A stretch of 64,000 bases of DNA from Flavobacteriales bacterium. Its GTDB lineage: Bacteria; Bacteroidota; Bacteroidia; Flavobacteriales_F; PHOS-HE28. Positions 1 to 64,000 of the stretch are shown piece by piece. The position numbers and the translations under genes are program-made. The number at the start of each line of letters is the position of its first letter. Position 1 is the first letter of the stretch. The notes below the pieces were generated by a model, which did no database searches, was not told the origin of the DNA, and worked only from the letters and a program-made list of their open reading frames with translations. Location: the NCBI GenBank assembly GCA_023382455.1, contig JAHDVX010000016.1, positions 1 through 64,000 of the forward strand, read 5' to 3'.

Positions 1-1091
1 CCGGTTCCACCATCACCTTTACCGGCACCACGGCCGGTGCCACCGATGCCGGCGACTACGTGCCCGGCTCCGAGTTGGAAGGCCAGCCCGCATCGGTTTG
101 GCATGCCTTCACCACCACCGAATGCACCGATGTGACCATCAGCTACTGCGGCACCACCCCCGCATTCGGAAATGCCTGGATCTTCCTGGCACCCAGCTGC
201 CCGGCCGGTGATGACTATATCCTGGCCAGCTCTTACGACTTCACCACCTGCCCGGACGGGAACGTCACCCTTTTCTACACATTCCTGCCGGCGGGAACCT
301 ATTACCTGCCCGTGATGTTCGATGCTGCCGAAGCCAACGGACCCTACACCATTGACGTGACGGCCGCGGCATGCACCATGCCCACCGAGTACTGCATCCC
401 CAACCCGTCCACCGGCACCACGGACGGGGACTTCATCCAAACGGTGGTCCTGGGCGACATCAACTACTCCGGGCCGAATGATGTGAACTACGTGGACAAC
501 ACGGCCATGACCACCGACCTGGAAGTGGGTTCAACCTACTCCATCGCCATCACCGGAGGTGACTACGCCCCGGATGTGTATGCCGCTTGGATCGACTACA
601 ACAACGACTACTTGTTCGACCCCGCGACGGAGAAACTGGGCGAGTTCACCACGGCAAATGTTGGCGAGACCCAGAACATCACCTTCACCGTGCCGGCCGG
701 CACCACCTTGGGCACCAAGCGCCTGCGCGTGCGCTGTGCCTATGGCGCCGCAGGCATGAGTGCCTGCACGGATTACACCTACGGCGAAACGGAGGACTAC
801 TCGGTGGAGATCGTGCTGGGTACCGGCGTGGCCGGTGCAAACCTGCCCAGCGTCAGCCTGTACCCGAACCCCTCCAACGGCACCTTTACCGTGAATGCCG
901 GAGAGCTCGAGGGGGCCGTGCAGGTGGAAATCGCCGACATGAGCGGTCGCTTGGTGTACAGGGGCCAGCACATGATGCACGCCGACCAGCCGCTGACCCT
1001 GGCATTGGAAAACAAGCTGGCCCAAGGCTCCTACCTGCTGCGCCTCGTGGCGGAGCAGGGCATGCGGACCATCCCGATGATGGACAAGTAA
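1..1091 (+). CDS. T9SS type A secreted repeat protein, 5' end outside window
   Basis: The reading frame is open from base 3, so the gene starts before the window; 362 codons plus stop are visible. In order there is a pre-peptidase-C-like beta module (about residues 1-120 of the visible part, with VWHAF and YCGT signatures), a GEVED-type domain (about 125-270, with YNND and GETEDY motifs), and a C-terminal type A sorting domain beginning at LPSVSLYPNP. Such tails send the protein through the outer membrane by the type IX secretion system, after which the tail is removed or anchored. It is a close paralogue of the next gene and nearly identical to it over the 3' third. The function of the exposed part is unknown; an adhesin or surface-layer role is an inference. 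Confidence 0.85.
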   Translation, partial: GSTITFTGTTAGATDAGDYVPGSELEGQPASVWHAFTTTECTDVTISYCGTTPAFGNAWIFLAPSCPAGDDYILASSYDFTTCPDGNVTLFYTFLPAGTYYLPVMFDAAEANGPYTIDVTAAACTMPTEYCIPNPSTGTTDGDFIQTVVLGDINYSGPNDVNYVDNTAMTTDLEVGSTYSIAITGGDYAPDVYAAWIDYNNDYLFDPATEKLGEFTTANVGETQNITFTVPAGTTLGTKRLRVRCAYGAAGMSACTDYTYGETEDYSVEIVLGTGVAGANLPSVSLYPNPSNGTFTVNAGELEGAVQVEIADMSGRLVYRGQHMMHADQPLTLALENKLAQGSYLLRLVAEQGMRTIPMMDK

Positions 1092-1113
1092 GGCCATACA
1101 ACTTAATTGCGCC

Positions 1114-1145
1114 GGAGGGGCGCCCGCAGCTGCGGGCGCCCCTCC
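1114..1145. terminator. Perfect 32-bp palindrome after the first T9SS gene
   Basis: An uninterrupted 32-base inverted repeat centred on CAGCTG, 23 bases after the stop codon. It is a GC-rich hairpin without a clear T-run, probably a transcription terminator or 3' mRNA stabiliser. A similar hairpin follows the paralogous gene at 3796-3829. Confidence 0.65.
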
Positions 1146-1318
1146 GTGCATGAATACAAGGCTTGGTATCCAAGAACGTGCCTATCTGATCCCGGTGATA
1201 AGTCTATCGGGGCTAACATTGCACCCGTCGAGGCGCTCCGCTAGATCCGAATTGGGCACAATCCGGATCTGGTCATCCTCACACGAACCACCTTCATCCA
1301 TTCCCGCTCAAAAACCCC

Positions 1319-3775
1319 ATGCAAACATTCTACACAGGTAGCGCCGTACGGACCGTTGCCGCTTTCCTCCTGTTCCCCTCCATGGGCCTGATGGCCCAAG
1401 CCCCTGTGAACGACCATTGCCAGGATGTGCAACCCGTGGCATTGGCCACCGGGAATTCCGTGGTGTTCACGGGGAACACCACCGGGGCCACCACCGATGG
1501 CGACAACGTGCCCGGATCGGGGCTCGACGGATTCAACAGCCCCGTGGTGTGGCATGCATTCACCACGGACGTTTGCGCCGATATCGCGGTTTCCTTCTGC
1601 GGTTCGGCCACACCGTTCATGACCGATTATTTCTGGAACGCCCTCAGCCTTCAATGCCCGGCGGACCAGCTGCTGGTGAGCTGGGACTACAACAACTCCG
1701 AATGCCCCGACGGACAACCGGTGATCCATTTCAGCGAGGTTGCCGCAGGCACCTATTACTACCCGGTGTGGGCCGACCCCTCGGGGCCGGTTGGTGACTA
1801 CATCATCACCATCTCGGCCGTGGCCTGCGCACCCTCCGGGCCGGCCAACGACCTGTGCGACGGTGCCACACCGCACAACCTGGCCCTCGGCGACACCTTG
1901 GCGATTGCCGGTGACAATACGGGCGCCACCGACTCCGAAGGCCTCGGCTTCCCGACCGTGTGGGAATCCTTCACGCTGGACACCTGCGCCAACGTGACCG
2001 TGGCCTATTGCGGCACTTCGGGCTTCAGCGCGTTCGCACAAGGCCTGTACGCCGATTGCCCGGCCACCTTGGCCGTGACCCCGGCCGCGGCCGACTCGTG
2101 CGAAGACGGCAACCCGCTTCACACCTATACGGATCTGGCTGCCGGCACGTATTGGATCCCGGTGCGCATGGACGCGGACAGCGCAGCCGGTGCTTATGCC
2201 ATCCAGGTGATCGCCACGGCGTGCAATGCCACACCACCCCCCGCCAACGACCTCTGCGACGGTGCCACACCGCACAACCTGGCCCTCGGCGACATCTTGG
2301 CAATTGCCGGTGACAATACGGGCGCCACCGACTCCGAAGGCCTCGGCTTCCCGACCGTGTGGGAATCCTTCACGCTGGACACCTGCGCCAACGTGACCGT
2401 GGCCTATTGCGGCACTTCGGGCTTCAGCGCGTTCGCACAAGGCCTGTACGCCGATTGCCCGGCCACCTTGGCCGTGACCCCGGCCGCGGCCGACTCGTGC
2501 GAAGACGGCAACCCGCTTCACACCTATACGGATCTGGCTGCCGGCACGTATTGGATCCCGGTGCGCATGGACGCGGACAGCGCAGCCGGTGCTTATGCCA
2601 TCCAGGTGATCACATCGGCATGCGGCCCCATGCCTCCGCCAGCCAATGACCTCTGTGCCGATGTCACCCCCGAACCGTTGGCTGCCGGTACCACGCTCAC
2701 CTTCACGGGTACCACGGAAGGTGCCACCGATACCGATGACTATGAACCGGGCTCCGACCTGGAAGGCGAGGCCCCGTCCGTGTGGCATGCCTTCACCACC
2801 AGCGAATGCACCGATGTGACCGTCAGCTACTGCGGCACCACCCCCGCATTCGGAAACGCTTGGATCTTCCTTTCACCCAGCTGCCCGGCCGGCAATGACT
2901 ACCGGGTCGCTGACAGCTTCGACATTGTCACCTGCCCGGACGGAAACATCACCTTGTCCTTCACAGCACTGGCTGCTGGAACCTACTTCCTGCCTGTGAT
3001 GTTCGATGTTGACCAAGCCAATGGCCCCTACACCATTGATGTGACGGCCGCGGCATGCACCGTACCCACCGAGTACTGCATCCCCAACCCGTCCGAAGGC
3101 CCCACGGACGGGGACTTTATCCATACGTTGGTCCTGGAGGACATCAACTACACCGGGGCCAATGACACCAACTACGTGGACAACACGGCCATGACCACCG
3201 ACCTCTCCGTTGGTGGCACCTACTCCATCGCCATTACTTCGGGAGACTATGACGAGGACGTGTATGCTGCCTGGATCGACTACAACAACGACTTCGTGTT
3301 CGACCCCGCGACGGAGAAGTTGGGCGAGTTCACCACGGCCGTCCCCTCGGAGACCCAGAGCATCACCTTCACCGTGCCGGCCGGCACCACGTTGGGCACC
3401 AAGCGCCTGCGCGTGCGCTGCGCCTATGGCGCCACGGACATGGACGCTTGCACGGATTACACCTACGGCGAAACGGAGGACTACTCGGTGGAGATCGTGC
3501 TGGGTACCGGCGTGGCCGGTGCAAACCTGCCCAGCGTCAGCCTGTACCCGAACCCCTCCAACGGCACCTTTACCGTGAATGCCGGAGAGCTCGAGGGGGC
3601 CGTGCAGGTGGAGATCGCCGACATGAGCGGTCGCGTGGTGTACAGCGGCCAGCATTTGCTGCAGGCCGACCAGCCGCTGACCCTGGCCCTGGAGGGCAAG
3701 CTGGCCCAGGGTTCATACCAGCTGCGTCTGGTGGCTGGGCAGGGCATGCGGACCATCCCGATGATGGTCAAGTAA
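1319..3775 (+). CDS. T9SS type A secreted protein with four PPC-like repeats and GEVED domain
   Basis: The protein has 818 residues. An N-terminal signal peptide (about 1-27, ending MAQA) is followed by four beta modules resembling bacterial pre-peptidase C-terminal domains (roughly 30-175, 176-308, 309-441, 442-580). Each has an NDLC-type entry, a WxSF/WHAF strand and a YCGT strand. A GEVED domain (about 583-725) and a type A T9SS sorting domain (about 735-818, SVSLYPNPSNG) follow. Modules 2 and 3 are almost the same sequence, a 399-bp tandem duplication. From module 4 to the stop the gene matches the upstream paralogue closely. The ATG was chosen because it gives a complete signal peptide. 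Probably a cell-surface or secreted adhesin-like protein; no catalytic motif is visible. Confidence 0.85.
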   Translation: MQTFYTGSAVRTVAAFLLFPSMGLMAQAPVNDHCQDVQPVALATGNSVVFTGNTTGATTDGDNVPGSGLDGFNSPVVWHAFTTDVCADIAVSFCGSATPFMTDYFWNALSLQCPADQLLVSWDYNNSECPDGQPVIHFSEVAAGTYYYPVWADPSGPVGDYIITISAVACAPSGPANDLCDGATPHNLALGDTLAIAGDNTGATDSEGLGFPTVWESFTLDTCANVTVAYCGTSGFSAFAQGLYADCPATLAVTPAAADSCEDGNPLHTYTDLAAGTYWIPVRMDADSAAGAYAIQVIATACNATPPPANDLCDGATPHNLALGDILAIAGDNTGATDSEGLGFPTVWESFTLDTCANVTVAYCGTSGFSAFAQGLYADCPATLAVTPAAADSCEDGNPLHTYTDLAAGTYWIPVRMDADSAAGAYAIQVITSACGPMPPPANDLCADVTPEPLAAGTTLTFTGTTEGATDTDDYEPGSDLEGEAPSVWHAFTTSECTDVTVSYCGTTPAFGNAWIFLSPSCPAGNDYRVADSFDIVTCPDGNITLSFTALAAGTYFLPVMFDVDQANGPYTIDVTAAACTVPTEYCIPNPSEGPTDGDFIHTLVLEDINYTGANDTNYVDNTAMTTDLSVGGTYSIAITSGDYDEDVYAAWIDYNNDFVFDPATEKLGEFTTAVPSETQSITFTVPAGTTLGTKRLRVRCAYGATDMDACTDYTYGETEDYSVEIVLGTGVAGANLPSVSLYPNPSNGTFTVNAGELEGAVQVEIADMSGRVVYSGQHLLQADQPLTLALEGKLAQGSYQLRLVAGQGMRTIPMMVK
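1846..2212 (+). repeat. Internal 399-bp-period tandem repeat, copy 1
   Basis: Encodes the second PPC-like module. It aligns without gaps to 2245-2611 (offset 399 bp), with only about three base differences seen by eye, at the CTGTGC/CTCTGC and CACCTTGGCGA/CATCTTGGCAA positions. Confidence 0.9.
2245..2611 (+). repeat. Internal 399-bp-period tandem repeat, copy 2
   Basis: Encodes the third PPC-like module and is nearly identical to 1846-2212. The offset is a whole number of codons (133), so the frame is kept. Confidence 0.9.
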
Positions 3776-3795
3776 GGCCTAACGTTACGATGTGC

Positions 3796-3829
3796 CGAAG
3801 GGGCGCCCACAACCGCGGGCGCCCCTTCG
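3796..3829. terminator. Bidirectional hairpin between convergent genes
   Basis: Thirteen-base perfect arms (3796-3808 and 3817-3829) around an 8-base loop. It lies in the 72-base gap between the stop of the T9SS gene and the stop of the oppositely oriented SDR gene, so it can serve both. Confidence 0.75.
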
Positions 3830-3847
3830 TGCTTTCCATGCGGTGGT

Positions 3848-4636
3848 TCACAAACAGCCAGTCCTGCCGCCATCCACCGGCAGGTTGATGCCGCTGATGT
3901 ACGCCGCGGACGGCCCGGCCAGGAAGCAGATGGCGGCGGCGGTCTCCTGCGGTTCGGCGAAGCGCCGCAGCGGGATCTCCGCCATCATCGCGCCGGCGGC
4001 CTCCTCCTCGCTCACATTCCCCTTGCTGCTCTTGTTGGCGATGATGGCCTTCAGCCGTCCGGTGGCCGTGGCCCCGGGCAGCACGTTGTTCACCGTGATG
4101 TTGTACGGCCCCAGCTCATTGGCCAGCGTCTTGCTCCAGTTGGCCACCGCTCCGCGCACGGTGTTGCTCACGCCGAGGTTGTGCAGCGGCAGCTTCACGC
4201 TGGTGCTGATCACATTGATGATGCGTCCGCCGCGCCGCTCCTTCATGCCCGGCACCACCGCCAGCACCAAGGTCTGGAAGGCCAGCAGGTGCAGGCGGAA
4301 GCCCTGCTCGAAGGCCGCCACGGACGCCTCATGCGCAGGTCCCGGTGGCGGCCCTCCGGTGTTGTTCACCAGGATATCCGGCGCGCCGTGCTGCTGCACA
4401 TGCCTGCGGATGGCGGCATCCAGTGCGGAGGTGTCCGCCATGTCGGCCACCAGGATGCCATGTTGCCCGCCGGATGCGGGCGCCAGCGTGGCCAAGGCCT
4501 CCTGCAATTTCTCCCGGTCGCGCCCCAGCAGGGTGACATGCGCGCCCAGCCGCGCCATTTCCTGCGCGGTGGCCAGGCCGATTCCCTGTGTGCCGCCGCC
4601 CACCAAGGCGTGTTTGCCGTCCAAGCGGATGTTCAT
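3848..4636 (-). CDS. SDR-fold oxidoreductase lacking the YxxxK catalytic pair
   Basis: The product has 262 residues with a Rossmann fold of the short-chain dehydrogenase family: dinucleotide-binding GGGTQGIG at 13-20, NNTGG at 91-95, and a C-terminal GINLPVDGG. Ser144 sits in the usual catalytic serine place. The positions of the catalytic Tyr (+13) and Lys (+17) are Ser157 and Arg161 (SNTVR), so the normal proton-relay pair is missing. An SNxxR version of this motif is, as far as I recall, shared by a whole SDR subgroup, so this is probably not decay. The start at 4636 was chosen because the family N-terminus begins there; longer in-frame starts add an arginine/proline-rich, unrelated segment. 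It is divergent from the haaO-ACMSD pair; a role in the same pathway is only suggested by position. Confidence 0.85.
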   Translation of the reverse strand: MNIRLDGKHALVGGGTQGIGLATAQEMARLGAHVTLLGRDREKLQEALATLAPASGGQHGILVADMADTSALDAAIRRHVQQHGAPDILVNNTGGPPPGPAHEASVAAFEQGFRLHLLAFQTLVLAVVPGMKERRGGRIINVISTSVKLPLHNLGVSNTVRGAVANWSKTLANELGPYNITVNNVLPGATATGRLKAIIANKSSKGNVSEEEAAGAMMAEIPLRRFAEPQETAAAICFLAGPSAAYISGINLPVDGGRTGCL

Positions 4637-4640
4637 GGGG

Positions 4641-4648
4641 TAAATGTA
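4641..4648 (-). promoter_or_regulatory. Probable -7 box of the SDR gene (TACATTTA)
   Basis: One base away from TAnnTTTG on the minus strand, only 4 bases before the ATG, which would give a leaderless or nearly leaderless transcript. No convincing -33 element was seen. Confidence 0.4.
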
Positions 4649-4705
4649 GCCGGACCGCGATGCCATGCCCAACGCCATGCGCCGGTGCACCGCCGGGCCA
4701 GGCCT

Positions 4706-4713
4706 TACCTTCG
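4706..4713 (+). promoter_or_regulatory. Probable -7 box of haaO-ACMSD (TACCTTCG)
   Basis: Matches TAnnTTYG, the recurring box in this window, 21 bases before the haaO start. The -33 element is unclear. Confidence 0.5.
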
Positions 4714-4734
4714 GGGTCTGATCCAGCAAAGACC

Positions 4735-5265
4735 ATGAGCATTCGCCGACCCTTCAACCTGATGCAGTGGATCAAGGACAACCGCGACCTGCTGAAGCCG
4801 CCCGTGGGCAACAAGAACCTGTATGCCGATGCCGGCGACTACATCGTGATGGTGGTGGGCGGCCCCAATGCGCGCAAGGACTACCACTGGAACGAGACGG
4901 AGGAGTTGTTCTACCAGCTGGAAGGCGACATCGAGGTGGGGATCCAGGAGGACGGCAAGGCGGTGAAGATCCCGATCAAGGCCGGGGAGATGTTCCTGCT
5001 GCCGGCGTGCACGCCGCACTCGCCCTCGCGCCCGGCGGGGTCCGTGGGCCTGGTGGTGGAGTGCAAGCGCAACGACCGCGAGATGAAGGACGGCCTGCTG
5101 TGGTTCTGCGAGCAATGCAACCACAAGCTGTGGGAGGACTACTTCGTGCTGAACGACATCGAGAAGGACTTCCTGCCGCGCTTCCGGAAGTTCTACGGCA
5201 GTGAGGAGCTGCGCACCTGCAAGCAGTGCGGGCATGTGATGGAGGCCGACCCCCGATTCGTCTGA
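4735..5265 (+). CDS. haaO: 3-hydroxyanthranilate 3,4-dioxygenase
   Basis: This Fe(II) cupin enzyme opens the ring of 3-hydroxyanthranilate to give 2-amino-3-carboxymuconate semialdehyde, in tryptophan (kynurenine) breakdown. The 176-residue length fits the bacterial enzyme. Metal ligands His51, Glu57 and His95 and substrate-binding Arg47 and Arg99 are present at the positions known from the Cupriavidus enzyme. Two CxxC pairs (Cys125/128 and Cys162/165) form the rubredoxin-like second metal site typical of bacterial forms. The start at 4735 gives the standard MSIRRPFN beginning. The next gene, 9 bases downstream, encodes the following pathway step, so the two are surely co-transcribed. Confidence 0.96.
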   Translation: MSIRRPFNLMQWIKDNRDLLKPPVGNKNLYADAGDYIVMVVGGPNARKDYHWNETEELFYQLEGDIEVGIQEDGKAVKIPIKAGEMFLLPACTPHSPSRPAGSVGLVVECKRNDREMKDGLLWFCEQCNHKLWEDYFVLNDIEKDFLPRFRKFYGSEELRTCKQCGHVMEADPRFV

Positions 5266-5274
5266 CGCCGGAAG

Positions 5275-6291
5275 ATGCCCGAGTTGTTCGCCGTCGACAT
5301 CCACACGCACATCCTGCCCAAGGACATTCCCGACTTCGGGAGGCGGTTCGGGTACGGCGGCTTCATCCACCTGGACCACCACAAGCCGGGGTGCGCCCGC
5401 ATGATGAAGGACGACCGGTTCTTCCGTGAGGTGGAGGCCAATGTGTGGGACCCGTCCGTGCGCATGCACGAATGCGGCGGCCACGGGGTGCACGTGCAGG
5501 TGCTCAGCACCGTGCCGGTGATGTTCAGCTACTGGGCCAAGCCGCAGGACACGCTGAACCTGGCCATGTTCCTAAATGACCACATCGCGGACATCGCGCA
5601 GCGGCACCCCAAGCGTTTCATCGGGCTGGGCACCCTGCCCATGCAGGACACCGGCCTTGCCGTGAAGGAGCTGGAGAGGTGCAAGCGGATCGGCCTCCAA
5701 GGCGTGGAGGTGGGCAGCCATGTGGAGGGGGTGAACCTCGGCGAGCCCGCGCTCTTCCCCGTGTTCCAAGCGTGCGAGGAGTTGGGCATGGCGGTGTTCG
5801 TGCATCCGTGGGACATGCTGGGCAAGGAGCGCACGGACAAATACTGGTCGCCATGGCTGGTGGCCATGCCGATGGAGACCACGCTGGCCATCACCAGCAT
5901 GATCTTCAGCGGGCTCTTCGAGCGGCTGCCCAAGCTGCGCGTGGCCTTCGCGCACGGCGGCGGCTCCTTCCCCGGCACCTTCGGGCGCATCGAGCACGGC
6001 TTCAACGTGCGGCCCGACCTGTGCGCCGTGGACAATGCCGTGCCACCGCGCGAATACCTGGGGCGCTTCTGGCTCGACTCGCTGGTACACGACCCCGCCA
6101 TGCTGCAGCACGTGGTGAACCTGGTGGGGCCGGAGCGCGTGGCATTGGGCACCGATTACCCCTTCCCGCTGGGTGAACTGCAGCCGGGCACGCTGATCCG
6201 CTCCATGCCGTGGGATGATGCGCAGAAGGAAATGTTGCTCAGCGGCGCGGCCCTGCAATGGCTCGGCCTGGAGCGCGGCGCGTTCATCTGA
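5275..6291 (+). CDS. Aminocarboxymuconate-semialdehyde decarboxylase (ACMSD)
   Basis: A 338-residue amidohydrolase-superfamily zinc decarboxylase. It removes the carboxyl group from the product of the preceding gene to give 2-aminomuconate semialdehyde, steering tryptophan carbon to catabolism and away from quinolinate/NAD. Metal and catalytic residues are visible: His10 and His12 (HTH), His177 (VFVHPWD), His227 (FAHGGG) and Asp294 (GTDYPFP), with spacing matching the Pseudomonas enzyme. It forms an operon with haaO (9-base gap). Its last 8 bases overlap the end of the convergent large T9SS gene. The later catabolic enzymes (aldehyde dehydrogenase, deaminase) are not in this window. Confidence 0.95.
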   Translation: MPELFAVDIHTHILPKDIPDFGRRFGYGGFIHLDHHKPGCARMMKDDRFFREVEANVWDPSVRMHECGGHGVHVQVLSTVPVMFSYWAKPQDTLNLAMFLNDHIADIAQRHPKRFIGLGTLPMQDTGLAVKELERCKRIGLQGVEVGSHVEGVNLGEPALFPVFQACEELGMAVFVHPWDMLGKERTDKYWSPWLVAMPMETTLAITSMIFSGLFERLPKLRVAFAHGGGSFPGTFGRIEHGFNVRPDLCAVDNAVPPREYLGRFWLDSLVHDPAMLQHVVNLVGPERVALGTDYPFPLGELQPGTLIRSMPWDDAQKEMLLSGAALQWLGLERGAFI

Positions 6292-9200
6292 CCAGGTTCA
6301 CGTGGCCGTAGACCGTATGGGCCGGGCCATGCGTCTCCTCGTAATCAATCCGCCATACGTAAGTGCCGATCGGTGAATCCTTGCCGCTATAGGTGCCGTC
6401 CCATCCATCCTCCAAACGGTCGGTGCTGAAGATCAATTGGCCCCAGCGGTTGAAGACCAACAACCGGAATACATCCACGTTATGGGCAAGGGCCCTGAAC
6501 ACGTCGTTCACCTCATCGCCATCGGGCGTGAAGGTGTTCGGCACGAAAAGGCTCCCGCGGAAATACACGGTCACCTGGTCGGTGGCCTTGCATCCGTTGG
6601 CATCGGTGACCTCCACGGTGTAGGTGGTGGTGCTGTCCGGTGTGGCCACGGTGTGCGTACAGGCGGTGCAGGCCAGGTCCGTTGGCGGGGACCAGAGGAA
6701 GGTGCCCGTGCCGAAAGCCGACAGCACCGCGCTTCCGCCCCAATCGATGGTGACGTCCGCCCCGGCGTTCACCACCGGCGGCGGGTGCAGTAAGACCACC
6801 GCCGAGGCCGTGGCCGTGCAGCCCAGGGTGTCGGTCACCGTCACGGTCCATGTGCCGGGCTGTGCGGGCTCCAGCACCAAAGAGTCCCCGGAGGTGCCGG
6901 CAACTCCCCAATCATAGGACACGCCACCGGAAGCATGCAGGGTCAAGGCCTCCCCGGGGCAGACCACGGTATCGGGCCAGGCCCGGGCATCCACTTGGTC
7001 GATGCCCACGAACGCGCTGTCCCACACCGATCCACAAGCGTTGAGCAACAGCACGGTGTACTGCGTGGGCGCCTCGGGCGTTACCACGGTGGACTGCGTG
7101 TCCATGCTGCCGATGCCGGGGCTGCCCTGCCATTGGTACCACGCTGCTGTACCGGCGGTGAGTGTGGCCGATGATCCGGGGCAGATCACCGTGTCGTGCA
7201 AGGCGGGTGCGGGCGGGTTGAGGAACACGTCCACAAAAACGGAATCCTCCACGGTGCATCCTTCCGGTGTGGTGATCGTCACCGTGTAGGTGGTGGGCAC
7301 CGTGGGCGTGGCCAAGGGGTTGGCGGTTTCGGTTGCGGAGAGGGTGGGATCCGGTTCCCAGGCATAGGTGCCGCCACCGCTGGCCGCCAGCAATACGCCG
7401 CTGCCGATGCACGAGGCGGTGTCCACGCCTGCCGAGCCCTGGGGATCAAGCAGGGTGAGGGTCACCGAGGCGGAGTCTGTTCCGCAAAGGCCGGTCACCA
7501 CCACGGAATAGGTGGCCGGGCCGCCGGGTGTGGCCAGCGGATCGGGGCTGGTCGCGTCGCTCAGGCCCGTGGAGGGGCTCCATTGGTAAGCCTCACCGCC
7601 CGATGCGTGGAGCTGGATGCTTCCGCCCGGGCACAGGGGCGGCACCGGATCGATGGCGGCCACGGGCGGGGCCATGCTGGTGATGGTGATCTCCGTGGAA
7701 TCCGTGGCCGTGCAGCCGAAGCTATCGCTCAACACCATGCTCACCGTGAAGGTCCCAGTGTCCGTGTACACGTGTGCCGGCTCGAAGTCCGTGCCTGTGG
7801 TGCCGTCACCGAAGTGCCACAGGTAGGTGTTGCCGCCGGTGCTGGTGTTGATGAACTGGACGGTGTCCGGGATGCAGATCTCCGTGGGGCCCTGGATGGC
7901 GATGGAGGGTACGGCCACGGCCAGCTCGAACTTGAACACGCCGAGGTTGCAGTTGAAGGAGTTGTTGGTGTTGCTCCAGGCGTCCGGCGTGGTGGGAAAA
8001 TCGTCGCTGTTGCCGCAGCCCGCGCACACCGCCTGGTACACGGTCCCATCCTTGTCGAAGCGCGAGGTGCCGCCGTCCACATGCTCGCCGCTGGAGCCGC
8101 CGAAGAAGGTGGCGTAGCTCAGGGAAACCGCATCCGGGTTCAGCAGCATCAGGTAGAAATCGCTGCCGTCCGTGCCGGGCTGGAAGGCATCCGGAGTGAC
8201 GGCCAGGCCATTGGTGGTGCTTGCGGTGGCCTGTGCGTAGTGGTTCACTGCGCCTCCCCAGCCGCTGAAGTAGATCTGCCCGCAATCACTCACCAGGAAG
8301 GCCGATGGCGAAATGTCCTCGTCGCCCTGGCCGTTTCCGATCACCGTGGACCACTCGCTGGAGGAAAGGTCATTGGAGAGCTTGTGGATGAACTGCGAAC
8401 TGCCGGGATTGCTGTACACGCCGGCGGAAACGGGATAGGCGCCGTGGGTCTGGCCCACCACGAACACCTTGTCCGAAAGGTCCACCTGCACGAAATAGCT
8501 CTGGTCGAAGGCGCTGGTGCCGAGGAAGGACGCTGAGAGCCGCTGGGTGAGGCCGGCATTCCAGCGCATCACATACCCGTCGGCCACGCCACCGAAGCTG
8601 CCGTTCATGGGGGTGCCTGCCATGGGCAGGTCCGAGCTGGTGGTGCCGCCGGAGGTGAACACTTGGCCATTGGAGTCGAACTGCACACCGTAACCGCTGT
8701 CTTCGCCCGTGCCTCCGCAATAGGTGCCCTGAAGCGTGGTAAGCGCAGGGTCCATGCGGAACAGGAAGGCATCCTGTAGGCCTCCGCCGAAGGTGGTTTG
8801 CGGCGCATCCGGGCTCACAGGCATGTCGGTGCTTTGGGTGGATGTGCTCACCACGGGCCACTCCTGCGGGTCCAGGGCGATCTCGCCACGGAAATGGTCG
8901 CCGTAGTTATGGGAGAGCGGCAGCACATTGTTCACCCCGTCGTTGCCGCTGCCACCCACATAGGTGCAGGCGATCATGGTCGTGGCATCGGCTGAGAGGT
9001 GGGCCACCGCGATATCGGTGCCGCCCGAATGGCCGTAACCATAGCCGGAGATCAAGCCCGCCCAACCGCCCGAACCGGTGCTGATGGCCGGCCCACCGTT
9101 AAAACCCGTATCGAAAGCGCCCGGCGTCACCGGGAAATCCGGCGATCCCGTGCTGGCCAGCACATACAGTTCATCGTTGCTGTTCACCACCAGGCTGTGC

Positions 9201-10147
9201 GGCGATTCGTTGCCGTTGCCGCCGATGTATGTGCTCCATACCAACCCGCTGCCGTCAGGGGTGAACTTGGTGATGCCGATATCGATGATGCCTTGGTTGA
9301 ACGACGCATCCAGCACGCCCACCGTGGTGGGATAACCGGTGCCGAATACGATGCCGCCGCCGTAGAGGTGGCCTTGTGCATCGTAGCTGGCGGTGAAGCC
9401 GAAATTGTCCGCAGTGCTGCCGGAGTAGCTGCCGAAAGTGAGCACGGGATCGATCACCAGCGGAAGCGCGGGATCGTAGCCGTCCGGGAATTCAAAATGC
9501 ACCTCATTCCCATGGAGCGTATAGCGGCACCGTACGTTCCGGCGCCCGCCCGGGCCGTCCTGCCAGGCCACCGGTGCTTCCTCGGTCACGGTTCCTGCGG
9601 TGGTCTTCACCAGCAAGCGGCCCCCCACCAGTTGCAGGTCGTCCTGGCCGTCGAAGCGCATCCGGATCCGGGATACATCCGCGCCTGCCTCAACGATGAA
9701 GTCATACTTCAGGCCCGCGCTTCCGTCGATCCGGAGGTCGATGCCGGGATACAGCTTCTGCATCCGTACCTCACCGTAAACGGCACAGCCGGTGCCCCAC
9801 TTCGCGGGATCGTTTCCGAGGAAGAAGTTCTCATAGTGCCCTTGGCGATTGTCGCCCAGCGGTACCGCCTGCCCCGCATCCGTGAAGGAGACGCGGTAGG
9901 CATGGGCATGCCGCGGTTCCGTATGCCCGCTCCCTGCGTGGCCGTGGTGCAGGTGCTCGCCGCCGCTATGCAGACTGAAGGTGAGCGCATCGCGCTCCAC
10001 GAACAGGGCGCCGCCCGGCACCAGCGCGCGATAGGCCACCTGTGCGGGCCACTGGCCCTTGTTCTCCGTGAAGCGCGCCACGGGCGGTTCACCGGCCAGC
10101 GCGGGAACCGAAGCGGCAAGCAGGAATATGGCGAGGATACGGCGCAC
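6284..10147 (-). CDS. Giant T9SS type B surface protein (DUF7948, SBBP-like propeller, PKD)
   Basis: The protein has 1287 residues. A signal peptide (1-18, ending ALAG) is followed by a DUF7948-type N-terminal domain starting FTENKGQWP (about 24-230). Next come a long run of SBBP-like beta-propeller repeats with YVGG, TYIGG and YCGG blades (about 236-740) and a PKD domain (about 755-830, WHFGDGT). A series of short Ig-like modules rich in TYTV and TYSV strands reaches about residue 1195. The end is a gliding-motility-associated type B sorting domain (FVPNTFTPDGD... VFNRWG... GTYVWRIDY). The start codon is GTG; no in-frame ATG gives a better signal peptide. Likely exported by the T9SS and displayed on the surface, perhaps in adhesion or gliding; the substrate is unknown. 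Confidence 0.88.
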   Translation of the reverse strand: MRRILAIFLLAASVPALAGEPPVARFTENKGQWPAQVAYRALVPGGALFVERDALTFSLHSGGEHLHHGHAGSGHTEPRHAHAYRVSFTDAGQAVPLGDNRQGHYENFFLGNDPAKWGTGCAVYGEVRMQKLYPGIDLRIDGSAGLKYDFIVEAGADVSRIRMRFDGQDDLQLVGGRLLVKTTAGTVTEEAPVAWQDGPGGRRNVRCRYTLHGNEVHFEFPDGYDPALPLVIDPVLTFGSYSGSTADNFGFTASYDAQGHLYGGGIVFGTGYPTTVGVLDASFNQGIIDIGITKFTPDGSGLVWSTYIGGNGNESPHSLVVNSNDELYVLASTGSPDFPVTPGAFDTGFNGGPAISTGSGGWAGLISGYGYGHSGGTDIAVAHLSADATTMIACTYVGGSGNDGVNNVLPLSHNYGDHFRGEIALDPQEWPVVSTSTQSTDMPVSPDAPQTTFGGGLQDAFLFRMDPALTTLQGTYCGGTGEDSGYGVQFDSNGQVFTSGGTTSSDLPMAGTPMNGSFGGVADGYVMRWNAGLTQRLSASFLGTSAFDQSYFVQVDLSDKVFVVGQTHGAYPVSAGVYSNPGSSQFIHKLSNDLSSSEWSTVIGNGQGDEDISPSAFLVSDCGQIYFSGWGGAVNHYAQATASTTNGLAVTPDAFQPGTDGSDFYLMLLNPDAVSLSYATFFGGSSGEHVDGGTSRFDKDGTVYQAVCAGCGNSDDFPTTPDAWSNTNNSFNCNLGVFKFELAVAVPSIAIQGPTEICIPDTVQFINTSTGGNTYLWHFGDGTTGTDFEPAHVYTDTGTFTVSMVLSDSFGCTATDSTEITITSMAPPVAAIDPVPPLCPGGSIQLHASGGEAYQWSPSTGLSDATSPDPLATPGGPATYSVVVTGLCGTDSASVTLTLLDPQGSAGVDTASCIGSGVLLAASGGGTYAWEPDPTLSATETANPLATPTVPTTYTVTITTPEGCTVEDSVFVDVFLNPPAPALHDTVICPGSSATLTAGTAAWYQWQGSPGIGSMDTQSTVVTPEAPTQYTVLLLNACGSVWDSAFVGIDQVDARAWPDTVVCPGEALTLHASGGVSYDWGVAGTSGDSLVLEPAQPGTWTVTVTDTLGCTATASAVVLLHPPPVVNAGADVTIDWGGSAVLSAFGTGTFLWSPPTDLACTACTHTVATPDSTTTYTVEVTDANGCKATDQVTVYFRGSLFVPNTFTPDGDEVNDVFRALAHNVDVFRLLVFNRWGQLIFSTDRLEDGWDGTYSGKDSPIGTYVWRIDYEETHGPAHTVYGHVNLVR

Positions 10148-10263
10148 GCGGAGAGTGGGATTGGCGACCCCAAGCTAATGACACTTCAAGTTAGGCGCAG
10201 GTTGCTTGGAGCGCCCAACGCGGAAAGCGGGCAACGGGCCAACACCGCGAAGCAGTACACCGC

Positions 10264-10300
10264 ACTTGACCCATTAACGCCGTTAGCTGCCTCCGTCCGG
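10264..10300 (+). repeat. Degenerate duplicate of the tetR promoter/operator
   Basis: Reads ACTTGACCCATTAACGCCG and onward, and aligns base for base with ACTTGACGCATTAACAGTG at 10437 onward. It includes a half-palindrome TTAAC-gcc-GTTAG at 10274-10286. The -7 box has been lost. It may be an auxiliary repressor site or a relic of duplication. Confidence 0.55.
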
Positions 10301-10438
10301 CACGGGCACCCGACAGCTATCGGACCACGTCCGTTCGCCCTTTATCCATTTGCTTCCATGCCTCATCGCATGCACCTTCCGGCGCCGCATGGATCACCGG
10401 CCTGCACCCGAACGAAAGCAGCTGGCCGATAAAAATAC

Positions 10439-10468
10439 TTGACGCATTAACAGTGTTAACTACTTTTG
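10439..10468 (+). promoter_or_regulatory. tetR promoter: TTG, 19 bases, TACTTTTG
   Basis: A textbook Bacteroidota promoter with TTG at 10439-10441, a 19-base spacer and a perfect TAnnTTTG box at 10461-10468. The box is 7 bases before the ATG. The operator palindrome lies inside the spacer, so bound repressor would block the polymerase. Confidence 0.8.
10447..10459. promoter_or_regulatory. Operator palindrome TTAACAGTGTTAA (tetR autoregulation)
   Basis: A perfect inverted repeat TTAACA-g-TGTTAA between the -33 and -7 elements of tetR. A one-mismatch version stands before the efflux operon at 11138-11150. This is the expected arrangement for a TetR repressor controlling itself and its neighbours. 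Confidence 0.7.
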
Positions 10469-10475
10469 CTCCGTC

Positions 10476-11096
10476 ATGGGCATCGCTGCACGCAAGGCCA
10501 AGGAAAAGGAAGACCTCAGGAGGGCCATCCTGGATGCCGCCCGCGCGCTCTTCCTGCAGCACGGCTACGAACGCACCAGCATGCGCATGATCGCGCAGCG
10601 CATCGCCTACAGCCCCACCACCCTCTACCTCTACTTCAAGGACAAGGACGCCATCTTCCATGCGCTGCACAGCGAGGCCTTCCAGCTGCTGGGCGGCCGC
10701 CTGGCGCCGCTGGCCCATGTAGCCGACCCGATGGAGCGCCTCTTTGCCATGGGCCGCGTATACCTGCACTTCGCCTTGGAACACCCGGAGCTGTACGACC
10801 TCATGTTCATCATGGAGGCCCCGATGTGCGTGGTGGACGAGATGCACATCTGGGAGGAGGGCGACAACGTGTTCCGCGTGCTCACCGCCACCGTGGGGGA
10901 GGCCATGAAGCAGAAAAAGCTCCGCAAGGGCGACGTGGAGATCACCAGCTTCCTGATCTGGGGCACCGTGCACGGCATGGCCGCGCTGCACGTACGCGAC
11001 CGCTGCTTCAAGGTGATCAGCCCGGAGAAGCACGAGCACCTGCTGGAGGACGGCCTTGACCTCTTCATCTCCTGGCTGAAAGGCCTGAAACCGTGA
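10476..11096 (+). CDS. TetR/AcrR-family transcriptional repressor
   Basis: A 206-residue protein with an N-terminal helix-turn-helix of the TetR type (about 16-62, with RAILDAARALF, MRMIAQRIAYS and LYLYFKDKDAIF). A variable helical ligand-binding domain with several hydrophobic and aromatic residues follows. The start at 10476 lies 7 bases after a strong -7 box. It stands immediately upstream of a tolC-adaptor-RND operon on the same strand (65-base gap). Shared palindromes before both units suggest it represses itself and the pump and is released by a pump substrate; the inducer cannot be read from sequence. Confidence 0.92.
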   Translation: MGIAARKAKEKEDLRRAILDAARALFLQHGYERTSMRMIAQRIAYSPTTLYLYFKDKDAIFHALHSEAFQLLGGRLAPLAHVADPMERLFAMGRVYLHFALEHPELYDLMFIMEAPMCVVDEMHIWEEGDNVFRVLTATVGEAMKQKKLRKGDVEITSFLIWGTVHGMAALHVRDRCFKVISPEKHEHLLEDGLDLFISWLKGLKP

Positions 11097-11137
11097 GCCC
11101 CGATGCACACCCAGGAAGCCTTTCAATAGCCAAATGA

Positions 11138-11150
11138 TTAACACTGTAAA
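11138..11150. promoter_or_regulatory. Second operator-like palindrome TTAACACTGTAAA
   Basis: Matches the tetR operator with its centre inverted and one arm base changed, 11 bases before the tolC-like start. A TACATTGA sequence at 11151-11158 may be a weak -7 box for the efflux operon. Confidence 0.6.
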
Positions 11151-11161
11151 TACATTGAACG

Positions 11162-12553
11162 ATGTTCAGTGAACGCATGCGGAAGATCCGGAAGCGCAGT
11201 GCGCGGCCCACCATGCTGGCGGTCCTCATGCTGGCCACCGCAGCCGCCAGCGCCCAGGCCCCGCTGGACGGCTACGTGCGGCTGGGCCTGGACAGCAACC
11301 TGGTGCTGTGCGAAAAGCACATCGCGCTGAATCGTGCCCTGGCCGACCTGAAGCAGGCCAAGGCGCTCTTCCTGCCGGCGGTGAACCTCAACGCCTCCTA
11401 CCTCAGCGGCGAGGGCGGCCGCTACTTCGATTTCCCCGTGGGCGAGCTGGTGAACCCCGTGTACCGCACCCTGAACCAGCTGATCGGCCACAACGCCTTC
11501 CCCGAGGTGGAGAACGTGCAGGCCTACCTGAACCCGAACAACTACTACGATGTGCACCTGCGCACCACGCTCCCGCTGCTGAACACGGACATCATCCACA
11601 ACCGCCAGCTGCAGCAGCACGCGGCGGAGCTGAAGGAACATGAGCTGGACATCTACCGGCGCGAACTGGTGAAGGACATCAAGACGGCCTACTTCAACGT
11701 GCTGATGGCCGGGCAGGCCGTACGCAGCTACGCCAGCGCCGTGCAACTGCTGGAGCGCAACGTGCAGGCCACGCGCTCGCTGCAACGCCACGGCGCGGGC
11801 GTGTCCGCCCAGGTGCTGCGCGCCCAGGCCGAACTGCAACAGGTGAACGCCCAGCTCGCCGAGGCCCGCGACCGCCACGCCAACGCACGGCGCTGGATCA
11901 ACTTCCTGCTGAACCGCGACCTGGACGCGCCGGTGGACGAAGGCTTCGACATGGCCGCCGCCCTGGCGGACACCGCGCAAGCAGCGGCCGCGGACATCAG
12001 CCGCCGCGAGGAGCTGCAGGCCCTGCGCACCGCCGTGGACCTGCGCGAGGCCCAGGTGAAGATGGCCCGTGACCGGAAACTGCCCACCCTCGGCGCCTTC
12101 CTGGACCTGGGCTACCAAGGCCAGGACTGGACGGTGGACCCGTACTCCGATTTCTACCTCGTGGGCGTGCAGCTGGACCTGCCCTTGTTCGGCGGCGGGC
12201 GCGAGCGCCAGAAGGCCAAACAGGCCACCCTGGACCTGGAGCAGGCCCGCGCGGAGCAGCGCAACGCCACACAGCAACTGCTGCTGGGCGCCCGGCAGGC
12301 CGATGGCGTCCTGGCCACGGCGCAGGCCGTGCTCCGCAGTGCACAGGCGCGGCAGACCAGCGCGGCCAGCTACTTCAACCTGGTGGAGAAAGGCTTTGCC
12401 GAGGGCGTGAACACGCAGCTCGAATACCTCGACGCGCGCAACCAGCTCACCGCCGCCGAAGTGCAACTGGCCGTGGCCCAAAGCACCGTGCTGCAGCGCC
12501 TCGCCGACCTGGAGCGCCAGAACGCCACCTACCCCCTGCCCGCTTTGCCATGA
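11162..12553 (+). CDS. TolC-family outer membrane efflux protein
   Basis: A 463-residue protein with a signal peptide (about 1-32, ending ASAQA) and two outer-membrane efflux protein repeats rich in long Ala/Gln/Glu/Leu helices, for example VKDIKTAYFNVL and AQVLRAQAELQQVNAQLAE. It forms the outer-membrane channel and periplasmic tunnel of a tripartite pump. It is the first gene of the efflux operon. Its TGA overlaps the next gene's ATG (ATGA), so translation is coupled to the adaptor. The A/T-rich operator region before it differs clearly from the GC-rich coding sequence. Confidence 0.93.
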   Translation: MFSERMRKIRKRSARPTMLAVLMLATAAASAQAPLDGYVRLGLDSNLVLCEKHIALNRALADLKQAKALFLPAVNLNASYLSGEGGRYFDFPVGELVNPVYRTLNQLIGHNAFPEVENVQAYLNPNNYYDVHLRTTLPLLNTDIIHNRQLQQHAAELKEHELDIYRRELVKDIKTAYFNVLMAGQAVRSYASAVQLLERNVQATRSLQRHGAGVSAQVLRAQAELQQVNAQLAEARDRHANARRWINFLLNRDLDAPVDEGFDMAAALADTAQAAAADISRREELQALRTAVDLREAQVKMARDRKLPTLGAFLDLGYQGQDWTVDPYSDFYLVGVQLDLPLFGGGRERQKAKQATLDLEQARAEQRNATQQLLLGARQADGVLATAQAVLRSAQARQTSAASYFNLVEKGFAEGVNTQLEYLDARNQLTAAEVQLAVAQSTVLQRLADLERQNATYPLPALP

Positions 12554-13671
12554 ACACGCACACCCCTACGAAACCGGAAGCCATGAAACACCACGGACCT
12601 TTCCGCACTGCGGGCGGCCTGCTCCTCCTTGCGCTCCTTTCCGGCCTGCTGCCCGCTTGCGGAACAGGCGGCGCTGCATCCGAAGCACCCGCGGCCGACA
12701 CCATTCCCGTGCGGGTGATGACCGTGCGCAGCGCACCGCAGGCCATGACCGTGGAGGTGCCCGGCCTGTTCACCACCAACGACGAGGCCGCGCTGAGCTT
12801 CCTGGTGGGCGGCATCGTGCAGCAGGTGAAGGTGCAGGAGGGCGACGCCGTGAAGGCCGGCCAGCTGTTGGCCACGCTGGACCCCACCGCCATCAACACG
12901 CAGCTGGAGCAGGCGCAGCTGGCCTTCGACAAGGCCGAACGCGACCAGCAACGCGCCCAAGCGCTCTTCGCCGACAGCGTGGCCAGCCTGCAGACGCTGC
13001 AGAACGCCCGCACCGCCCTGGACCTGGCCCGGCAACAGCTCACCGCCGCCCGCTACGCGCGGCAGCACGCCGAGATCCGCGCCGATGGCGACGGCTTCGT
13101 GCTGCGAAAATTCGTGAACCCCGGCCAGCTGGTGGACGCCGGCACGCCCGTGCTGCTGGTGAACGGCGCGGGCCGCGGCCCCTGGATGCTGGAGGCCGGG
13201 CTGAGCGACAAGGACTGGGCCCGAGTGCGCACCGGCGACAGCGCCGATGTGCGTTGCGATGCCTTCCCTGATGCGGTGATGCACGCCGTGGTGGAGAGCC
13301 GCAGCATGGGCGCCGATCCGCGCTCCGGCACCTTCCAGGTGAAGCTGCGCATCCTGGGCCCCGGGCCCCGGCTGGCCAGCGGCCTCTACGGCAAGGCCAC
13401 CATCCACGTGCCGGGCCGCGACAGCCTGACGGCCATCCCCTACGAAGCGCTGCTGGACGGCGACGGCGGCCATGGCCTGGTGTTCCTGGCCGACGGCGGC
13501 AAGGCCCGGCGCCTGCCCGTGGCGGTCCACGAACTGCGCGCCGACAGCGCGCTGGTGAGCGGCCCGCGTCCGGGCCAGCAGCTGATCGTGCAGGGCGGCC
13601 CCTACCTGAACGACGGAAGCTTGATCCGCGTGGAGCGTGCAACGGCCGACCCCGAACCCCGAGAGCCCTGA
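12550..13671 (+). CDS. RND efflux periplasmic adaptor (membrane-fusion lipoprotein)
   Basis: The product has 373 residues from the overlapping ATG, or 362 from the ATG at 12583. The latter gives a cleaner lipoprotein signal (MKHHGPF...LLPAC), so either start is possible; coupling to the tolC-like stop favours 12550. After the lipobox Cys come a barrel/lipoyl strand (about 75-115, VKVQEGDAVKAGQ), a helical hairpin (about 116-175), the second lipoyl half (HAEIRADGDGFV) and beta-barrel and membrane-proximal parts. It bridges the inner-membrane RND pump and the TolC-like channel. Its substrate cannot be told. Confidence 0.92.
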   Translation: MNTHTPTKPEAMKHHGPFRTAGGLLLLALLSGLLPACGTGGAASEAPAADTIPVRVMTVRSAPQAMTVEVPGLFTTNDEAALSFLVGGIVQQVKVQEGDAVKAGQLLATLDPTAINTQLEQAQLAFDKAERDQQRAQALFADSVASLQTLQNARTALDLARQQLTAARYARQHAEIRADGDGFVLRKFVNPGQLVDAGTPVLLVNGAGRGPWMLEAGLSDKDWARVRTGDSADVRCDAFPDAVMHAVVESRSMGADPRSGTFQVKLRILGPGPRLASGLYGKATIHVPGRDSLTAIPYEALLDGDGGHGLVFLADGGKARRLPVAVHELRADSALVSGPRPGQQLIVQGGPYLNDGSLIRVERATADPEPREP

Positions 13672-13697
13672 TGAACGCCCCCCATCCCACCTGTACC

Positions 13698-13716
13698 GTC
13701 GACCCATCGGGTCGAC
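13698..13716. repeat. Hairpin GTCGACCC-atc-GGGTCGAC in operon spacer, copy 1
   Basis: A perfect 8-base inverted repeat with a 3-base loop, 26 bases after the adaptor stop and inside the 281-base GC-rich spacer before the RND gene. The same arms and loop size recur between sdhA and sdhB at 38150-38168. The rest of the spacer (13717-13952) holds an Arg/Pro-rich frame that does not look like a gene. Confidence 0.7.
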
Positions 13717-13952
13717 ACACACCGGAACCGCGTGAGCGGGCGCAGCGGCGGCCCGGCGCCGGAAGGGCCCTGCGGATGCGCGCCACGAGGAGGCGACCGC
13801 AGGAAGCCCCCGCAGGGCCGCAGCCGCCGGCCCTGACCAGCCGGCCACAGCGGAGCACGCGGCCCGTGCGCCGCCCGTGCGCCGGCCGGGGACACGCCCC
13901 GATGAACGGCCTGCTTACCGGCCACTGACAACTAACAACCGCGATTCCGCCG

Positions 13953-16900
13953 ATGTGGATCACCCGATACGCCATCAAGAACAGCCCCTTCACGCTGATC
14001 ATCTTCCTGATGATCGTGGTGCTGGGCATCGCCACGCTGCTGGACATGCCGCGGGCCGAGGACCCGGAGATGAACGCGCCGATCTACACCGTGACCGTGG
14101 TGTACCCCGGTACGGGCCCGGAGGACATGGAGCGCCTGGTGGTGGACCCGCTGGAGAAGCGCATCAACGGCATGGACGACATCAAGCGCGTGTACAGCAC
14201 CATCCTGGACGGCGTGGCGGTGGTGCGCGTGGACGCGCTGTACCGCGTGGACGTGGACCGCAAGCGGCAGGAGCTGGAGCAGGTGGTGGCGGCGCTGCGC
14301 CCCGAGCTGCCCGCGGGGATCATGAGCATGGAGGTGAAGGGCGCCACGCCCAGCGACGTGAACGTGCTGCAGGTGGCCCTGGTGAGCGACCATGCGCCGC
14401 GCCGCCTGCTGCGCGAGCAGGCGGAGAAGCTGCAACAGGAGCTGGAGGCCGTGCCCCAGCTGAAGGACGTGGAGATCGCCGGCCTGCCGGACGCCACCGT
14501 GCGCATTGAGCTGCAGCTGCAGAAGCTGGCCCGGCTGAACATCCCGCCCAGCCAGGTGATCGGCGCGGTGCAGGGCGCCATGGCCAACATCCCGGGCGGC
14601 AGCATCGATGCGGGCACCAAGGCGCTGAACGTGAAAACGGGCGGCGGCGTGAAGGATGCGGAGGACCTGGCCAACACGGTGGTGTCCACCACCGGCGGGC
14701 ACAACACCCTGCTGCGCGACGTGGCCACGGTGGCCGATGCCCACCGCGAGGACCGGCACATCACCCGGCTGAACGGCCACCGCTGCGTGCTGGTGAACGC
14801 CGCCATGAAGAGCGGGATGAACATCAGCCAGGCCGAGGAACAATACCTGCCGGTGGTGGCGAAGTTCCGCCACCAGCTGCCCGCCAGCCTGGACCTGGTG
14901 ATGAACTTCGACCAGGCCGAGGCCGTGAACTACCGCCTGGGCCACCTGGGCCGCGACCTGCTGATCGCCATCGCGCTGGTGCTGCTCACCCTGCTGCCCC
15001 TGGGCAACCGCGCCTCGCTGGTGGTGATGATCGCCATCCCCCTGTCGCTGGGCATGGGCGTGATCGTGCTGAACCTGATGGGCCATTCGCTGAACCAGTT
15101 GAGCATCGTGGGCCTGGTGGTGGCGCTGGGCCTGCTGGTGGACGACAGCATCGTGGTGGTGGAGAACATCGAGCGCTGGCTGCGCGAGGGGCGCAAGCCG
15201 CTGGACGCGGTGCTGGGCGCGGTGAAGGAGATCGGCGTGGCGGTGATCGGCTGCACGGCCACGCTGTGCATCGCCTTCCTGCCCCTGGCACTGATGCCCG
15301 AGGCCAGCGGCGAGTTCATCCGCAGCATGCCCCTCACGGTGATCTTCTGCGTGGTGGCCAGCATGCTGGTGGCGCTCACCATCGTGCCCTTCCTCTCCAT
15401 CCGCCTGCTGAAGCCCCACGCCGATGCGCAGGGCAACCTCTTCCTGCGCGGCCTGAAGCGCACCATCCACGTCACCTACGCCCCGCTGCTGGACCGCTCG
15501 CTGCGCCACCCGCGCACCACGCTGCTGGTGGCCGCCCTGGTCTTCGGCGGCGCCGTGTGGCTGCTCTCCGCCATCGGCTTCAGCCTCTTCCCCGCATCGG
15601 AAAAGCCGCAGTTCATGGTGAACGTGCAGGCCTCGCTGCAAAGCAATCTGGCCCACACGGACAGCCTGGCCCGCCTGGTGGAGCGCGAACTGGCCCGCCA
15701 CCCGGAAGTGGCGTTCTACACCACGAACACCGGCCACGGCAACCCGCAGGTGTACTACAACGTGCAGCCCGTGGTGGGCCGCCCGGACTTCGCGCAGGTC
15801 TACGTGCAGCTGCACCGCACCACTGGCGTGAAGGAGAAGCTGCGCCTGATCGGGGAACTGCGCCGCACCTTCGACCAGGTGCCCGGGGCCATCATCCAGG
15901 TGAAGGACTTCGAACAGGGCCCGCCGCAGCTGGCGCCCGTGGAGGTGCGCATCTTCGGCGAGGACCTGGACAGCCTGCGCCGCATCAGCGGCCGCGTGGC
16001 CACCATGCTGAAGGGCATCCCCGGCACGCTCTACGTGGACGACCCCTTGGCCAACCTGAACAGCGACCTGCGCGTGCGCGTGGACCGCGACAAGGCCACC
16101 ATGCTGGGCCTGGCCCCGGTGGACATCGACCGCACCGTGCGCCTGGCCGTGGCCGGGCTGGACATGGGCCGCTTCAACGATGCCCAGGGCACCGAGCGCG
16201 AAGTGGTGATCACCGTGCCCAAGGAAGGCCGCGCGGGCCTGCAAACGCTGGACGAGTTGTACGTCACCAGCCGCAGCGGCGCCAGCATCCCCCTGCGGCA
16301 CGTGGCCGACCTGCGCCTGGAGACCTCGCCGCAGACCATCAAGCACCTGGGCAAGCGCCGCTACGTGGCCGTGAGCAGCTTCGTGCAACAGGGCTACCTG
16401 GTTGATGACGTGCTGAACACCACCATGGCCCGCATGGACGCCATGCAACTGCCCGCCGGCTACAACTACACCATGGGCGGCGAGATCGAGACGCGGCAGG
16501 ACAGCTTCAGCGGCTTCGGCACCATCATCCTGGCCACCATCTTCCTGTTCATCGCCGTGCTGGTGCTGGAGTTCGGCACCTTCAAGAGCACGCTGATCGT
16601 GCTGAGCGTGATCCCCCTGGGCATCGTGGGCGCGGCCCTCGCCCTTTGGGCCACCGGCAACAGCCTGAGCTTCGTGGCCATCATCGGGCTGATCGCCCTG
16701 GCCGGCATCGAGGTGAAGAACACCATCCTGCTGGTGGACTTCACCAACCAGCTGCGCGCCGAAGGCCATTCGCTGGAGGAGGCCATCCGCCAAGGCAGCG
16801 AGCTGCGCTTCCTGCCCATCGTGCTCACCACGCTCACCGCCATCGGCGGCCTGCTGCCCATCGCCTACAGCACCAACCCGCTGATCAGCCCCTTGGCCAT

Positions 16901-16988
16901 CGTGCTCATCGGCGGCCTCATCAGCAGCACCCTGCTGAGCCGCCTGGTGACGCCCGTGGTGTACAAGCTGCTGCCGCCGAAAATGTGA
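13953..16988 (+). CDS. RND-family efflux pump, inner-membrane permease
   Basis: A 1011-residue AcrB/MdtB-like permease (usual length 1020-1050). TM1 lies near residues 13-31. A first large periplasmic loop is followed by a block of TM segments with GLVVALGLLVDDSIVVVENIER (about 388-409), whose Asp-Asp pair is the conserved proton relay. A second periplasmic loop starts after about 540, and a C-terminal TM block includes GIEVKNTILLVDFTNQLR. It uses proton motive force to export compounds through the adaptor and TolC-like partners encoded upstream. The 281-base spacer separating it from the adaptor is unusual, since these genes normally abut. Confidence 0.95.
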   Translation: MWITRYAIKNSPFTLIIFLMIVVLGIATLLDMPRAEDPEMNAPIYTVTVVYPGTGPEDMERLVVDPLEKRINGMDDIKRVYSTILDGVAVVRVDALYRVDVDRKRQELEQVVAALRPELPAGIMSMEVKGATPSDVNVLQVALVSDHAPRRLLREQAEKLQQELEAVPQLKDVEIAGLPDATVRIELQLQKLARLNIPPSQVIGAVQGAMANIPGGSIDAGTKALNVKTGGGVKDAEDLANTVVSTTGGHNTLLRDVATVADAHREDRHITRLNGHRCVLVNAAMKSGMNISQAEEQYLPVVAKFRHQLPASLDLVMNFDQAEAVNYRLGHLGRDLLIAIALVLLTLLPLGNRASLVVMIAIPLSLGMGVIVLNLMGHSLNQLSIVGLVVALGLLVDDSIVVVENIERWLREGRKPLDAVLGAVKEIGVAVIGCTATLCIAFLPLALMPEASGEFIRSMPLTVIFCVVASMLVALTIVPFLSIRLLKPHADAQGNLFLRGLKRTIHVTYAPLLDRSLRHPRTTLLVAALVFGGAVWLLSAIGFSLFPASEKPQFMVNVQASLQSNLAHTDSLARLVERELARHPEVAFYTTNTGHGNPQVYYNVQPVVGRPDFAQVYVQLHRTTGVKEKLRLIGELRRTFDQVPGAIIQVKDFEQGPPQLAPVEVRIFGEDLDSLRRISGRVATMLKGIPGTLYVDDPLANLNSDLRVRVDRDKATMLGLAPVDIDRTVRLAVAGLDMGRFNDAQGTEREVVITVPKEGRAGLQTLDELYVTSRSGASIPLRHVADLRLETSPQTIKHLGKRRYVAVSSFVQQGYLVDDVLNTTMARMDAMQLPAGYNYTMGGEIETRQDSFSGFGTIILATIFLFIAVLVLEFGTFKSTLIVLSVIPLGIVGAALALWATGNSLSFVAIIGLIALAGIEVKNTILLVDFTNQLRAEGHSLEEAIRQGSELRFLPIVLTTLTAIGGLLPIAYSTNPLISPLAIVLIGGLISSTLLSRLVTPVVYKLLPPKM

Positions 16989-17023
16989 GGAAGAAGGTGG
17001 TTACCCTTGGGTGATCGGTGATT

Positions 17024-17066
17024 CCGTTCCCGCAGGGGCCCCTTGCAGGTGACCCTGGGGGAACGG
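17024..17066. terminator. Hairpin after the RND operon
   Basis: Fourteen-base arms (17024-17037 and 17053-17066) with one mismatch and a 15-base loop, 35 bases after the RND stop and well before the purF -7 box. No T-run follows. Confidence 0.6.
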
Positions 17067-17123
17067 GAGGTCTTGACAAGCAGATCGTCGCCGGGCAGAA
17101 GGGAAAGCCTCGCCCCACCGCCG

Positions 17124-17131
17124 TACATTTG
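17124..17131 (+). promoter_or_regulatory. -7 box of purF (TACATTTG)
   Basis: A perfect TAnnTTTG, 27 bases before the chosen purF start. No TTG at the normal distance was seen. Confidence 0.6.
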
Positions 17132-17158
17132 CAGCCCGGCATAGTGCCGCGGGCTTTC

Positions 17159-19060
17159 ATGAGCGACGCGATCAAGCACGAGTGCGGCCTGGCCTTCATC
17201 CGCTTGCGGAAGCCGCTGGCCCACTACCAGGAGCGCCACGGCAGCGCCCTCTACGGACTTACCAAGCTGTACCTCCTGATGGAGAAGCAGCACAACCGCG
17301 GGCAGGACGGTGCCGGCGTGGCCACCATCAAGCTGGACCCGCCGCCCGGCACGGCCTTTATCGACCGCGAACGCAGCACGGCCAAGAATGCCATCCCGCT
17401 GATCTTCGGCAAGATCAACCAGGGCATCAGCACCGCCATCGCCAAGCAGCCGGAGGCCGCCACCGATGCGGAACTGCTGAAGCAGGCCGCACCCTTCATG
17501 GGCGAGGTGCTCCTGGGCCACCTGCGCTACGCCACCTTCGGCAAGGACGAGCTGGAGAACTGCCACCCGCGCCGCCGCCTCAGCAACTGGATCACCCGCA
17601 ACCTGGTGGTGGCCGGCAACTTCAACATGACCAACGTGGACGAGCTCTTCAACCTGCTCGTCAGCATCGGCCAGGTGCCCAAGGAGCGCAGCGACACCAT
17701 GACCGTGCTGGAGAAGATCGGGCACTACCTGGACATGGAGAACGAGCGCCTGCGCGCCATCCACCACCAGTTGGGCTACAGCGAGAAGCAGATCACGGCC
17801 ATCATCGAGGAGAAGCTGGACGTGAAGAGCATCCTCCAGCAGAGCGCCATCGACTTCGACGGCGGCTACGCGCTAGCCGGCCTCATCGGCCACGGCGACG
17901 CCTTCGTGCTGCGCGATCCCGCCGGCATCCGCCCGGCGTTCTGGTACGCCGATGAGGATGTGGTGGTGGCTGCCAGCGAACGCCCCGCCATCCAGACCGC
18001 CTTCCGGCTCACCACCGACCAGGTGAACGAGCTGGAGCCGGGCTGCGCCCTGATCGTGAAGAAGGACGGCAGCTACGCCGTGGAGCGCATCCTGGAGCCG
18101 CTGGCCAAGCGCGCCTGCAGCTTCGAGCGCATCTACTTCAGCCGCGGCAGCGATGCCGACGTGTACCGCGAAAGGATTGCCCTGGGCCGATCCGTGTGCC
18201 CCGCCATCCTGGAGGCCATCGACCACGACCTGGAGAACACCGTCTTCTCCTTCATCCCCAATACCGCCGAAGTGGCCGCCTACGGCATGCTGAAGGAACT
18301 GGAGGATGAGCTGGACCGCGTGAAGGAGAAACGCATCCTGGAGCTGGGCCCCAGCCCCGACCCCGCCAAACTGCGCGCCATCCTCGCCCTGCGGCCACGC
18401 CTGGAAAAGGTGGCCATCAAGGACGTGAAGATGCGCACCTTCATCACCAACGACAACGACCGCGACGACCTGGTGGCGCACGTGTACGATATCACCTACG
18501 GCACCGTGCGCGCGGGCAAGGACAACTTGGTGGTGATCGATGACAGCATCGTGCGGGGGACCACCCTGCGCCAGAGCATCCTCAAGATGCTGGATCGCCT
18601 GGAACCGAAGAAGATCGTGGTGGTGAGCAGCGCCCCCCAGATCCGCTATCCCGACGGCTACGGCATCGACATGGCCCGCATGGGCGACCTGGCCGCCTTC
18701 CAAGCCGCCATCTCCCTGCTGAAGGAGACCAAGCAGGACAACATCATCGACGATGTGTACGACCGCTGCCTGGCCATGGTGGGCAAGCCCATCACCGAGC
18801 AGGAGAACGTGGTGAAGGACATCTACCGCCCCTTTACCGCGGAGCAGATCAGCAAGCGCATCGGAGAACTGCTCACCCCGCCGGACATCCAGGCCGAGGT
18901 GCGCATCGTGTTCCAAAGCATCGAGGGCCTCCGCGCCGCCTGCCCCGACCACACCGGCGACTGGTACTTCACCGGTGACTACCCCACGCCCGGCGGCAAC
19001 CGCGTGGTGAACCGCGCCTTCATCAACTGGCGCCAAGGCAAGAAGGAGCGGGCGTATTGA
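17159..19060 (+). CDS. purF: Amidophosphoribosyltransferase, long Bacteroidota form
   Basis: Makes 5-phosphoribosylamine from PRPP and glutamine, the first step of purine synthesis. The start at 17159 gives a short propeptide ending before Cys9 (HECG), the expected N-terminal nucleophile of the class II glutaminase domain after processing. The PRPP-binding loop VIDDSIVRGTT lies near residues 460-470 in the phosphoribosyltransferase domain. At 633 residues it is longer than the classical 470-510, with an insert near 80-120 and an extended C-terminus (FTGDYPTPGGNR); longer forms occur in this phylum. A second, ordinary purF may exist elsewhere. Its last 47 bases are duplicated 2.9 kb downstream, bounding an inserted islet. 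Confidence 0.9.
   Translation: MSDAIKHECGLAFIRLRKPLAHYQERHGSALYGLTKLYLLMEKQHNRGQDGAGVATIKLDPPPGTAFIDRERSTAKNAIPLIFGKINQGISTAIAKQPEAATDAELLKQAAPFMGEVLLGHLRYATFGKDELENCHPRRRLSNWITRNLVVAGNFNMTNVDELFNLLVSIGQVPKERSDTMTVLEKIGHYLDMENERLRAIHHQLGYSEKQITAIIEEKLDVKSILQQSAIDFDGGYALAGLIGHGDAFVLRDPAGIRPAFWYADEDVVVAASERPAIQTAFRLTTDQVNELEPGCALIVKKDGSYAVERILEPLAKRACSFERIYFSRGSDADVYRERIALGRSVCPAILEAIDHDLENTVFSFIPNTAEVAAYGMLKELEDELDRVKEKRILELGPSPDPAKLRAILALRPRLEKVAIKDVKMRTFITNDNDRDDLVAHVYDITYGTVRAGKDNLVVIDDSIVRGTTLRQSILKMLDRLEPKKIVVVSSAPQIRYPDGYGIDMARMGDLAAFQAAISLLKETKQDNIIDDVYDRCLAMVGKPITEQENVVKDIYRPFTAEQISKRIGELLTPPDIQAEVRIVFQSIEGLRAACPDHTGDWYFTGDYPTPGGNRVVNRAFINWRQGKKERAY
19014..19060 (+). repeat. 47-bp direct repeat, left copy (3' end of purF)
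   Basis: The last 47 bases of purF including its TGA. They match 21932-21978 with one difference (CCAAGGC against CCAGGGC). The resemblance ends at the stop codon on one side and abruptly on the other, as at an integration site. Confidence 0.9.
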
Positions 19061-19119
19061 GGCTGGCCCTTCCGTCGATTTCCCGCATTGGCCATGCACC
19101 GTTACATGCTTGGCCTCCC

Positions 19120-20070
19120 TCACTTGTTCCGCTCGTAGAAGAAGCCGATCAGGACCTCCTGCCGGAACTGCATTTTGTAGTTGAGCAACGGGTTGTAGGC
19201 TAAGCGCGTGTCGAAGCGCAGTTGCAGGTACTTCCACAGCTTCACCACCACCATGTTGCTGAACTGCAGGTTTACGTGGTCGCGGTCCAGGCCGTTGCCG
19301 AAGAAGCGTGAATTGTTGACCCACTGCACGTGCCCGCCGAACTGCTTGTTGATGGCCGTGGCGATGGAGAAGCCGTAATTCATGAAGTAGTAGGCTTTTT
19401 TGCCTTCGATTACGTTGGCATCCGCGTATGCCGTTGATGTGAGTTCTTTGGGCGAACTACTGATTTGCACGGTGGCAAAGGCAAAGTTGATGCTGCTGCG
19501 GCCCCAAAAGGTGAATACTCCGCCATAGCCCAATTGGAGGGTGAAGGGATTGAGGAAACCGCCTACGGAGTGGTCCACTAATTTATCCTGCTCGATGTCA
19601 TACGCCGCAAAGCTGGCGGGCAGGAACTGGGTGCCGAAGGCCACGGTGTAGGAGCTGTTGAACTTGCGGCCGGTGTTGTTCCACAGCAGGTTCACCTGAA
19701 GGCGGTCCAGGCTCTTCACCCAAGTGCTGTCCACGAATTTCTGGTAGCCTAGGTCTGCCATGGCTTGATGGGAATGACTGTGCGTGGTGGCGAAGCGGTT
19801 ATGGTTGTACAGGAGGTTGCCTTGCAGGGCGAAATTCCGCAGGTCCTGCCCGTTCCAGTTGTCACTGGCGGCGTAGCTGGCGCTGAGGGAGCCATAGAGG
19901 GAGGAGGTGATGAAGGCCGAGTTTCGTACTGGGGCTATGGAGGTATCACCCTCAGTCTGCAACGTATCCAAGGCCACTACAGCATCTTCAGGCAATTGCG
20001 CAACACCGGGAGTAAGGATCGAAAAGAAAAGCGCGAGACCGGCATGCATCCGTCTCGCACTTTTCTTCAT
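19120..20070 (-). CDS. DUF3078 family protein (intact islet copy)
   Basis: The product has 316 residues from the ATG at 20070, which gives a good signal peptide (MKKSARRMHAG...GVAQ); an upstream in-frame ATG at 20106 would add 12 residues. The mature part is rich in alternating beta strands and aromatic residues (SLYGSLSASYAASDNWNG, LRFDTRLAYNPLLNYKMQFRQEVLIGFFYE), fitting an outer-membrane beta-barrel-like fold. The family is common in Bacteroidota and of unknown function. It lies 40 bases after the membrane-protein gene, probably in one transcript. A paralogue with about three quarters identical residues lies at 25566-26528 but carries two stop codons. Confidence 0.85.
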   Translation of the reverse strand: MKKSARRMHAGLALFFSILTPGVAQLPEDAVVALDTLQTEGDTSIAPVRNSAFITSSLYGSLSASYAASDNWNGQDLRNFALQGNLLYNHNRFATTHSHSHQAMADLGYQKFVDSTWVKSLDRLQVNLLWNNTGRKFNSSYTVAFGTQFLPASFAAYDIEQDKLVDHSVGGFLNPFTLQLGYGGVFTFWGRSSINFAFATVQISSSPKELTSTAYADANVIEGKKAYYFMNYGFSIATAINKQFGGHVQWVNNSRFFGNGLDRDHVNLQFSNMVVVKLWKYLQLRFDTRLAYNPLLNYKMQFRQEVLIGFFYERNK

Positions 20071-20110
20071 CGGTGTAATCCTATGGGGTACAGACACCCT
20101 GTTCAAATGT

Positions 20111-20728
20111 TCATGCGAAAAGCCAGGGCCTCGGCTTTGTTAATCGTTCGTCCTTCTTTGGATGAGCACGCAGGAGTCCCAAGATTGCCAGCGTGCTGCC
20201 GATCAGGATTATTGCCGTGTGGGGCCAGTGAGTGAACACGACGGTCCATGAGATCACCCAAAAGCGGGAAGTGTTCATCGCGTATGCAGCAATGTGATCC
20301 ATGGAACACGCCATGCTCCACATAAAGAGAAGCGCCATGATTGCCATGGAAATCCACCCGAATTTTGGCGATCGTAGTGTAGCCTCTCGCAGGAATGCAC
20401 AAATGAGTTCGATGCCCACGATGCCGAACACGACCGGTATCATCCACTCAAACGTCAGCGGGCGTTCTACGAGCACCGACGACAACAGTATGAGTACCCC
20501 CAGTAGCTTGGATCGTTTCATCTCCGACCATTCGATAACCGCAAACTGCCTCAGGGGGGAGGTCGAATCAGGAGATGGGTCGTAACCACCGCCTTTTCGA
20601 ATCCGGATGGTTTCGAGTCCAAGGAGAATGACAGCAATGGCATCCAGCACGGATGTTCCACCCGAGACCAAGACCGACACGTTTGCCATAAGGAGGAGAA
20701 CGAACCACGGTATCGAGGAAATCACCAT
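20111..20728 (-). CDS. Polytopic membrane protein of unknown function
   Basis: A 205-residue hydrophobic protein with about five or six membrane segments: near residues 5-24, 27-40, 74-88, 93-112, 124-144 and 156-182. A short basic tail (AHPKKDERLTKPRP) follows. I recognise no family. Base composition is lower in GC than the flanking housekeeping genes, which fits recent acquisition. It lies between a secreted protein gene (103 bases upstream) and DUF3078 (downstream), all on the minus strand. An immunity or partner role for the secreted protein is possible but unproven. Confidence 0.7.
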   Translation of the reverse strand: MVISSIPWFVLLLMANVSVLVSGGTSVLDAIAVILLGLETIRIRKGGGYDPSPDSTSPLRQFAVIEWSEMKRSKLLGVLILLSSVLVERPLTFEWMIPVVFGIVGIELICAFLREATLRSPKFGWISMAIMALLFMWSMACSMDHIAAYAMNTSRFWVISWTVVFTHWPHTAIILIGSTLAILGLLRAHPKKDERLTKPRPWLFA

Positions 20729-20831
20729 TTTCAGTTGGGGTTTGTCAGTGTTGCCCGTAAATGCCCGGGAGTTGCATTATTTATGGAACGCTTGGCCTGT
20801 TGGCACGATTCCAATATAGAGTCCGGAGGAC

Positions 20832-21416
20832 CTAGAAGCAGTCATTTGCCCAAAGGTCCACACACATGGATGCCATACCAAGGGCAAATCCAACCGGACC
20901 GAGGCCTATTGTGCCGCCAACGGTGGAAATTACTCCTTGAACCACTGCTCTGCTGCATTGTACGTTGCCTCCAACGCCAACATACTGGTAGTCAATGAGG
21001 CGACCATTGTTGGAGGTAAAGGTGAATTGCAGAGCACCAGTAACATCGAAGACCTTTGTTGCAAAAGTGTTTGCACTTCCCGGCACTTCCGTCACTTCAA
21101 AGACCAACGCCTTCCCCGACCCCCGCTTGGACGCATAACCGACCGATCGTGTTATGTTCGCCGTACTCGTTTGTATCATGGCAAATCCCTTGATGTCGGC
21201 ACCCTGGGTACATTCCTGAAAATCTCCTCCGGGGAGAGGTGCGAGGCGACCAAAATCCTTCGTTGACCACTTGGCCGGCAGATCGGACCTCATGAACTCT
21301 TGGTAGGCTGAAGACGAACCTGGGGAGGAAGGAACGCACGTCTTGGTGCCTTGACCATTGCTGGTCAAAGGAATAATGGCGATAGACAGCGCAGCGAGTG
21401 TGGGAATCAACTTCAT
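20832..21416 (-). CDS. Secreted cysteine-containing protein with glycine-rich C-terminus
   Basis: A 194-residue protein with a clear signal peptide (about 1-22, MKLIPTLAALSIAIIPLTSNGQ). The mature chain has five cysteines (residues 27, 68, about 155, 183 and 193), suggesting disulfides. The last 40 residues form a hydrophobic, glycine-spaced stretch (GGTIGLGPVGFALGMAS) ending in two cysteines. No known domain is recognised. The glycine-zipper-like end resembles membrane-inserting peptides in general character only. Low GC, and divergent from the XRE regulator gene. Confidence 0.7.
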   Translation of the reverse strand: MKLIPTLAALSIAIIPLTSNGQGTKTCVPSSPGSSSAYQEFMRSDLPAKWSTKDFGRLAPLPGGDFQECTQGADIKGFAMIQTSTANITRSVGYASKRGSGKALVFEVTEVPGSANTFATKVFDVTGALQFTFTSNNGRLIDYQYVGVGGNVQCSRAVVQGVISTVGGTIGLGPVGFALGMASMCVDLWANDCF

Positions 21417-21486
21417 TTATTGGGGTTTTAGCGCCCCCCTTCATTGGGTGGCACCGCAAACCTGTGTACATCCTGTGAAAAACCTC

Positions 21487-21521
21487 TCCGGAGGTTCCGG
21501 AACTTTTCCGGAAATTCCGGA
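21487..21521. promoter_or_regulatory. Phased operator array: four TCCGGA palindromes
   Basis: TCCGGA occurs at 21487, 21496, 21507 and 21516. These form two 15-base units TCCGGAnnTTCCGGA (21487-21501 and 21507-21521) exactly 20 bases apart, about two helical turns. The array abuts the -7 box of the XRE gene, so binding there would repress it and could also affect the divergent secreted-protein gene. Confidence 0.7.
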
Positions 21522-21529
21522 TAGGTTTG
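21522..21529 (+). promoter_or_regulatory. -7 box of the XRE regulator gene (TAGGTTTG)
   Basis: A perfect TAnnTTTG directly after the TCCGGA array and 17 bases before the chosen ATG. The region where a -33 element would lie is occupied by the palindromes. Confidence 0.65.
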
Positions 21530-21546
21530 GCCAAACCCCTCTATCC

Positions 21547-21915
21547 ATGGAAGACCCATTCATGATCGGAAAGAAACTCAAGTATTTACGGGAGGAACGC
21601 AAGTATACACAGGAAGGCGTGGCCATTGAACTGGGTGTGGCCTCCAGCACCTACAGCGATTACGAACGCGGCGTGATGAACGTGCCAGCAGCCGTGGTGG
21701 TGAAGGCTGCGGAGTACTACAACAAGGACCTCAGCTATTTCTACAGCCAACGCGGCCCGGTGAGCATCACGATGCACGACCAAGCCTCCAATGGCTATGT
21801 GGAGCAACAGCACGCGGTGGACAGTGGAGTCATGGAGCGGCTCGTGGCCCGCTACGAGGCCATGAACCAGCGGCTGCTCGGCCTGCTTGAGCGTTGGGGC
21901 ATGAAAGAACAATAG
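21547..21915 (+). CDS. XRE-family helix-turn-helix regulator
   Basis: The product has 122 residues from the ATG at 21547; the ATG at 21562 (MIGKKLKYL) is also possible. The Cro/CI-type HTH spans about residues 6-62 (IGKKLKYLREERKYTQEGVA, LGVASSTYSDYERG). The C-terminal half is predicted helical (VMERLVARYEAMNQRLLGLLERW) and probably dimerises. Longer in-frame starts run through the operator array and are unlikely. Placed beside the secreted-protein gene and behind a palindrome array, it is probably the local autorepressor of the islet. After its TAG stop, the same frame runs on through the duplicated purF tail. Confidence 0.88.
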   Translation: MEDPFMIGKKLKYLREERKYTQEGVAIELGVASSTYSDYERGVMNVPAAVVVKAAEYYNKDLSYFYSQRGPVSITMHDQASNGYVEQQHAVDSGVMERLVARYEAMNQRLLGLLERWGMKEQ

Positions 21916-21931
21916 GAGCCTGACCGGCCCA

Positions 21932-21978
21932 GCGCCTTCATCAACTGGCGCCAGGGCAAGAAGGAGCGGGCGTATTGA
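21932..21978 (+). repeat. 47-bp direct repeat, right copy (purF tail)
   Basis: A second copy of the last 47 bases of purF including the TGA, differing at one base, and not attached to a purF gene. It probably marks where purF ended before the islet was inserted. Confidence 0.9.
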
Positions 21979-21997
21979 CCGGGAGGATCATTGCGCT

Positions 21998-23065
21998 TCA
22001 GCGCAACGCCTCCACCAGCTGCTCCACGTCCTGTTCGTTGTTGTAGAAGTGGATGCCCAGGCGGATGCCCGCACCGCGCAGTTGGGCCTGCACGCCCGCT
22101 TGGCGCATGCGGTCCAGCCGCTGCTGGCCGCCCTCGATCATCAGGATGCCCGTGCGGTGGGCGGGTTCCCGGCCGTTGAGCACGCGCACCCCGGCGCGGT
22201 CCAGTCCCGCCACGGCCCGGTCGCAGAGCCGTTGCACCCGTTCCGCCACCGCCCCGATGCCGATATGCTCCGCACGGGCCAGTGCATCCTCCAAGCGTAC
22301 CAAGGCCATGGGATCCTGGTGGCCGACCGTGAGCGCGGGCACCACCTCTGCCCCATGCCGGTCGAGCAGGTCATCCCGCACTTCCGAGGAAAGATGCAGG
22401 AAGCCATTGCCGAAACCCGCCAAGGGCCATTTGTAACCGCTGGCCGCCAGGATGTCGATGGGCGTGCTGCGCAGGTCCACGGGCACGCTGCACCAGCTCT
22501 GCGTAATGTCCACCACGGACCAGGCGCCGTGTGCGCGGCACAGCGCGGCCAGGGCATCCAGGTCCGTGAGGAAACCGGTGGACCATTGCACGTGGCTGAT
22601 GGCCACCAACTGTGGCTTCTCCTTGGCCATGGCGGCTTCCAAGGCCTCCAAGCGGATGGTGCCGTCCGGATCGGGCTCCACCTCCACCACCCCGAACCCG
22701 TGCAGCTTGAACGGGCCGTGGAGCGTGGGATAATCGCCGCCCACCAACAGCACTTTGGGGCGATGCCGCAGCAGGGGCGCCAGCTGCATCAGCCCAACGG
22801 TGAAGCTCTGCACCAGGGCCAGGCCCGCCGCTTCGCCGCCGATGTGGGCCGCCACGGCGCTGGTGATCGCCGCCTTGCCCTGAGCGTGCCAGTAGTCGTA
22901 GCGCGCCGATCCCTGCTCCTGGAACAGGCGCATTTCCTCCGCGGCCCGTTCCGTGGTGGAGCGCGCCATCAGGCCCGTGGAGGAAGTGTCCACGTATGTT
23001 CCCCGCACCAGGCCCGGGTATTCCGCGCGAAGTACCTTCCAATCAGTTGAAGTTGCGTTGCCCAT
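21998..23065 (-). CDS. Class V aminotransferase-fold PLP enzyme
   Basis: The product has 355 residues from the ATG at 23065 (MGNATSTDW); a GACATTTG box sits 4 bases upstream, supporting this start over the longer one. It has the fold type I class V pattern: N-terminal TYVDTSSTGLM, the cofactor Asp in SVVDITQSW, and the Schiff-base lysine in AASGYKWPLAGFGNG. Relatives include cysteine desulfurase-like, kynureninase-like and isopenicillin-epimerase-like enzymes; the exact reaction cannot be assigned. It is convergent to the islet and next to the GH3-like gene on the same strand. Confidence 0.85.
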   Translation of the reverse strand: MGNATSTDWKVLRAEYPGLVRGTYVDTSSTGLMARSTTERAAEEMRLFQEQGSARYDYWHAQGKAAITSAVAAHIGGEAAGLALVQSFTVGLMQLAPLLRHRPKVLLVGGDYPTLHGPFKLHGFGVVEVEPDPDGTIRLEALEAAMAKEKPQLVAISHVQWSTGFLTDLDALAALCRAHGAWSVVDITQSWCSVPVDLRSTPIDILAASGYKWPLAGFGNGFLHLSSEVRDDLLDRHGAEVVPALTVGHQDPMALVRLEDALARAEHIGIGAVAERVQRLCDRAVAGLDRAGVRVLNGREPAHRTGILMIEGGQQRLDRMRQAGVQAQLRGAGIRLGIHFYNNEQDVEQLVEALR

Positions 23066-23095
23066 GCAACAAATGTCGGGCACACAACCGCTGCA

Positions 23096-24580
23096 CTAGG
23101 TCAACCCCTCCACGTACTTGCGGTCGTTGGCCAGGCGCGGCACCTTGCTTTGGGCGTCATTCATGCCGCGGGCCTTCATCCAAGCGGCGAAGCCTCCACG
23201 CGCCACGGGCACGATCACCAACGGGCGCAACACGCCGCCCGTGATCAGATCCTTGTAGTACACGTTGCGCTTCTGCAGCGCCTCATCGATGGCCCGTGCG
23301 AAGGCGTCCATGTCCGCGGGCGGCGCCGCGAATTCGATGTACCACTCATGGCGCGGCAACCCCTCGGGCGGTGCCAGTTGCGGCGCCACGGTGAACTCGG
23401 CCACCTCGCACGGATGCTGCTCCATGGCTTCCTTCAGCGCGCCCTCCACCTCTTCGGCGATCACGTGCTCGCCGAAAGCACTGGTGAAGTGCTTGGTGCG
23501 GCCCGTGACCACGATGCGCGGTGGAACGAGGGAAACGAACTTCACCGTGTCGCCGATCTGGTAGCCCCACAGGCCCGCGTTGGTGTGCAATACCAGCGCA
23601 TAATTCACGCCCAGCTCCACCTGACCGATGGACAGCCGGCGCGGATCGGCCTTGCCCAGGTCCTCCACGGGCACGAATTCATAGTAGATGCCATTGTCCA
23701 GCACCAGCAACAGACCCTCGCCGGGGCCTTGGTCCTGGTAGGCGATGAAGCCCTCGCTGGCGGGGAACAGTTCCACGCTGTCCACCGGTGCACCGATCAA
23801 TCCGTGCATCCGTGCGCGGTAAGGCTCGAAGTTGACGCCGCCATACACGAACAGGGAGAAGTGCGGGAACACCTCGCGAACGGTGGCCTTGCCGGTGCGG
23901 GCCAGCAGGCGCTCGAAGTACATCTCCACCCAGGGCGGAATACCGCTGATCAGGCGCAGGTCCTGGTGCATGGTCTCGCCCACGATGGCCTCCACCTTGC
24001 TTTCCCAGTCGGGGATGCTGTTGGTGGCGAAGCTGGGCAGGCGGTTCTTCAGCAGGTAGCGGGGTACATGGTTGGCCACGATGCCGCTGAGGCGGCCGCT
24101 GGGGATGGCGCCTTTGCGGTCCAGCACGGGGCTGCCCTGCAGGAAGATCATCTTGCCGTCAACAATGTCGGCCCTGCCCGTGCGGGCGATATAGGCCAGC
24201 AGGGCACGGCGCGCACTGCCGATGTGGTTGGGCAGGCTGGCCCTGGTGATGGGGATGTACTTGGCGCCGCTGGTGGTGCCGCTGGTCTTGCACAGGTACA
24301 GCGGTTTCCCCGGCCAGAGCACGTCCCGTTCACCGGCGATGATGCGTTCGATCCACGGCCGGAAACCCTCGTAGTCCTGCAGCGGCACGGCCTGCACCAG
24401 TCCCGCATGGTCATGCACCAAGGCGAGTTGATGCTGCTTGCCGAATGCACTCCGTTGCCCCTCTTGCACGAGCCGGTGGAGCACGGCCTTTTGTGTGGCC
24501 GCCGGTTCCATGGCGGCGCGCATGGCACGCGCATTGTCGCGCCGTGCCAACCATTTCGCCACCTCAGCCTTGAGGGCCAT
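23096..24580 (-). CDS. GH3-superfamily acyl-adenylate/amide synthetase-like protein
   Basis: A 494-residue protein of the GH3 family, first known as plant auxin-conjugating enzymes and common in Bacteroidota. The ATP-binding signature TSGTTSGAKYIPIT, a GGVNFEPYR-type motif, ASEGFIAYQ and a C-terminal VTGRTKHF region fit an adenylating enzyme that links an acid to an amine. The start at 24580 overlaps the preceding gene's stop as TGATG, so it is translationally coupled to the M23 peptidase gene. The bacterial substrate is unknown. Confidence 0.88.
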   Translation of the reverse strand: MALKAEVAKWLARRDNARAMRAAMEPAATQKAVLHRLVQEGQRSAFGKQHQLALVHDHAGLVQAVPLQDYEGFRPWIERIIAGERDVLWPGKPLYLCKTSGTTSGAKYIPITRASLPNHIGSARRALLAYIARTGRADIVDGKMIFLQGSPVLDRKGAIPSGRLSGIVANHVPRYLLKNRLPSFATNSIPDWESKVEAIVGETMHQDLRLISGIPPWVEMYFERLLARTGKATVREVFPHFSLFVYGGVNFEPYRARMHGLIGAPVDSVELFPASEGFIAYQDQGPGEGLLLVLDNGIYYEFVPVEDLGKADPRRLSIGQVELGVNYALVLHTNAGLWGYQIGDTVKFVSLVPPRIVVTGRTKHFTSAFGEHVIAEEVEGALKEAMEQHPCEVAEFTVAPQLAPPEGLPRHEWYIEFAAPPADMDAFARAIDEALQKRNVYYKDLITGGVLRPLVIVPVARGGFAAWMKARGMNDAQSKVPRLANDRKYVEGLT

Positions 24581-25485
24581 CACTTGAAACTGATGTAGGT
24601 CTGCGGGTCCACTGCCTGGCCGCCGGACCAAAGTTCAAAGTGCAGGTGTGGGCCGCTGGTGAGCTCCCCGCTGTTGCCCACGATGGCGATGGCCTCGCCG
24701 GCCTTCACCCGGTCGCCCACCTTGCGCAGCAGCACGGCGTTGTGCTTGTAGATGCTCACCAGTTCGGAGGCGTGCTGGACTTGGATCACATAGCCGGCAT
24801 CGCTGGTCCAGCTGGCCATGATCACCGTGCCGTCCAGGCAGGCGGCCACGGCTTCATCGGCCTTCGTCACGATGTCGATGCCATAGTGCCCCTCGTTGGC
24901 GTCGAAGGTGCTGGTGATCACCCCGCGCAGGGGCGGGAAGAAGAGCATGCCCGGAAGGCCGAGGCGGTCCAACGGGGCGCCGGGGCCGGTGGAGTGGACG
25001 CTGTAGGCCTCCTCCTTCCGGATGCGTTCACGCAAGGCGCTGTCCGCCTTCGACGGCTGCAGGTCGGCGGCCTGGGGTGCCTTTACCGTGGGCACGCTCA
25101 GGGTGATGCTGTCCGCCGGGATGTTCCCGCTGAGCACGTTGCGCAGGTTGGCGATGTAGGCATCGCGCACGGCCATGGCCTGCTCCAACGAGTCGGCCGT
25201 GACCGTGGCGCGGTAGGCGTTCAGTTTCACCCGTTGGTCCGAGTAGCCCGGGATGTACTCCTTCAACGGGGTGAGCACGATGACCGCGGCCACGAACAGG
25301 GCGTTGATGATGAACAGGCCGATGGCCAGCAGGATCACGTTCATCCGTGAGAGGCGGAAGCTGAAGCGTTCCTCGAAGGTGGATTCGCTGATCAGCGCCA
25401 CCCGGTACTTGTTGCGGAGCTTGCGCAACACCTGCTGCCGGCGCGCCTTCCGCCGCCGGCTTCGCTGTTCCCTGCTTTCGGCCAT
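24580..25485 (-). CDS. M23 (LytM-type) membrane-anchored peptidase
   Basis: The product has 301 residues from the ATG at 25485. A very basic cytoplasmic tail (1-30) is followed by one membrane segment (about 49-72), a periplasmic linker, and a C-terminal LytM domain with EGHYGIDIV and GPHLHFELW metal motifs. It probably cuts peptidoglycan cross-links or activates an amidase during growth and division. A CACCTTTG sequence a few bases upstream may be a -7 box. It is the first gene of a pair with the GH3-like gene. Confidence 0.9.
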   Translation of the reverse strand: MAESREQRSRRRKARRQQVLRKLRNKYRVALISESTFEERFSFRLSRMNVILLAIGLFIINALFVAAVIVLTPLKEYIPGYSDQRVKLNAYRATVTADSLEQAMAVRDAYIANLRNVLSGNIPADSITLSVPTVKAPQAADLQPSKADSALRERIRKEEAYSVHSTGPGAPLDRLGLPGMLFFPPLRGVITSTFDANEGHYGIDIVTKADEAVAACLDGTVIMASWTSDAGYVIQVQHASELVSIYKHNAVLLRKVGDRVKAGEAIAIVGNSGELTSGPHLHFELWSGGQAVDPQTYISFK

Positions 25486-25565
25486 GGTGCCCCGCAAAGG
25501 TGGGGCTTGGCGTGTTCCCAAGATACAAGGCCGGGCCAGGTGACCTTCAGGCCCGTGTGCCCAGG

Positions 25566-26528
25566 TCACTTTTTCCGCTCGTAGAAGAATCCGATCAAGG
25601 CCTCTTGGCGGAACTGGATCTTGTAGTTCAGCAGCGGGTTGTAGGCCAGGCGCGTATCAAAGCGGAGTTGCAGGTACTTCCACAGTTTCACGATTACCAT
25701 GTTGCTGAACTGCAGGTTCACGTGGTCGCGGTCCAGGCCGTTGCCGAAGAAGCGTGAGTTGTTCACCCACTCCACATGCTTGCCGAACTCCTTATTGATG
25801 GCCGTGGAGAAGGAAAAGCCGTAGTTCAGGAAGTAGTACGCCTTTTTACCTTCGATCACATCGGTCTTCACCGATGAGGGAGCAGTGAACTCCTTGGGTG
25901 AACTGTTGAACTGGACCGCGGCAAAGGCGAAGTTGATGTTGCTGCGGCCGCAAAAGGTGTATACGCCACCATAGCCGAGTTGAAGGTTGAAAGGATTTAG
26001 GAAGCCGCCCACGGAGCGGGCCACCAATTTGTCCTACTCAAGGTCATACTCCGGGAAGCTGGCGGGCAGGAATTGCGTGCCTAGGGTCACCGTGTAAGAG
26101 GTTTTGAATTTGCGGCCTGTGTTGTTCCAAAGTAGGTTCACCTGTAGGTTGTCAATGCTCTTCTCCCATGTGCTGTCCACGAACTTCAGGTAGCCCAGGT
26201 CGGCCATCACTTGGTGCGAGTGGCCATGGCTGTCGGTGAAGAGATTGTGGGTGTAGAGGAGGTCGCCCTGTAGGGCGAAGTTCCGCAGGTCTTACCCGTT
26301 CCAGTTGTCGCTAGTAGCGTAGCTGGCGCTGAGGGAGCCGTAGAGGGAAGTGTAGGTGAAGGGAACAGAGCTGTTTGTGCGAAGGTCATCCCCCGCTGGG
26401 TGGTCGGTTGCCCGAACCGTGTCTCCTTGCTCCAAGTGTGTGGATGCTGAATCCTGCTGTGCATGCAGCGCAGCAGGAAAAGTCGCGGTGGCAAAGAAGA
26501 GCAACAGCCATCCGCTCCGGCATGCCAT
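25566..26528 (-). pseudogene. DUF3078 paralogue with two in-frame stop codons
   Basis: The reading frame of the DUF3078 family runs from a signal peptide (MACRSGWLLLFF...LHAQ) to the family end (ALIGFFYERKK) without any frameshift. It is interrupted by TAA at 26292-26294 and TAG at 26034-26036. Both stops replace Gln codons of the intact copy at 19120-20070 (NWNG-Gln-DLRN and DIE-Gln-DKLV). I translated the intervening 85 codons and they align closely with that copy. It could be a recent pseudogene, a sequencing or assembly error, or (least likely) read through. Pieces alone could still be made from TTG at 26027. Confidence 0.85.
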
Positions 26529-26699
26529 GGGTCATCACTTCAATAGGATGGGAGATTCTGTCCCCTGAGCTCAACCGGCAAGTCCTGGCAATCGGAGTAG
26601 CCGATCACTTGCCCCATCGACTGCGTAGGAAAGTCGGGGCCCCTTCCATCTTTCACATACAACCAACAATTGATTGCAAAACGGGAATATCGGTTATAC

Positions 26700-26897
26700 C
26701 TATTGATCAGCATTCCCGTCCCTATTTTTTCGCTCCCAACGACGCTGAGACCAACGACCCACAAACCATCCACATAGCGATCCAAATAGCATAGGGAGAA
26801 AGAAATTTTCCTTCAGTATCAAATAAGAAAGCACAGCACCAATTTGACCAGCAATAATCAATGGGATTAATTTCAATGGTTTCCTTTTTGGATTCAT
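26700..26897 (-). CDS. Small two-TM membrane protein, hypothetical
   Basis: A 65-residue frame with a basic start (MNPKRKPLK), two hydrophobic segments (about 10-27 and 31-47) and a strongly basic tail (RWSQRRWERKNR). The positive-inside pattern is sensible for a real small membrane protein. It lies in AT-rich DNA and no homologue can be named. Confidence 0.4.
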   Translation of the reverse strand: MNPKRKPLKLIPLIIAGQIGAVLSYLILKENFFLPMLFGSLCGWFVGRWSQRRWERKNRDGNADQ

Positions 26898-27343
26898 GTG
26901 TCGTGTACTGTTTTTCCAGTTAGACCAGTTGTTTGTTATTTACTCACAATTGGAATTTAATGGCCATATGCTTTGTACTATCATGTGCTTACACTTCAAT
27001 ACGACAATTTTATATGGCCATTTATTCTGAAATCGTTTATTGAAAATTGATACATTTATCTCCCATTTATCAATCCTTAGTCATGCGTTCAAATAATTCG
27101 CTAGAAGCTCAATTTTCATTGTCGGGTACCTCGAAGGACCTCGTTCCCGCATCATCGGTGCTTTGCACCGACCCTGCGGACGCGTGGCTTTCATTGGGCC
27201 ATACTTCGTTGCTCCTCAGATTGGATACTTCGCTCCAGTATCCGCACTTCGTCGCGCCTCGTCTGGCCGAAAGATAGCCACACGTGATATCCGTTCGCGG
27301 TTCTTCGAAGTACCCTTTACAGCGGCTACGTTGGCCTTGCCGG

Positions 27344-27351
27344 TATCTTCG
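27344..27351 (+). promoter_or_regulatory. -7 box of msrC (TATCTTCG)
   Basis: Matches TAnnTTYG and is followed by CGGC. It is exactly 7 bases before the ATG, as in tetR and the antitoxin gene. Confidence 0.55.
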
Positions 27352-27358
27352 CGGCTTG

Positions 27359-27847
27359 ATGGCCGAGCAGATCGTGATCCCCACAGTCACGGGCCGCCGC
27401 GGGCGGTATGCGGCGCTGTACCCGCAGGTGGCGGCGTTGTTGGCCAGCGAGGAAGATGCCATCGCCGCCATGGCCAACCTCTGCGCCGCCATCCACCAGG
27501 TCTTTGGCTGGCATTGGGTCGGCTTTTACCGCGTGGTGGGCGACCAACTGGTGCTGGGGCCGTTCCAGGGGCCGGTGGCCTGCACGCCCATCGCCTACGG
27601 CAAAGGCGTGTGCGGCACCGCCTGGCAAGAGGACCGGACCATCAACGTACCGGACGTGGATGCCTTCCCGGGGCACATCGCATGCAGCAACCTGAGCCGC
27701 AGCGAGATCGTCGTTCCCCTGCATGGGCACGGCGGCCGGGTAGCGGCGGTGCTCGATGTGGACAGTGCCAGCCTGGATGATTTCGGTCCGGAGGACGAGC
27801 AGGAGCTGGCCCGCCTCTGCCGCCTGATCGAGCCCCTGCTGCCATGA
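27359..27847 (+). CDS. msrC: Free methionine-(R)-sulfoxide reductase (GAF domain)
   Basis: A 162-residue single-GAF-domain protein. The three cysteines of fRMsr enzymes are present as Cys75 (VACTP), Cys85 (GKGVCGTA) and Cys109 (GHIACSNLSRSEIVVP), spaced as in E. coli MsrC. It repairs free methionine oxidised at sulfur. The start at 27359 follows a -7 box by 7 bases. The ATGA overlap with the next gene indicates one operon. Confidence 0.93.
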   Translation: MAEQIVIPTVTGRRGRYAALYPQVAALLASEEDAIAAMANLCAAIHQVFGWHWVGFYRVVGDQLVLGPFQGPVACTPIAYGKGVCGTAWQEDRTINVPDVDAFPGHIACSNLSRSEIVVPLHGHGGRVAAVLDVDSASLDDFGPEDEQELARLCRLIEPLLP

Positions 27848-29442
27848 GGAATGCCTTGGTCCTCCCGGCCTTGATGCTGCTCGCCGCCTGCGCCCAGGTA
27901 CGCGAACCGCAGGGCGGGCCCAAGGACACCGCTGCGCCGCAGCTGCTCCGCGCCGAGCCGCCCAACGGAAGTACCCGCTTTGCCGGGAACTCCATCGTGC
28001 TGCATTTCGACGAGCGGGTGCAGCTCGACCGGGTCCGCGAGAGGCTTCTCGTTTCACCGCCCTTGGCCAAGGCACCGGTTGTGGCCGTGAGCCGTGGCAC
28101 GGACGTGGTAATCACCCTGGCCGCTCCCTTGGCACCCAACACCACCTACTCCTTCCCCATTGGCGAGGCGGTGAAGGACCTCAGCGAGGGCAACACCGCC
28201 GCGGGCCTCACCTATGTGGTCTCCACCGGCGACCACGTGGACAGCCTTTCCATTTCCGGTGTGGTGCATGATGCTTTCACCGGCCTGCCGGCACCCGAGG
28301 TGTTGGTGCTGCTGCACGATGCCACGGACACCGGCGATGTGCGCACCGCTCCGCCGGCGTATTTCACCCGCAGCGGCACCGATGGAAGTTTCCGTATCGG
28401 CCATTTGCGGAACGGCCCCATGCGGCTCTCGGCGCTGAAGGACCTGAATGGCAACTTCCGCTACGACCTGCCCAACGAGGAGATCGCCTTCCTGGGTGAA
28501 GCGGTCCAACCCGGGGATTCCACGGGTCACCGGTTGGCCCTCTTCCGTCCGGTGGCTGCCAGCCAGTATGTAGTCGCCGCCTCGGTACTGGAGGAACGCG
28601 GCTGGCAATTGGCCATGGCGCGAAGGGCGGGAAACCTGGAGCTGCACCCCTTGGACCGGCAAGGGGGGCGGCTGGCCTGGTGGCCCGAATGGAACCGGGG
28701 CCGGGATACCGTGGTTTTCTGGCCTTCGGACACCACCCTGCTGCTGGGGCAACGCTTCGTCGTCAGCGAGGATGGCCAACCGCTGGACACGCTCATGTAC
28801 CGCACCAACAGGGCCATGCCGTTCAACTTGGTGCTGACCGCCCTGCCCAACACCCTGGAAGCGGGATGGCGCATCATCAGCTCCAGACCGGTGGCATCGG
28901 TGGACAGCGCCCGTGCGGTGTTGAAGGTGGATACCGCCGTGGTTCCGCTGGCCGCTTTGCCGGACGACAGCGCCAGGAGGGTCATCCACGTGGCGTTCCA
29001 GGCCACCGCCGGCAAGGAAGCGACCTTGGTGCTGTATCCCAAAGCCGTTATGGCGGTGATGGGCGCTACCAACGACACCACGACGCTGCGGCTGGGCACC
29101 CCCGATCCGCGCACCTTGGGCAAGCTCACCGTGGAACTCATTCCGGACACGGGCATTGTGCTTCCGCCCGGGCCCTTTGTGCTCCAATTGCTCACCGGGG
29201 CGGGCAACGTGGTGCGGGAGCGCTCCATGGCCGCCTTGCCCGACTCCGTGTATTGGACCGGATTGACCCCGGGCAACTACCGGCTGAAGGTGATCCAAGA
29301 TAGGAATGGCGACGGCCGCTGGACCACCGGGGCATTCGATCGGCAACAGCAGCCCGAGGCCGTGTTGCAGGACCCGGAGCCGGTGACGGTGCGTGCCGGT
29401 TGGGTGGTAAGGCGGTCTTGGCAGGTGGCGATCAAGCCCTGA
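27844..29442 (+). CDS. Ig-like (Big_5-type) lipoprotein
   Basis: A 532-residue lipoprotein with a signal and lipobox (MRNALVLPALMLLAAC). The mature start REPQGGPKDTAAPQL is typical of Bacteroidota Ig-like-domain lipoproteins. A Big_5-type domain (about 35-130, with IVLHFDERVQLD and NTTYSF) is followed by a carboxypeptidase-regulatory-like domain (about 137-220, SGVVHDAFTGLP, LKDLNGNFRYDLP). Further beta-rich sequence ends in VIQDRNGDGRWTTG. Outer-membrane or surface location is likely; the function is unknown. Translationally coupled to msrC. Confidence 0.85.
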   Translation: MRNALVLPALMLLAACAQVREPQGGPKDTAAPQLLRAEPPNGSTRFAGNSIVLHFDERVQLDRVRERLLVSPPLAKAPVVAVSRGTDVVITLAAPLAPNTTYSFPIGEAVKDLSEGNTAAGLTYVVSTGDHVDSLSISGVVHDAFTGLPAPEVLVLLHDATDTGDVRTAPPAYFTRSGTDGSFRIGHLRNGPMRLSALKDLNGNFRYDLPNEEIAFLGEAVQPGDSTGHRLALFRPVAASQYVVAASVLEERGWQLAMARRAGNLELHPLDRQGGRLAWWPEWNRGRDTVVFWPSDTTLLLGQRFVVSEDGQPLDTLMYRTNRAMPFNLVLTALPNTLEAGWRIISSRPVASVDSARAVLKVDTAVVPLAALPDDSARRVIHVAFQATAGKEATLVLYPKAVMAVMGATNDTTTLRLGTPDPRTLGKLTVELIPDTGIVLPPGPFVLQLLTGAGNVVRERSMAALPDSVYWTGLTPGNYRLKVIQDRNGDGRWTTGAFDRQQQPEAVLQDPEPVTVRAGWVVRRSWQVAIKP

Positions 29443-29687
29443 AATCCATTCGTCGAAGGTTTCCCGTGGTTGTTCCGGTCGGGAATCGTTCGGTACAATC
29501 CCCTGATATCCAGTTTATATGCCCAATTGGCAAGGTAATTGCCATCCTTGGGTGGCGACATTATTGGTAAGCCCAGGAAACTATTTGTCGAATAAATTCG
29601 TCCATTCATCGAAATGAACATTTCTGTATCCGCCCCGTAAGAAGGTGCCGAAAATCCTTCCAGGACCCGTTCGTCAGATCCCCCCGC

Positions 29688-32600
29688 ATGCACCGTTTCC
29701 TCAGCGCCATTCTGTTGGTTGCTCCCTTTTGGGCGGCGGCCCAACCGGACACGCGCGGCCGGGAATTCTGGCTGGGCTTCATGCAGAACGCTTCCGGCAC
29801 CCAGCAGATATCGGTACGGATAGCGGCCGAGCAGGCCACCACGGGCACTGTGGAAGTGCCGTTGGCGGGCTGGAGCACCGCGTTCAGCGTACCGGCCAAC
29901 GGCGTGGTCTCCGTGGCGGTACCGAACATCTACGAAGTGACCGGCTCGGAATCCGTGCTCGACCGAGGTGTGCACATCACCTCGGTGGAACCCGTGACGG
30001 TGACGGCGGTGAACTACCAGAACCAGACCACGGATGCCACGCAGGTACTGCCGATCACGGCCTTGGGCACCTCCTATCGTGTGGACGCGCTGGAGGGAAC
30101 GGCCACGGCCTACCAGAACGGTACGTACATCTTCCGCAGCGAGTTCATGGTGGTGGCCACCGAGGACGGCACCGAGGTGACCATCACGCCCACGGCGACC
30201 ACCACGGCCGGGCATGCACCGGGTGTGCCCTTCACCGTTAGCCTGAACGCGGGCCAGACCTACCAGGTGCAGGCCCTTAGCGGCCTAACCGACCTGAGCG
30301 GCACCACGGTGGTGGGTACTGCACAAAGCGGTCCCTGCCGCCCCTTCGCCGTTTTCGGGGGAAGCATGTGCGCGGTGGTGAGCTGCGCCGCCTGCGACCA
30401 TGTGAACGAGCAGATGGAGCCGGTGAACACCTGGGGCAACGCCTTCCATACCGTGCGGCTGGGGAACCTGTCCGCTTGGGGCTACCGCATCCTGGCGAAC
30501 GAGAACAACACGCTGGTGACCATCGATGGTGGATCACCCGTATTGCTGCAGGCCGGGCAGCTCCACACGGTGCTGAACACCACGCAACCGGCGTGCATCA
30601 ACAGCAGCAAGCCCGTGAGCGTTTCACAACTGATGCAGGGCGCCACCTGTGCCGGTACGGGCGACCCGTCGCTGCTGCTGCTCCAGGCCGATGACCGGAT
30701 GAGCACCTCCGCGCGCTTCACCACGCTCACCTCCACCCAGGCCAACGTCTACCATTACGTGAGTCTGGTCACCCACACCGGGGCCATCTCCCAATTACTG
30801 CTGGACGGTGTCCCGCTGTCCGCCTCGCTGTTCAGCACCTACCCCGGCTGTGCCGGGCTTTCCCAAGCCAAGGTCCAAGTATCCCCGGGTACGCACAGCA
30901 TCTCCTCCCCGGCCGGCTTCCTGGCCTATGCGTACGGAGTGGCCTCCGGGGAAAGCTACCTCTACGGCGTTTCGAACCGCATGGCGGAGCCCATGGACCC
31001 GGATACGGTGATCTGCTCGAACGGGTCCATCACCTTGACCGCGCCCATCGTGCTTTCCAATGCGCAATGGACCACCGCCAGCGATCCCGGCACCGTGCTG
31101 GCCACCGGCAACAGCTACACCTTCACCCCGGACCACAACGATGTGTACCGCGTGGACGGCGTGATCCTGCCCAGCGGCTGCCCCAAGCACTTCGAGTTCC
31201 AGGTGGGCCTGCCCGTGGAACCGCAATTGAACCTGACCGCGAACGGCCTGCCCGCCGCCTCCGTTTGCCAATTCTCCAGCGTGCAACTGGGCACGGGTTC
31301 TGTTCTGGATCCCCAGTGGTTCGACCTGCACTGGAGCCCTTCCACGCAGGTATCCGACCCCGCCATTCCCGACCCGGTGGCCTACCCGATGCAGGATACC
31401 TGGTACAAGCTGATGGTGACCAGTCCGGTGGGCTGCGGCAGCGCCGTGGACAGCGTGCTGGTGACCGTGCAGACCAGCAACATCTTCGCCTTGCGCACCA
31501 CCACGGCGGACGATTCCATCTGTGCCGGGGGCATCACCCCGCTGCACGCCGAGGTGGAGCGCGTGCTTTACTCCGATGCCTTTGAAGGAAGCGCGGGTAC
31601 CTGGTGGGGAAGCATCTCCGGTGGCAGCCCCGACGCTGCTTGCGGTTCGGTGACCGGCCAAGCCTTGTACTTCAACGGTGGCGGCACCCGCAGCGCCACC
31701 TCCCCGCCCGTGGATTTCAGCAACGGCGGCATGGTCCACTTCGCCTTGAAGATCGGTGCCGGGGCCGCACCTTGCGATGACGCTGAACCCGGCGAGGACG
31801 TGGTGCTCGAATACAGTACCGACGGCAGCACTTGGAACCTGCTGGCCACTTTCGCGGAGCATGCCTATCCGGCTTTCACCCAAGTGGACGCGGCCATTCC
31901 CCCGTTGGGGCCATCCGGGGCGTCCACGCGCCTGCGCTGGCGGCAGCCGCTCCATTCCGGTGCCGGGCAGGACAACTGGAGCCTGGACAACCTGCTGATC
32001 ACCCGTTATGAGGATCCCACTGGCCAATTGTCCTGGACCCCGGGCGCTGCTTTGGACAATGCACAGTCGGCCACACCGGCGGCCACGCCCACGGGCGACA
32101 CCTGGTTCCATGCGCAAGTGACCGGCACTTCCGGTTGCACCTACGCCGATTCCGTACTGGTGCATGTGGCGCCGGCATTCACCATCCTGCCGATCAACGA
32201 CACCACCCGTTGCGGTATCGCAGGCACCCAGCTGCAGGCCCAAGTCTCCTCGGGCACCGGGATCCAATGGTCGTGGTTGCCGGCCACGGGCCTCAGCTCC
32301 GCTTCGGTTGCCAACCCTGTGGCCAGTCCCTCGGCCACCACCTCCTATACCGTGCAGGCCACCAATTCCTGGGGCTGCATGGATGACGAGCAGGTGACGG
32401 TGGCGGTGAGCGGCCTCAGCACCGTGGCAGCCACGGCCAGCGACCAGGACCTGTGCCATGGAGAATCCGTGAACCTGGCCTCCAACGTGGCCTCCACGGG
32501 TGCCTACTCCATTGCCTGGACACCTGCGGCCTTGGTGCAGGACCCGGCATCGGGGGCCACCGTTGCCGATCCGGTGGATACCACCACCTTTATCTGCACG

Positions 32601-34658
32601 GCCACCGATGCGGCCACTGGCTGCACGGTTTCCTCGGCCATCACGGTGAATGTGAACCCCGCCTACCAGTTGAACATGCCGGCGGACACCGCCGTGTGCT
32701 CCGCATTGGGCCACCAACTCCTGGTCAGCCACAACATGGCCGCACCGTACCAGATCTCCTGGTCCCCCGCCGACCAGCTCAACTCGGGCAGCATTCTTTC
32801 GCCAACCATCCTGGCCGATACCACCACCACTTACGAGGTGACATTGACCGACCAGAGCGGATGCTCGGTCACGGGCTCCACCACGGTGAGCGTCGCCTTC
32901 GACAACCTGATCACCCCCGTGAACGTCGGGGCCTGTGCAGGGGAAACGCTGGTGCTGGATGCGGGCTTCCCCGGTTCCACTTACGCTTGGAACACCAATG
33001 CCTCCACGCAGAGCATCGCCGTTACGCAACCCGGCCAGTACACCGCCACCATCACGGACGCCAACCTGTGCCAGGCGATCAAGACCTTCAACGTCACCTT
33101 CCATCCGTTGCCTGTGGTGGACCTTGGACCCGACCTTGCCTTGTGTGGACAGACCAGCCACGTACTGGATGCAGGCAACGCGGGCAGCACCATTCTGTGG
33201 AACACCGGTGCGGTGGGCAGCCAGCTCACGGTAACGGCCACAGGCACGTACAGCGTGACCGTATCCAACGCCAACGGTTGCGAAACCTCGGATGCGGTGC
33301 ACATCGCACTGAACCCGCTGCCGACGGACGCGTTGCAGGACATCACCGCCTGCGAGGAGCAGCCACCAACACTGCATGCGGGCAACCCGGGCAGCACGTA
33401 CGCATGGAGCAACGGCGGGACCGGTGAATCCATCACCCCGACGGCCAGCGGCACCTATTCCGTGGCGGTGACCACCGCACAGAACTGCACGGCCACGTTC
33501 GATGCTGTGGTCACCCTGATGCCACGCGTGGATGTGGACCTGGGCCCCGATATGGAGCACTGCGAAGGTGACCCGGTGCAACTGATGGCCGGCCCCGCCA
33601 ACCTGACCTACACGTGGAACACCGGCGCCACCACGCCCACCCTGGCACCCGCGGCAAGTGGTTCATACAGCGTCACGGCCTCCAACGGCTACTGCTCCGA
33701 TGCGGACACGGTGGCGGTAGTGATCCATCCGGCACCGGCAAACCTGCTTACGGACCGCACGGAATGCACGGGCGAGACCATCGCTTGGGACGCCGGCAAC
33801 CCGGGATCTGATTTCGTGTGGAGCACAGGCGAGCACACGCAAGGCATTTCGGTCACCACGGCGGGCCCGTACAGCGTCACCATCACCACGCCTGAAGGCT
33901 GCACGGCCACCTATGCGGCTGCAGCCACCTTCGTGGCACCGCCCGCAGTGGACCTTGGCGCGGACACCGTGCTGTGCGCCGGCCAGCTGCTCATCTTGGA
34001 TGCCGGCAACCCCGGCTGCACATACCTGTGGAGCACTGGCGCCACCAGCCGCACGGTCCCGGTGGGAACCGGCGGGCAATACAGCGTGGCCGCGGACAAC
34101 GGCTTCTGCTCCGCCTCGGATGAAGTGACCGTCCACTTCAATCCGGCACCTGCGAAAATGCCCGTCCACCAGTTCTTCACCTGCCTGGATGAAATGCCCC
34201 ATTCCGTGGAAGTGGACGCCGGAAACGCGGGCGCCACATTCCTGTGGGACGATGGACGGACCACCCAAACGATACAGGCCACCAGCTACGGATGGCATAT
34301 CGTGACCATCACCAACGCCTTCGGGTGCTCGCTCACCGACAGCGCGCTGGTGAATGAATTCTGCAGCCCGACACTCTTCGTCCCGAACACCTTCACGCCC
34401 AACGGTGACGGACGGAACGACACCTGGACGGCCGTGGGAAACAACATCGTTGAATACGAGATGACCGTTTTCGACCGTTGGGGCGGCGTGCTCTTCCGGT
34501 CAACGGACGTGAACGTCGCTTGGGACGGCACATTGGGTGGTGAGCCCGTGCCCAATGATATCTACGCCTTCCGGGTGATCTATCGCCTGCAGGAAAACAG
34601 CAGCGGCAAGCTCGGCTTCGAGCAGACCAAGCTGGGGCACGTGCAGGTGCTGCGTTGA
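29688..34658 (+). CDS. 1656-residue T9SS type B protein with IgGFc-binding-like domain
   Basis: After a signal peptide (1-19, ending AAAQ) there is an IgGFc-binding-like N-terminal domain (about 20-425) with TRGREFWLGFMQN, FGGSMCAVV and NTWGNAFHTV. A lectin/MAM-like beta segment (about 625-770, with a SDAFEGSAGTWWGSISGG start) follows. Many Ig-like repeats with LDAGNPGSTYLWSTG-type strands run to about residue 1560, ending in a type B sorting domain (FVPNTFTPNGDGRND, VFDRWGGVLF, GHVQVLR). A secreted or surface-anchored T9SS cargo protein, perhaps adhesive. Its stop abuts the stop of the next, convergent gene with no gap. Confidence 0.88.
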   Translation: MHRFLSAILLVAPFWAAAQPDTRGREFWLGFMQNASGTQQISVRIAAEQATTGTVEVPLAGWSTAFSVPANGVVSVAVPNIYEVTGSESVLDRGVHITSVEPVTVTAVNYQNQTTDATQVLPITALGTSYRVDALEGTATAYQNGTYIFRSEFMVVATEDGTEVTITPTATTTAGHAPGVPFTVSLNAGQTYQVQALSGLTDLSGTTVVGTAQSGPCRPFAVFGGSMCAVVSCAACDHVNEQMEPVNTWGNAFHTVRLGNLSAWGYRILANENNTLVTIDGGSPVLLQAGQLHTVLNTTQPACINSSKPVSVSQLMQGATCAGTGDPSLLLLQADDRMSTSARFTTLTSTQANVYHYVSLVTHTGAISQLLLDGVPLSASLFSTYPGCAGLSQAKVQVSPGTHSISSPAGFLAYAYGVASGESYLYGVSNRMAEPMDPDTVICSNGSITLTAPIVLSNAQWTTASDPGTVLATGNSYTFTPDHNDVYRVDGVILPSGCPKHFEFQVGLPVEPQLNLTANGLPAASVCQFSSVQLGTGSVLDPQWFDLHWSPSTQVSDPAIPDPVAYPMQDTWYKLMVTSPVGCGSAVDSVLVTVQTSNIFALRTTTADDSICAGGITPLHAEVERVLYSDAFEGSAGTWWGSISGGSPDAACGSVTGQALYFNGGGTRSATSPPVDFSNGGMVHFALKIGAGAAPCDDAEPGEDVVLEYSTDGSTWNLLATFAEHAYPAFTQVDAAIPPLGPSGASTRLRWRQPLHSGAGQDNWSLDNLLITRYEDPTGQLSWTPGAALDNAQSATPAATPTGDTWFHAQVTGTSGCTYADSVLVHVAPAFTILPINDTTRCGIAGTQLQAQVSSGTGIQWSWLPATGLSSASVANPVASPSATTSYTVQATNSWGCMDDEQVTVAVSGLSTVAATASDQDLCHGESVNLASNVASTGAYSIAWTPAALVQDPASGATVADPVDTTTFICTATDAATGCTVSSAITVNVNPAYQLNMPADTAVCSALGHQLLVSHNMAAPYQISWSPADQLNSGSILSPTILADTTTTYEVTLTDQSGCSVTGSTTVSVAFDNLITPVNVGACAGETLVLDAGFPGSTYAWNTNASTQSIAVTQPGQYTATITDANLCQAIKTFNVTFHPLPVVDLGPDLALCGQTSHVLDAGNAGSTILWNTGAVGSQLTVTATGTYSVTVSNANGCETSDAVHIALNPLPTDALQDITACEEQPPTLHAGNPGSTYAWSNGGTGESITPTASGTYSVAVTTAQNCTATFDAVVTLMPRVDVDLGPDMEHCEGDPVQLMAGPANLTYTWNTGATTPTLAPAASGSYSVTASNGYCSDADTVAVVIHPAPANLLTDRTECTGETIAWDAGNPGSDFVWSTGEHTQGISVTTAGPYSVTITTPEGCTATYAAAATFVAPPAVDLGADTVLCAGQLLILDAGNPGCTYLWSTGATSRTVPVGTGGQYSVAADNGFCSASDEVTVHFNPAPAKMPVHQFFTCLDEMPHSVEVDAGNAGATFLWDDGRTTQTIQATSYGWHIVTITNAFGCSLTDSALVNEFCSPTLFVPNTFTPNGDGRNDTWTAVGNNIVEYEMTVFDRWGGVLFRSTDVNVAWDGTLGGEPVPNDIYAFRVIYRLQENSSGKLGFEQTKLGHVQVLR

Positions 34659-35450
34659 TCACAGGTTCAGGTCGAAGCCGTCGGCCTCCATTCCCAGCGG
34701 GAATTTCGCACGGAAGTCCGCCAAGGACGCGGCATCGAGAACGGCCCGCGTGATGCAGTCGTTCGCCGGGGTGCATGCGGCCATCACCTGGCCTTTGGGG
34801 TCAAGTGCCACGCTGTCGCCGGTGTAATGGATCCCCTTTCCGTCCATGCCGACACGGTTCACGCCCACCACGTAGCACTGGTTCTCGATCGCGCGGGCCA
34901 CCAGCAACTGGCTCCAAGGGAAACGCCGGGCCTCGGGCCAGCAGGCCACATACAGCGCCGCATCGTAGTCGCCGCGTCCCGCAATGTTGCGGTTGCGGGC
35001 AAAAACGGGGAAGCGCAGGTCGAAGCAGATCTGCAGCAGGATGCGCCATTCGCGCCACTCCACCACCACGCGCCGCTGCCCAGCCGCGTAGTGGTCCGTT
35101 TCGTGCGCGAAGCGGAACAGGTGCCGCTTGTCATAATGGTTCACCGTTCCGTCCGGCGTCACGAAGAGGCCGCGGTTGAAGGTCTTTCCACCCTCGGTGA
35201 TGATCACGCTCCCGTAGATGGCGGCATCCGCCTTGGCCGCCTGCTCCCGCATCCACGCTACCGTGGGGCCGTCCATGGCCTCGGCCAGCGCGGTGTTCAT
35301 GGTGAAGCCCGTGGTGAACATCTCGGGCAGCACGATCAGGTCCGTGGTGCCCCGCAGGGGATCGAGCTTGGCTGCGATGGCCTTCCGGTTGGCCGCCGCA
35401 TCCTCCCACTGGAGCATGGTCTGCACCAAAGTGACCCTCAGATCGCGCAT
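34659..35450 (-). CDS. Nitrilase-superfamily omega-amidase (YafV/Nit2-like)
   Basis: A 263-residue carbon-nitrogen hydrolase with the catalytic triad Glu43 (LPEMFTTGF), Lys108 (YDKRHLF) and Cys142 (LQICFDLRFP). It is closest in type to omega-amidase, which hydrolyses the 2-oxo-acid amides left when glutamine is the amino donor in transamination. Its start overlaps the end of the aminotransferase gene by 13 bases. The pair fits the glutamine-transaminase/omega-amidase route, for example in methionine salvage. Confidence 0.9.
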   Translation of the reverse strand: MRDLRVTLVQTMLQWEDAAANRKAIAAKLDPLRGTTDLIVLPEMFTTGFTMNTALAEAMDGPTVAWMREQAAKADAAIYGSVIITEGGKTFNRGLFVTPDGTVNHYDKRHLFRFAHETDHYAAGQRRVVVEWREWRILLQICFDLRFPVFARNRNIAGRGDYDAALYVACWPEARRFPWSQLLVARAIENQCYVVGVNRVGMDGKGIHYTGDSVALDPKGQVMAACTPANDCITRAVLDAASLADFRAKFPLGMEADGFDLNL

Positions 35451-36580
35451 AGCTTTTCGGTTGCGGCATCCAAGGTAGCATCCTGCTTGGCGAAGCAGAA
35501 GCGCAGCAAGCGCATGCCCGGCGGCGGGTCCTTGTAGAAGGGCGAGAGCGGTATGGCGGCCACGCCATGCTCCACGGCCATGCGCTTGGCGAACGCGATG
35601 TCGTCCTCCTGGCTGATCGCGCTGTAATCAGCGGTCTGGAAATAGGAGCCCTGGCAGGGCAGCAGCTTGAAGCGGGACCCCTGCATGCCTTGGGCGAAAC
35701 GGTCTCGCTTGGCCTGGAAAAAGGCGGGCAGTTGCTCGTAGTGGGAAGGCTCGCGCAGGTACCGGGCCAGCGCGTGCTGCGTGGGCGTATGCACGCTGAA
35801 CACATTGAACTGGTGCACCTTCCGGAACTCGGCCATCAACGCTTCCGGCGCGAGCACGTAGCCCATCTTCCAGCCGGTGGCGTGGAACACCTTCCCGAAA
35901 CTGAAGATCACGAACGCGCGCTCGCGCAAGTCCGGGTAGCGGATGGTGCTGGCATGCGGCTCGCCATCGTACACCAGATGCTCGTACACCTCGTCGCTCA
36001 GCAGCAGGATGTCCGTGCCGCGCAGCATGTCGGCGATGTCGCGCATGTCCGCATCGCGCAGGATGGTGCCCGCCGGGTTGTGCGGGGTGTTCACCATGAG
36101 CATGCGCGTGCGCGGGGTGATCGCGGCCTTCACCGCGGCGGCATCGAACTTCATGTCGCCGCCCAGGCGCACGTGCACCGGCTTCCCGCCGAAGAGCTCC
36201 ACGGTAGGCGAGTAGCAGTCGTAGGCCGGGTCCACGATGATCACCTCATCCCCTGGCTGCACCACCGCACCCAGCGCGGTGAAGATGGCCTGCGTGCCGC
36301 CAGCCGTCACCGTCACCTCCGATGCGCTGTCGTATGGCACGCCGTAGATGCGCTCCACCTTTTCCGCGATGGCCTCGCGCAAGGCGGGCAGCCCCGGCAT
36401 GGGCGCATACTGGTTGTGCCCGGCGCGGATGGCCTCGTGCACCAGGTCGCCGAGCGCGGGGTCGATCGGGAAATCCGGGAAGCCCTGGCTGAGGTTGATG
36501 GCGCCGCTGTCCTGTGCCAGCTTGCTCATCACGGAGAAGATGGTGGTGCCGACGCGGGGGAGCTTGCTTTTCAACGGCAT
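35438..36580 (-). CDS. Methionine/glutamine-type aminotransferase (class I)
   Basis: A 380-residue fold type I PLP enzyme resembling methionine aminotransferase YbdL and kynurenine/glutamine transaminases. Cofactor residues are visible: Asn166 (NTPHNPAG), Asp196 and Tyr199 (SDEVYEH), Lys230 (SFGKVFHATGWKMGY) and a C-terminal RFCF arginine. The start at 36580 follows a TAGCTTCG box by 5 bases; longer starts lack homology. Coupled to the omega-amidase gene downstream. Likely reactions are 4-methylthio-2-oxobutyrate to methionine or related transaminations, possibly with kynurenine. Confidence 0.92.
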   Translation of the reverse strand: MPLKSKLPRVGTTIFSVMSKLAQDSGAINLSQGFPDFPIDPALGDLVHEAIRAGHNQYAPMPGLPALREAIAEKVERIYGVPYDSASEVTVTAGGTQAIFTALGAVVQPGDEVIIVDPAYDCYSPTVELFGGKPVHVRLGGDMKFDAAAVKAAITPRTRMLMVNTPHNPAGTILRDADMRDIADMLRGTDILLLSDEVYEHLVYDGEPHASTIRYPDLRERAFVIFSFGKVFHATGWKMGYVLAPEALMAEFRKVHQFNVFSVHTPTQHALARYLREPSHYEQLPAFFQAKRDRFAQGMQGSRFKLLPCQGSYFQTADYSAISQEDDIAFAKRMAVEHGVAAIPLSPFYKDPPPGMRLLRFCFAKQDATLDAATEKLCAI

Positions 36581-36585
36581 GGGGC

Positions 36586-36593
36586 CGAAGCTA
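36586..36593 (-). promoter_or_regulatory. -7 box of the aminotransferase operon (TAGCTTCG)
   Basis: TAnnTTYG on the minus strand, 5 bases before the ATG. It lies back to back with the antitoxin promoter. Confidence 0.5.
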
Positions 36594-36632
36594 CGCAGTG
36601 AGCGATGTATGTACGGAGGCCATCCGTGTACG

Positions 36633-36640
36633 TATATTTG
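36633..36640 (+). promoter_or_regulatory. -7 box of the antitoxin-toxin operon (TATATTTG)
   Basis: A perfect TAnnTTTG, 7 bases before the antitoxin ATG. Confidence 0.65.
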
Positions 36641-36647
36641 GTGGACC

Positions 36648-36941
36648 ATGAAGAAGAAGGTCACCCTAAGCCTGGACCAACGCACCGTGGCAATGCTGCG
36701 GAAGGCGGGCGCGCGACGGGCCAAACCCATGAGCGCCATCGTGGATGAATTGGTGGAAGAGCTGGAGAAGAAGGAGAAAGCCAAGGAGGACGATTTCGCT
36801 TGGTTGGAGGATATGGGGACGTGGCTTTCCGGAAAGGTCACGAAGAAGGACCTGGAGGAAGATCCGCGACTGGCCTACGCATGGGGGTATAAACCGAAGA
36901 AGAGTGCGGCCAGGAAGAAGGTGGCGGCGAAGAAAGCATGA
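36648..36941 (+). CDS. Antitoxin, DUF6364-like ribbon-helix-helix type
   Basis: A 97-residue protein. The N-terminal part (KKKVTLSLDQRTVAMLRKAG, then MSAIVDELVEELEKKEK) has the strand-helix-helix pattern of RHH antitoxins; the middle is acidic and probably binds the toxin. An unusual Lys/Ala-rich tail (about 82-97) may add DNA contacts. Its stop overlaps the start of the PIN toxin gene (ATGA), the usual order for such pairs. It probably represses its own promoter. Confidence 0.85.
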   Translation: MKKKVTLSLDQRTVAMLRKAGARRAKPMSAIVDELVEELEKKEKAKEDDFAWLEDMGTWLSGKVTKKDLEEDPRLAYAWGYKPKKSAARKKVAAKKA

Positions 36942-37354
36942 GGCTCTTCCTCGACACCAATGTGCTCTTCGACCTGGTTGAAGAGGAACGGCCCTCGCAC
37001 AAGGATTCATTCCAGTTGGTGAAGCAAGGCCTCCTGGGCCAAGTGGACCTGGTGGTCACGGCCGCATCGGTGATGACCATGCTCTATTCCTTGCAGCGTT
37101 ACAAGGTTCCGCGCGACCTGATCATCGGAGGATTGAACAGGATCCTGCCGCATCTGCACATCGCACAGGTCAATGCGCCGGAACTGACCGCCGGGATCAA
37201 TAGTGATTGGACCGACATCGAGGACGCGATCCAGTTCCATGCAGCCGTGGCATCCGGTCCCATCGATGCCATCGTAAGCAACGACAAGGATTTCAAACAG
37301 CAGAAGCTGGTGCCTGTGCTTACACCGAAGCAGGCATTGAAGCGGCTGGCTTGA
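36938..37354 (+). CDS. PIN-domain toxin (VapC-like ribonuclease)
   Basis: A 138-residue single PIN domain. Metal-binding acids are visible as Asp6 (LFLDTNVLFDL), Asp in WTDIEDAIQFHAA and Asp in VSNDKDF, with a C-terminal VLTPKQAL that matches a PIN subfamily common in Bacteroidota. Expected to cut RNA when its antitoxin is degraded. Coupled to the antitoxin upstream. The stop is 18 bases from the convergent sdhB stop. Confidence 0.9.
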   Translation: MRLFLDTNVLFDLVEEERPSHKDSFQLVKQGLLGQVDLVVTAASVMTMLYSLQRYKVPRDLIIGGLNRILPHLHIAQVNAPELTAGINSDWTDIEDAIQFHAAVASGPIDAIVSNDKDFKQQKLVPVLTPKQALKRLA

Positions 37355-37372
37355 ACGGGTTACCGGTGCCTT

Positions 37373-38125
37373 TCAGCTCTCCTTCGTCATCTCCGCCACC
37401 AGGTATTCCCGGTTCAGGCGGGCGATGTTCTCCAAGGAAATGTCCTTGGGGCATTCGATGGAGCAGGCGCCGATGTTGGTGCAGTTGCCGAAGCCCTCGG
37501 CATCCATCTGCTCCACCATGTTCAGGGCACGCTCCTTGGCCTCGGGCCTTCCTTGGGGCAGCAGGGCGTACTGGCTCACCTTCGCCGATACGAAAAGCAT
37601 GGCCGACCCATTGGGGCAGGCCGCCACACAGGCACCGCAACCGATGCAGGCCGCGGCATCGAAAGCCTTGTCGGAATGCGCCTTGGGCACGGGCAGAGCA
37701 TTGGCATCCACCAGGTTGCCCATGGTGTTCACGCTCACGAAACCACCGGCGGCCTGGATGCGGTCGAAGGCACCGCGGTCCACGGCCAGGTCCTTGATCA
37801 CCGGGAAGGCCGCGCTGCGCCACGGCTCCACGTAGATGGTGTCCCCATCCTTGAACTTGCGCATGTGCAGCTGGCAGGTGGTGATGTGGCGCTCGGGCCC
37901 GTGCGGCCGTCCGTTGATGTAGAGGCTGCACATGCCGCAGATGCCTTCGCGGCAATCGTGGTCGAAGGCGACGGGGTCCTGGCCCTCGCGGATCAGCTTG
38001 TCGTTGAGCACGTCGAGCATCTCCAGGAAGGACATGTCCTCCGAGATGCCGTCGATGGGGTAATCCACCATTGCGCCCTTGGCGTCGGGGCCGGCTTGCC
38101 GCCAGATCTTCAATGTCAATTTCAT
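37373..38125 (-). CDS. sdhB: Succinate dehydrogenase/fumarate reductase iron-sulfur subunit
   Basis: A 250-residue subunit passing electrons between the flavoprotein and the membrane anchor of complex II. A [2Fe-2S] site uses Cys58, Cys63, Cys66 and Cys84 (CREGICGMC). A ferredoxin-like half has Cys160, Cys163, Cys166 and Cys170 ([11 protein letters not shown]) and Cys215, Cys221 and Cys225 for the [4Fe-4S] and [3Fe-4S] clusters. Last gene of the sdhCAB operon, 44 bases after sdhA. Confidence 0.97.
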
Positions 38126-38149
38126 CTTTACGTCCGGCTTTTTATTCCG

Positions 38150-38168
38150 GTCGACCCGGTGGGTCGAC
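38150..38168. repeat. Hairpin GTCGACCC-ggt-GGGTCGAC in operon spacer, copy 2
   Basis: The same 8-base arms and 3-base loop as 13698-13716, here filling the gap between sdhA and sdhB. A hairpin in the mRNA at this place could adjust stability or relative expression. Confidence 0.7.
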
Positions 38169-38169
38169 G

Positions 38170-40173
<2,004 letters not shown>

Positions 40174-40210
40174 GGGGAATGCCGATGAATGCTGGAAGTA
40201 TGCCGTGCGA

Positions 40211-40900
40211 TCACTTCACCAGGCCGAGGTACATGCTCACGGGCATGGAGGCGAACAGCACGGGAACGATGATGGAGAATGCCGTACCCACCCCGGCGAT
40301 GAGGCCGTTGTAACGACGGTGGTTGAGGCCCAGGGACTGGAAAGCGCTCTTGAAGCCGTGAAGCAGGTGCCAGAACAAGGCGAAGCAGCCCAGGACGTAG
40401 ATCACCACGGGTACCGGGTTGGAGAAAACGAGCTGCATCAGGGCGAACAGGTTGTCCTGCCCGGCGGCATCCACGCCGTAAGGCTCCAGGCTGCCCACGA
40501 TGTGGCGGCTGGGTACCCAGAAATGCCAGAGGTGCACGATGAGGAACAGCAGGATGAGGATCCCCAGGATGGCCATGCTGCGCGAATACCACTTGCTGTT
40601 GGCATTGGGCTGCGAGTAGGCATATCGCGTCGGGCGGGCGGCGCGGTTCTGCCGGGTCAGGATGATGCCGTCCACCACATGGAGGATCAAGCCCAGGAAG
40701 AGTACGATCTCCATGGTGCGGATGATCAGGTTGGTGCCCATGAAGTGCGCCCACTTGTTGAAGGTGACGCCCCCGTCATTGAAGTAGATCATGGCGTTCA
40801 CGGCGGCATGAACCACCAGGAATGAGATAAGGAAAAGGCCCGTCAGGGCCATCCAGTACTTCTTGATCAGGGAGGAGCCGAAGAGTCCTTGTCGTGCCAT
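40211..40900 (-). CDS. sdhC: Succinate dehydrogenase cytochrome b subunit
   Basis: A 229-residue membrane anchor with five hydrophobic segments (about 16-33, 58-78, 100-122, 151-173 and 196-218) and several histidines suited to bind two haems b (for example in [14 protein letters not shown] and [10 protein letters not shown]). It links succinate oxidation to menaquinone. First gene of sdhCAB, behind a clear promoter. Confidence 0.94.
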
Positions 40901-40942
40901 GGGCTTGTTGGGGCGGGATCACTGCCGCCGGTTGGTCCATGG

Positions 40943-40950
40943 CAAAAGTA
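40943..40950 (-). promoter_or_regulatory. -7 box of sdhCAB (TACTTTTG)
   Basis: A perfect TAnnTTTG on the minus strand with TTG 21 bases further upstream, 42 bases before the sdhC start. Confidence 0.65.
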
Positions 40951-41048
40951 GCTTCCTTGTTAATGGACTGCCAAGGAAGCCCGCGGCAGTGCCTTATCTG
41001 GAATGGTTCCAAGTAACACGGATACCCGGAAAGCCGCGTCCTATGGGC

Positions 41049-42686
41049 CTATGGGACCAGGTTGAGCGGCGCGGCCACGCTGCCTTCATCGTACCGCAAC
41101 CGCAGTACATACCGGCCCGGCTGGATGCCTTTCACGTCCAGCTCCCGGTTCCTGCCTTGCCCGCATGGCCATTGGCGGACCGACCGGCCCAGGAGGTCCA
41201 GCAGCTCCAGGCTGCATGGCCCTGCGGACCTCCCGTTGAGGTCCACGGTGACCCGGTCGCGTGCGGGGTTGGGGTATACCATCAGGCCTGGCTTGTGCGG
41301 TGCCTGTGTCCCGGTATGGATCACTTGCAAGGTGTCCGTGGTGAAGATGCATCCTCCTCCCATGTCGGCCACCACCCAGTAGTTTCCGTCCTCGGGGTTG
41401 GTGAGTTCCGGCCCCGTGACGCCGGTGAGCAACTCACCATCGCGGAACCAGGCGATACTGTCCGCCGGTGTGCAGTACAAGGCGGAAGCATCCCCGGTGA
41501 GCACCGGGGCCGGCATCGGGCAATGGTCCACGATCCGGTACACCCTTTTCGTCGTCTGGTTGGCCAGGAACAGCTCACCGGCGCTGTCCTGCGCGATCGT
41601 AGCATTTCCGTAAGTCCCCGAAGGCTTCACGCTTTCCTGCACCCATCCCCCGTTGCCGTCGGGGTGGATGGTCCAGATCTGGCCGGAGCAATGGTCCGTG
41701 TAGAAATAGCGGCCGTACAGCCGGGGATAGCGCGTGCCGCGATACACGCGCCCACCGATCAATGCACAGGTGTTGCCGCCGATGAGATAATTCGCATGGG
41801 TCGCCAGCGGTGGGGCCATCAAGCTTGTATCCGGGCAGCTGTCGGTATTGAAGGGTTCAAAGGCCTCATAGCAGCGCCAGCCGAAATTCAATCCGCTGGT
41901 GTCGGCCGGCACGAGGTCCACTTCATCGTAGTGCCAGAACCCCACATCACACATCCAGACGTCGCCGGTCTGCTGGTCCACGCTCATGCCGAAGGGGTTG
42001 CGCAGGCCATAGGCATAAATCTCGGGCAAGGTGTCCCCGCCCGCGTCCACAAAGGGATTGTCCGGGGGCGCACTCCATGTGCCGTCCGCGTGGACATCGA
42101 TGCGCAGCAACTTGCCCAAGGGCGTATCCAACTCCTGTGCCCGGTTGTCCGGATCGTTCTGCGGGCCGCCATCGCCCAGGCTGATGTACAGGTAACCATC
42201 GGGCCCGAAATCCAGCCCGCCGCCCTTGTGCTCGATGCCGAGTTGCGGAATGGTCATCAGCACCACCTCACTGGCCGGGTCGGCCACGTTGGGATCCTCC
42301 GCACTGACGGTGAACCGCGAGATGATGGTGTTGTGCCCGGCGGTGTACGGCTGGGTGTAGTTCACGTAGAAGTGCCCGTTCTGCGCGAAGTCCGGATCGA
42401 AGGTGAGGCCGATCAAGCCCTGCTCCCCGGAGAAGTACACCAGCCAATAAATGTTCAGGAACGGCGTGGGCAGCACCGTCATGCTATCGGTGATGATGTA
42501 GATGCTGCCCCCTTGGGACGCGGCGAACAAGCGGCCATCACCGCCATGGGCAAGTTTGGTGATGTACTGGATGCTGTCCGCCCAAGGCACCAGGTCCACG
42601 GTGACCGGTGGTGCCACCTGGGCGCGGGCCGGGCTTAGCAGGAAACAGCCCAAGCCGATCAGAAAGGTTCGCAGGAAGCGCGTCAT
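41049..42686 (-). CDS. Secreted PQQ-type glucose/sorbosone dehydrogenase with T9SS type A tail
   Basis: The product has 545 residues from the ATG at 42686; an ATG at 42704 is also possible. A signal peptide (1-23, ending SPARAQ) precedes a six-bladed propeller of the glucose/sorbosone dehydrogenase family (about 28-380). Its motifs are GLIGLTFDPDF, EHKGGGLDFGPDGYLYISLG, NPFGMSVD and GWRCYE. A short Ig-like spacer and a type A sorting domain (about 470-545, MVYPNPARDRVTV) follow. Likely an extracellular sugar or aldose oxidase using PQQ and calcium; the substrate is not known. Confidence 0.88.
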   Translation of the reverse strand: MTRFLRTFLIGLGCFLLSPARAQVAPPVTVDLVPWADSIQYITKLAHGGDGRLFAASQGGSIYIITDSMTVLPTPFLNIYWLVYFSGEQGLIGLTFDPDFAQNGHFYVNYTQPYTAGHNTIISRFTVSAEDPNVADPASEVVLMTIPQLGIEHKGGGLDFGPDGYLYISLGDGGPQNDPDNRAQELDTPLGKLLRIDVHADGTWSAPPDNPFVDAGGDTLPEIYAYGLRNPFGMSVDQQTGDVWMCDVGFWHYDEVDLVPADTSGLNFGWRCYEAFEPFNTDSCPDTSLMAPPLATHANYLIGGNTCALIGGRVYRGTRYPRLYGRYFYTDHCSGQIWTIHPDGNGGWVQESVKPSGTYGNATIAQDSAGELFLANQTTKRVYRIVDHCPMPAPVLTGDASALYCTPADSIAWFRDGELLTGVTGPELTNPEDGNYWVVADMGGGCIFTTDTLQVIHTGTQAPHKPGLMVYPNPARDRVTVDLNGRSAGPCSLELLDLLGRSVRQWPCGQGRNRELDVKGIQPGRYVLRLRYDEGSVAAPLNLVP

Positions 42687-42812
42687 CGGGACATGGATTG
42701 GCATCGACCGGGGTGGCACGGCCATTCGGTACCGGGCAAAGGTCCACAGGAAATCGCGCCCCGCCAAGGAAGCCCGCCCCAGGGGCGGCTGGTGGTGGCG
42801 ATCGCCACGGGA

Positions 42813-44243
42813 TCACACCTCGCTCAGGCGCAGCATGTTGGCCATGCCCTGCTCGGCGATGGGCATGCTGGCGACGTTGATCATCAGGTCGCCCTTGCGC
42901 ACCAGTTCCTTGCGCCGCAGGATGTGCTTGATGTCCGCGATGGTATGGTCGGTGCTGACGGTCTTGTCGTAGTACTCGGCCCGCACGCCCCACACCAGGT
43001 TGAGCATGTTGAGGATGCGTTTGTTGCTGGTGAACGCGAAGATGTGGGCCTTGGGGCGCAGGCTGCTGATCTTGAAAGCCGTGTAGCCGCTGTGGGTCAT
43101 GGTGACGATGGCCTTGATGTCGATGCTGGCGGCCATGCGTACGCTGGCGGTGCAGATGGCATCGGTCACCATCCGGTCATGGTCGTTCAGCCCGGGCTCG
43201 GTCACGTTGTACATGGTCTCGCTCTTCTCCATTTCGAGCAGGATCCGGTTCATGGCCTTCACCACCTCCACGGGGTGCTTGCCCACGCTGGTCTCCGCGC
43301 TGAGCATCACCGCGTCGGCATGGTCCAGCACGGCGTTGGCCACGTCGTTCACCTCGGCGCGCGTGGGGGTGCTGTTCTGGATCATGCTTTCCATCATCTG
43401 GGTGGCCACGATCACCGGCCTGTGCTGCAACAGGCAGCGGCGGATGATCTCCTTCTGCAGCAGGGGCACCTGCTCCATGGGTACTTCCACGCCCAGGTCA
43501 CCACGGGCCACCATCAGGGCATCCGCCTCGTGGATGATGTCGTCGATCTCCAGCATCGCCTCGGGCTTCTCGATCTTGGCCACCACGCGGGCATTGCCAC
43601 CTTCGGCGTGGATCTGGTGCTTGAGCTCGATGATGTCCCGGGCGCTGCGCACAAAGCTCAGGCCCACCCAATCCACGCCTTGCGCCAAGGCGAAGGAGAG
43701 GTCCTCACGGTCCTTCTCGGTGAGGCAAGGCAGGCTCACCTTGGTATTGGGCAGGTTGATCCCCTTGTTGCTGCTGAGCTTGCCGCCGTTCACCACGGTG
43801 GTGGTCACGGTCTTCTTGCCGTCGGTATGCTTCACGGTCAGCCGGAGCTTGCCGTCGTCCAGCAGCACGGTCTCGCCCACCTTCACGTCCTGGGGAAACT
43901 GGAGGTAGCTGGTGCTCACCAGCCCGGGCACTCCTTTGACGGGATCGGTGGTGATCACCAGTTCCGCGCCTTCCTGGAGATCGATGGGGCCGTCGGCCAT
44001 TTCGCCCACACGCAGCTTGGGACCTTGCAGGTCGGCCAGGATGGCGGTGTTGATGCCCAACTCCTCATTGAGCGAGCGGATGGTGGCGATCACCTTCTCC
44101 AGGTCCGCGTGGTTGCCATGGCTGAAGTTCAACCGGCACACGTCCACCCCGCTGGTCAGCATTTCGCGCAGCACCTCGCGGGGCGAACTGGCCGGCCCCA
44201 GGGTGGCCACGATCTTGGTCTTCGGGTCGGGGGCAATGGTCAT
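42813..44243 (-). CDS. pyk: Pyruvate kinase
   Basis: A 476-residue glycolytic enzyme that converts phosphoenolpyruvate and ADP to pyruvate and ATP. Typical motifs are TKIVATLGPASS, the Asn/Arg site RLNFSHG, the catalytic-lysine region VAKIEKPEA, MVARGDLGVEVP, and the C-terminal VWGVRA region. Its ATG overlaps the stop of the IPExxxVDY-type gene by 4 bases, in the conserved Bacteroidota order acpP-fabF-rnc-IPExxxVDY-pyk. Confidence 0.97.
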   Translation of the reverse strand: MTIAPDPKTKIVATLGPASSPREVLREMLTSGVDVCRLNFSHGNHADLEKVIATIRSLNEELGINTAILADLQGPKLRVGEMADGPIDLQEGAELVITTDPVKGVPGLVSTSYLQFPQDVKVGETVLLDDGKLRLTVKHTDGKKTVTTTVVNGGKLSSNKGINLPNTKVSLPCLTEKDREDLSFALAQGVDWVGLSFVRSARDIIELKHQIHAEGGNARVVAKIEKPEAMLEIDDIIHEADALMVARGDLGVEVPMEQVPLLQKEIIRRCLLQHRPVIVATQMMESMIQNSTPTRAEVNDVANAVLDHADAVMLSAETSVGKHPVEVVKAMNRILLEMEKSETMYNVTEPGLNDHDRMVTDAICTASVRMAASIDIKAIVTMTHSGYTAFKISSLRPKAHIFAFTSNKRILNMLNLVWGVRAEYYDKTVSTDHTIADIKHILRRKELVRKGDLMINVASMPIAEQGMANMLRLSEV

Positions 44244-44653
44244 TCCAAAAGTTTATAGGCGTCCTTGATGGTTTTGATGTCCAGGGGAAACGCCGTGAGC
44301 ACGAACTCGGCTTGGCGCACCTTGGTCAGTGCCTCCTCGGGCCGGAGGGAGCATTCCTCGTCCACGAGCAGGAAATAATCCGCATGCCGTTGGTCACCCA
44401 GCAGCACGCCGTCCGGTGCATGGTTGCTCAGCAGGCTGTACATGGCTTGGGTTTCCTCCTCCACGTGGTCGAAGGCGGCGAAGCCGGCCGCCTGCCCGGA
44501 TCCATGCGGCCGCAGGTCTTCCTTCCGGCGTCCGAGGTCGATCCCCAGGCTCTTGTTCAGTGCCCAGCAGAGCCGGTAATCGTTCACGTGGCTGCTGATC
44601 CCGATGAGGAAAATATTGGGCAGTGGAACGCTATCGAACTTGTGCTTGGCCAT
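44240..44653 (-). CDS. IPExxxVDY-type conserved protein
   Basis: A 137-residue protein of unknown function found between rnc and pyk in Bacteroidota. The N-terminal LIGISSHVNDYRLCWALNK block is characteristic. The eponymous motif is degenerate here (GDQRHADYFLL), with ADY in place of VDY. The start at 44653 was chosen because it begins the conserved region and lies downstream of a TACCTTTG box. Coupled to pyk. Confidence 0.8.
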   Translation of the reverse strand: MAKHKFDSVPLPNIFLIGISSHVNDYRLCWALNKSLGIDLGRRKEDLRPHGSGQAAGFAAFDHVEEETQAMYSLLSNHAPDGVLLGDQRHADYFLLVDEECSLRPEEALTKVRQAEFVLTAFPLDIKTIKDAYKLLE

Positions 44654-44670
44654 TGTGCCCTGGAATTTCG

Positions 44671-44678
44671 CAAAGGTA
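44671..44678 (-). promoter_or_regulatory. -7 box before the IPExxxVDY-pyk pair (TACCTTTG)
   Basis: A perfect TAnnTTTG on the minus strand, 17 bases before the ATG at 44653. It suggests an internal promoter within the fabF-rnc-pyk cluster. Confidence 0.55.
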
Positions 44679-44704
44679 GAGCACCCTGTTCCGGGCATTC
44701 CACC

Positions 44705-45556
44705 TCAATCGGCGGTCCGCTGCTCCTGCGCGGCCTGTACGTCCTCTGCTGCTTTCCGGCCCATGGAGCCGTTGGCGCGCCGCCCCCGGGCCCGGTGGGC
44801 CTTGGGCCTGCGCGGCCGGTCCGTATCATGGCCCTCCGGGCTCGCCAGTTTCAACTTGCGGGCGGCATCGCGTGCGGCTTCCTGCTCAGCCTTCTTCTTG
44901 CTGTGGCCTTTGCCGGACCCGCAAGGTTTCCCGTCCACCTGCACCACGGCGAGGAACTGCTTTCCGCGGCCGCCACGCTCATGCTCCTCGGTGACATCGA
45001 ACTCCACCCGGTGGCGCTGCTTCTGGCCCCATTCCAGCAGGCGGCTCTTGCTGTCGCGGTCTTCGCGCTCCACGGCCTTGAGGTCGAAATGCTTGGTGAC
45101 CAATTTGATCACGGTGGCCTTGGAGCGGTCGAACCCGAGGTCCAGGTACATGGCCCCGAAGAGGGCTTCCATGGCGTTGCCCGGCACGGAAGTATCCTGG
45201 CCACGGCCGATGTTCACCTCCATCACACGTTCAATTTCCACGTGCTTGGCCAGGATGCTCAGCTGGTGGCGGCTCACCAGCTTGCTGCGCATGCGTGTGA
45301 GGAAGCCCTCTCCCTTGTCGGGGTACTCATGGTACAGGAACTGGCCGATGACCGTGTCCAGCACGGCATCGCCGAGGAACTCCAGGCGCTCGTTGTCGGC
45401 CAGGTCCGGCCTGTTCTCGCTGATGGCGCTGCGGTGGCGCAGGGCCTGCCGGTACAGGGAGAGGTTCCTGGGGGTTACGCCCAAAGTCTTGCGGCACCAC
45501 GCCCGGATGCGGCGGTCTTCGGGTGAAAGGTTCCGGCCGAAAAGGAAGGAGAACAA
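44705..45556 (-). CDS. rnc: Ribonuclease III
   Basis: A 283-residue double-strand-specific RNase. The signature NERLEFLGDAVLD (about 55-67) and NAMEALFGAMYLD (about 127-139) carry the metal-binding acids. A double-stranded-RNA-binding domain spans about 175-245, followed by a basic Arg/Lys-rich tail. There is no ATG in the frame before residue 88, so translation must start at a rare codon. TTG at 45556 is the best choice, 6 bases after and in the same frame as the fabF TAG. Expression is therefore probably coupled to fabF. Confidence 0.93.
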   Translation of the reverse strand: MFSFLFGRNLSPEDRRIRAWCRKTLGVTPRNLSLYRQALRHRSAISENRPDLADNERLEFLGDAVLDTVIGQFLYHEYPDKGEGFLTRMRSKLVSRHQLSILAKHVEIERVMEVNIGRGQDTSVPGNAMEALFGAMYLDLGFDRSKATVIKLVTKHFDLKAVEREDRDSKSRLLEWGQKQRHRVEFDVTEEHERGGRGKQFLAVVQVDGKPCGSGKGHSKKKAEQEAARDAARKLKLASPEGHDTDRPRRPKAHRARGRRANGSMGRKAAEDVQAAQEQRTAD

Positions 45557-45562
45557 CAGGGT

Positions 45563-46816
45563 CTAACGGTACTTGCGGAAGATCACCGAGGTGTTGTGCC
45601 CGCCGAAGCCGAAGGTGTTGCTCATGGCGGCGTTGACCGTGCGCTGCTGCGCCTTGTTGAACGTGAAGTTCAACTTGGGGTCGATCTCGGGGTCGTCCGT
45701 GAAGTGATTGATCGTGGGGGGCACCATGTCGTGGTACACCGCCATGATGCTGGCAATGGCCTCCACAGCGCCGGCGGCGCCGAGCAAATGGCCGGTCATG
45801 CTCTTGGTCGAACTGATGTTCAACCGGTAGGCCTCCTCCCCGAAGAGGCGCTGGATGGCTTTCACCTCCTGGGGGTCACCGATGGGCGTGCTGGTGCCGT
45901 GGGTGTTGATGTAGTCAATCTCGCCCGGCTTCATGCCCGCGTCCTGCAGGGCATGCTTCATGCACAGGTAGGCCCCGAGCCCTTCGGGATGCGGCGCGGT
46001 GATGTGGTAGGCATCGCTGCTCATGCCGCCACCGACCACCTCGCAGTAGATCTTGGCCCCGCGTGCCTTGGCGTGCTCCAGTTCCTCCAGCACGATGATG
46101 CCGCAGCCCTCGCCCAGCACGAAGCCATCGCGGTCCTTGTCATAAGGCCGGCTGGCCGTGGCGGGGTCGTCGTTGCGCGTGCTCAGGGCGTGCATGGCGT
46201 TGAACCCGCCCACCGCAGCCTCATATACCGAGGCCTCGGTACCGCCGGTCACCATCACATCGGTGGTGCCCAAGCGGATGTAGTTGAACGAGTCGATCAA
46301 CGCGTTGTTTGCGCTGGCGCAGGCGCTCACGGTAACGTAGCTCGGGCCGCGGAGCCCGTGGCGCATGCTGATCAGCCCCGAAGGGCTGTCAACGATCATC
46401 TTGGGGATGAAGAACGGGTTGAAGCGCGGGCTGCCGTCGCCCTTGGCGAAGTTGAAGCACTCTTCCTGGAAGGTGAGCAGGCCGCCGATTCCGGAGCCCA
46501 GGATCACGCCCTTCCGCTCTTTTTCCTCATCGGTGCCGGGTTCGAGCCCTGAATCGCGGATGGCCTCCTCGGCAGCGGCAACGGCATACTGGGAGACGGG
46601 GTCCATCTTCCGCGCCTCCTTGCGTTCCATGAACAGCGTTGGATCAAAACCCTTCACCTCGCAGGCGAACTGGGTCTTGAACTTCGACGCGTCGAAGTGC
46701 GTGATGGGGGCTGCACCACTGATGCCCTTAACGAGGCCCTCCCAATACGCCTGAAGCGTATTGCCGAGGGGCGTCAGGGCGCCCAGACCGGTGACCACCA
46801 CTCGCCTGAGCTGCAT
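45563..46816 (-). CDS. fabF: 3-oxoacyl-[acyl-carrier-protein] synthase II
   Basis: A 417-residue condensing enzyme that elongates fatty acyl chains on ACP. The catalytic Cys lies in VTVSACASANNAL and the two histidines in INTHGTSTPIGD and KSMTGHLLGAAG, the normal Cys-His-His set; the C-terminus has NTFGFGGHNTS. It directly follows acpP (9-base gap) and leads into rnc. Confidence 0.97.
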   Translation of the reverse strand: MQLRRVVVTGLGALTPLGNTLQAYWEGLVKGISGAAPITHFDASKFKTQFACEVKGFDPTLFMERKEARKMDPVSQYAVAAAEEAIRDSGLEPGTDEEKERKGVILGSGIGGLLTFQEECFNFAKGDGSPRFNPFFIPKMIVDSPSGLISMRHGLRGPSYVTVSACASANNALIDSFNYIRLGTTDVMVTGGTEASVYEAAVGGFNAMHALSTRNDDPATASRPYDKDRDGFVLGEGCGIIVLEELEHAKARGAKIYCEVVGGGMSSDAYHITAPHPEGLGAYLCMKHALQDAGMKPGEIDYINTHGTSTPIGDPQEVKAIQRLFGEEAYRLNISSTKSMTGHLLGAAGAVEAIASIMAVYHDMVPPTINHFTDDPEIDPKLNFTFNKAQQRTVNAAMSNTFGFGGHNTSVIFRKYR

Positions 46817-46825
46817 GTGTCCGGT

Positions 46826-47062
46826 TTACTTCGCGTTCTTCTCCACGTAGTCCACGGCTTGGCCTACGGTTTGGATCTTTTCCGCCTGATCGTCGGGGAT
46901 GGCGATGTTGAACTCCTTCTCGAACTCCATGATGAGCTCGACGGTATCCAGGCTGTCGGCGCCAAGGTCGTTGGTGAAGCTCGCTTCCGGCGTGACTTCG
47001 CCCTGGTCCACGCCGAGCTTATCCACGATGATCGCGATGACCCTTGACTTGATATCGGACAT
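46826..47062 (-). CDS. acpP: Acyl carrier protein
   Basis: A 78-residue acidic carrier of growing fatty acyl chains. Ser37 in [10 protein letters not shown] receives the phosphopantetheine arm. The start at 47062 gives the usual length; longer frames are not homologous. First gene of the acpP-fabF-rnc cluster and divergent from purN. Confidence 0.97.
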
Positions 47063-47090
47063 ATCCGTTTGTTGTTGGTTGAACAGGCTG

Positions 47091-47098
47091 CAAAGGAA
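47091..47098 (-). promoter_or_regulatory. Possible acpP -7 box (TTCCTTTG)
   Basis: One base off TAnnTTTG, with TTG 18 bases upstream and followed by CAGCC as at purF. It lies 28 bases before acpP. Confidence 0.4.
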
Positions 47099-47252
47099 AG
47101 ACATTTTCGACATCCGCAACCTACCCCCCGGCCGAAGATTTCCCGCCCCCCCCTCTTTCCATGGTCCTTGGGCGGGGCCCGGGCGGGGCCGAATCCTGCG
47201 CCTGCGGTAAGTGTACATGCCGCCAACGGCCGGAAAAGCGCAACTTCGCCGC

Positions 47253-47852
47253 ATGGTCCGTATCGCCATCCTCGCCTCGGGCTCCGGCACCAACGCCCAG
47301 CGGCTCATGGAGCATTTCTCGGCCTCCGCCCTGGCGGAAATAGCCTTGATAGGGTGCGATAAGCCCGAGGCGGGCGTGGTGGAACGCGCTTGGCGCATGG
47401 GTGTGCCCACCTACCTGTTCGATGCCGCCGCCCTCCGGCAAGGGGAGCTGCAGGGCGAATTGGAACGCGCGGGCATCGGCCTGGTGGTCCTCGCCGGGTT
47501 CCTTCGGCTGATCCCTGTGGCCATGGTGCAGGCCTGGCGGGACCGCATCATCAACATCCACCCGTCCCTGCTGCCCCGCCACGGGGGCAAAGGCATGTAT
47601 GGTCACCGCGTACATCAGGCGGTGCTGGCGGCCAGCGACCAGGAAAGCGGCATCACCATCCACCTGGTGAACGAGCGGTACGATGAAGGCCGCACACTGT
47701 TCCAGGCGTGCTGCCCCGTACTTCCGGGCGATACACCGGACACCCTGGCCCAGCGGATACACGGCTTGGAACATGCCCACTACCCGGCGGTGGTGGAGCA
47801 GTACCTGCGCGAACTTGCAGGGGAGCACGGCCGGAAAGTCCGCACCCCCTGA
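47253..47852 (+). CDS. purN: Phosphoribosylglycinamide formyltransferase
   Basis: A 199-residue enzyme for the third purine step, using 10-formyltetrahydrofolate. Family marks are [13 protein letters not shown] at the start, the catalytic [17 protein letters not shown] (Asn and His) and an Asp near [13 protein letters not shown]. The start at 47253 lies 4 bases after CAACTTCG, a near match to the -7 box. First of a same-strand series with the marC-like gene and rnhA. Confidence 0.95.
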
Positions 47853-47887
47853 TCCGTTTTGCGCGGCTTCATGCCCACCTTCGCACC

Positions 47888-48490
47888 ATGATCGACCTGG
47901 CCAACGTGGGCAAAACCTTCCTCGTGCTCTTCGCCGTGATCGACATCATCGGCGGCATACCGGTGATCCTGCAGGTGCGGGAAAAGGCCGGTAAGATCTA
48001 CCCCGCCCGGGCCACCTTGGTGAGCCTGGGCATCATGGTGGTCTTCCTGTACCTGGGTGAATCCATCCTGGCCGTGGTGGGCATCGATGTCAACTCGTTC
48101 GCGGTGGCCGGTGCACTGGTGCTCTTCTTCATCGCCCTGGAGATGACCTTGGGGATCCGCCTGTTCAAGGAGGACACCTCGGCACCAGGGCTCAGCGAGG
48201 ACCCCAAGGTGTACAGCATCGTGCCCTTGGCCTTCCCGGTGATCGCGGGATCGGGCACCATCACGGCCATCCTTTCGCTCCGTGCGGAGTTCTCCCGGCC
48301 GGAGATCCTGGTGGCCATCCTGCTGAACATGCTGGTGGTGGTAACGGTCCTGCTCCTGACCAACCGGATCGAGCGGCTGCTCGGGCGCGTGGGCCTGATC
48401 GTGCTGCGCAAGGCCTTCGGGGTGATCCTGCTGGCCATCAGCGTGAAGCTCTTCGCCGGGAACATCACCTATCTGTTCCCCGGAAATTGA
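47888..48490 (+). CDS. MarC-family integral membrane protein
   Basis: A 200-residue protein with about six membrane helices, matching the MarC/UPF0056 family (FAVIDIIGGIPVIL near the start, PLAFPVIAGSGTITAIL in the middle). The role is not established; it is neither a proven drug transporter nor required for Mar regulation in E. coli. CACCTTCG lies 4 bases before the ATG and may be its -7 box. Confidence 0.88.
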   Translation: MIDLANVGKTFLVLFAVIDIIGGIPVILQVREKAGKIYPARATLVSLGIMVVFLYLGESILAVVGIDVNSFAVAGALVLFFIALEMTLGIRLFKEDTSAPGLSEDPKVYSIVPLAFPVIAGSGTITAILSLRAEFSRPEILVAILLNMLVVVTVLLLTNRIERLLGRVGLIVLRKAFGVILLAISVKLFAGNITYLFPGN

Positions 48491-48586
48491 GGGGTAGACC
48501 CGGCCTCCCTTACATCCTTCACCTCCATCTCCTCCTTGCTTCCTTCACCCCTACAAGGAACTGCGACCTGACCGCCCCCTTGCCCC

Positions 48587-49060
48587 ATGCAGATCACCAT
48601 CCACACCGACGGCGCGGCCAGCGGCAACCCCGGGCCCGGTGGCTACGGTGCCGTGCTGCAGAGCGGAAAGCACCGGCGTGAGCTCTGGGGAGGCTACCGC
48701 CGCACCACCAACAACCGCATGGAGCTCCTGGCCGTGATCGTCTCCCTGGAGGCGTTGAAGGGCGAAGGGCACGAGGTCACCATCGTGAGCGACAGCAAGT
48801 ACGTGGTGGATGCCGTGGAGCAGGGCTGGGTGTTCGGCTGGGAGCGCACCGGCTTCGCCAAGAAGAAGAACCCCGACCTGTGGAAGCGCTTTCTTGCCGC
48901 ATACCGCAAGCACCGGGTGCAATTCAAGTGGATCCGCGGCCATGCCGGGCACCCGCTCAATGAACTGTGCGACCGCCTGGCCGTGGCGGCCCGGGAGCAG
49001 CCCGGCCTGCCGGCCGATGAGGCTTTCGAGCGCTCGGAGCACGCCGGCCCCTTGTCCTGA
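48587..49060 (+). CDS. rnhA: Ribonuclease HI
   Basis: A 157-residue enzyme cutting RNA in RNA-DNA hybrids. Catalytic acids are visible as Asp8 ([14 protein letters not shown]), Glu46 (NNRMELLAV), Asp69 (VSDSKYVVD) and Asp129 (NELCDRLA), with His119 in IRGHAGHP. Standard length. Confidence 0.96.
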
Positions 49061-49086
49061 GCTTCGGGTTTCCGGGCGATGGCCAA

Positions 49087-49094
49087 TACCTTCG
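49087..49094 (+). promoter_or_regulatory. -7 box before the biotin carrier gene (TACCTTCG)
   Basis: TAnnTTYG followed by CGGCCC, 58 bases before the ATG at 49153. Confidence 0.5.
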
Positions 49095-49152
49095 CGGCCC
49101 TGCCCCCCTCCGCCCGGGCGAACCTTTCCTCCGCTTAATTGTTTCCCACACC

Positions 49153-49668
49153 ATGGCCGCCAAGCTCCTCGCCAACGTCAATGCCGAAGCCCAGCCCTTG
49201 GAACTGGAGCGCCCGGCACCGAACGCTCCTTGGGCGCTGGCCGGCCAGCATGCCCCGGACCTGGTGCGCACGGCCCCCGGCACGTACAGCCTCGTCCACC
49301 AGGGCCGCTCCTACAAGGTGCTGGTGGTGAAGCACGATGCCGAGGCACGCACCACCCAACTGCGGGTGGGCGGCCACAGCTACACGGTGCGCATGGAGGA
49401 TGAACGCGCCATGCTGATGAAGCAGCTCGGCATTGGCCAGGGGGCCAAGTCCGTGGTGCGCGAGCTGAAGGCCCCGATGCCGGGGCTGGTGCTGAAGGTG
49501 CTGGTGAAGGAAGGTGACGCCGTGGAGAAGAACGATCCTCTCCTGGTGCTGGAGGCCATGAAGATGGAGAACGTGATCAAAAGCGCCGGTGAAGGCGTGG
49601 TGAAGAAGATACACGCCGTGGAGCGGAACGCCGTGGAAAAAGGGCAGCTCCTGATCGGCTTTGAATGA
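49153..49668 (+). CDS. Biotin carboxyl carrier protein/subunit
   Basis: A 171-residue protein whose C-terminal biotinyl domain (about 103-171) has the attachment lysine Lys137 in EAMKMEN. It would carry CO2 between biotin carboxylase and carboxyltransferase in an acyl-CoA carboxylase, probably of the propionyl/acetyl-CoA type. The partner subunits are not in the window. Its TGA overlaps an ATG of the next gene. Confidence 0.9.
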   Translation: MAAKLLANVNAEAQPLELERPAPNAPWALAGQHAPDLVRTAPGTYSLVHQGRSYKVLVVKHDAEARTTQLRVGGHSYTVRMEDERAMLMKQLGIGQGAKSVVRELKAPMPGLVLKVLVKEGDAVEKNDPLLVLEAMKMENVIKSAGEGVVKKIHAVERNAVEKGQLLIGFE

Positions 49669-50525
49669 CAATCCCAGTGAAGACCATGAAGAACCAAACC
49701 CTCCCGTTGTTCACCCTGCTGCTGCTGGCGGCCTGTAGCCAGCCCGCCCCGGAAACCACTCCGCCCCCCGCCCCGGCACCCGACACGTTGGCGACCAAGC
49801 CCGTCGAGCGCCCGGCCATCGTGCCGCCGGCCGATGCCAAGATCACCCTGGTGGCGGCCACGCCGGCCGCCGGCTTCCCGGAGGCAGCGTTGAAGCTGGA
49901 CACCATGATCGCCAATGAGCAGGACATGAAGGTGCAGTACAAGTTCGGCGTGTCCGGCTTCGAGCTGGCGGCACAAACGCCCGACGCCGCCACCCGCGGC
50001 TGCGCCAACAGCAAGGACGGCCAGCACATCCACTTCATCCTGAACAACAAGCCGTACCTCGCCGAATACAAGGCCGACTTTGCCGAAAAAGCCGATCCCG
50101 GGCGCAACGTGCTGGTGGCCTTCCTCAGCCGCAGCTACCACGAAAGCCTAAAGAACAATGCTTCCGTGGTGGTGAAGGACTTCACCATGCCCGGCCAAGG
50201 CAATGATTCCGTGGCGATCGATGTGGCCAAGGATCCCGCCCTCTTCTACAGCCGCCCCAAGGGCGATTACAAGAAGCTCGATGGCGACAAGGTCCTGCTG
50301 GACTTCTACCTGCTCAACACCGACCTGGCCGACAAGGGCTACAGCGTGCGTGCCACCATCGACGGCCACGTGTGGACCATCAACAAGTGGGATGCCTACA
50401 TGATCGAGGGCCTGGAACTGGGCAAGCACACCGTGCGCCTGGAACTGGTGGACGGCAATGGCAATCTGGTGCCGGGTCCGTTCAATGACAGCGGGGAACG
50501 CACGTTCAACTACCTCGGAAGCTAA
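49665..50525 (+). CDS. Lipoprotein of unknown function
   Basis: The product has 286 residues from the overlapping ATG at 49665; the ATG at 49686 (MKNQTLPLFTLLLLAAC) gives a cleaner lipoprotein signal. A Pro/Ala-rich linker follows the lipid-bearing Cys. The body has GQHIHFILNNKPYLAEYK and KHTVRLELVDGNG, giving two beta-sandwich-like parts. It resembles conserved Bacteroidota lipoproteins without a known role. A strong bidirectional terminator follows. Confidence 0.8.
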   Translation: MTIPVKTMKNQTLPLFTLLLLAACSQPAPETTPPPAPAPDTLATKPVERPAIVPPADAKITLVAATPAAGFPEAALKLDTMIANEQDMKVQYKFGVSGFELAAQTPDAATRGCANSKDGQHIHFILNNKPYLAEYKADFAEKADPGRNVLVAFLSRSYHESLKNNASVVVKDFTMPGQGNDSVAIDVAKDPALFYSRPKGDYKKLDGDKVLLDFYLLNTDLADKGYSVRATIDGHVWTINKWDAYMIEGLELGKHTVRLELVDGNGNLVPGPFNDSGERTFNYLGS

Positions 50526-50539
50526 GTCCCGGAAACGGA

Positions 50540-50583
50540 AAACGCGAAAGGCCGCCGGTGATCACCGGCGGCCTTTCGCGTTT
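50540..50583. terminator. 44-base perfect inverted repeat, bidirectional terminator
   Basis: Perfect palindrome centred on GATC with A-rich and T-rich ends (AAACGCGAAAGGCC ... GGCCTTTCGCGTTT), between the convergent lipoprotein and PfkB-kinase genes. The strongest terminator in the window. Confidence 0.9.
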
Positions 50584-50623
50584 CCGGGGATCCCCGCAGT
50601 GCCGCGATCTCCAAGGCGGTCGT

Positions 50624-51550
50624 TCACTCCCGCACCAGGCTGATGTCGAAATCCACCAGGTCCACGAACTGTTGGATGCGCTGGTCGATCTCGTCCTGCT
50701 TCAGGTCCAACAGGCGCTCCACGCCGAACTTCTCGCAGCAGAAGGAGGCCATGGCCGAGCCCACGATGATGGCCCGCTTGAGGTTGTTGAAACTGTGGTC
50801 GCCGCTGCGGGCCAGGTACCCGATGAACCCGCCTGCGAAGGTGTCCCCTGCCCCGGTGGGGTCAATCACCTCGTCCAGCGGCAAGGCCGGGGCGAAGAAC
50901 ACCCGGCTCTTGTTGAAGAGCAGCGCGCCGTGCTCGCCTTTCTTCACCACCAGGTACTTGGGGCCCATCTCCATGATGGCGTGGGCGGCCTTCACCAGGC
51001 TGTGCTCATCGCTCAGCTGGCGGGCCTCGGAATCATTGATCGTGAGGATGTCCACCCGGGAGACCACCTCCCGGAGTTTCTCCAGGGAATTGTCCATCCA
51101 GAAATTCATGGTGTCCATCACCACCAGGGCGGGTGATTCCACTTGGTCCAGCACCTTGGCCTGGATCACCGGGTCCAAGTTGCCGAGCATCAGGTATTCC
51201 GTGCCGCGGTAGGTGTCGTTCAGCTTGGGGTCCAGGTCCAGCAGCACGTTCAGGCGGGTTTCCAGGGTGTCCCGCGAATTCATGTCGTAGTGGTACTTGC
51301 CGCTCCAGAAGAAGCTCTCCTTGCCCTGCACCATCTCCACGCCGTCCAGGTCGATGCCGCGGTCGCGCATGCGGTGCATCATCCCTTGGGGGAAATCATC
51401 GCCCACGATGCTCACCACGCCCTGCTGTCGCACGAAGTACGAAGCGGCCAGCGAGATGTAGGTGGCCGCCCCGCCCACCACTTTGTCCGCGCGGCCAAAG
51501 GGCGTTTCAATGTTGTCGAAGGCGACGGTTCCAACGGTGACGAGTTTCAT
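50624..51550 (-). CDS. PfkB-family carbohydrate/nucleoside kinase
   Basis: A 308-residue ribokinase-fold kinase. Family signature 2 is DPTGAGDTFAGGFIGYLA, with the catalytic Asp in GAGD; the N-terminal GGAATYISLAASYF matches the first signature region. The start at 51550 gives MKLVTVGTVAFDNIETPFG, the usual beginning. Substrate not assignable; adenosine or sugar kinase-like relatives are common in the phylum. It lies 93 bases downstream of tRNA-Asn on the same strand. Confidence 0.9.
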   Translation of the reverse strand: MKLVTVGTVAFDNIETPFGRADKVVGGAATYISLAASYFVRQQGVVSIVGDDFPQGMMHRMRDRGIDLDGVEMVQGKESFFWSGKYHYDMNSRDTLETRLNVLLDLDPKLNDTYRGTEYLMLGNLDPVIQAKVLDQVESPALVVMDTMNFWMDNSLEKLREVVSRVDILTINDSEARQLSDEHSLVKAAHAIMEMGPKYLVVKKGEHGALLFNKSRVFFAPALPLDEVIDPTGAGDTFAGGFIGYLARSGDHSFNNLKRAIIVGSAMASFCCEKFGVERLLDLKQDEIDQRIQQFVDLVDFDISLVRE

Positions 51551-51642
51551 GGATGGATGTTTGGACGGTGGGCAAAGGTGGGCGATCCGCGCGAACGTGC
51601 CCGTTATGAAAAAGGGCCCCAGCACCGTGCTGAGGCCCTTGG

Positions 51643-51716
51643 CTCCCCGGGCTGGACTTGAACCAGCGACCCCCTGATTAACAGTCAGGTGCTCTAACCG
51701 GCTGAGCTACCGAGGA
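51643..51716 (-). tRNA. tRNA-Asn (anticodon GTT)
   Basis: A 74-base cloverleaf on the minus strand. The acceptor TCCTCGG pairs with CCGGGGA, the D-loop region is AGCTCAGCCGGTTAGAGC, the anticodon GTT lies at 51680-51682, and the T-arm is GGTTCAAGTCC. The discriminator is G and CCA is encoded at 51640-51642. Confidence 0.97.
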
Positions 51717-51796
51717 AGAATAACCCCTTCTTGCAAAGGGATCGCAAAAGTAGACAGCCCCGGCGATCGTGCAAGTGCCAAGGCACAAAGGACCGC

Positions 51797-52951
51797 CTAC
51801 ACACCGGCCTGCGGCGTGGAAGCCAACACCTTCCCATAGACACGGTAGCGCTTCCAGACCTTGCCGCCCAGCCGCTCCACCTCCGCGCACATCCGCGTAT
51901 TGGTCTCCAGGATCAAGTGGCTGTCCATGTGTGTGAAGCCGCGGCGGCGGGCCGTACCCAGCAGCTCATTGGCCAGCAGGCAGGTGAGGCCGCGCCCTTG
52001 CAAGTGGGGCTGCACCGCGCCCAGCAGCAGGTCCAGCTGCTTGGAGCGGCGCATGCTCCGCAGCACATGGATGAAGCCGAAGGGAAAGAGGCGGCCCTTG
52101 GCCTTCCGCAAACCTTCGCTCATGTCCGGCATGGCCACCACGAAGGCGACCGGCCTATCCTCGCGGTCCACCAGCACCTTCACGAGCTCGGGGTCCAGCA
52201 CGGGCATGTACTGGGCCGCAAGCTTCTTCATCTCCTCCGGGGTCAGGGGCGTGAAGCCCAGCAGGTCCCCGTAGGTTTCGTTCACCAGCCGAAGGACGGG
52301 CACCACCCAGGGCTTCAGGGTGCGGCGCGAATGGATGGGCACGATGCGGAACTCGGCCGTGGAGGCCAGGCGCCCGGCGATGCGTGCGTACACCGGTGGC
52401 AACGCTTCCGGTATGGGCGTGCGGTAGGACACCGCATCGGAGAACTTGGTGTAGCCGCACGCCTCGATATGGCCCGGTAGGAATTCGGGGTTGGTGGGCG
52501 TGGCGATCACGGGCAGGTGCTCGAAACCCTCCACCTGTGCGCCTTGCGGGTCCTTGTCGCTGAGGCCGAACGGCCCGATGATGCGCTGCATGCCATGGCC
52601 GCGGGCCCATTGCTCCACGGCGGCCAGCAGGGCCGCGCCCACCGCCCGGTCGTCGATCATGTCCAGCTGGTAGAAGCGGGCCGTCCGCTCCCCGTGGGCC
52701 TGGTTGTGCCCGCGGTGGATGATGCCCATGATGCGGCCCGTGCACCGGTCGCCTTGCCAGGCGAGGAAGCGCACATGGTCGCACGCCTTCAGCACATCAT
52801 TCCGGCGCGGGTCGTGGAAGGCGTGCTCATCGGCCCAAACCGGCGGCACACGGTTGGGCCGCTGCCCGGGCAGGTGTTCCGGCAGGTGGATGAACCGGCG
52901 CAGCGCCTTGGCATCTCGCACTTCCTCCACGCGGACCGGTATGGCGGGCAT
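51797..52951 (-). CDS. GNAT-fold acetyltransferase-like conserved protein
   Basis: A 384-residue protein with the start at 52951 (MPAIPVRVEEVRDAKALRRF). It shows the pattern of a long Bacteroidota family related to GNAT acetyltransferases: MGIIHRGHN, GPFGLSDKDPQG, and a C-terminal half with LQGRGLTCLLANELL, similar to the acetyl-CoA loop, and SHLILETNTRM. Substrate unknown. Confidence 0.8.
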   Translation of the reverse strand: MPAIPVRVEEVRDAKALRRFIHLPEHLPGQRPNRVPPVWADEHAFHDPRRNDVLKACDHVRFLAWQGDRCTGRIMGIIHRGHNQAHGERTARFYQLDMIDDRAVGAALLAAVEQWARGHGMQRIIGPFGLSDKDPQGAQVEGFEHLPVIATPTNPEFLPGHIEACGYTKFSDAVSYRTPIPEALPPVYARIAGRLASTAEFRIVPIHSRRTLKPWVVPVLRLVNETYGDLLGFTPLTPEEMKKLAAQYMPVLDPELVKVLVDREDRPVAFVVAMPDMSEGLRKAKGRLFPFGFIHVLRSMRRSKQLDLLLGAVQPHLQGRGLTCLLANELLGTARRRGFTHMDSHLILETNTRMCAEVERLGGKVWKRYRVYGKVLASTPQAGV

Positions 52952-53027
52952 TGCTGGTTGGCTGGTGAAGGGTGCGATGGCACGGCACCGGCGCGAATGT
53001 ATCCGGTGGCGCGGTGCGCGGCCCCGC

Positions 53028-55280
53028 TCACTCGCCCACGTCCACCACGAAGCGGAAGCCCGGCGCGCCGATGAAGCCGGCCAACTCCTCCTCGTTGCCT
53101 TTGCGGAAGGCGATCCGGCCGGGTGCGATGCCGGCCTTGGCCAGGTATTGGCGAACGGCATCCTGGCGTTGCTGCTCCAAGGCCCCTACGGCCTGCAAGG
53201 CGGCTTCCGGGCCTACGGCTGCCAGACAGCGCTGCCGTTCGGGCCGGCCCGCCGAGCCCGGTGCGCGTCCGTTCAGGAAGGTGGTGAAACTGCTGTCCCG
53301 CAGGCTCAACCCATCCACACGCAAACTGTCCTCCCTGGTCAGCGGTGCGGCCAGGCCCAGGAAAGCCATCTTCATCTGCTTGGCGGCCCACTCCCCGGCC
53401 TGTTCCTGAACGTCGGTCACGGAGACCAACGCCGCACCCAGTTCGGGCTTCCCCTTCAGCAAGGAGGCAAGCGCGCCCAAGGGCCGTTGCTGTTCCTTGC
53501 CCAACGCAGCGGAGAGCGGGGCGAAGCGCACTTCCTCCACACTTCCGTCCTCCTCTTGGCCGCCCACCAGGCCGCCCACCAGCTTCACCGGTGCGGCCGC
53601 AGCCTTCACCACCAGGTTCTTCAACACCTTCCACACGATGGGCCATGGCTTGAACTGCGGATCGTTCAGGTCGCCGGTCACGGGAATGTCCAGGTCGATC
53701 CGGCCGTTCACGTCGCGCAGCAAGGCAGCGCCCAGCCTCAGTGGAAGGATGTAGATCCCGGTGTCGTGCACGGTCACCTTCTTCCCGAAGCGTAGGTTGT
53801 CCGCCGCCAAATGGTTTTGGCTGTCCAGCTTGCCGCTCTGGATGGTGGTGGTCCCTTGGTAGGCCAGTAGACCGGAGGTGATCGGGTGGGCGGCGTACCA
53901 GCGGCTGTAGGCGTCCAGGTCGGGCAAGGAGAGGTCCTTTACTTCCATGCTGGCCGCCACGTTGTGGAAATCCTTGGGGTCGAACCGGAAGATGCTGGTG
54001 AGCATGCCCCGCTGGTTCAGCCGCGCCGAGGCCGAGAAATCCGCGGTGCCGGCCGAGGTTGTGATGCGGCTGCTGCGGATGTCCATCCGGTCCAGCGTAT
54101 AGCGGAACGGCTTTTCCGGTGTGAAGTCCTCGAACTCCACCGCACCATCCGTGAGCAGCAGGCTGTCCGCCGTGTACTGGTTGGCCACGAATTCCTGGCC
54201 GAGCATGCGGATGTAGTCGGCCAGCATCACGAAGATATTGGACGGCGCGGCGGCCAATACCGTCGTAGTGCTGTCGCCGGTGGCGGTGCTGTCCAGCTTC
54301 AGCACCTTGGTCCAGGTGTTGCTGCCGTCCGGCCATTGTTGGAACCGTGTGGCCAGCCCGTCGATGGCCATGCGGCTCACCTTGAATGACTGCGTGCGGG
54401 CATTGAGCGTGTCCAACACCACCTGTCCTTGGCGCATGGCGATCAAGGGCGCGCCCTCCCCGTAGGTGATGCCGAACCCGTCGAGGGTCAGATTGCCGCT
54501 GACGGCCAAGGCACTGGTGTCCGCCCAGCTGTCCGCCAGGTCCAGCCTCAGGCCCAATTGGCCCTGCAGCGCAGAGGCGTGCATGAAGTCCTGCAGGTAC
54601 GGCAGCAGCTGTGCGAGCGCGAATTGCTTCAGCTCAGCCCGGATCGCATAGAGGCTCCTTTCCGTATCGATCTCGAAACCACCGTCCAGCCTGCCGCCAC
54701 CATCGATCGAAAGGCCGAGGTCGAAGTCCATCCGGGCGCTCTCCGAGGTGATCCGGTTGCACGTGGCCTGCAGGCCCGAAATGGCCACGGGGGCTTTCAG
54801 GATGTCGCTGGCATACACGATGCGGCCGCCGGAGAGCCCGATGTCCTCCAAGCTGAATTGCACGGGTTCGGTGGCCGTGGTGTCCGCCGGCCCGTCCGAC
54901 CCCATTTCCAGCAGGTCGCTGAAGTTGAAGCGGTCGCCTTGCTGCACGATATGGACATAGGGATCGGCGATGCGCAGTTTCCTGAATCGCCAATGGTTGT
55001 TGCGGAACCCGTCGATGAGGTCGCTCTTCACGGCGATGTTCCTCCAGGACACGAACACCTCCTCACTGCCCGGTTCGTAGCAGGTGAACCCTTTCACCGC
55101 ATAGGTGAACGTGAAGGGGTTGAGCACGATGCGGTCGATGGTGACCCGGCGGCCGATCCACTCCACGCTGTGCTTCTCGATGTAGCGCTTGAGCAGGAAG
55201 GGCAGGAAAAAGGCCGTGGTTGCGAGCAGCAGCAAGGCCACGCCCGTGACCCAAAGGAGGCGGCGGTACTTTTTCATCAT
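53028..55280 (-). CDS. AsmA/DUF748-like inner-membrane-anchored protein
   Basis: The product has 750 residues from the ATG at 55280 (MMKKYRRLLWVTG). One N-terminal membrane segment (about 9-29) precedes a long beta-rich periplasmic chain of the DUF748/AsmA type (NPFTFTYAVKGFTCYEPGS, GGGRLDGGFEID, DFHNVAASMEVKDL, GRIDLDIPVTGDLNDPQF). The C-terminal part resembles an OmpA-like tail without the full motif. AsmA-like proteins are thought to move phospholipid between membranes; that role here is inferred. Confidence 0.85.
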   Translation of the reverse strand: MMKKYRRLLWVTGVALLLLATTAFFLPFLLKRYIEKHSVEWIGRRVTIDRIVLNPFTFTYAVKGFTCYEPGSEEVFVSWRNIAVKSDLIDGFRNNHWRFRKLRIADPYVHIVQQGDRFNFSDLLEMGSDGPADTTATEPVQFSLEDIGLSGGRIVYASDILKAPVAISGLQATCNRITSESARMDFDLGLSIDGGGRLDGGFEIDTERSLYAIRAELKQFALAQLLPYLQDFMHASALQGQLGLRLDLADSWADTSALAVSGNLTLDGFGITYGEGAPLIAMRQGQVVLDTLNARTQSFKVSRMAIDGLATRFQQWPDGSNTWTKVLKLDSTATGDSTTTVLAAAPSNIFVMLADYIRMLGQEFVANQYTADSLLLTDGAVEFEDFTPEKPFRYTLDRMDIRSSRITTSAGTADFSASARLNQRGMLTSIFRFDPKDFHNVAASMEVKDLSLPDLDAYSRWYAAHPITSGLLAYQGTTTIQSGKLDSQNHLAADNLRFGKKVTVHDTGIYILPLRLGAALLRDVNGRIDLDIPVTGDLNDPQFKPWPIVWKVLKNLVVKAAAAPVKLVGGLVGGQEEDGSVEEVRFAPLSAALGKEQQRPLGALASLLKGKPELGAALVSVTDVQEQAGEWAAKQMKMAFLGLAAPLTREDSLRVDGLSLRDSSFTTFLNGRAPGSAGRPERQRCLAAVGPEAALQAVGALEQQRQDAVRQYLAKAGIAPGRIAFRKGNEEELAGFIGAPGFRFVVDVGE

Positions 55281-55437
55281 GCAGGTCCTGCCGGGCGTTG
55301 CGGCACCGCAAATCTCCACAACTTGTGTGTCACGGGCACCGCGCGGAGGCGATTTTCCGCCATACCCATGCCCCGGGCCAACCCGGCCCTTGCCATCGGG
55401 GGTGTAAGCGGGGTCCGGTCACCCTTGCCGGTCTTTG

Positions 55438-55445
55438 TATCTTTG
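55438..55445 (+). promoter_or_regulatory. -7 box before the small acetyltransferase-like gene (TATCTTTG)
   Basis: A perfect TAnnTTTG followed by CACC, 46 bases before the ATG at 55492. Confidence 0.6.
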
Positions 55446-55491
55446 CACCTTGGCGGGTGCTCCCCGCCACCATCGACCTGAAACGAATGAT

Positions 55492-55794
55492 ATGAGCGAT
55501 CTTAGCACGATTCCCTTGATCAACGATGAAAGCTCCCGCCAATTCGAGATGGAAGTGGAAGGCCGGATGGCCAAGGTGGAGTACGAACTGAACGGAACGA
55601 AGATGTTCCTCACCCACGCCAAGGTGCCCAAGTCGCTCGACGAGAAAGGCGTATGCGCCGAGATCGTGGAGCGGGTGTTCGCCTACATCGAGGCGAACAA
55701 CCTGAAGCTGGTGCCCATGTGCTCGGTGGTGACCGCCCATCTGCGCCGGCACCCGGAGTGGAAGCGGATCGTGGAGAAGGGCGTGGAGGTGTAA
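55492..55794 (+). CDS. GNAT-like YjdJ-type small protein
   Basis: A 100-residue protein of the short acetyltransferase-like family (COG2388 type). Marks are the strand pair MAKVEYELNGTKMFLTHAKV, the loop-helix KGVCAEIVERVFAYIEANNL, and the end LVPMCSVVTAHLRRHPEWKR. These proteins bind acetyl-CoA but their substrate is mostly unknown. Precedes gltX on the same strand; gltX has its own promoter-like box. Confidence 0.85.
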   Translation: MSDLSTIPLINDESSRQFEMEVEGRMAKVEYELNGTKMFLTHAKVPKSLDEKGVCAEIVERVFAYIEANNLKLVPMCSVVTAHLRRHPEWKRIVEKGVEV

Positions 55795-55809
55795 CGGCGG
55801 TCCAGCGGC

Positions 55810-55817
55810 TAATTTCG
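55810..55817 (+). promoter_or_regulatory. -7 box of gltX (TAATTTCG)
   Basis: TAnnTTYG followed by CGGCGG, 55 bases before gltX. Confidence 0.5.
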
Positions 55818-55872
55818 CGGCGGTCGGCCGGGACCCGGGAATGCACCCGGGGCGGTCGCCTGAGCTGAAGCC

Positions 55873-57408
55873 ATGTCCGTTAGAGTCCGGTTTGCCCCCA
55901 GCCCCACGGGGCCGCTGCACATGGGGGGGGTCCGTACGGCCCTTTACAATTACCTCTTCGCCCGCAAGCACGGCGGGCAATTCCTGTTGCGCATCGAGGA
56001 TACCGACCAGGCGCGGTTCGTGCCGGGTGCCGAGGATTACATCCGCGAGGCGCTCACCTGGTGCGGCCTGCAGCCCGATGAGGGACCTTGGGGCGGGGGC
56101 AGCGTGGGGCCTTACCGCCAAAGCGAGCGGAAGCACCTGTACCGTGCCTATGCCGAGCAACTGGTGGAGCAGGACAAGGCCTACTACGCATTCGATACCG
56201 CCGAGGACCTGGAGGCCATGCGTGAACGCCTGAAGGCCGCCGGCTCCAACGCGCCGGCCTACAACGCCATCACGCGCGAGCACATGAAGAACAGCCTGGT
56301 CCTGGGTGCGGCGGAAACCCGCGAGCGGCTGGAGCGGGGCGATGCCCACGTGATCCGGTTGAAGGTGCCGCGCAACGAGGAGGTCCGCTTCGAGGATGAG
56401 GTGCGCGGCTGGGTCACGGTGCATAGCAGCCACGTGGACGATAAGGTGCTGTACAAGAGCGACGGCATGCCCACCTACCACCTGGCCAACATCGTGGACG
56501 ACCACCTGATGGGCATCACGCATGTGATCCGCGGCGAGGAATGGCTGCCCAGTGCACCGCTCCACGTGCTGCTCTACGAAGCCTTCGGCTGGGAGCGGCC
56601 CGCCTTTGCACACCTGCCCCTCATCCTCAAGCCGGACGGGAACGGCAAGCTCAGCAAGCGCGACGGCGATCGCCTGGGCTTCCCGGTTTTCCCCTTGGAC
56701 TGGACCGATCCCACCAGCGGGGAGCGAAGCACCGGCTACCGCGAGCGCGGCTACTACCCGGAGGCCTTTGTGAACATGCTGGCACTGCTGGGCTGGAACC
56801 CGGGCACCGACCAGGAGGTCATGTCGCTGGATGAAATGGTGGCCCAGTTCGACCTTGGGCGCGTGCACAAGGGCGGCGCCCGTTTCGATCCGGAGAAGAC
56901 CCTGTGGTTCAACCAGCAATATCTGCGCAAGCAACCGGAGGCCTCCCTGGCCGGGCAGTTGCAGCATCTGCTCACCGGCGCGGGCATCACCACAAGCCCG
57001 GAAAAAGCCATGGCCGCCGTGGGCCTGCTGAAGGAACGCGCCACCTTCCCGGCAGACATGCTGGAAGGCACCTACCTCTTCACCAAGGGATCGCCCCTTG
57101 CGGACAATGAGGCGGGGACCGCGGAGCTGAAGAAGCGTTGGAAGCCCGAAGTGGCCCCGGTCATCGAGGCCTTCATCGCCAAGGTGGAGGCCCTGCCTGC
57201 GGTGGAGCCGCCCCAATTGGAGGAAGCCTTCAACCAGGTGCTTGCCGAACATGGCAAGAAGATCGGCCAAGTGATGCCCGTGTACCGCCTGTTCGTGGCG
57301 GGGCGCATGCAGGGGCCGGGGATGTTCGACGTCAGTGCGCTGATCGGCCGCGACGAACTGGTGGCCCGGCTGAAGGCGGGCCTGAAGACCTGCATGGAAT
57401 GGGCGTGA
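55873..57408 (+). CDS. gltX: Glutamyl-tRNA synthetase
   Basis: A 511-residue class I synthetase. The HIGH-type motif is PLHMGG (His16) and the KMSKS-type motif is KLSKRDGDRLGFP (about 258-270). Other conserved parts are LRIEDTDQARF and HVIRGEEWL. It charges tRNA-Glu and, in organisms without glutaminyl-tRNA synthetase, possibly tRNA-Gln. Its last 10 bases overlap folB. Confidence 0.96.
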   Translation: MSVRVRFAPSPTGPLHMGGVRTALYNYLFARKHGGQFLLRIEDTDQARFVPGAEDYIREALTWCGLQPDEGPWGGGSVGPYRQSERKHLYRAYAEQLVEQDKAYYAFDTAEDLEAMRERLKAAGSNAPAYNAITREHMKNSLVLGAAETRERLERGDAHVIRLKVPRNEEVRFEDEVRGWVTVHSSHVDDKVLYKSDGMPTYHLANIVDDHLMGITHVIRGEEWLPSAPLHVLLYEAFGWERPAFAHLPLILKPDGNGKLSKRDGDRLGFPVFPLDWTDPTSGERSTGYRERGYYPEAFVNMLALLGWNPGTDQEVMSLDEMVAQFDLGRVHKGGARFDPEKTLWFNQQYLRKQPEASLAGQLQHLLTGAGITTSPEKAMAAVGLLKERATFPADMLEGTYLFTKGSPLADNEAGTAELKKRWKPEVAPVIEAFIAKVEALPAVEPPQLEEAFNQVLAEHGKKIGQVMPVYRLFVAGRMQGPGMFDVSALIGRDELVARLKAGLKTCMEWA

Positions 57409-57749
57409 TCGAGGTGAAAGGCATCAAGGTGTACGCCTACCACGGCTGCTTGGCCGAGGAGGGCCAGATCGGCGGCCATTACCGCGTGGATGTTTCCGTG
57501 GAGGGCGACCTCACGCGTTCCGAGCGCACCGACAAGCTGGGCGACACCATCGATTACAGCCGCGTTACGGCCATTGTCGTGGAGCAAATGGCCGTCCGCT
57601 CCCACCTGATCGAGCATGTGGCGGCCCGCATCCTGGCGGCCTTGCGCAAGGAATGGCCCTCCAGCTTCCGCTGGAAAGTGCGCCTCGAAAAAGAGCACCC
57701 GCCGATCGCCGGGGCTGTGGACAGCGTGGTCTACACCGTGGAGGGATAG
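57399..57749 (+). CDS. folB: Dihydroneopterin aldolase
   Basis: A 116-residue folate-synthesis enzyme making 6-hydroxymethyl-dihydropterin and glycolaldehyde. Family marks are YAYHGCLAEEGQIGG (Glu near 21), the conserved Tyr53 (TIDYSRV) and Lys98 (RLEKEHPP). The ATG at 57399 lies inside the gltX end, so translation is coupled. Confidence 0.93.
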   Translation: MGVIEVKGIKVYAYHGCLAEEGQIGGHYRVDVSVEGDLTRSERTDKLGDTIDYSRVTAIVVEQMAVRSHLIEHVAARILAALRKEWPSSFRWKVRLEKEHPPIAGAVDSVVYTVEG

Positions 57750-57760
57750 CCGGAAGCCGT

Positions 57761-57768
57761 TATCTTCG
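57761..57768 (+). promoter_or_regulatory. -7 box of tRNA-Cys (TATCTTCG)
   Basis: TAnnTTYG followed by CGGCC, 42 bases before the mature tRNA 5' end. Confidence 0.5.
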
Positions 57769-57810
57769 CGGCCCCCTGGTCGCCACCCCGGTGGCCGGGG
57801 CTCAGGAAAT

Positions 57811-57881
57811 GGTCGCGTGGCCGAGGGGTTAGGCACAGCTCTGCAAAAGCTGCTACTGCGGTTCGAATCCGCACGCGACCT
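57811..57881 (+). tRNA. tRNA-Cys (anticodon GCA)
   Basis: A 71-base cloverleaf. The acceptor GGTCGCG pairs with CGCGACC, the anticodon arm is CAGCT-CTGCAAA-AGCTG with GCA at 57843-57845, and the T-arm is CGGTTCGAATCCG. The discriminator is T, and CCA is encoded at 57882-57884. Confidence 0.97.
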
Positions 57882-57983
57882 CCAGCGGCGCCCCTCTGAA
57901 CGGGGCGCTTTGCTTATCGGGCCGCCGGGTGCCCATACCGATCCCCCGGCTTCCGCGTTGTGACCACCGTAGCCCAAGCACGC

Positions 57984-60344
57984 ATGCGACCATCCGGTAT
58001 CCTGATCCCCGCCTTCCTCCTCACGGCCGGCCAGTTGGCCGCCCAGCCGGCCATCGGTGAATGGCGGGACCATTTCCAGTACCGGCAGGCCATCGCCCTG
58101 GTGAATGGCGGCGAGGACATTTACTGCGCCACCTCCTCCACCGTCTTCAAGTTCAACAAGGCCAACGGGGAGACCGAGCGCTACACTAAGGTGAACCTGC
58201 TCAGCGAGGTCGACATCCTCTCGCTGGGCTGGAATGATGCCCGCAGCACGCTGCTCGTGGGCTACCAAAGCGGCAACCTGGACCTGGTGCGCAACGGGCA
58301 GGCCATCAACATGCCGGACATCAAGCGGAGCAGCGTGGTGGGCGACAAGGGCATCTATTGCATCAGCCAGCAGGGCACGCAAGCTTACTTGGGTTGCGGC
58401 TTCGGCATCGTGGTGGTGGACCTGGAGCGCTCCGAGGTGAAGGAAACCTGGTTCATCGGCCCGGACGGTGCCCGGCTCAAGGTGAACGCCATCGCCTTCC
58501 ACCAGGACTCCATCTACGCCGCCACCGATGAAGGCCTGTACGCCGCGTGGCAGGGAGAGGCCAATCTTGCGGCGTACGCCAACTGGCACAAGCGCACCGA
58601 CATTCCGGGTGCCAACGGACCGTTCACCGAGGCGGTGTCCTTCAGCGGCCGTCTTTTCGTCAACCGCCGGGTGGACCTCACCGGACAGGCGGAACTGGAC
58701 ACCATCTACTTCCAGGATGGGGGCTGGAATGTCTTCACCGCGGCCGGCAGCGGCTTCCACCGCAGCATGCGCGTATCCTACAACGGGCAGAACCTGGAGG
58801 TCACCGGCCTGGACAAGGTCCGTGAGTACGACACCAATTTACAGGAGATGTACTACATCCATGACATCAACGGCACGCCCGTCAATGCCATGGACGCCAT
58901 CCGCGCCGGCCAGGAAGGCCTTTGGCTGGCATCGAACGGCATGGGGCTGGTGCATTTCATGGGCAGCACCCACAACATCGTCCAGCCGAACGGGCCGGCC
59001 ACCAACTCCGTCTACCGCATGGCGGCCGCCAAGGGCGTACTCTACGCCACCACCGGGGGGATCTCGAGCACCTGGGGCAACATGTACCGCAAGGAGGGCG
59101 TGCATTACCTGGCCGACGGGCTCTGGCACACCACCAACAGGGCCAACGACCCGATGTTCGCCTCGGGCGGCAATGAATACGGCGAATCGTTGAACGACCC
59201 CATGGCCATGGCCGTGGACCCCGATGACGGCTGGCATGCCTTCATGGGAAGCTGGGACGACGGCGTATTGGAGATGCACAACGGGCACGGCACCACCTTC
59301 TTCCTGCCGAACAACAGCAGCCTGCAAGCCTTCCAGAACAGCACGGCCAGTGATGCCCCCACCCAAGTGGGCGGCCTGGCCTATGATGAGAACGGGAACC
59401 TTTGGGCCACCAACAGCAATTGCGCCCAGCCGATCAGCGTACGCATGCGCAGCGGCAACTGGTACGCCATGGGCGGCGGTTCCGCCCTGGGCGCCAACAC
59501 GCTGCTGGGCGACATCATCGTGGCCAAGAACGGTTACAAGTGGGCCGTCCGGCCGCGCAGTTCGGGCCTGTATGTCTTCACCGACAACGGCACGCCTTCC
59601 GACCCCGGCGATGACCTGGCCAAAGCCCTGAACACTTACGAGGGCCAAGGCAAACTGCCCTCCATGGACGTGTTCAGCCTGGCCGAGGACCTCGACCAGC
59701 GTATCTGGGTGGGCACCGGCAAGGGGATCGCCATCTTCAACAACCCCGACCTGGTGTTTTCCGGTGACAACTTCGATGCGACACAGATACTCATCGAACA
59801 GGACGGCAACGTGCAGATCCTGCTGGAGACCGAGGCGGTGAGCGCCATCGTGGTGGATGGCGCCAACCGCAAATGGCTGGGCACGCAGTCCAGTGGTCTT
59901 TACCTGGTCTCCGCCGACGGTACCGAACAACTGGCCCACTTCACCGCCGCGAACAGCCCGCTCCCCAGCGACAACATCATCTGCCTGGCGATGGACGGCA
60001 CCACGGGTGAATTGTTCATCGGCACCGACAAAGGCATCGTGAGCTACCGCGGTGATGCCACCACCGGCAATCTGGCCACCGAGTGCGCCACGGTCTTCCC
60101 CAATCCCGTGCGCGAGACCTGGACGGGGCCCGTGGCCATCACGGGGCTGGTGCGGGACAGCGATGTGCGCATCACCGATGTGGCCGGCAACCTGGTCTAC
60201 CGCACCATTTCCAAAGGCGGGCAGGCCATTTGGCCCGTGACGGACATGAGCGGCCGCCGGGTGAGCACCGGTGTGTACCTGGTGCTCGCCATGGACCCCG
60301 AAGGGAAGACCAAGTGCAACACCAAGGTGGCCGTGGTGCGATGA
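57984..60344 (+). CDS. porZ: PorZ-like T9SS protein (propeller plus type A tail)
   Basis: The product has 786 residues from the ATG at 57984; a GTG at 57960 is in frame but gives a poorer signal. A signal peptide (1-21, ending LAAQ) is followed by AIGEWRDHFQYRQAIALV, then two multi-bladed propellers with repeated LWLASNGMGL and RIWVGTGKGIAIF type blades. A C-terminal type A sorting domain ends it (ECATVFPNPVRETW to VAVVR). Length, N-terminus and architecture fit PorZ, which binds A-LPS and helps attach cargo in the T9SS attachment complex. A two-component-regulator-propeller cargo protein is the alternative. Confidence 0.7.
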   Translation: MRPSGILIPAFLLTAGQLAAQPAIGEWRDHFQYRQAIALVNGGEDIYCATSSTVFKFNKANGETERYTKVNLLSEVDILSLGWNDARSTLLVGYQSGNLDLVRNGQAINMPDIKRSSVVGDKGIYCISQQGTQAYLGCGFGIVVVDLERSEVKETWFIGPDGARLKVNAIAFHQDSIYAATDEGLYAAWQGEANLAAYANWHKRTDIPGANGPFTEAVSFSGRLFVNRRVDLTGQAELDTIYFQDGGWNVFTAAGSGFHRSMRVSYNGQNLEVTGLDKVREYDTNLQEMYYIHDINGTPVNAMDAIRAGQEGLWLASNGMGLVHFMGSTHNIVQPNGPATNSVYRMAAAKGVLYATTGGISSTWGNMYRKEGVHYLADGLWHTTNRANDPMFASGGNEYGESLNDPMAMAVDPDDGWHAFMGSWDDGVLEMHNGHGTTFFLPNNSSLQAFQNSTASDAPTQVGGLAYDENGNLWATNSNCAQPISVRMRSGNWYAMGGGSALGANTLLGDIIVAKNGYKWAVRPRSSGLYVFTDNGTPSDPGDDLAKALNTYEGQGKLPSMDVFSLAEDLDQRIWVGTGKGIAIFNNPDLVFSGDNFDATQILIEQDGNVQILLETEAVSAIVVDGANRKWLGTQSSGLYLVSADGTEQLAHFTAANSPLPSDNIICLAMDGTTGELFIGTDKGIVSYRGDATTGNLATECATVFPNPVRETWTGPVAITGLVRDSDVRITDVAGNLVYRTISKGGQAIWPVTDMSGRRVSTGVYLVLAMDPEGKTKCNTKVAVVR

Positions 60345-60366
60345 ACCCCGGCTTGCAGGGCGCGTG

Positions 60367-61077
60367 ATGCTGCAGACCACCCGGGCCGTTGTGCTGCGCA
60401 CCATCAGACATGGCGACCGGACCACCATCCTGAAGGCCTACACCGAGGCTTTCGGGGCGCGCTCGTACATGGTGCGCACCTCGGCCAAGGGAGCGGTGCG
60501 GGCCACCCACCTGCAACCCTTGGCCCGCCTGGAACTGGTGGTGACCGAGGACCATGAGCGCGACCTCCACGCCGTGCGCGAGGCCCGCATCGAGAAGCCC
60601 TTCGTGGGCGTCCCCGCCGAGCCGGTGCGGGGCATCCTGCTCCTGTTCGCCCAAGAGGTCTTCCTGCGCACCCTGCGGGAGGAATCCCCGGACCAGGCCT
60701 TGTTCGATTTCGTGCAACGGACGCTGGAGGACATCGACACCGGGCCCGACCCCGGCCAGCAACCGTTGATGCTGCTTGCAGGCCTCTGCGGCCACCTGGG
60801 GTTCCGGCCAACGCCGCCAGCTGGCGGGGAACACCGTTTCGACATGCGCGAAGGGTTCTTCTTCAAGGGTCCTTCACCGCACGTCTTCTGCATGGAACCG
60901 GCGACCTCCCGCGCCTTTGCACAGATCCTGGGCGCCATGCGGGACAACACACCGGCACGTGTGGAACCCGCATCCCGCAAGGCCTTGCTGGACGACCTGC
61001 TCACCTTTTTCCGGTTCCACGTCGAAGGCTTCGGCCAGCTGCGGTCACCGGAGGTGCTCCACCACCTGCTTCATTGA
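60367..61077 (+). CDS. recO: DNA repair protein RecO
   Basis: A 236-residue protein. The N-terminal OB fold has TTRAVVLRTIRHGDRTTILKA and MVRTSAKGAVR. The C-terminal helical part (about 80-236) follows the Bacteroidota RecO pattern; no four-Cys zinc site is evident. It helps RecR load RecA at single-stranded gaps. It starts 22 bases after the PorZ-like stop. Confidence 0.88.
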   Translation: MLQTTRAVVLRTIRHGDRTTILKAYTEAFGARSYMVRTSAKGAVRATHLQPLARLELVVTEDHERDLHAVREARIEKPFVGVPAEPVRGILLLFAQEVFLRTLREESPDQALFDFVQRTLEDIDTGPDPGQQPLMLLAGLCGHLGFRPTPPAGGEHRFDMREGFFFKGPSPHVFCMEPATSRAFAQILGAMRDNTPARVEPASRKALLDDLLTFFRFHVEGFGQLRSPEVLHHLLH

Positions 61078-61097
61078 GCCCCCTTGCTAGCTGGGGG

Positions 61098-61105
61098 TAA
61101 ATTCG
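61098..61105 (+). promoter_or_regulatory. -7 box of oligopeptidase B (TAAATTCG)
   Basis: TAnnTTYG with a TTG 21 bases upstream, 16 bases before the ATG. It overlaps the right side of a small CCCCC/GGGGG hairpin. Confidence 0.5.
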
Positions 61106-61121
61106 CGCGGCCGACCGCACC

Positions 61122-63236
61122 ATGAAGACCATTGCCACGCCCCAACCGCCCAAGGCCGACAAGGAACCCCGCACCGTGGAGCTGCACGGCATCAGCCGCA
61201 CGGAGGATTATGACTGGATGCGGCTGAGCGAGGAAGAACGCGCGGCCAAAACGCCGAACGGGCACACCCGCCGCGTAGTGGACCACCTGCTGAAGGAGAA
61301 TGCCTACACGGACGAAGTGCTTGCCCCCGTGGCGGACCTGCGCGAGGCGCTTTTCCGGGAGATGAAGGGGCGCATCAAGGAATCGGACCTCAGCGTGCCC
61401 TACCGGGAAAACGGCTACTGGTACCGCTTCCGCTACGACGCCGGCGCCGAATACCCCGTGCACATGCGGGCACCCGTGGGCGCCGACCGGGACGAGATTC
61501 CGGAAGACTTCACCGATTTCCTGGACGAGAACGCCATGGCCCAAGGCCATGAGCACTTCGACCTCGCGGACTTCGAGATCGCGCCGGGCAACCAGCTCAT
61601 GGCCTACAGCCTGGACACCGTGGGCCGGCGCAAGTACACCATCCGATTCCGCGACCTGCGCACCGGACAGGACCTCCCGGACCAGATCACCAACGCCGGA
61701 GAGGGCGGCGCATTCGCGGACGACCGGACCTTCTTCTACGTGCGCAAGGACCGCAGCCTGCGCAATGCCCGCGTGTTCCGCCACGTGCTGGGCACCGACC
61801 CGTCCACGGACAAGGAGATGTTCCACGAACGGAACAGGGCCTTCAGCTGCGAGGTCTACCGCAGCCGGTCGGACCGCTTCGTGGTGATCTCCACCGAAAG
61901 CACCCTCTCCAGCGAGCACCGCCTGCTGCGGACGGACGACCCGATGGGAGAGTTCCGGACGCTCTTCCCCCGGGAGCGGAAGCACGAGTTCAGCATTATG
62001 CACGTGCCCGGCAAATTCTACGTCCTCACCAACTGGAAGGCCCGCAATTTCCGGCTGATGGAATGCCCGGAGGAAGAAACCGCGAAGAGCCGGTGGACCG
62101 AGGTGGTGCCCCATCGTGAGGATGTCCTGCTGGAAGATGCGGAGGTATTCCGCGAACACCTGGTCATCACCGAGCGCCGGAACGGGCTGGCTCACCTGCG
62201 CATCCTGCCCTTGGCCGGCGGCGAGGAGCACGAGATCACCTTCCACGACCCGGCGTACGTGGCATTCGGATCCGTGAACCCCGAATGGGACACCTGCAAG
62301 TTCCACTACGGGTACACCTCGCTCACCACGCCCTCCAGCATCCACGAGCATGACATGGCCAGTTGCCAGGACCGGCTGTTGAAGCAGCAGGAAGTGTTGG
62401 GCGACTTCGACCCTTCCCGCTATGTGAGCGAGCGGATCTGGGCCGTGGCCAAGGACGGTGCCCGGGTACCGATCAGCGTGGTGCACCGTCGCGATCTGGC
62501 AATGGACGGGCGTGCGCCATTCCTGCTCTACGGCTATGGGGCCTATGGCATCAACGTGGAGCCGTCGTTCAGCAGCGCGCGGCTCAGCCTGCTGGACCGT
62601 GGTTTCGTGCTGGGCCTGGCCCATGTGCGCGGCGGGGAGGAATTGGGGCGGGCCTGGTACGATGGGGGCCGTATGGAGAACAAGCTGAACTCCTTCACCG
62701 ACTTCATCGCCTGCGCCGAGCAGGTGGTGGCCGACGGCCATGCCGACCCCAAGCGTCTCTATTGCATGGGCGGCAGTGCCGGTGGCCTGCTCATGGGTGC
62801 CGTAATGAACTTGCGGCCCGACCTCTGGGACGGCGTGGTGGCCGAGGTGCCCTTCGTGGATGTGGTGAACACCATGCTGGACGCCAGCCTGCCGCTCACC
62901 ACCGGCGAATACGACGAATGGGGCGACCCCCGTGAACCCGAGGCATTCCGCCGCATCCTGGCATACTCACCCTATGACAACGTGCACGATGCGGAATACC
63001 CCGCACTGCTGGCCACCACAGGCATCCATGACAGCCAAGTGCAATTCTGGGAACCCGCCAAATGGGTGGCCCGCCTGCGGGAACACCAGAAGGGCCACGG
63101 CCCGATCCTGTTGTGGACCAACATGGAGGCCGGGCACGGCGGGGCTACCGGACGGTTTGAGCGGCTGGGCGAAGTGGCGCGGGTCTATGCCTTTCTGCTT
63201 TGGCGGGCAGGCCTCGCCGGACCGTTGGCCAAATAG
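61122..63236 (+). CDS. ptrB: Oligopeptidase B (S9A serine peptidase)
   Basis: A 704-residue cytoplasmic or periplasmic peptidase that cleaves short peptides after Arg or Lys. A seven-bladed propeller (about 75-415) gates the C-terminal alpha/beta-hydrolase domain. Catalytic residues are Ser552 (MGGSAGGLLMG), Asp637 (GIHDSQV) and His672 (EAGHGG). No signal peptide. The stop lies 4 bases from the convergent small gene. Confidence 0.93.
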   Translation: MKTIATPQPPKADKEPRTVELHGISRTEDYDWMRLSEEERAAKTPNGHTRRVVDHLLKENAYTDEVLAPVADLREALFREMKGRIKESDLSVPYRENGYWYRFRYDAGAEYPVHMRAPVGADRDEIPEDFTDFLDENAMAQGHEHFDLADFEIAPGNQLMAYSLDTVGRRKYTIRFRDLRTGQDLPDQITNAGEGGAFADDRTFFYVRKDRSLRNARVFRHVLGTDPSTDKEMFHERNRAFSCEVYRSRSDRFVVISTESTLSSEHRLLRTDDPMGEFRTLFPRERKHEFSIMHVPGKFYVLTNWKARNFRLMECPEEETAKSRWTEVVPHREDVLLEDAEVFREHLVITERRNGLAHLRILPLAGGEEHEITFHDPAYVAFGSVNPEWDTCKFHYGYTSLTTPSSIHEHDMASCQDRLLKQQEVLGDFDPSRYVSERIWAVAKDGARVPISVVHRRDLAMDGRAPFLLYGYGAYGINVEPSFSSARLSLLDRGFVLGLAHVRGGEELGRAWYDGGRMENKLNSFTDFIACAEQVVADGHADPKRLYCMGGSAGGLLMGAVMNLRPDLWDGVVAEVPFVDVVNTMLDASLPLTTGEYDEWGDPREPEAFRRILAYSPYDNVHDAEYPALLATTGIHDSQVQFWEPAKWVARLREHQKGHGPILLWTNMEAGHGGATGRFERLGEVARVYAFLLWRAGLAGPLAK

Positions 63237-63240
63237 GCTC

Positions 63241-63471
63241 CTATTCGGCCAGCCGCTCGGCCAGCAGGATCTCCTCGGGAAGCATGGGGATCGCCTCGAT
63301 CGGATGCTGGGGATCCTTGCGTGAGCGTTCGTAATCGCCCAGGGAAGCGAAGCGCAGCCTCCGTTCAGCCTGGGAACCATCCTCCCAGACCACACCGAAC
63401 ACTTCCCGGCCGCTCCGTAACCGGAACCGGCAATGCGCATGCATGAAGTCACGGATGTTCGCCAAGCCCAT
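63241..63471 (-). CDS. Small hypothetical protein (76 residues)
   Basis: The start at 63471 (MGLANIRDFMHAHCRFRLRS) was chosen because the longer frame adds a poorly composed leader that crosses a TAAATTTC promoter-like sequence. It has a strand-rich first half (FRLRSGREVFGVVWED) and an acidic end (LPEEILLAERLAE). No family recognised. Downstream of the LysM gene on the same strand, 112 bases apart. Confidence 0.6.
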   Translation of the reverse strand: MGLANIRDFMHAHCRFRLRSGREVFGVVWEDGSQAERRLRFASLGDYERSRKDPQHPIEAIPMLPEEILLAERLAE

Positions 63472-63583
63472 GGTGCCGCGTTTGCACCGAAATTTAGGCG
63501 GGCGGCACCGGCCGGGGCGGACAAAAAGATCAACAGGAATGGCGCGATCGTGGAAAACCACGCCGTGATCCAGCAGCCTTACC

Positions 63584-64000
63584 TCAGCCTTTTTCCACAC
63601 CGACCTTGATCTTCTTCCCCACGGTGAGGTGGCGGAAGTTCAGGCCGCTGTTCAGCCTTTTGATATCCTCCACACTGACGCCGGGATAGTTCTTGGCGAT
63701 CTCCCACAGCGTGTCACCAGGCTGGATGGTGTGGTAGATGTACTCCTGCTCCTTCCTTGCCACGTCATCTGCCTTGGTCCTTTCCACCCTGGCCTCCTCC
63801 GGAGCGGCCTTCACCTCCCGGTGCAGCACCAGGCGTTGGCCCGGATGGATCCGGTCCCCACGCAGGTGGTTCCAGCGTCGCAGGTCGTGCAGGCTCACCC
63901 TGTTGCGCTGGGCGATCTGGCCCAAGGTCTCACCTCGGCGGACCACATGGGTGTATTTCCCGGTGGGCGCTGTCCGTGCGGCGATAACCGTGGCCGGTGC
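63584..64000 (-). CDS. LysM-repeat protein, 5' end outside window
   Basis: At least 139 residues; the frame is still open at the window edge. Two LysM domains are visible: THVVRRGETLGQIAQRNRVS with LHDLRRWNHLRGDRIHPGQR, and, after a charged linker, YHTIQPGDTLWEIAKNYPGV with DIKRLNSGLNFRHLTVGKKI. LysM binds peptidoglycan or chitin-like glycans. The missing N-terminal part may carry more LysM repeats or a hydrolase domain. Confidence 0.88.
   Translation of the reverse strand, partial: APATVIAARTAPTGKYTHVVRRGETLGQIAQRNRVSLHDLRRWNHLRGDRIHPGQRLVLHREVKAAPEEARVERTKADDVARKEQEYIYHTIQPGDTLWEIAKNYPGVSVEDIKRLNSGLNFRHLTVGKKIKVGVEKG

Follow-up and report, generated by a model that had tools for sequence, protein, structure and literature searches.

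The 3' end of purF in this Flavobacteriales genome carries an inserted 2.9-kb islet of accessory genes, closed at its far side by a second copy of the purF tail, and the same anatomy recurs, singly and in arrays, at the ends of many unrelated genes in this genome and its relatives. In this anatomy, the stop codon of a host gene is directly followed by a module, beyond which the last 28 to ~150 bp of that gene appear once more, again with a stop codon. No integrase was found near purF among the matches listed. We infer homologous recombination through the tails as the route of transfer; the purF islet may well belong to a large set of gene-tail-bounded cassettes that spread in this way, a reading that we hold tentatively and stop just short of calling probable.

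The islet lies in a window of 64,000 nucleotides, the whole stretch of DNA analyzed, from a genome of 3.43 Mb (G000). A first-pass annotation of this DNA had reported that the last 47 bases of purF occur twice with one mismatch. On re-measurement the direct repeat was identical at 46/47 positions, with a spacing of 2918 and the stop codon included. Allowing up to three mismatches, we found no third copy of the 47-mer in the 3.43-Mb genome, and its next best match in the window was 26/47. The second copy lies outside any purF gene, as had been claimed, and its upstream neighbor is the XRE gene. A degraded second purF gene had been named as a possible source of this orphan tail; this was not borne out, as the genome holds no second purF gene, and empty sites exist too. 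The lower GC noted for the islet was reproduced (0.544 between the tail copies versus 0.669 and 0.661 in the flanks). All four cargo genes that had been described were recovered (Table 1), with a weak DUF3078 assignment (Pfam E 2e-4, under Pfam's own cut-off) and no Pfam match for the 194-aa secreted protein. No integrase, transposase, or recombinase was present among the islet genes, in line with the earlier remark that the islet has no integrase of its own. The names purF, sucD, and acyl-CoA carboxylase are our readings of the sequences.

Table 1. Features at the purF insertion point (window coordinates)
Feature	Position	Strand	Remarks
purF (amidophosphoribosyltransferase-like), host gene	17159..19060	+	ORF 17018-19060; PRPP motif VVIDDSIVRGTT read from sequence
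In-gene copy of 47-bp purF tail	19014..19060	+	Ends at TGA
Islet	19061..21931		GC 0.544
DUF3078-like outer-membrane/secreted protein	19120..20106	-	85% identical in G017, same site
Membrane protein, 205 aa	20111..20728	-	44% identical in G017
Secreted protein, 194 aa	20832..21416	-	57% identical in G017
Candidate XRE operator	21487..21524		TTCCGGAA..TTCCGGAA.TTCCGGAT, kept in G017 and G043
XRE regulator, 122 aa	21547..21915	+	HTH_3, E 7e-12; divergent from cargo, last gene before orphan tail
Orphan purF tail	21932..21978	+	46/47 identical, ends at own TGA
Class V aminotransferase	21998..23083	-	Follows orphan tail; 59%-identical relative directly after purF in G005, G031

Between the XRE gene and its divergent neighbor, the promoter region contains palindromic TTCCGGAA repeats; the XRE genes downstream of the conserved repeats are 89% (G017) and 62% (G043) identical to that of the islet. 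The repeats at 21487-21524 are likely the XRE operator. Elsewhere in the window, a second DUF3078 paralogue, apparently broken, occupies 25566-26528 and matches the islet copy over 797 bp (82% nucleotide identity). The stretch around it is low in GC and separates M23 peptidase and GAF genes that adjoin each other in G019; this stretch is probably another islet. The first 3832 bases of the window contain the direct repeats 1-1149 / 2685-3832 (86%) and 1841-2271 / 2240-2670 (95%), and perfect inverted palindromes occur at 50540-50583 (44 bp) and 1113-1146 (34 bp).

Can the islet be shown to be an insertion? Among 44 congeneric genomes, 42 have a purF orthologue. Two of these, G005 and G031, have a class V aminotransferase gene 25 and ~58 bp past the last purF codon, and three others (G019, G028, and G003) have a GH3-family gene 15-21 bp past purF. 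In these relatives purF runs straight into a neighboring gene, which identifies the islet as DNA inserted at the purF 3' end, and the empty sites that the first-pass annotation had proposed to look for do exist. The purF-to-GH3 interval differs in gene content among G000, G017, G005, and G019 and contains no mobility genes. In the sister species G017, all four islet genes recur at this site, followed by a HEPN/MNT remnant and AraC and phospholipase genes, with no orphan purF tail. Also seen in G017 (L033) were an orphan 202-bp DUF3078 tail beside purF (1272-1473) and a 54-bp remnant of an aminotransferase tail (9087-9140). Within the genus, extra purF tails occur only in G000 and G023. On contig C109 of G023, two purF tails flank a HEPN/MNT pair away from that genome's own purF (L052:10850-11743), adjoining YgjP-like and HsdR genes; the left tail is identical to that of G017 over 69 bp, and the right tail is closest to other species.

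Two more islets of this build came to light through relatives of the XRE gene; in each, a host gene end is followed by reversed secreted-protein genes, an XRE gene, and a duplicated host tail. The host is an aminotransferase gene (AT5) in G012, with a tail repeat of 73 bp (82%), and a NifU-like gene in G019, with a tail repeat of ~105 bp (88%). Empty sites were found in G022 for the former and in G031 and G000 for the latter, and the orphan AT5 tail of G012 is about equally distant from all species. The XRE gene was rejected as a required part of such cassettes because HEPN/MNT and other cassettes lack it. In G024 and G041 (L162:9644-9880, L161), an orphan Mrr-like C-terminal tail of ~68 codons comes after an XRE gene, and the 29 kb upstream in G024 contained no second copy of this tail.

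When contig C1 of G000 was scanned for direct repeats, two tails of the GDP-fucose synthase gene (fcl) emerged with a HEPN/MNT toxin-antitoxin pair between them. A genus-wide HepT search returned 30 loci, 27 of them long enough for a repeat test, and bracketing repeats of 28-121 bp were found at 14/27 of these versus 1/108 control loci (Fisher p 7e-11). The sole control positive was a 60-bp exact repeat around a glycosyltransferase-like gene in G020 (L109:1345-1404 / 2946-3005). Of the HEPN-bracketing repeats, most come from gene 3' tails, two correspond to the 5' end of a DUF1801-like gene, and three are ambiguous or doubtful. Empty sites exist at fcl as well, with a repeated tail in only 3/30 loci. 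At the class level, 7 loci were flagged and 3 set aside because their repeats were unlike gene tails; the four with gene tails belong to other families and involve arginase-family, asparaginyl-tRNA-synthetase-like, and 2-phosphosulpholactate phosphatase genes and, with a shorter and weaker repeat, a biotin-ligase-like gene. Tandem arrays with multiple tails, in which a tail separates the modules, were seen at fcl in G032 and G003 and at a methyltransferase-like gene in G000, and some islets of 0.7 kb are packed with just two genes. HEPN proteins group in part by target at fcl (G000, G003, G032), DUF1801 (G002, G037), and ISGIAV (G002, G037), and close HEPN relatives also occupy differing sites (an AraC-like gene in G025, GH3 in G041, and another site in G003). 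Related cassettes are homologous in their genes alone, and neither a shared motif nor inverted repeats were seen at their ends.

A census covering 1.27 Mb (37%) of G000 yielded six tail-bounded islets, those of purF, GDP-fucose synthase, lptD (138-bp tail; two T9SS-type secreted proteins), ribonucleotide reductase (104 bp; MarR and thioredoxin-like genes), sucD (72 bp; a Sel1 protein), and acyl-CoA carboxylase (~150 bp, diverged; a 77-aa protein and RhuM). The islet at the methyltransferase-like gene, with three tails and HEPN/MNT cargo, was found via HEPN and was left out of this unbiased count. Inspection by eye removed two further candidates, C4:151909 (tandem paralogues) and C4:7858, that were judged to be paralogues or internal repeats. 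At ribonucleotide reductase, the orphan tail forms an in-frame fusion with an apparently truncated secreted islet protein (L405:5774-6310; G000 C2:145774-146310). Overall, the cargo of the cassettes comprises HEPN/MNT, PIN or DUF5615 toxin-antitoxin-like pairs, T9SS-secreted or surface proteins, XRE, RhuM, Sel1, and MarR.

Comparison of the two tail copies in 18 pairs showed a stop codon at the end of both copies in 18/18 and an end of identity falling between -6 and +7 nt from the end of the stop. Because the pairs were picked as recognized gene tails, the presence of stop codons partly reflects how they were chosen; this does not apply to the tight end of identity, nor to the stop codons that differ between copies in 5/18 pairs. 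The copies differ in a coding-like manner (N 52.5/766, S 54.5/230, ratio ~0.29, with one mis-framed row removed), and framed tail pairs contained no internal stops. For the orphan fcl tail of G003, 63/66 positions agree with G019 and 62/66 with G031, versus 56/66 with the fcl gene of G003 itself. Other pairs are near identical (arginase, 62/62; sucD, 71/72; purF, 46/47). As to whether the second copy is a target duplication, then, copies are near identical in some pairs and differ in their stop codons and by coding-like divergence in others; the near-identical pairs, such as arginase and purF, discriminate neither way, and the sample is mixed. Judged by these patterns, the tail copies resemble two alleles of a single gene end, and the bringing together of two alleles would fit better than a duplicate made upon insertion and left to decay.

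If cassettes spread through their tails, one tail allele would travel with the cassette and the other would be resident in the recipient. Cassettes would pass between relatives as DNA with the tails as homology arms, so that a dedicated recombinase would not be needed. RecA-type recombination between the tails could excise the cassette as a circle with one tail, and tail recombination could insert it additively beside whichever allele of the gene is present, and the host gene would stay intact. Toxin-antitoxin addiction or useful surface genes may maintain the cassette after its arrival. The presence of related HEPN cassettes at different genes shows that new genes are reached, for which tail homology alone is insufficient; arrival at a new gene would be a rare illegitimate event, most likely of the kind known as insertion with long target duplication. 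Against this reading, the newest pairs (arginase, sucD, and purF) are equally compatible with a fresh target duplication, recombination over 28-60 bp would be inefficient, and G017 has the cargo without an orphan purF tail.

The occurrence of related cassettes at different genes, together with tails at arginase, sucD, and purF that match fully or almost fully, also speaks for a dedicated machinery acting in trans, a transposase or recombinase that would insert at gene ends and produce a long target duplication of variable length at each site. The differing stop codons of five pairs and the coding-like divergence argue against such a machinery, as do the G003 orphan tail, which is nearer to other species than to its own gene, and the lack of conserved cassette ends; we regard it as unlikely, if worth serious consideration. 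Could each islet instead stem from a single import? Homology-facilitated illegitimate recombination could build an islet as a relative's DNA enters by natural transformation, one end crossing over homologously within the host gene and the other joining the recipient's gene tail illegitimately. No recombinase would be needed, and the tails could resemble alleles of different lineages; the process is on record in competent bacteria (PMC3240628). Such imports predict junctions anywhere in the host gene, whereas the tails seen are all short (28 to ~150 bp), and they leave the start of the cassette at the stop codon unexplained. We think this origin rather improbable.

The first-pass annotation had ascribed the islet to integrase-type insertion at the purF 3' end. 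The empty sites bear out the insertion; the integrase mechanism did not hold up. In a search of 45 genomes confined to Phage_integrase (PF00589), no match near purF was among those listed, and the nearest listed match on the purF contig of G000 is 57 kb off. A search for integrases beside the tail copies had also been suggested; at purF itself, the PF00589 matches listed for the genus include none close to the gene on any contig that carries it. One trait of integrase-type islands is present, in that the host 3' end is restored and a second copy stands at the far end; another is missing, as related elements have no attachment site in common (XRE cassettes at purF, AT5, and nifU, and HEPN cassettes too). 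The reading of the repeat as an attachment site fell with the finding of the same anatomy at many unrelated genes, with unrelated tail sequences, so that no single attachment site explains the anatomy. Carriage by a phage was rejected because no viral contig had the purF tail pattern or an XRE relative. Decayed elements, that is, prophages or integrative elements in gene 3' ends that later lost their integrase, would account for the classical signature of a restored host gene with an alternate 3' end and an orphan tail, and the divergence of the tails suits an element-borne copy. Such elements are hard to reconcile with the lack of a listed PF00589 match near purF, with many unrelated target genes in one genome, with 0.7-kb islets of just two genes, and with viral contigs that match neither the tail nor the XRE gene, and we doubt that they are the source. 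An assembly artefact or chance repeat is scarcely credible: the genomes are mostly metagenome assemblies, but cases occur within assemblies of 4 contigs (G003) and 9 contigs (G041), the islet is conserved in the sister species G017, and controls gave only 1/108.

Accessory genes, toxin-antitoxin pairs above all, often move without a visible mobile element, and an anatomy that recurs with no apparent recombinase points to a little-studied route of movement for small gene sets. The signature of host tail, module, and second tail, both tails with stops, can be scanned for in any genome and is recurrent in one, which makes the mechanism testable. Returning to spread through the tails, we raise as a possibility, and no firmer than that, that Bacteroidota have a general, undescribed cassette system in which any gene 3' end serves as an attachment site and in which toxin-antitoxin or surface modules carry an allele of the host tail, shuttle between relatives, and array after essential genes with no recombinase of their own. 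In the literature searched, in which subscription journals were missing, we found no published description of gene-tail-bounded toxin-antitoxin or surface-protein cassettes, a negative that is therefore weak evidence of absence.

Integrative elements are known in the 3' ends of protein genes, such as e14 and phage 21 at icd and the islands at guaA. Like these, the tail-bounded cassettes leave the host 3' end full and place a second tail at the far side; unlike them, they have no integrase or shared attachment sequence, use many targets, and are much smaller. The minimal mobile element of Neisseria comprises alternative genes between conserved genes, has no mobility genes, and spreads by homologous recombination. 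The purF-GH3 interval resembles it in variable content between conserved genes and in lacking mobility genes; the tail duplication that bounds the cassettes is not known to belong to that concept. Integron cassette arrays are similar as tandem small modules, often toxin-antitoxin, with a repeated separator, which here is the coding tail of the host gene, and no integrase match is listed near purF. The maf cassettes of Neisseria, which are C-terminal toxin cassettes, were set aside as a different thing (PMC4287609).

The closest precedent is insertion with long target duplication, described for restriction-modification genes (Nobusato et al. 2000; Furuta et al. 2010; via PMC3874152, PMC3031569). 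As summarized in these citing papers, such cases came from genome comparison and have direct repeats of ~100 bp and variable length with no transposase, and tandem amplification between the repeats has been proposed (PMC3874152, PMC3031569). To the extent that the citing papers describe them, they differ from our cassettes in several respects: the cassettes carry toxin-antitoxin-like pairs, XRE and secreted-protein genes, Sel1, and MarR and no restriction-modification system; their repeats are mostly gene 3' ends up to the stop; their tails often differ like alleles, with different stop codons; and they form arrays of different modules, with many cases per genome. What the two share is a small addictive gene set between variable repeats (here 28 to ~150 bp) with no transposase, and the cassettes likewise have empty sites in relatives, as seen at purF, AT5, nifU, and fcl.
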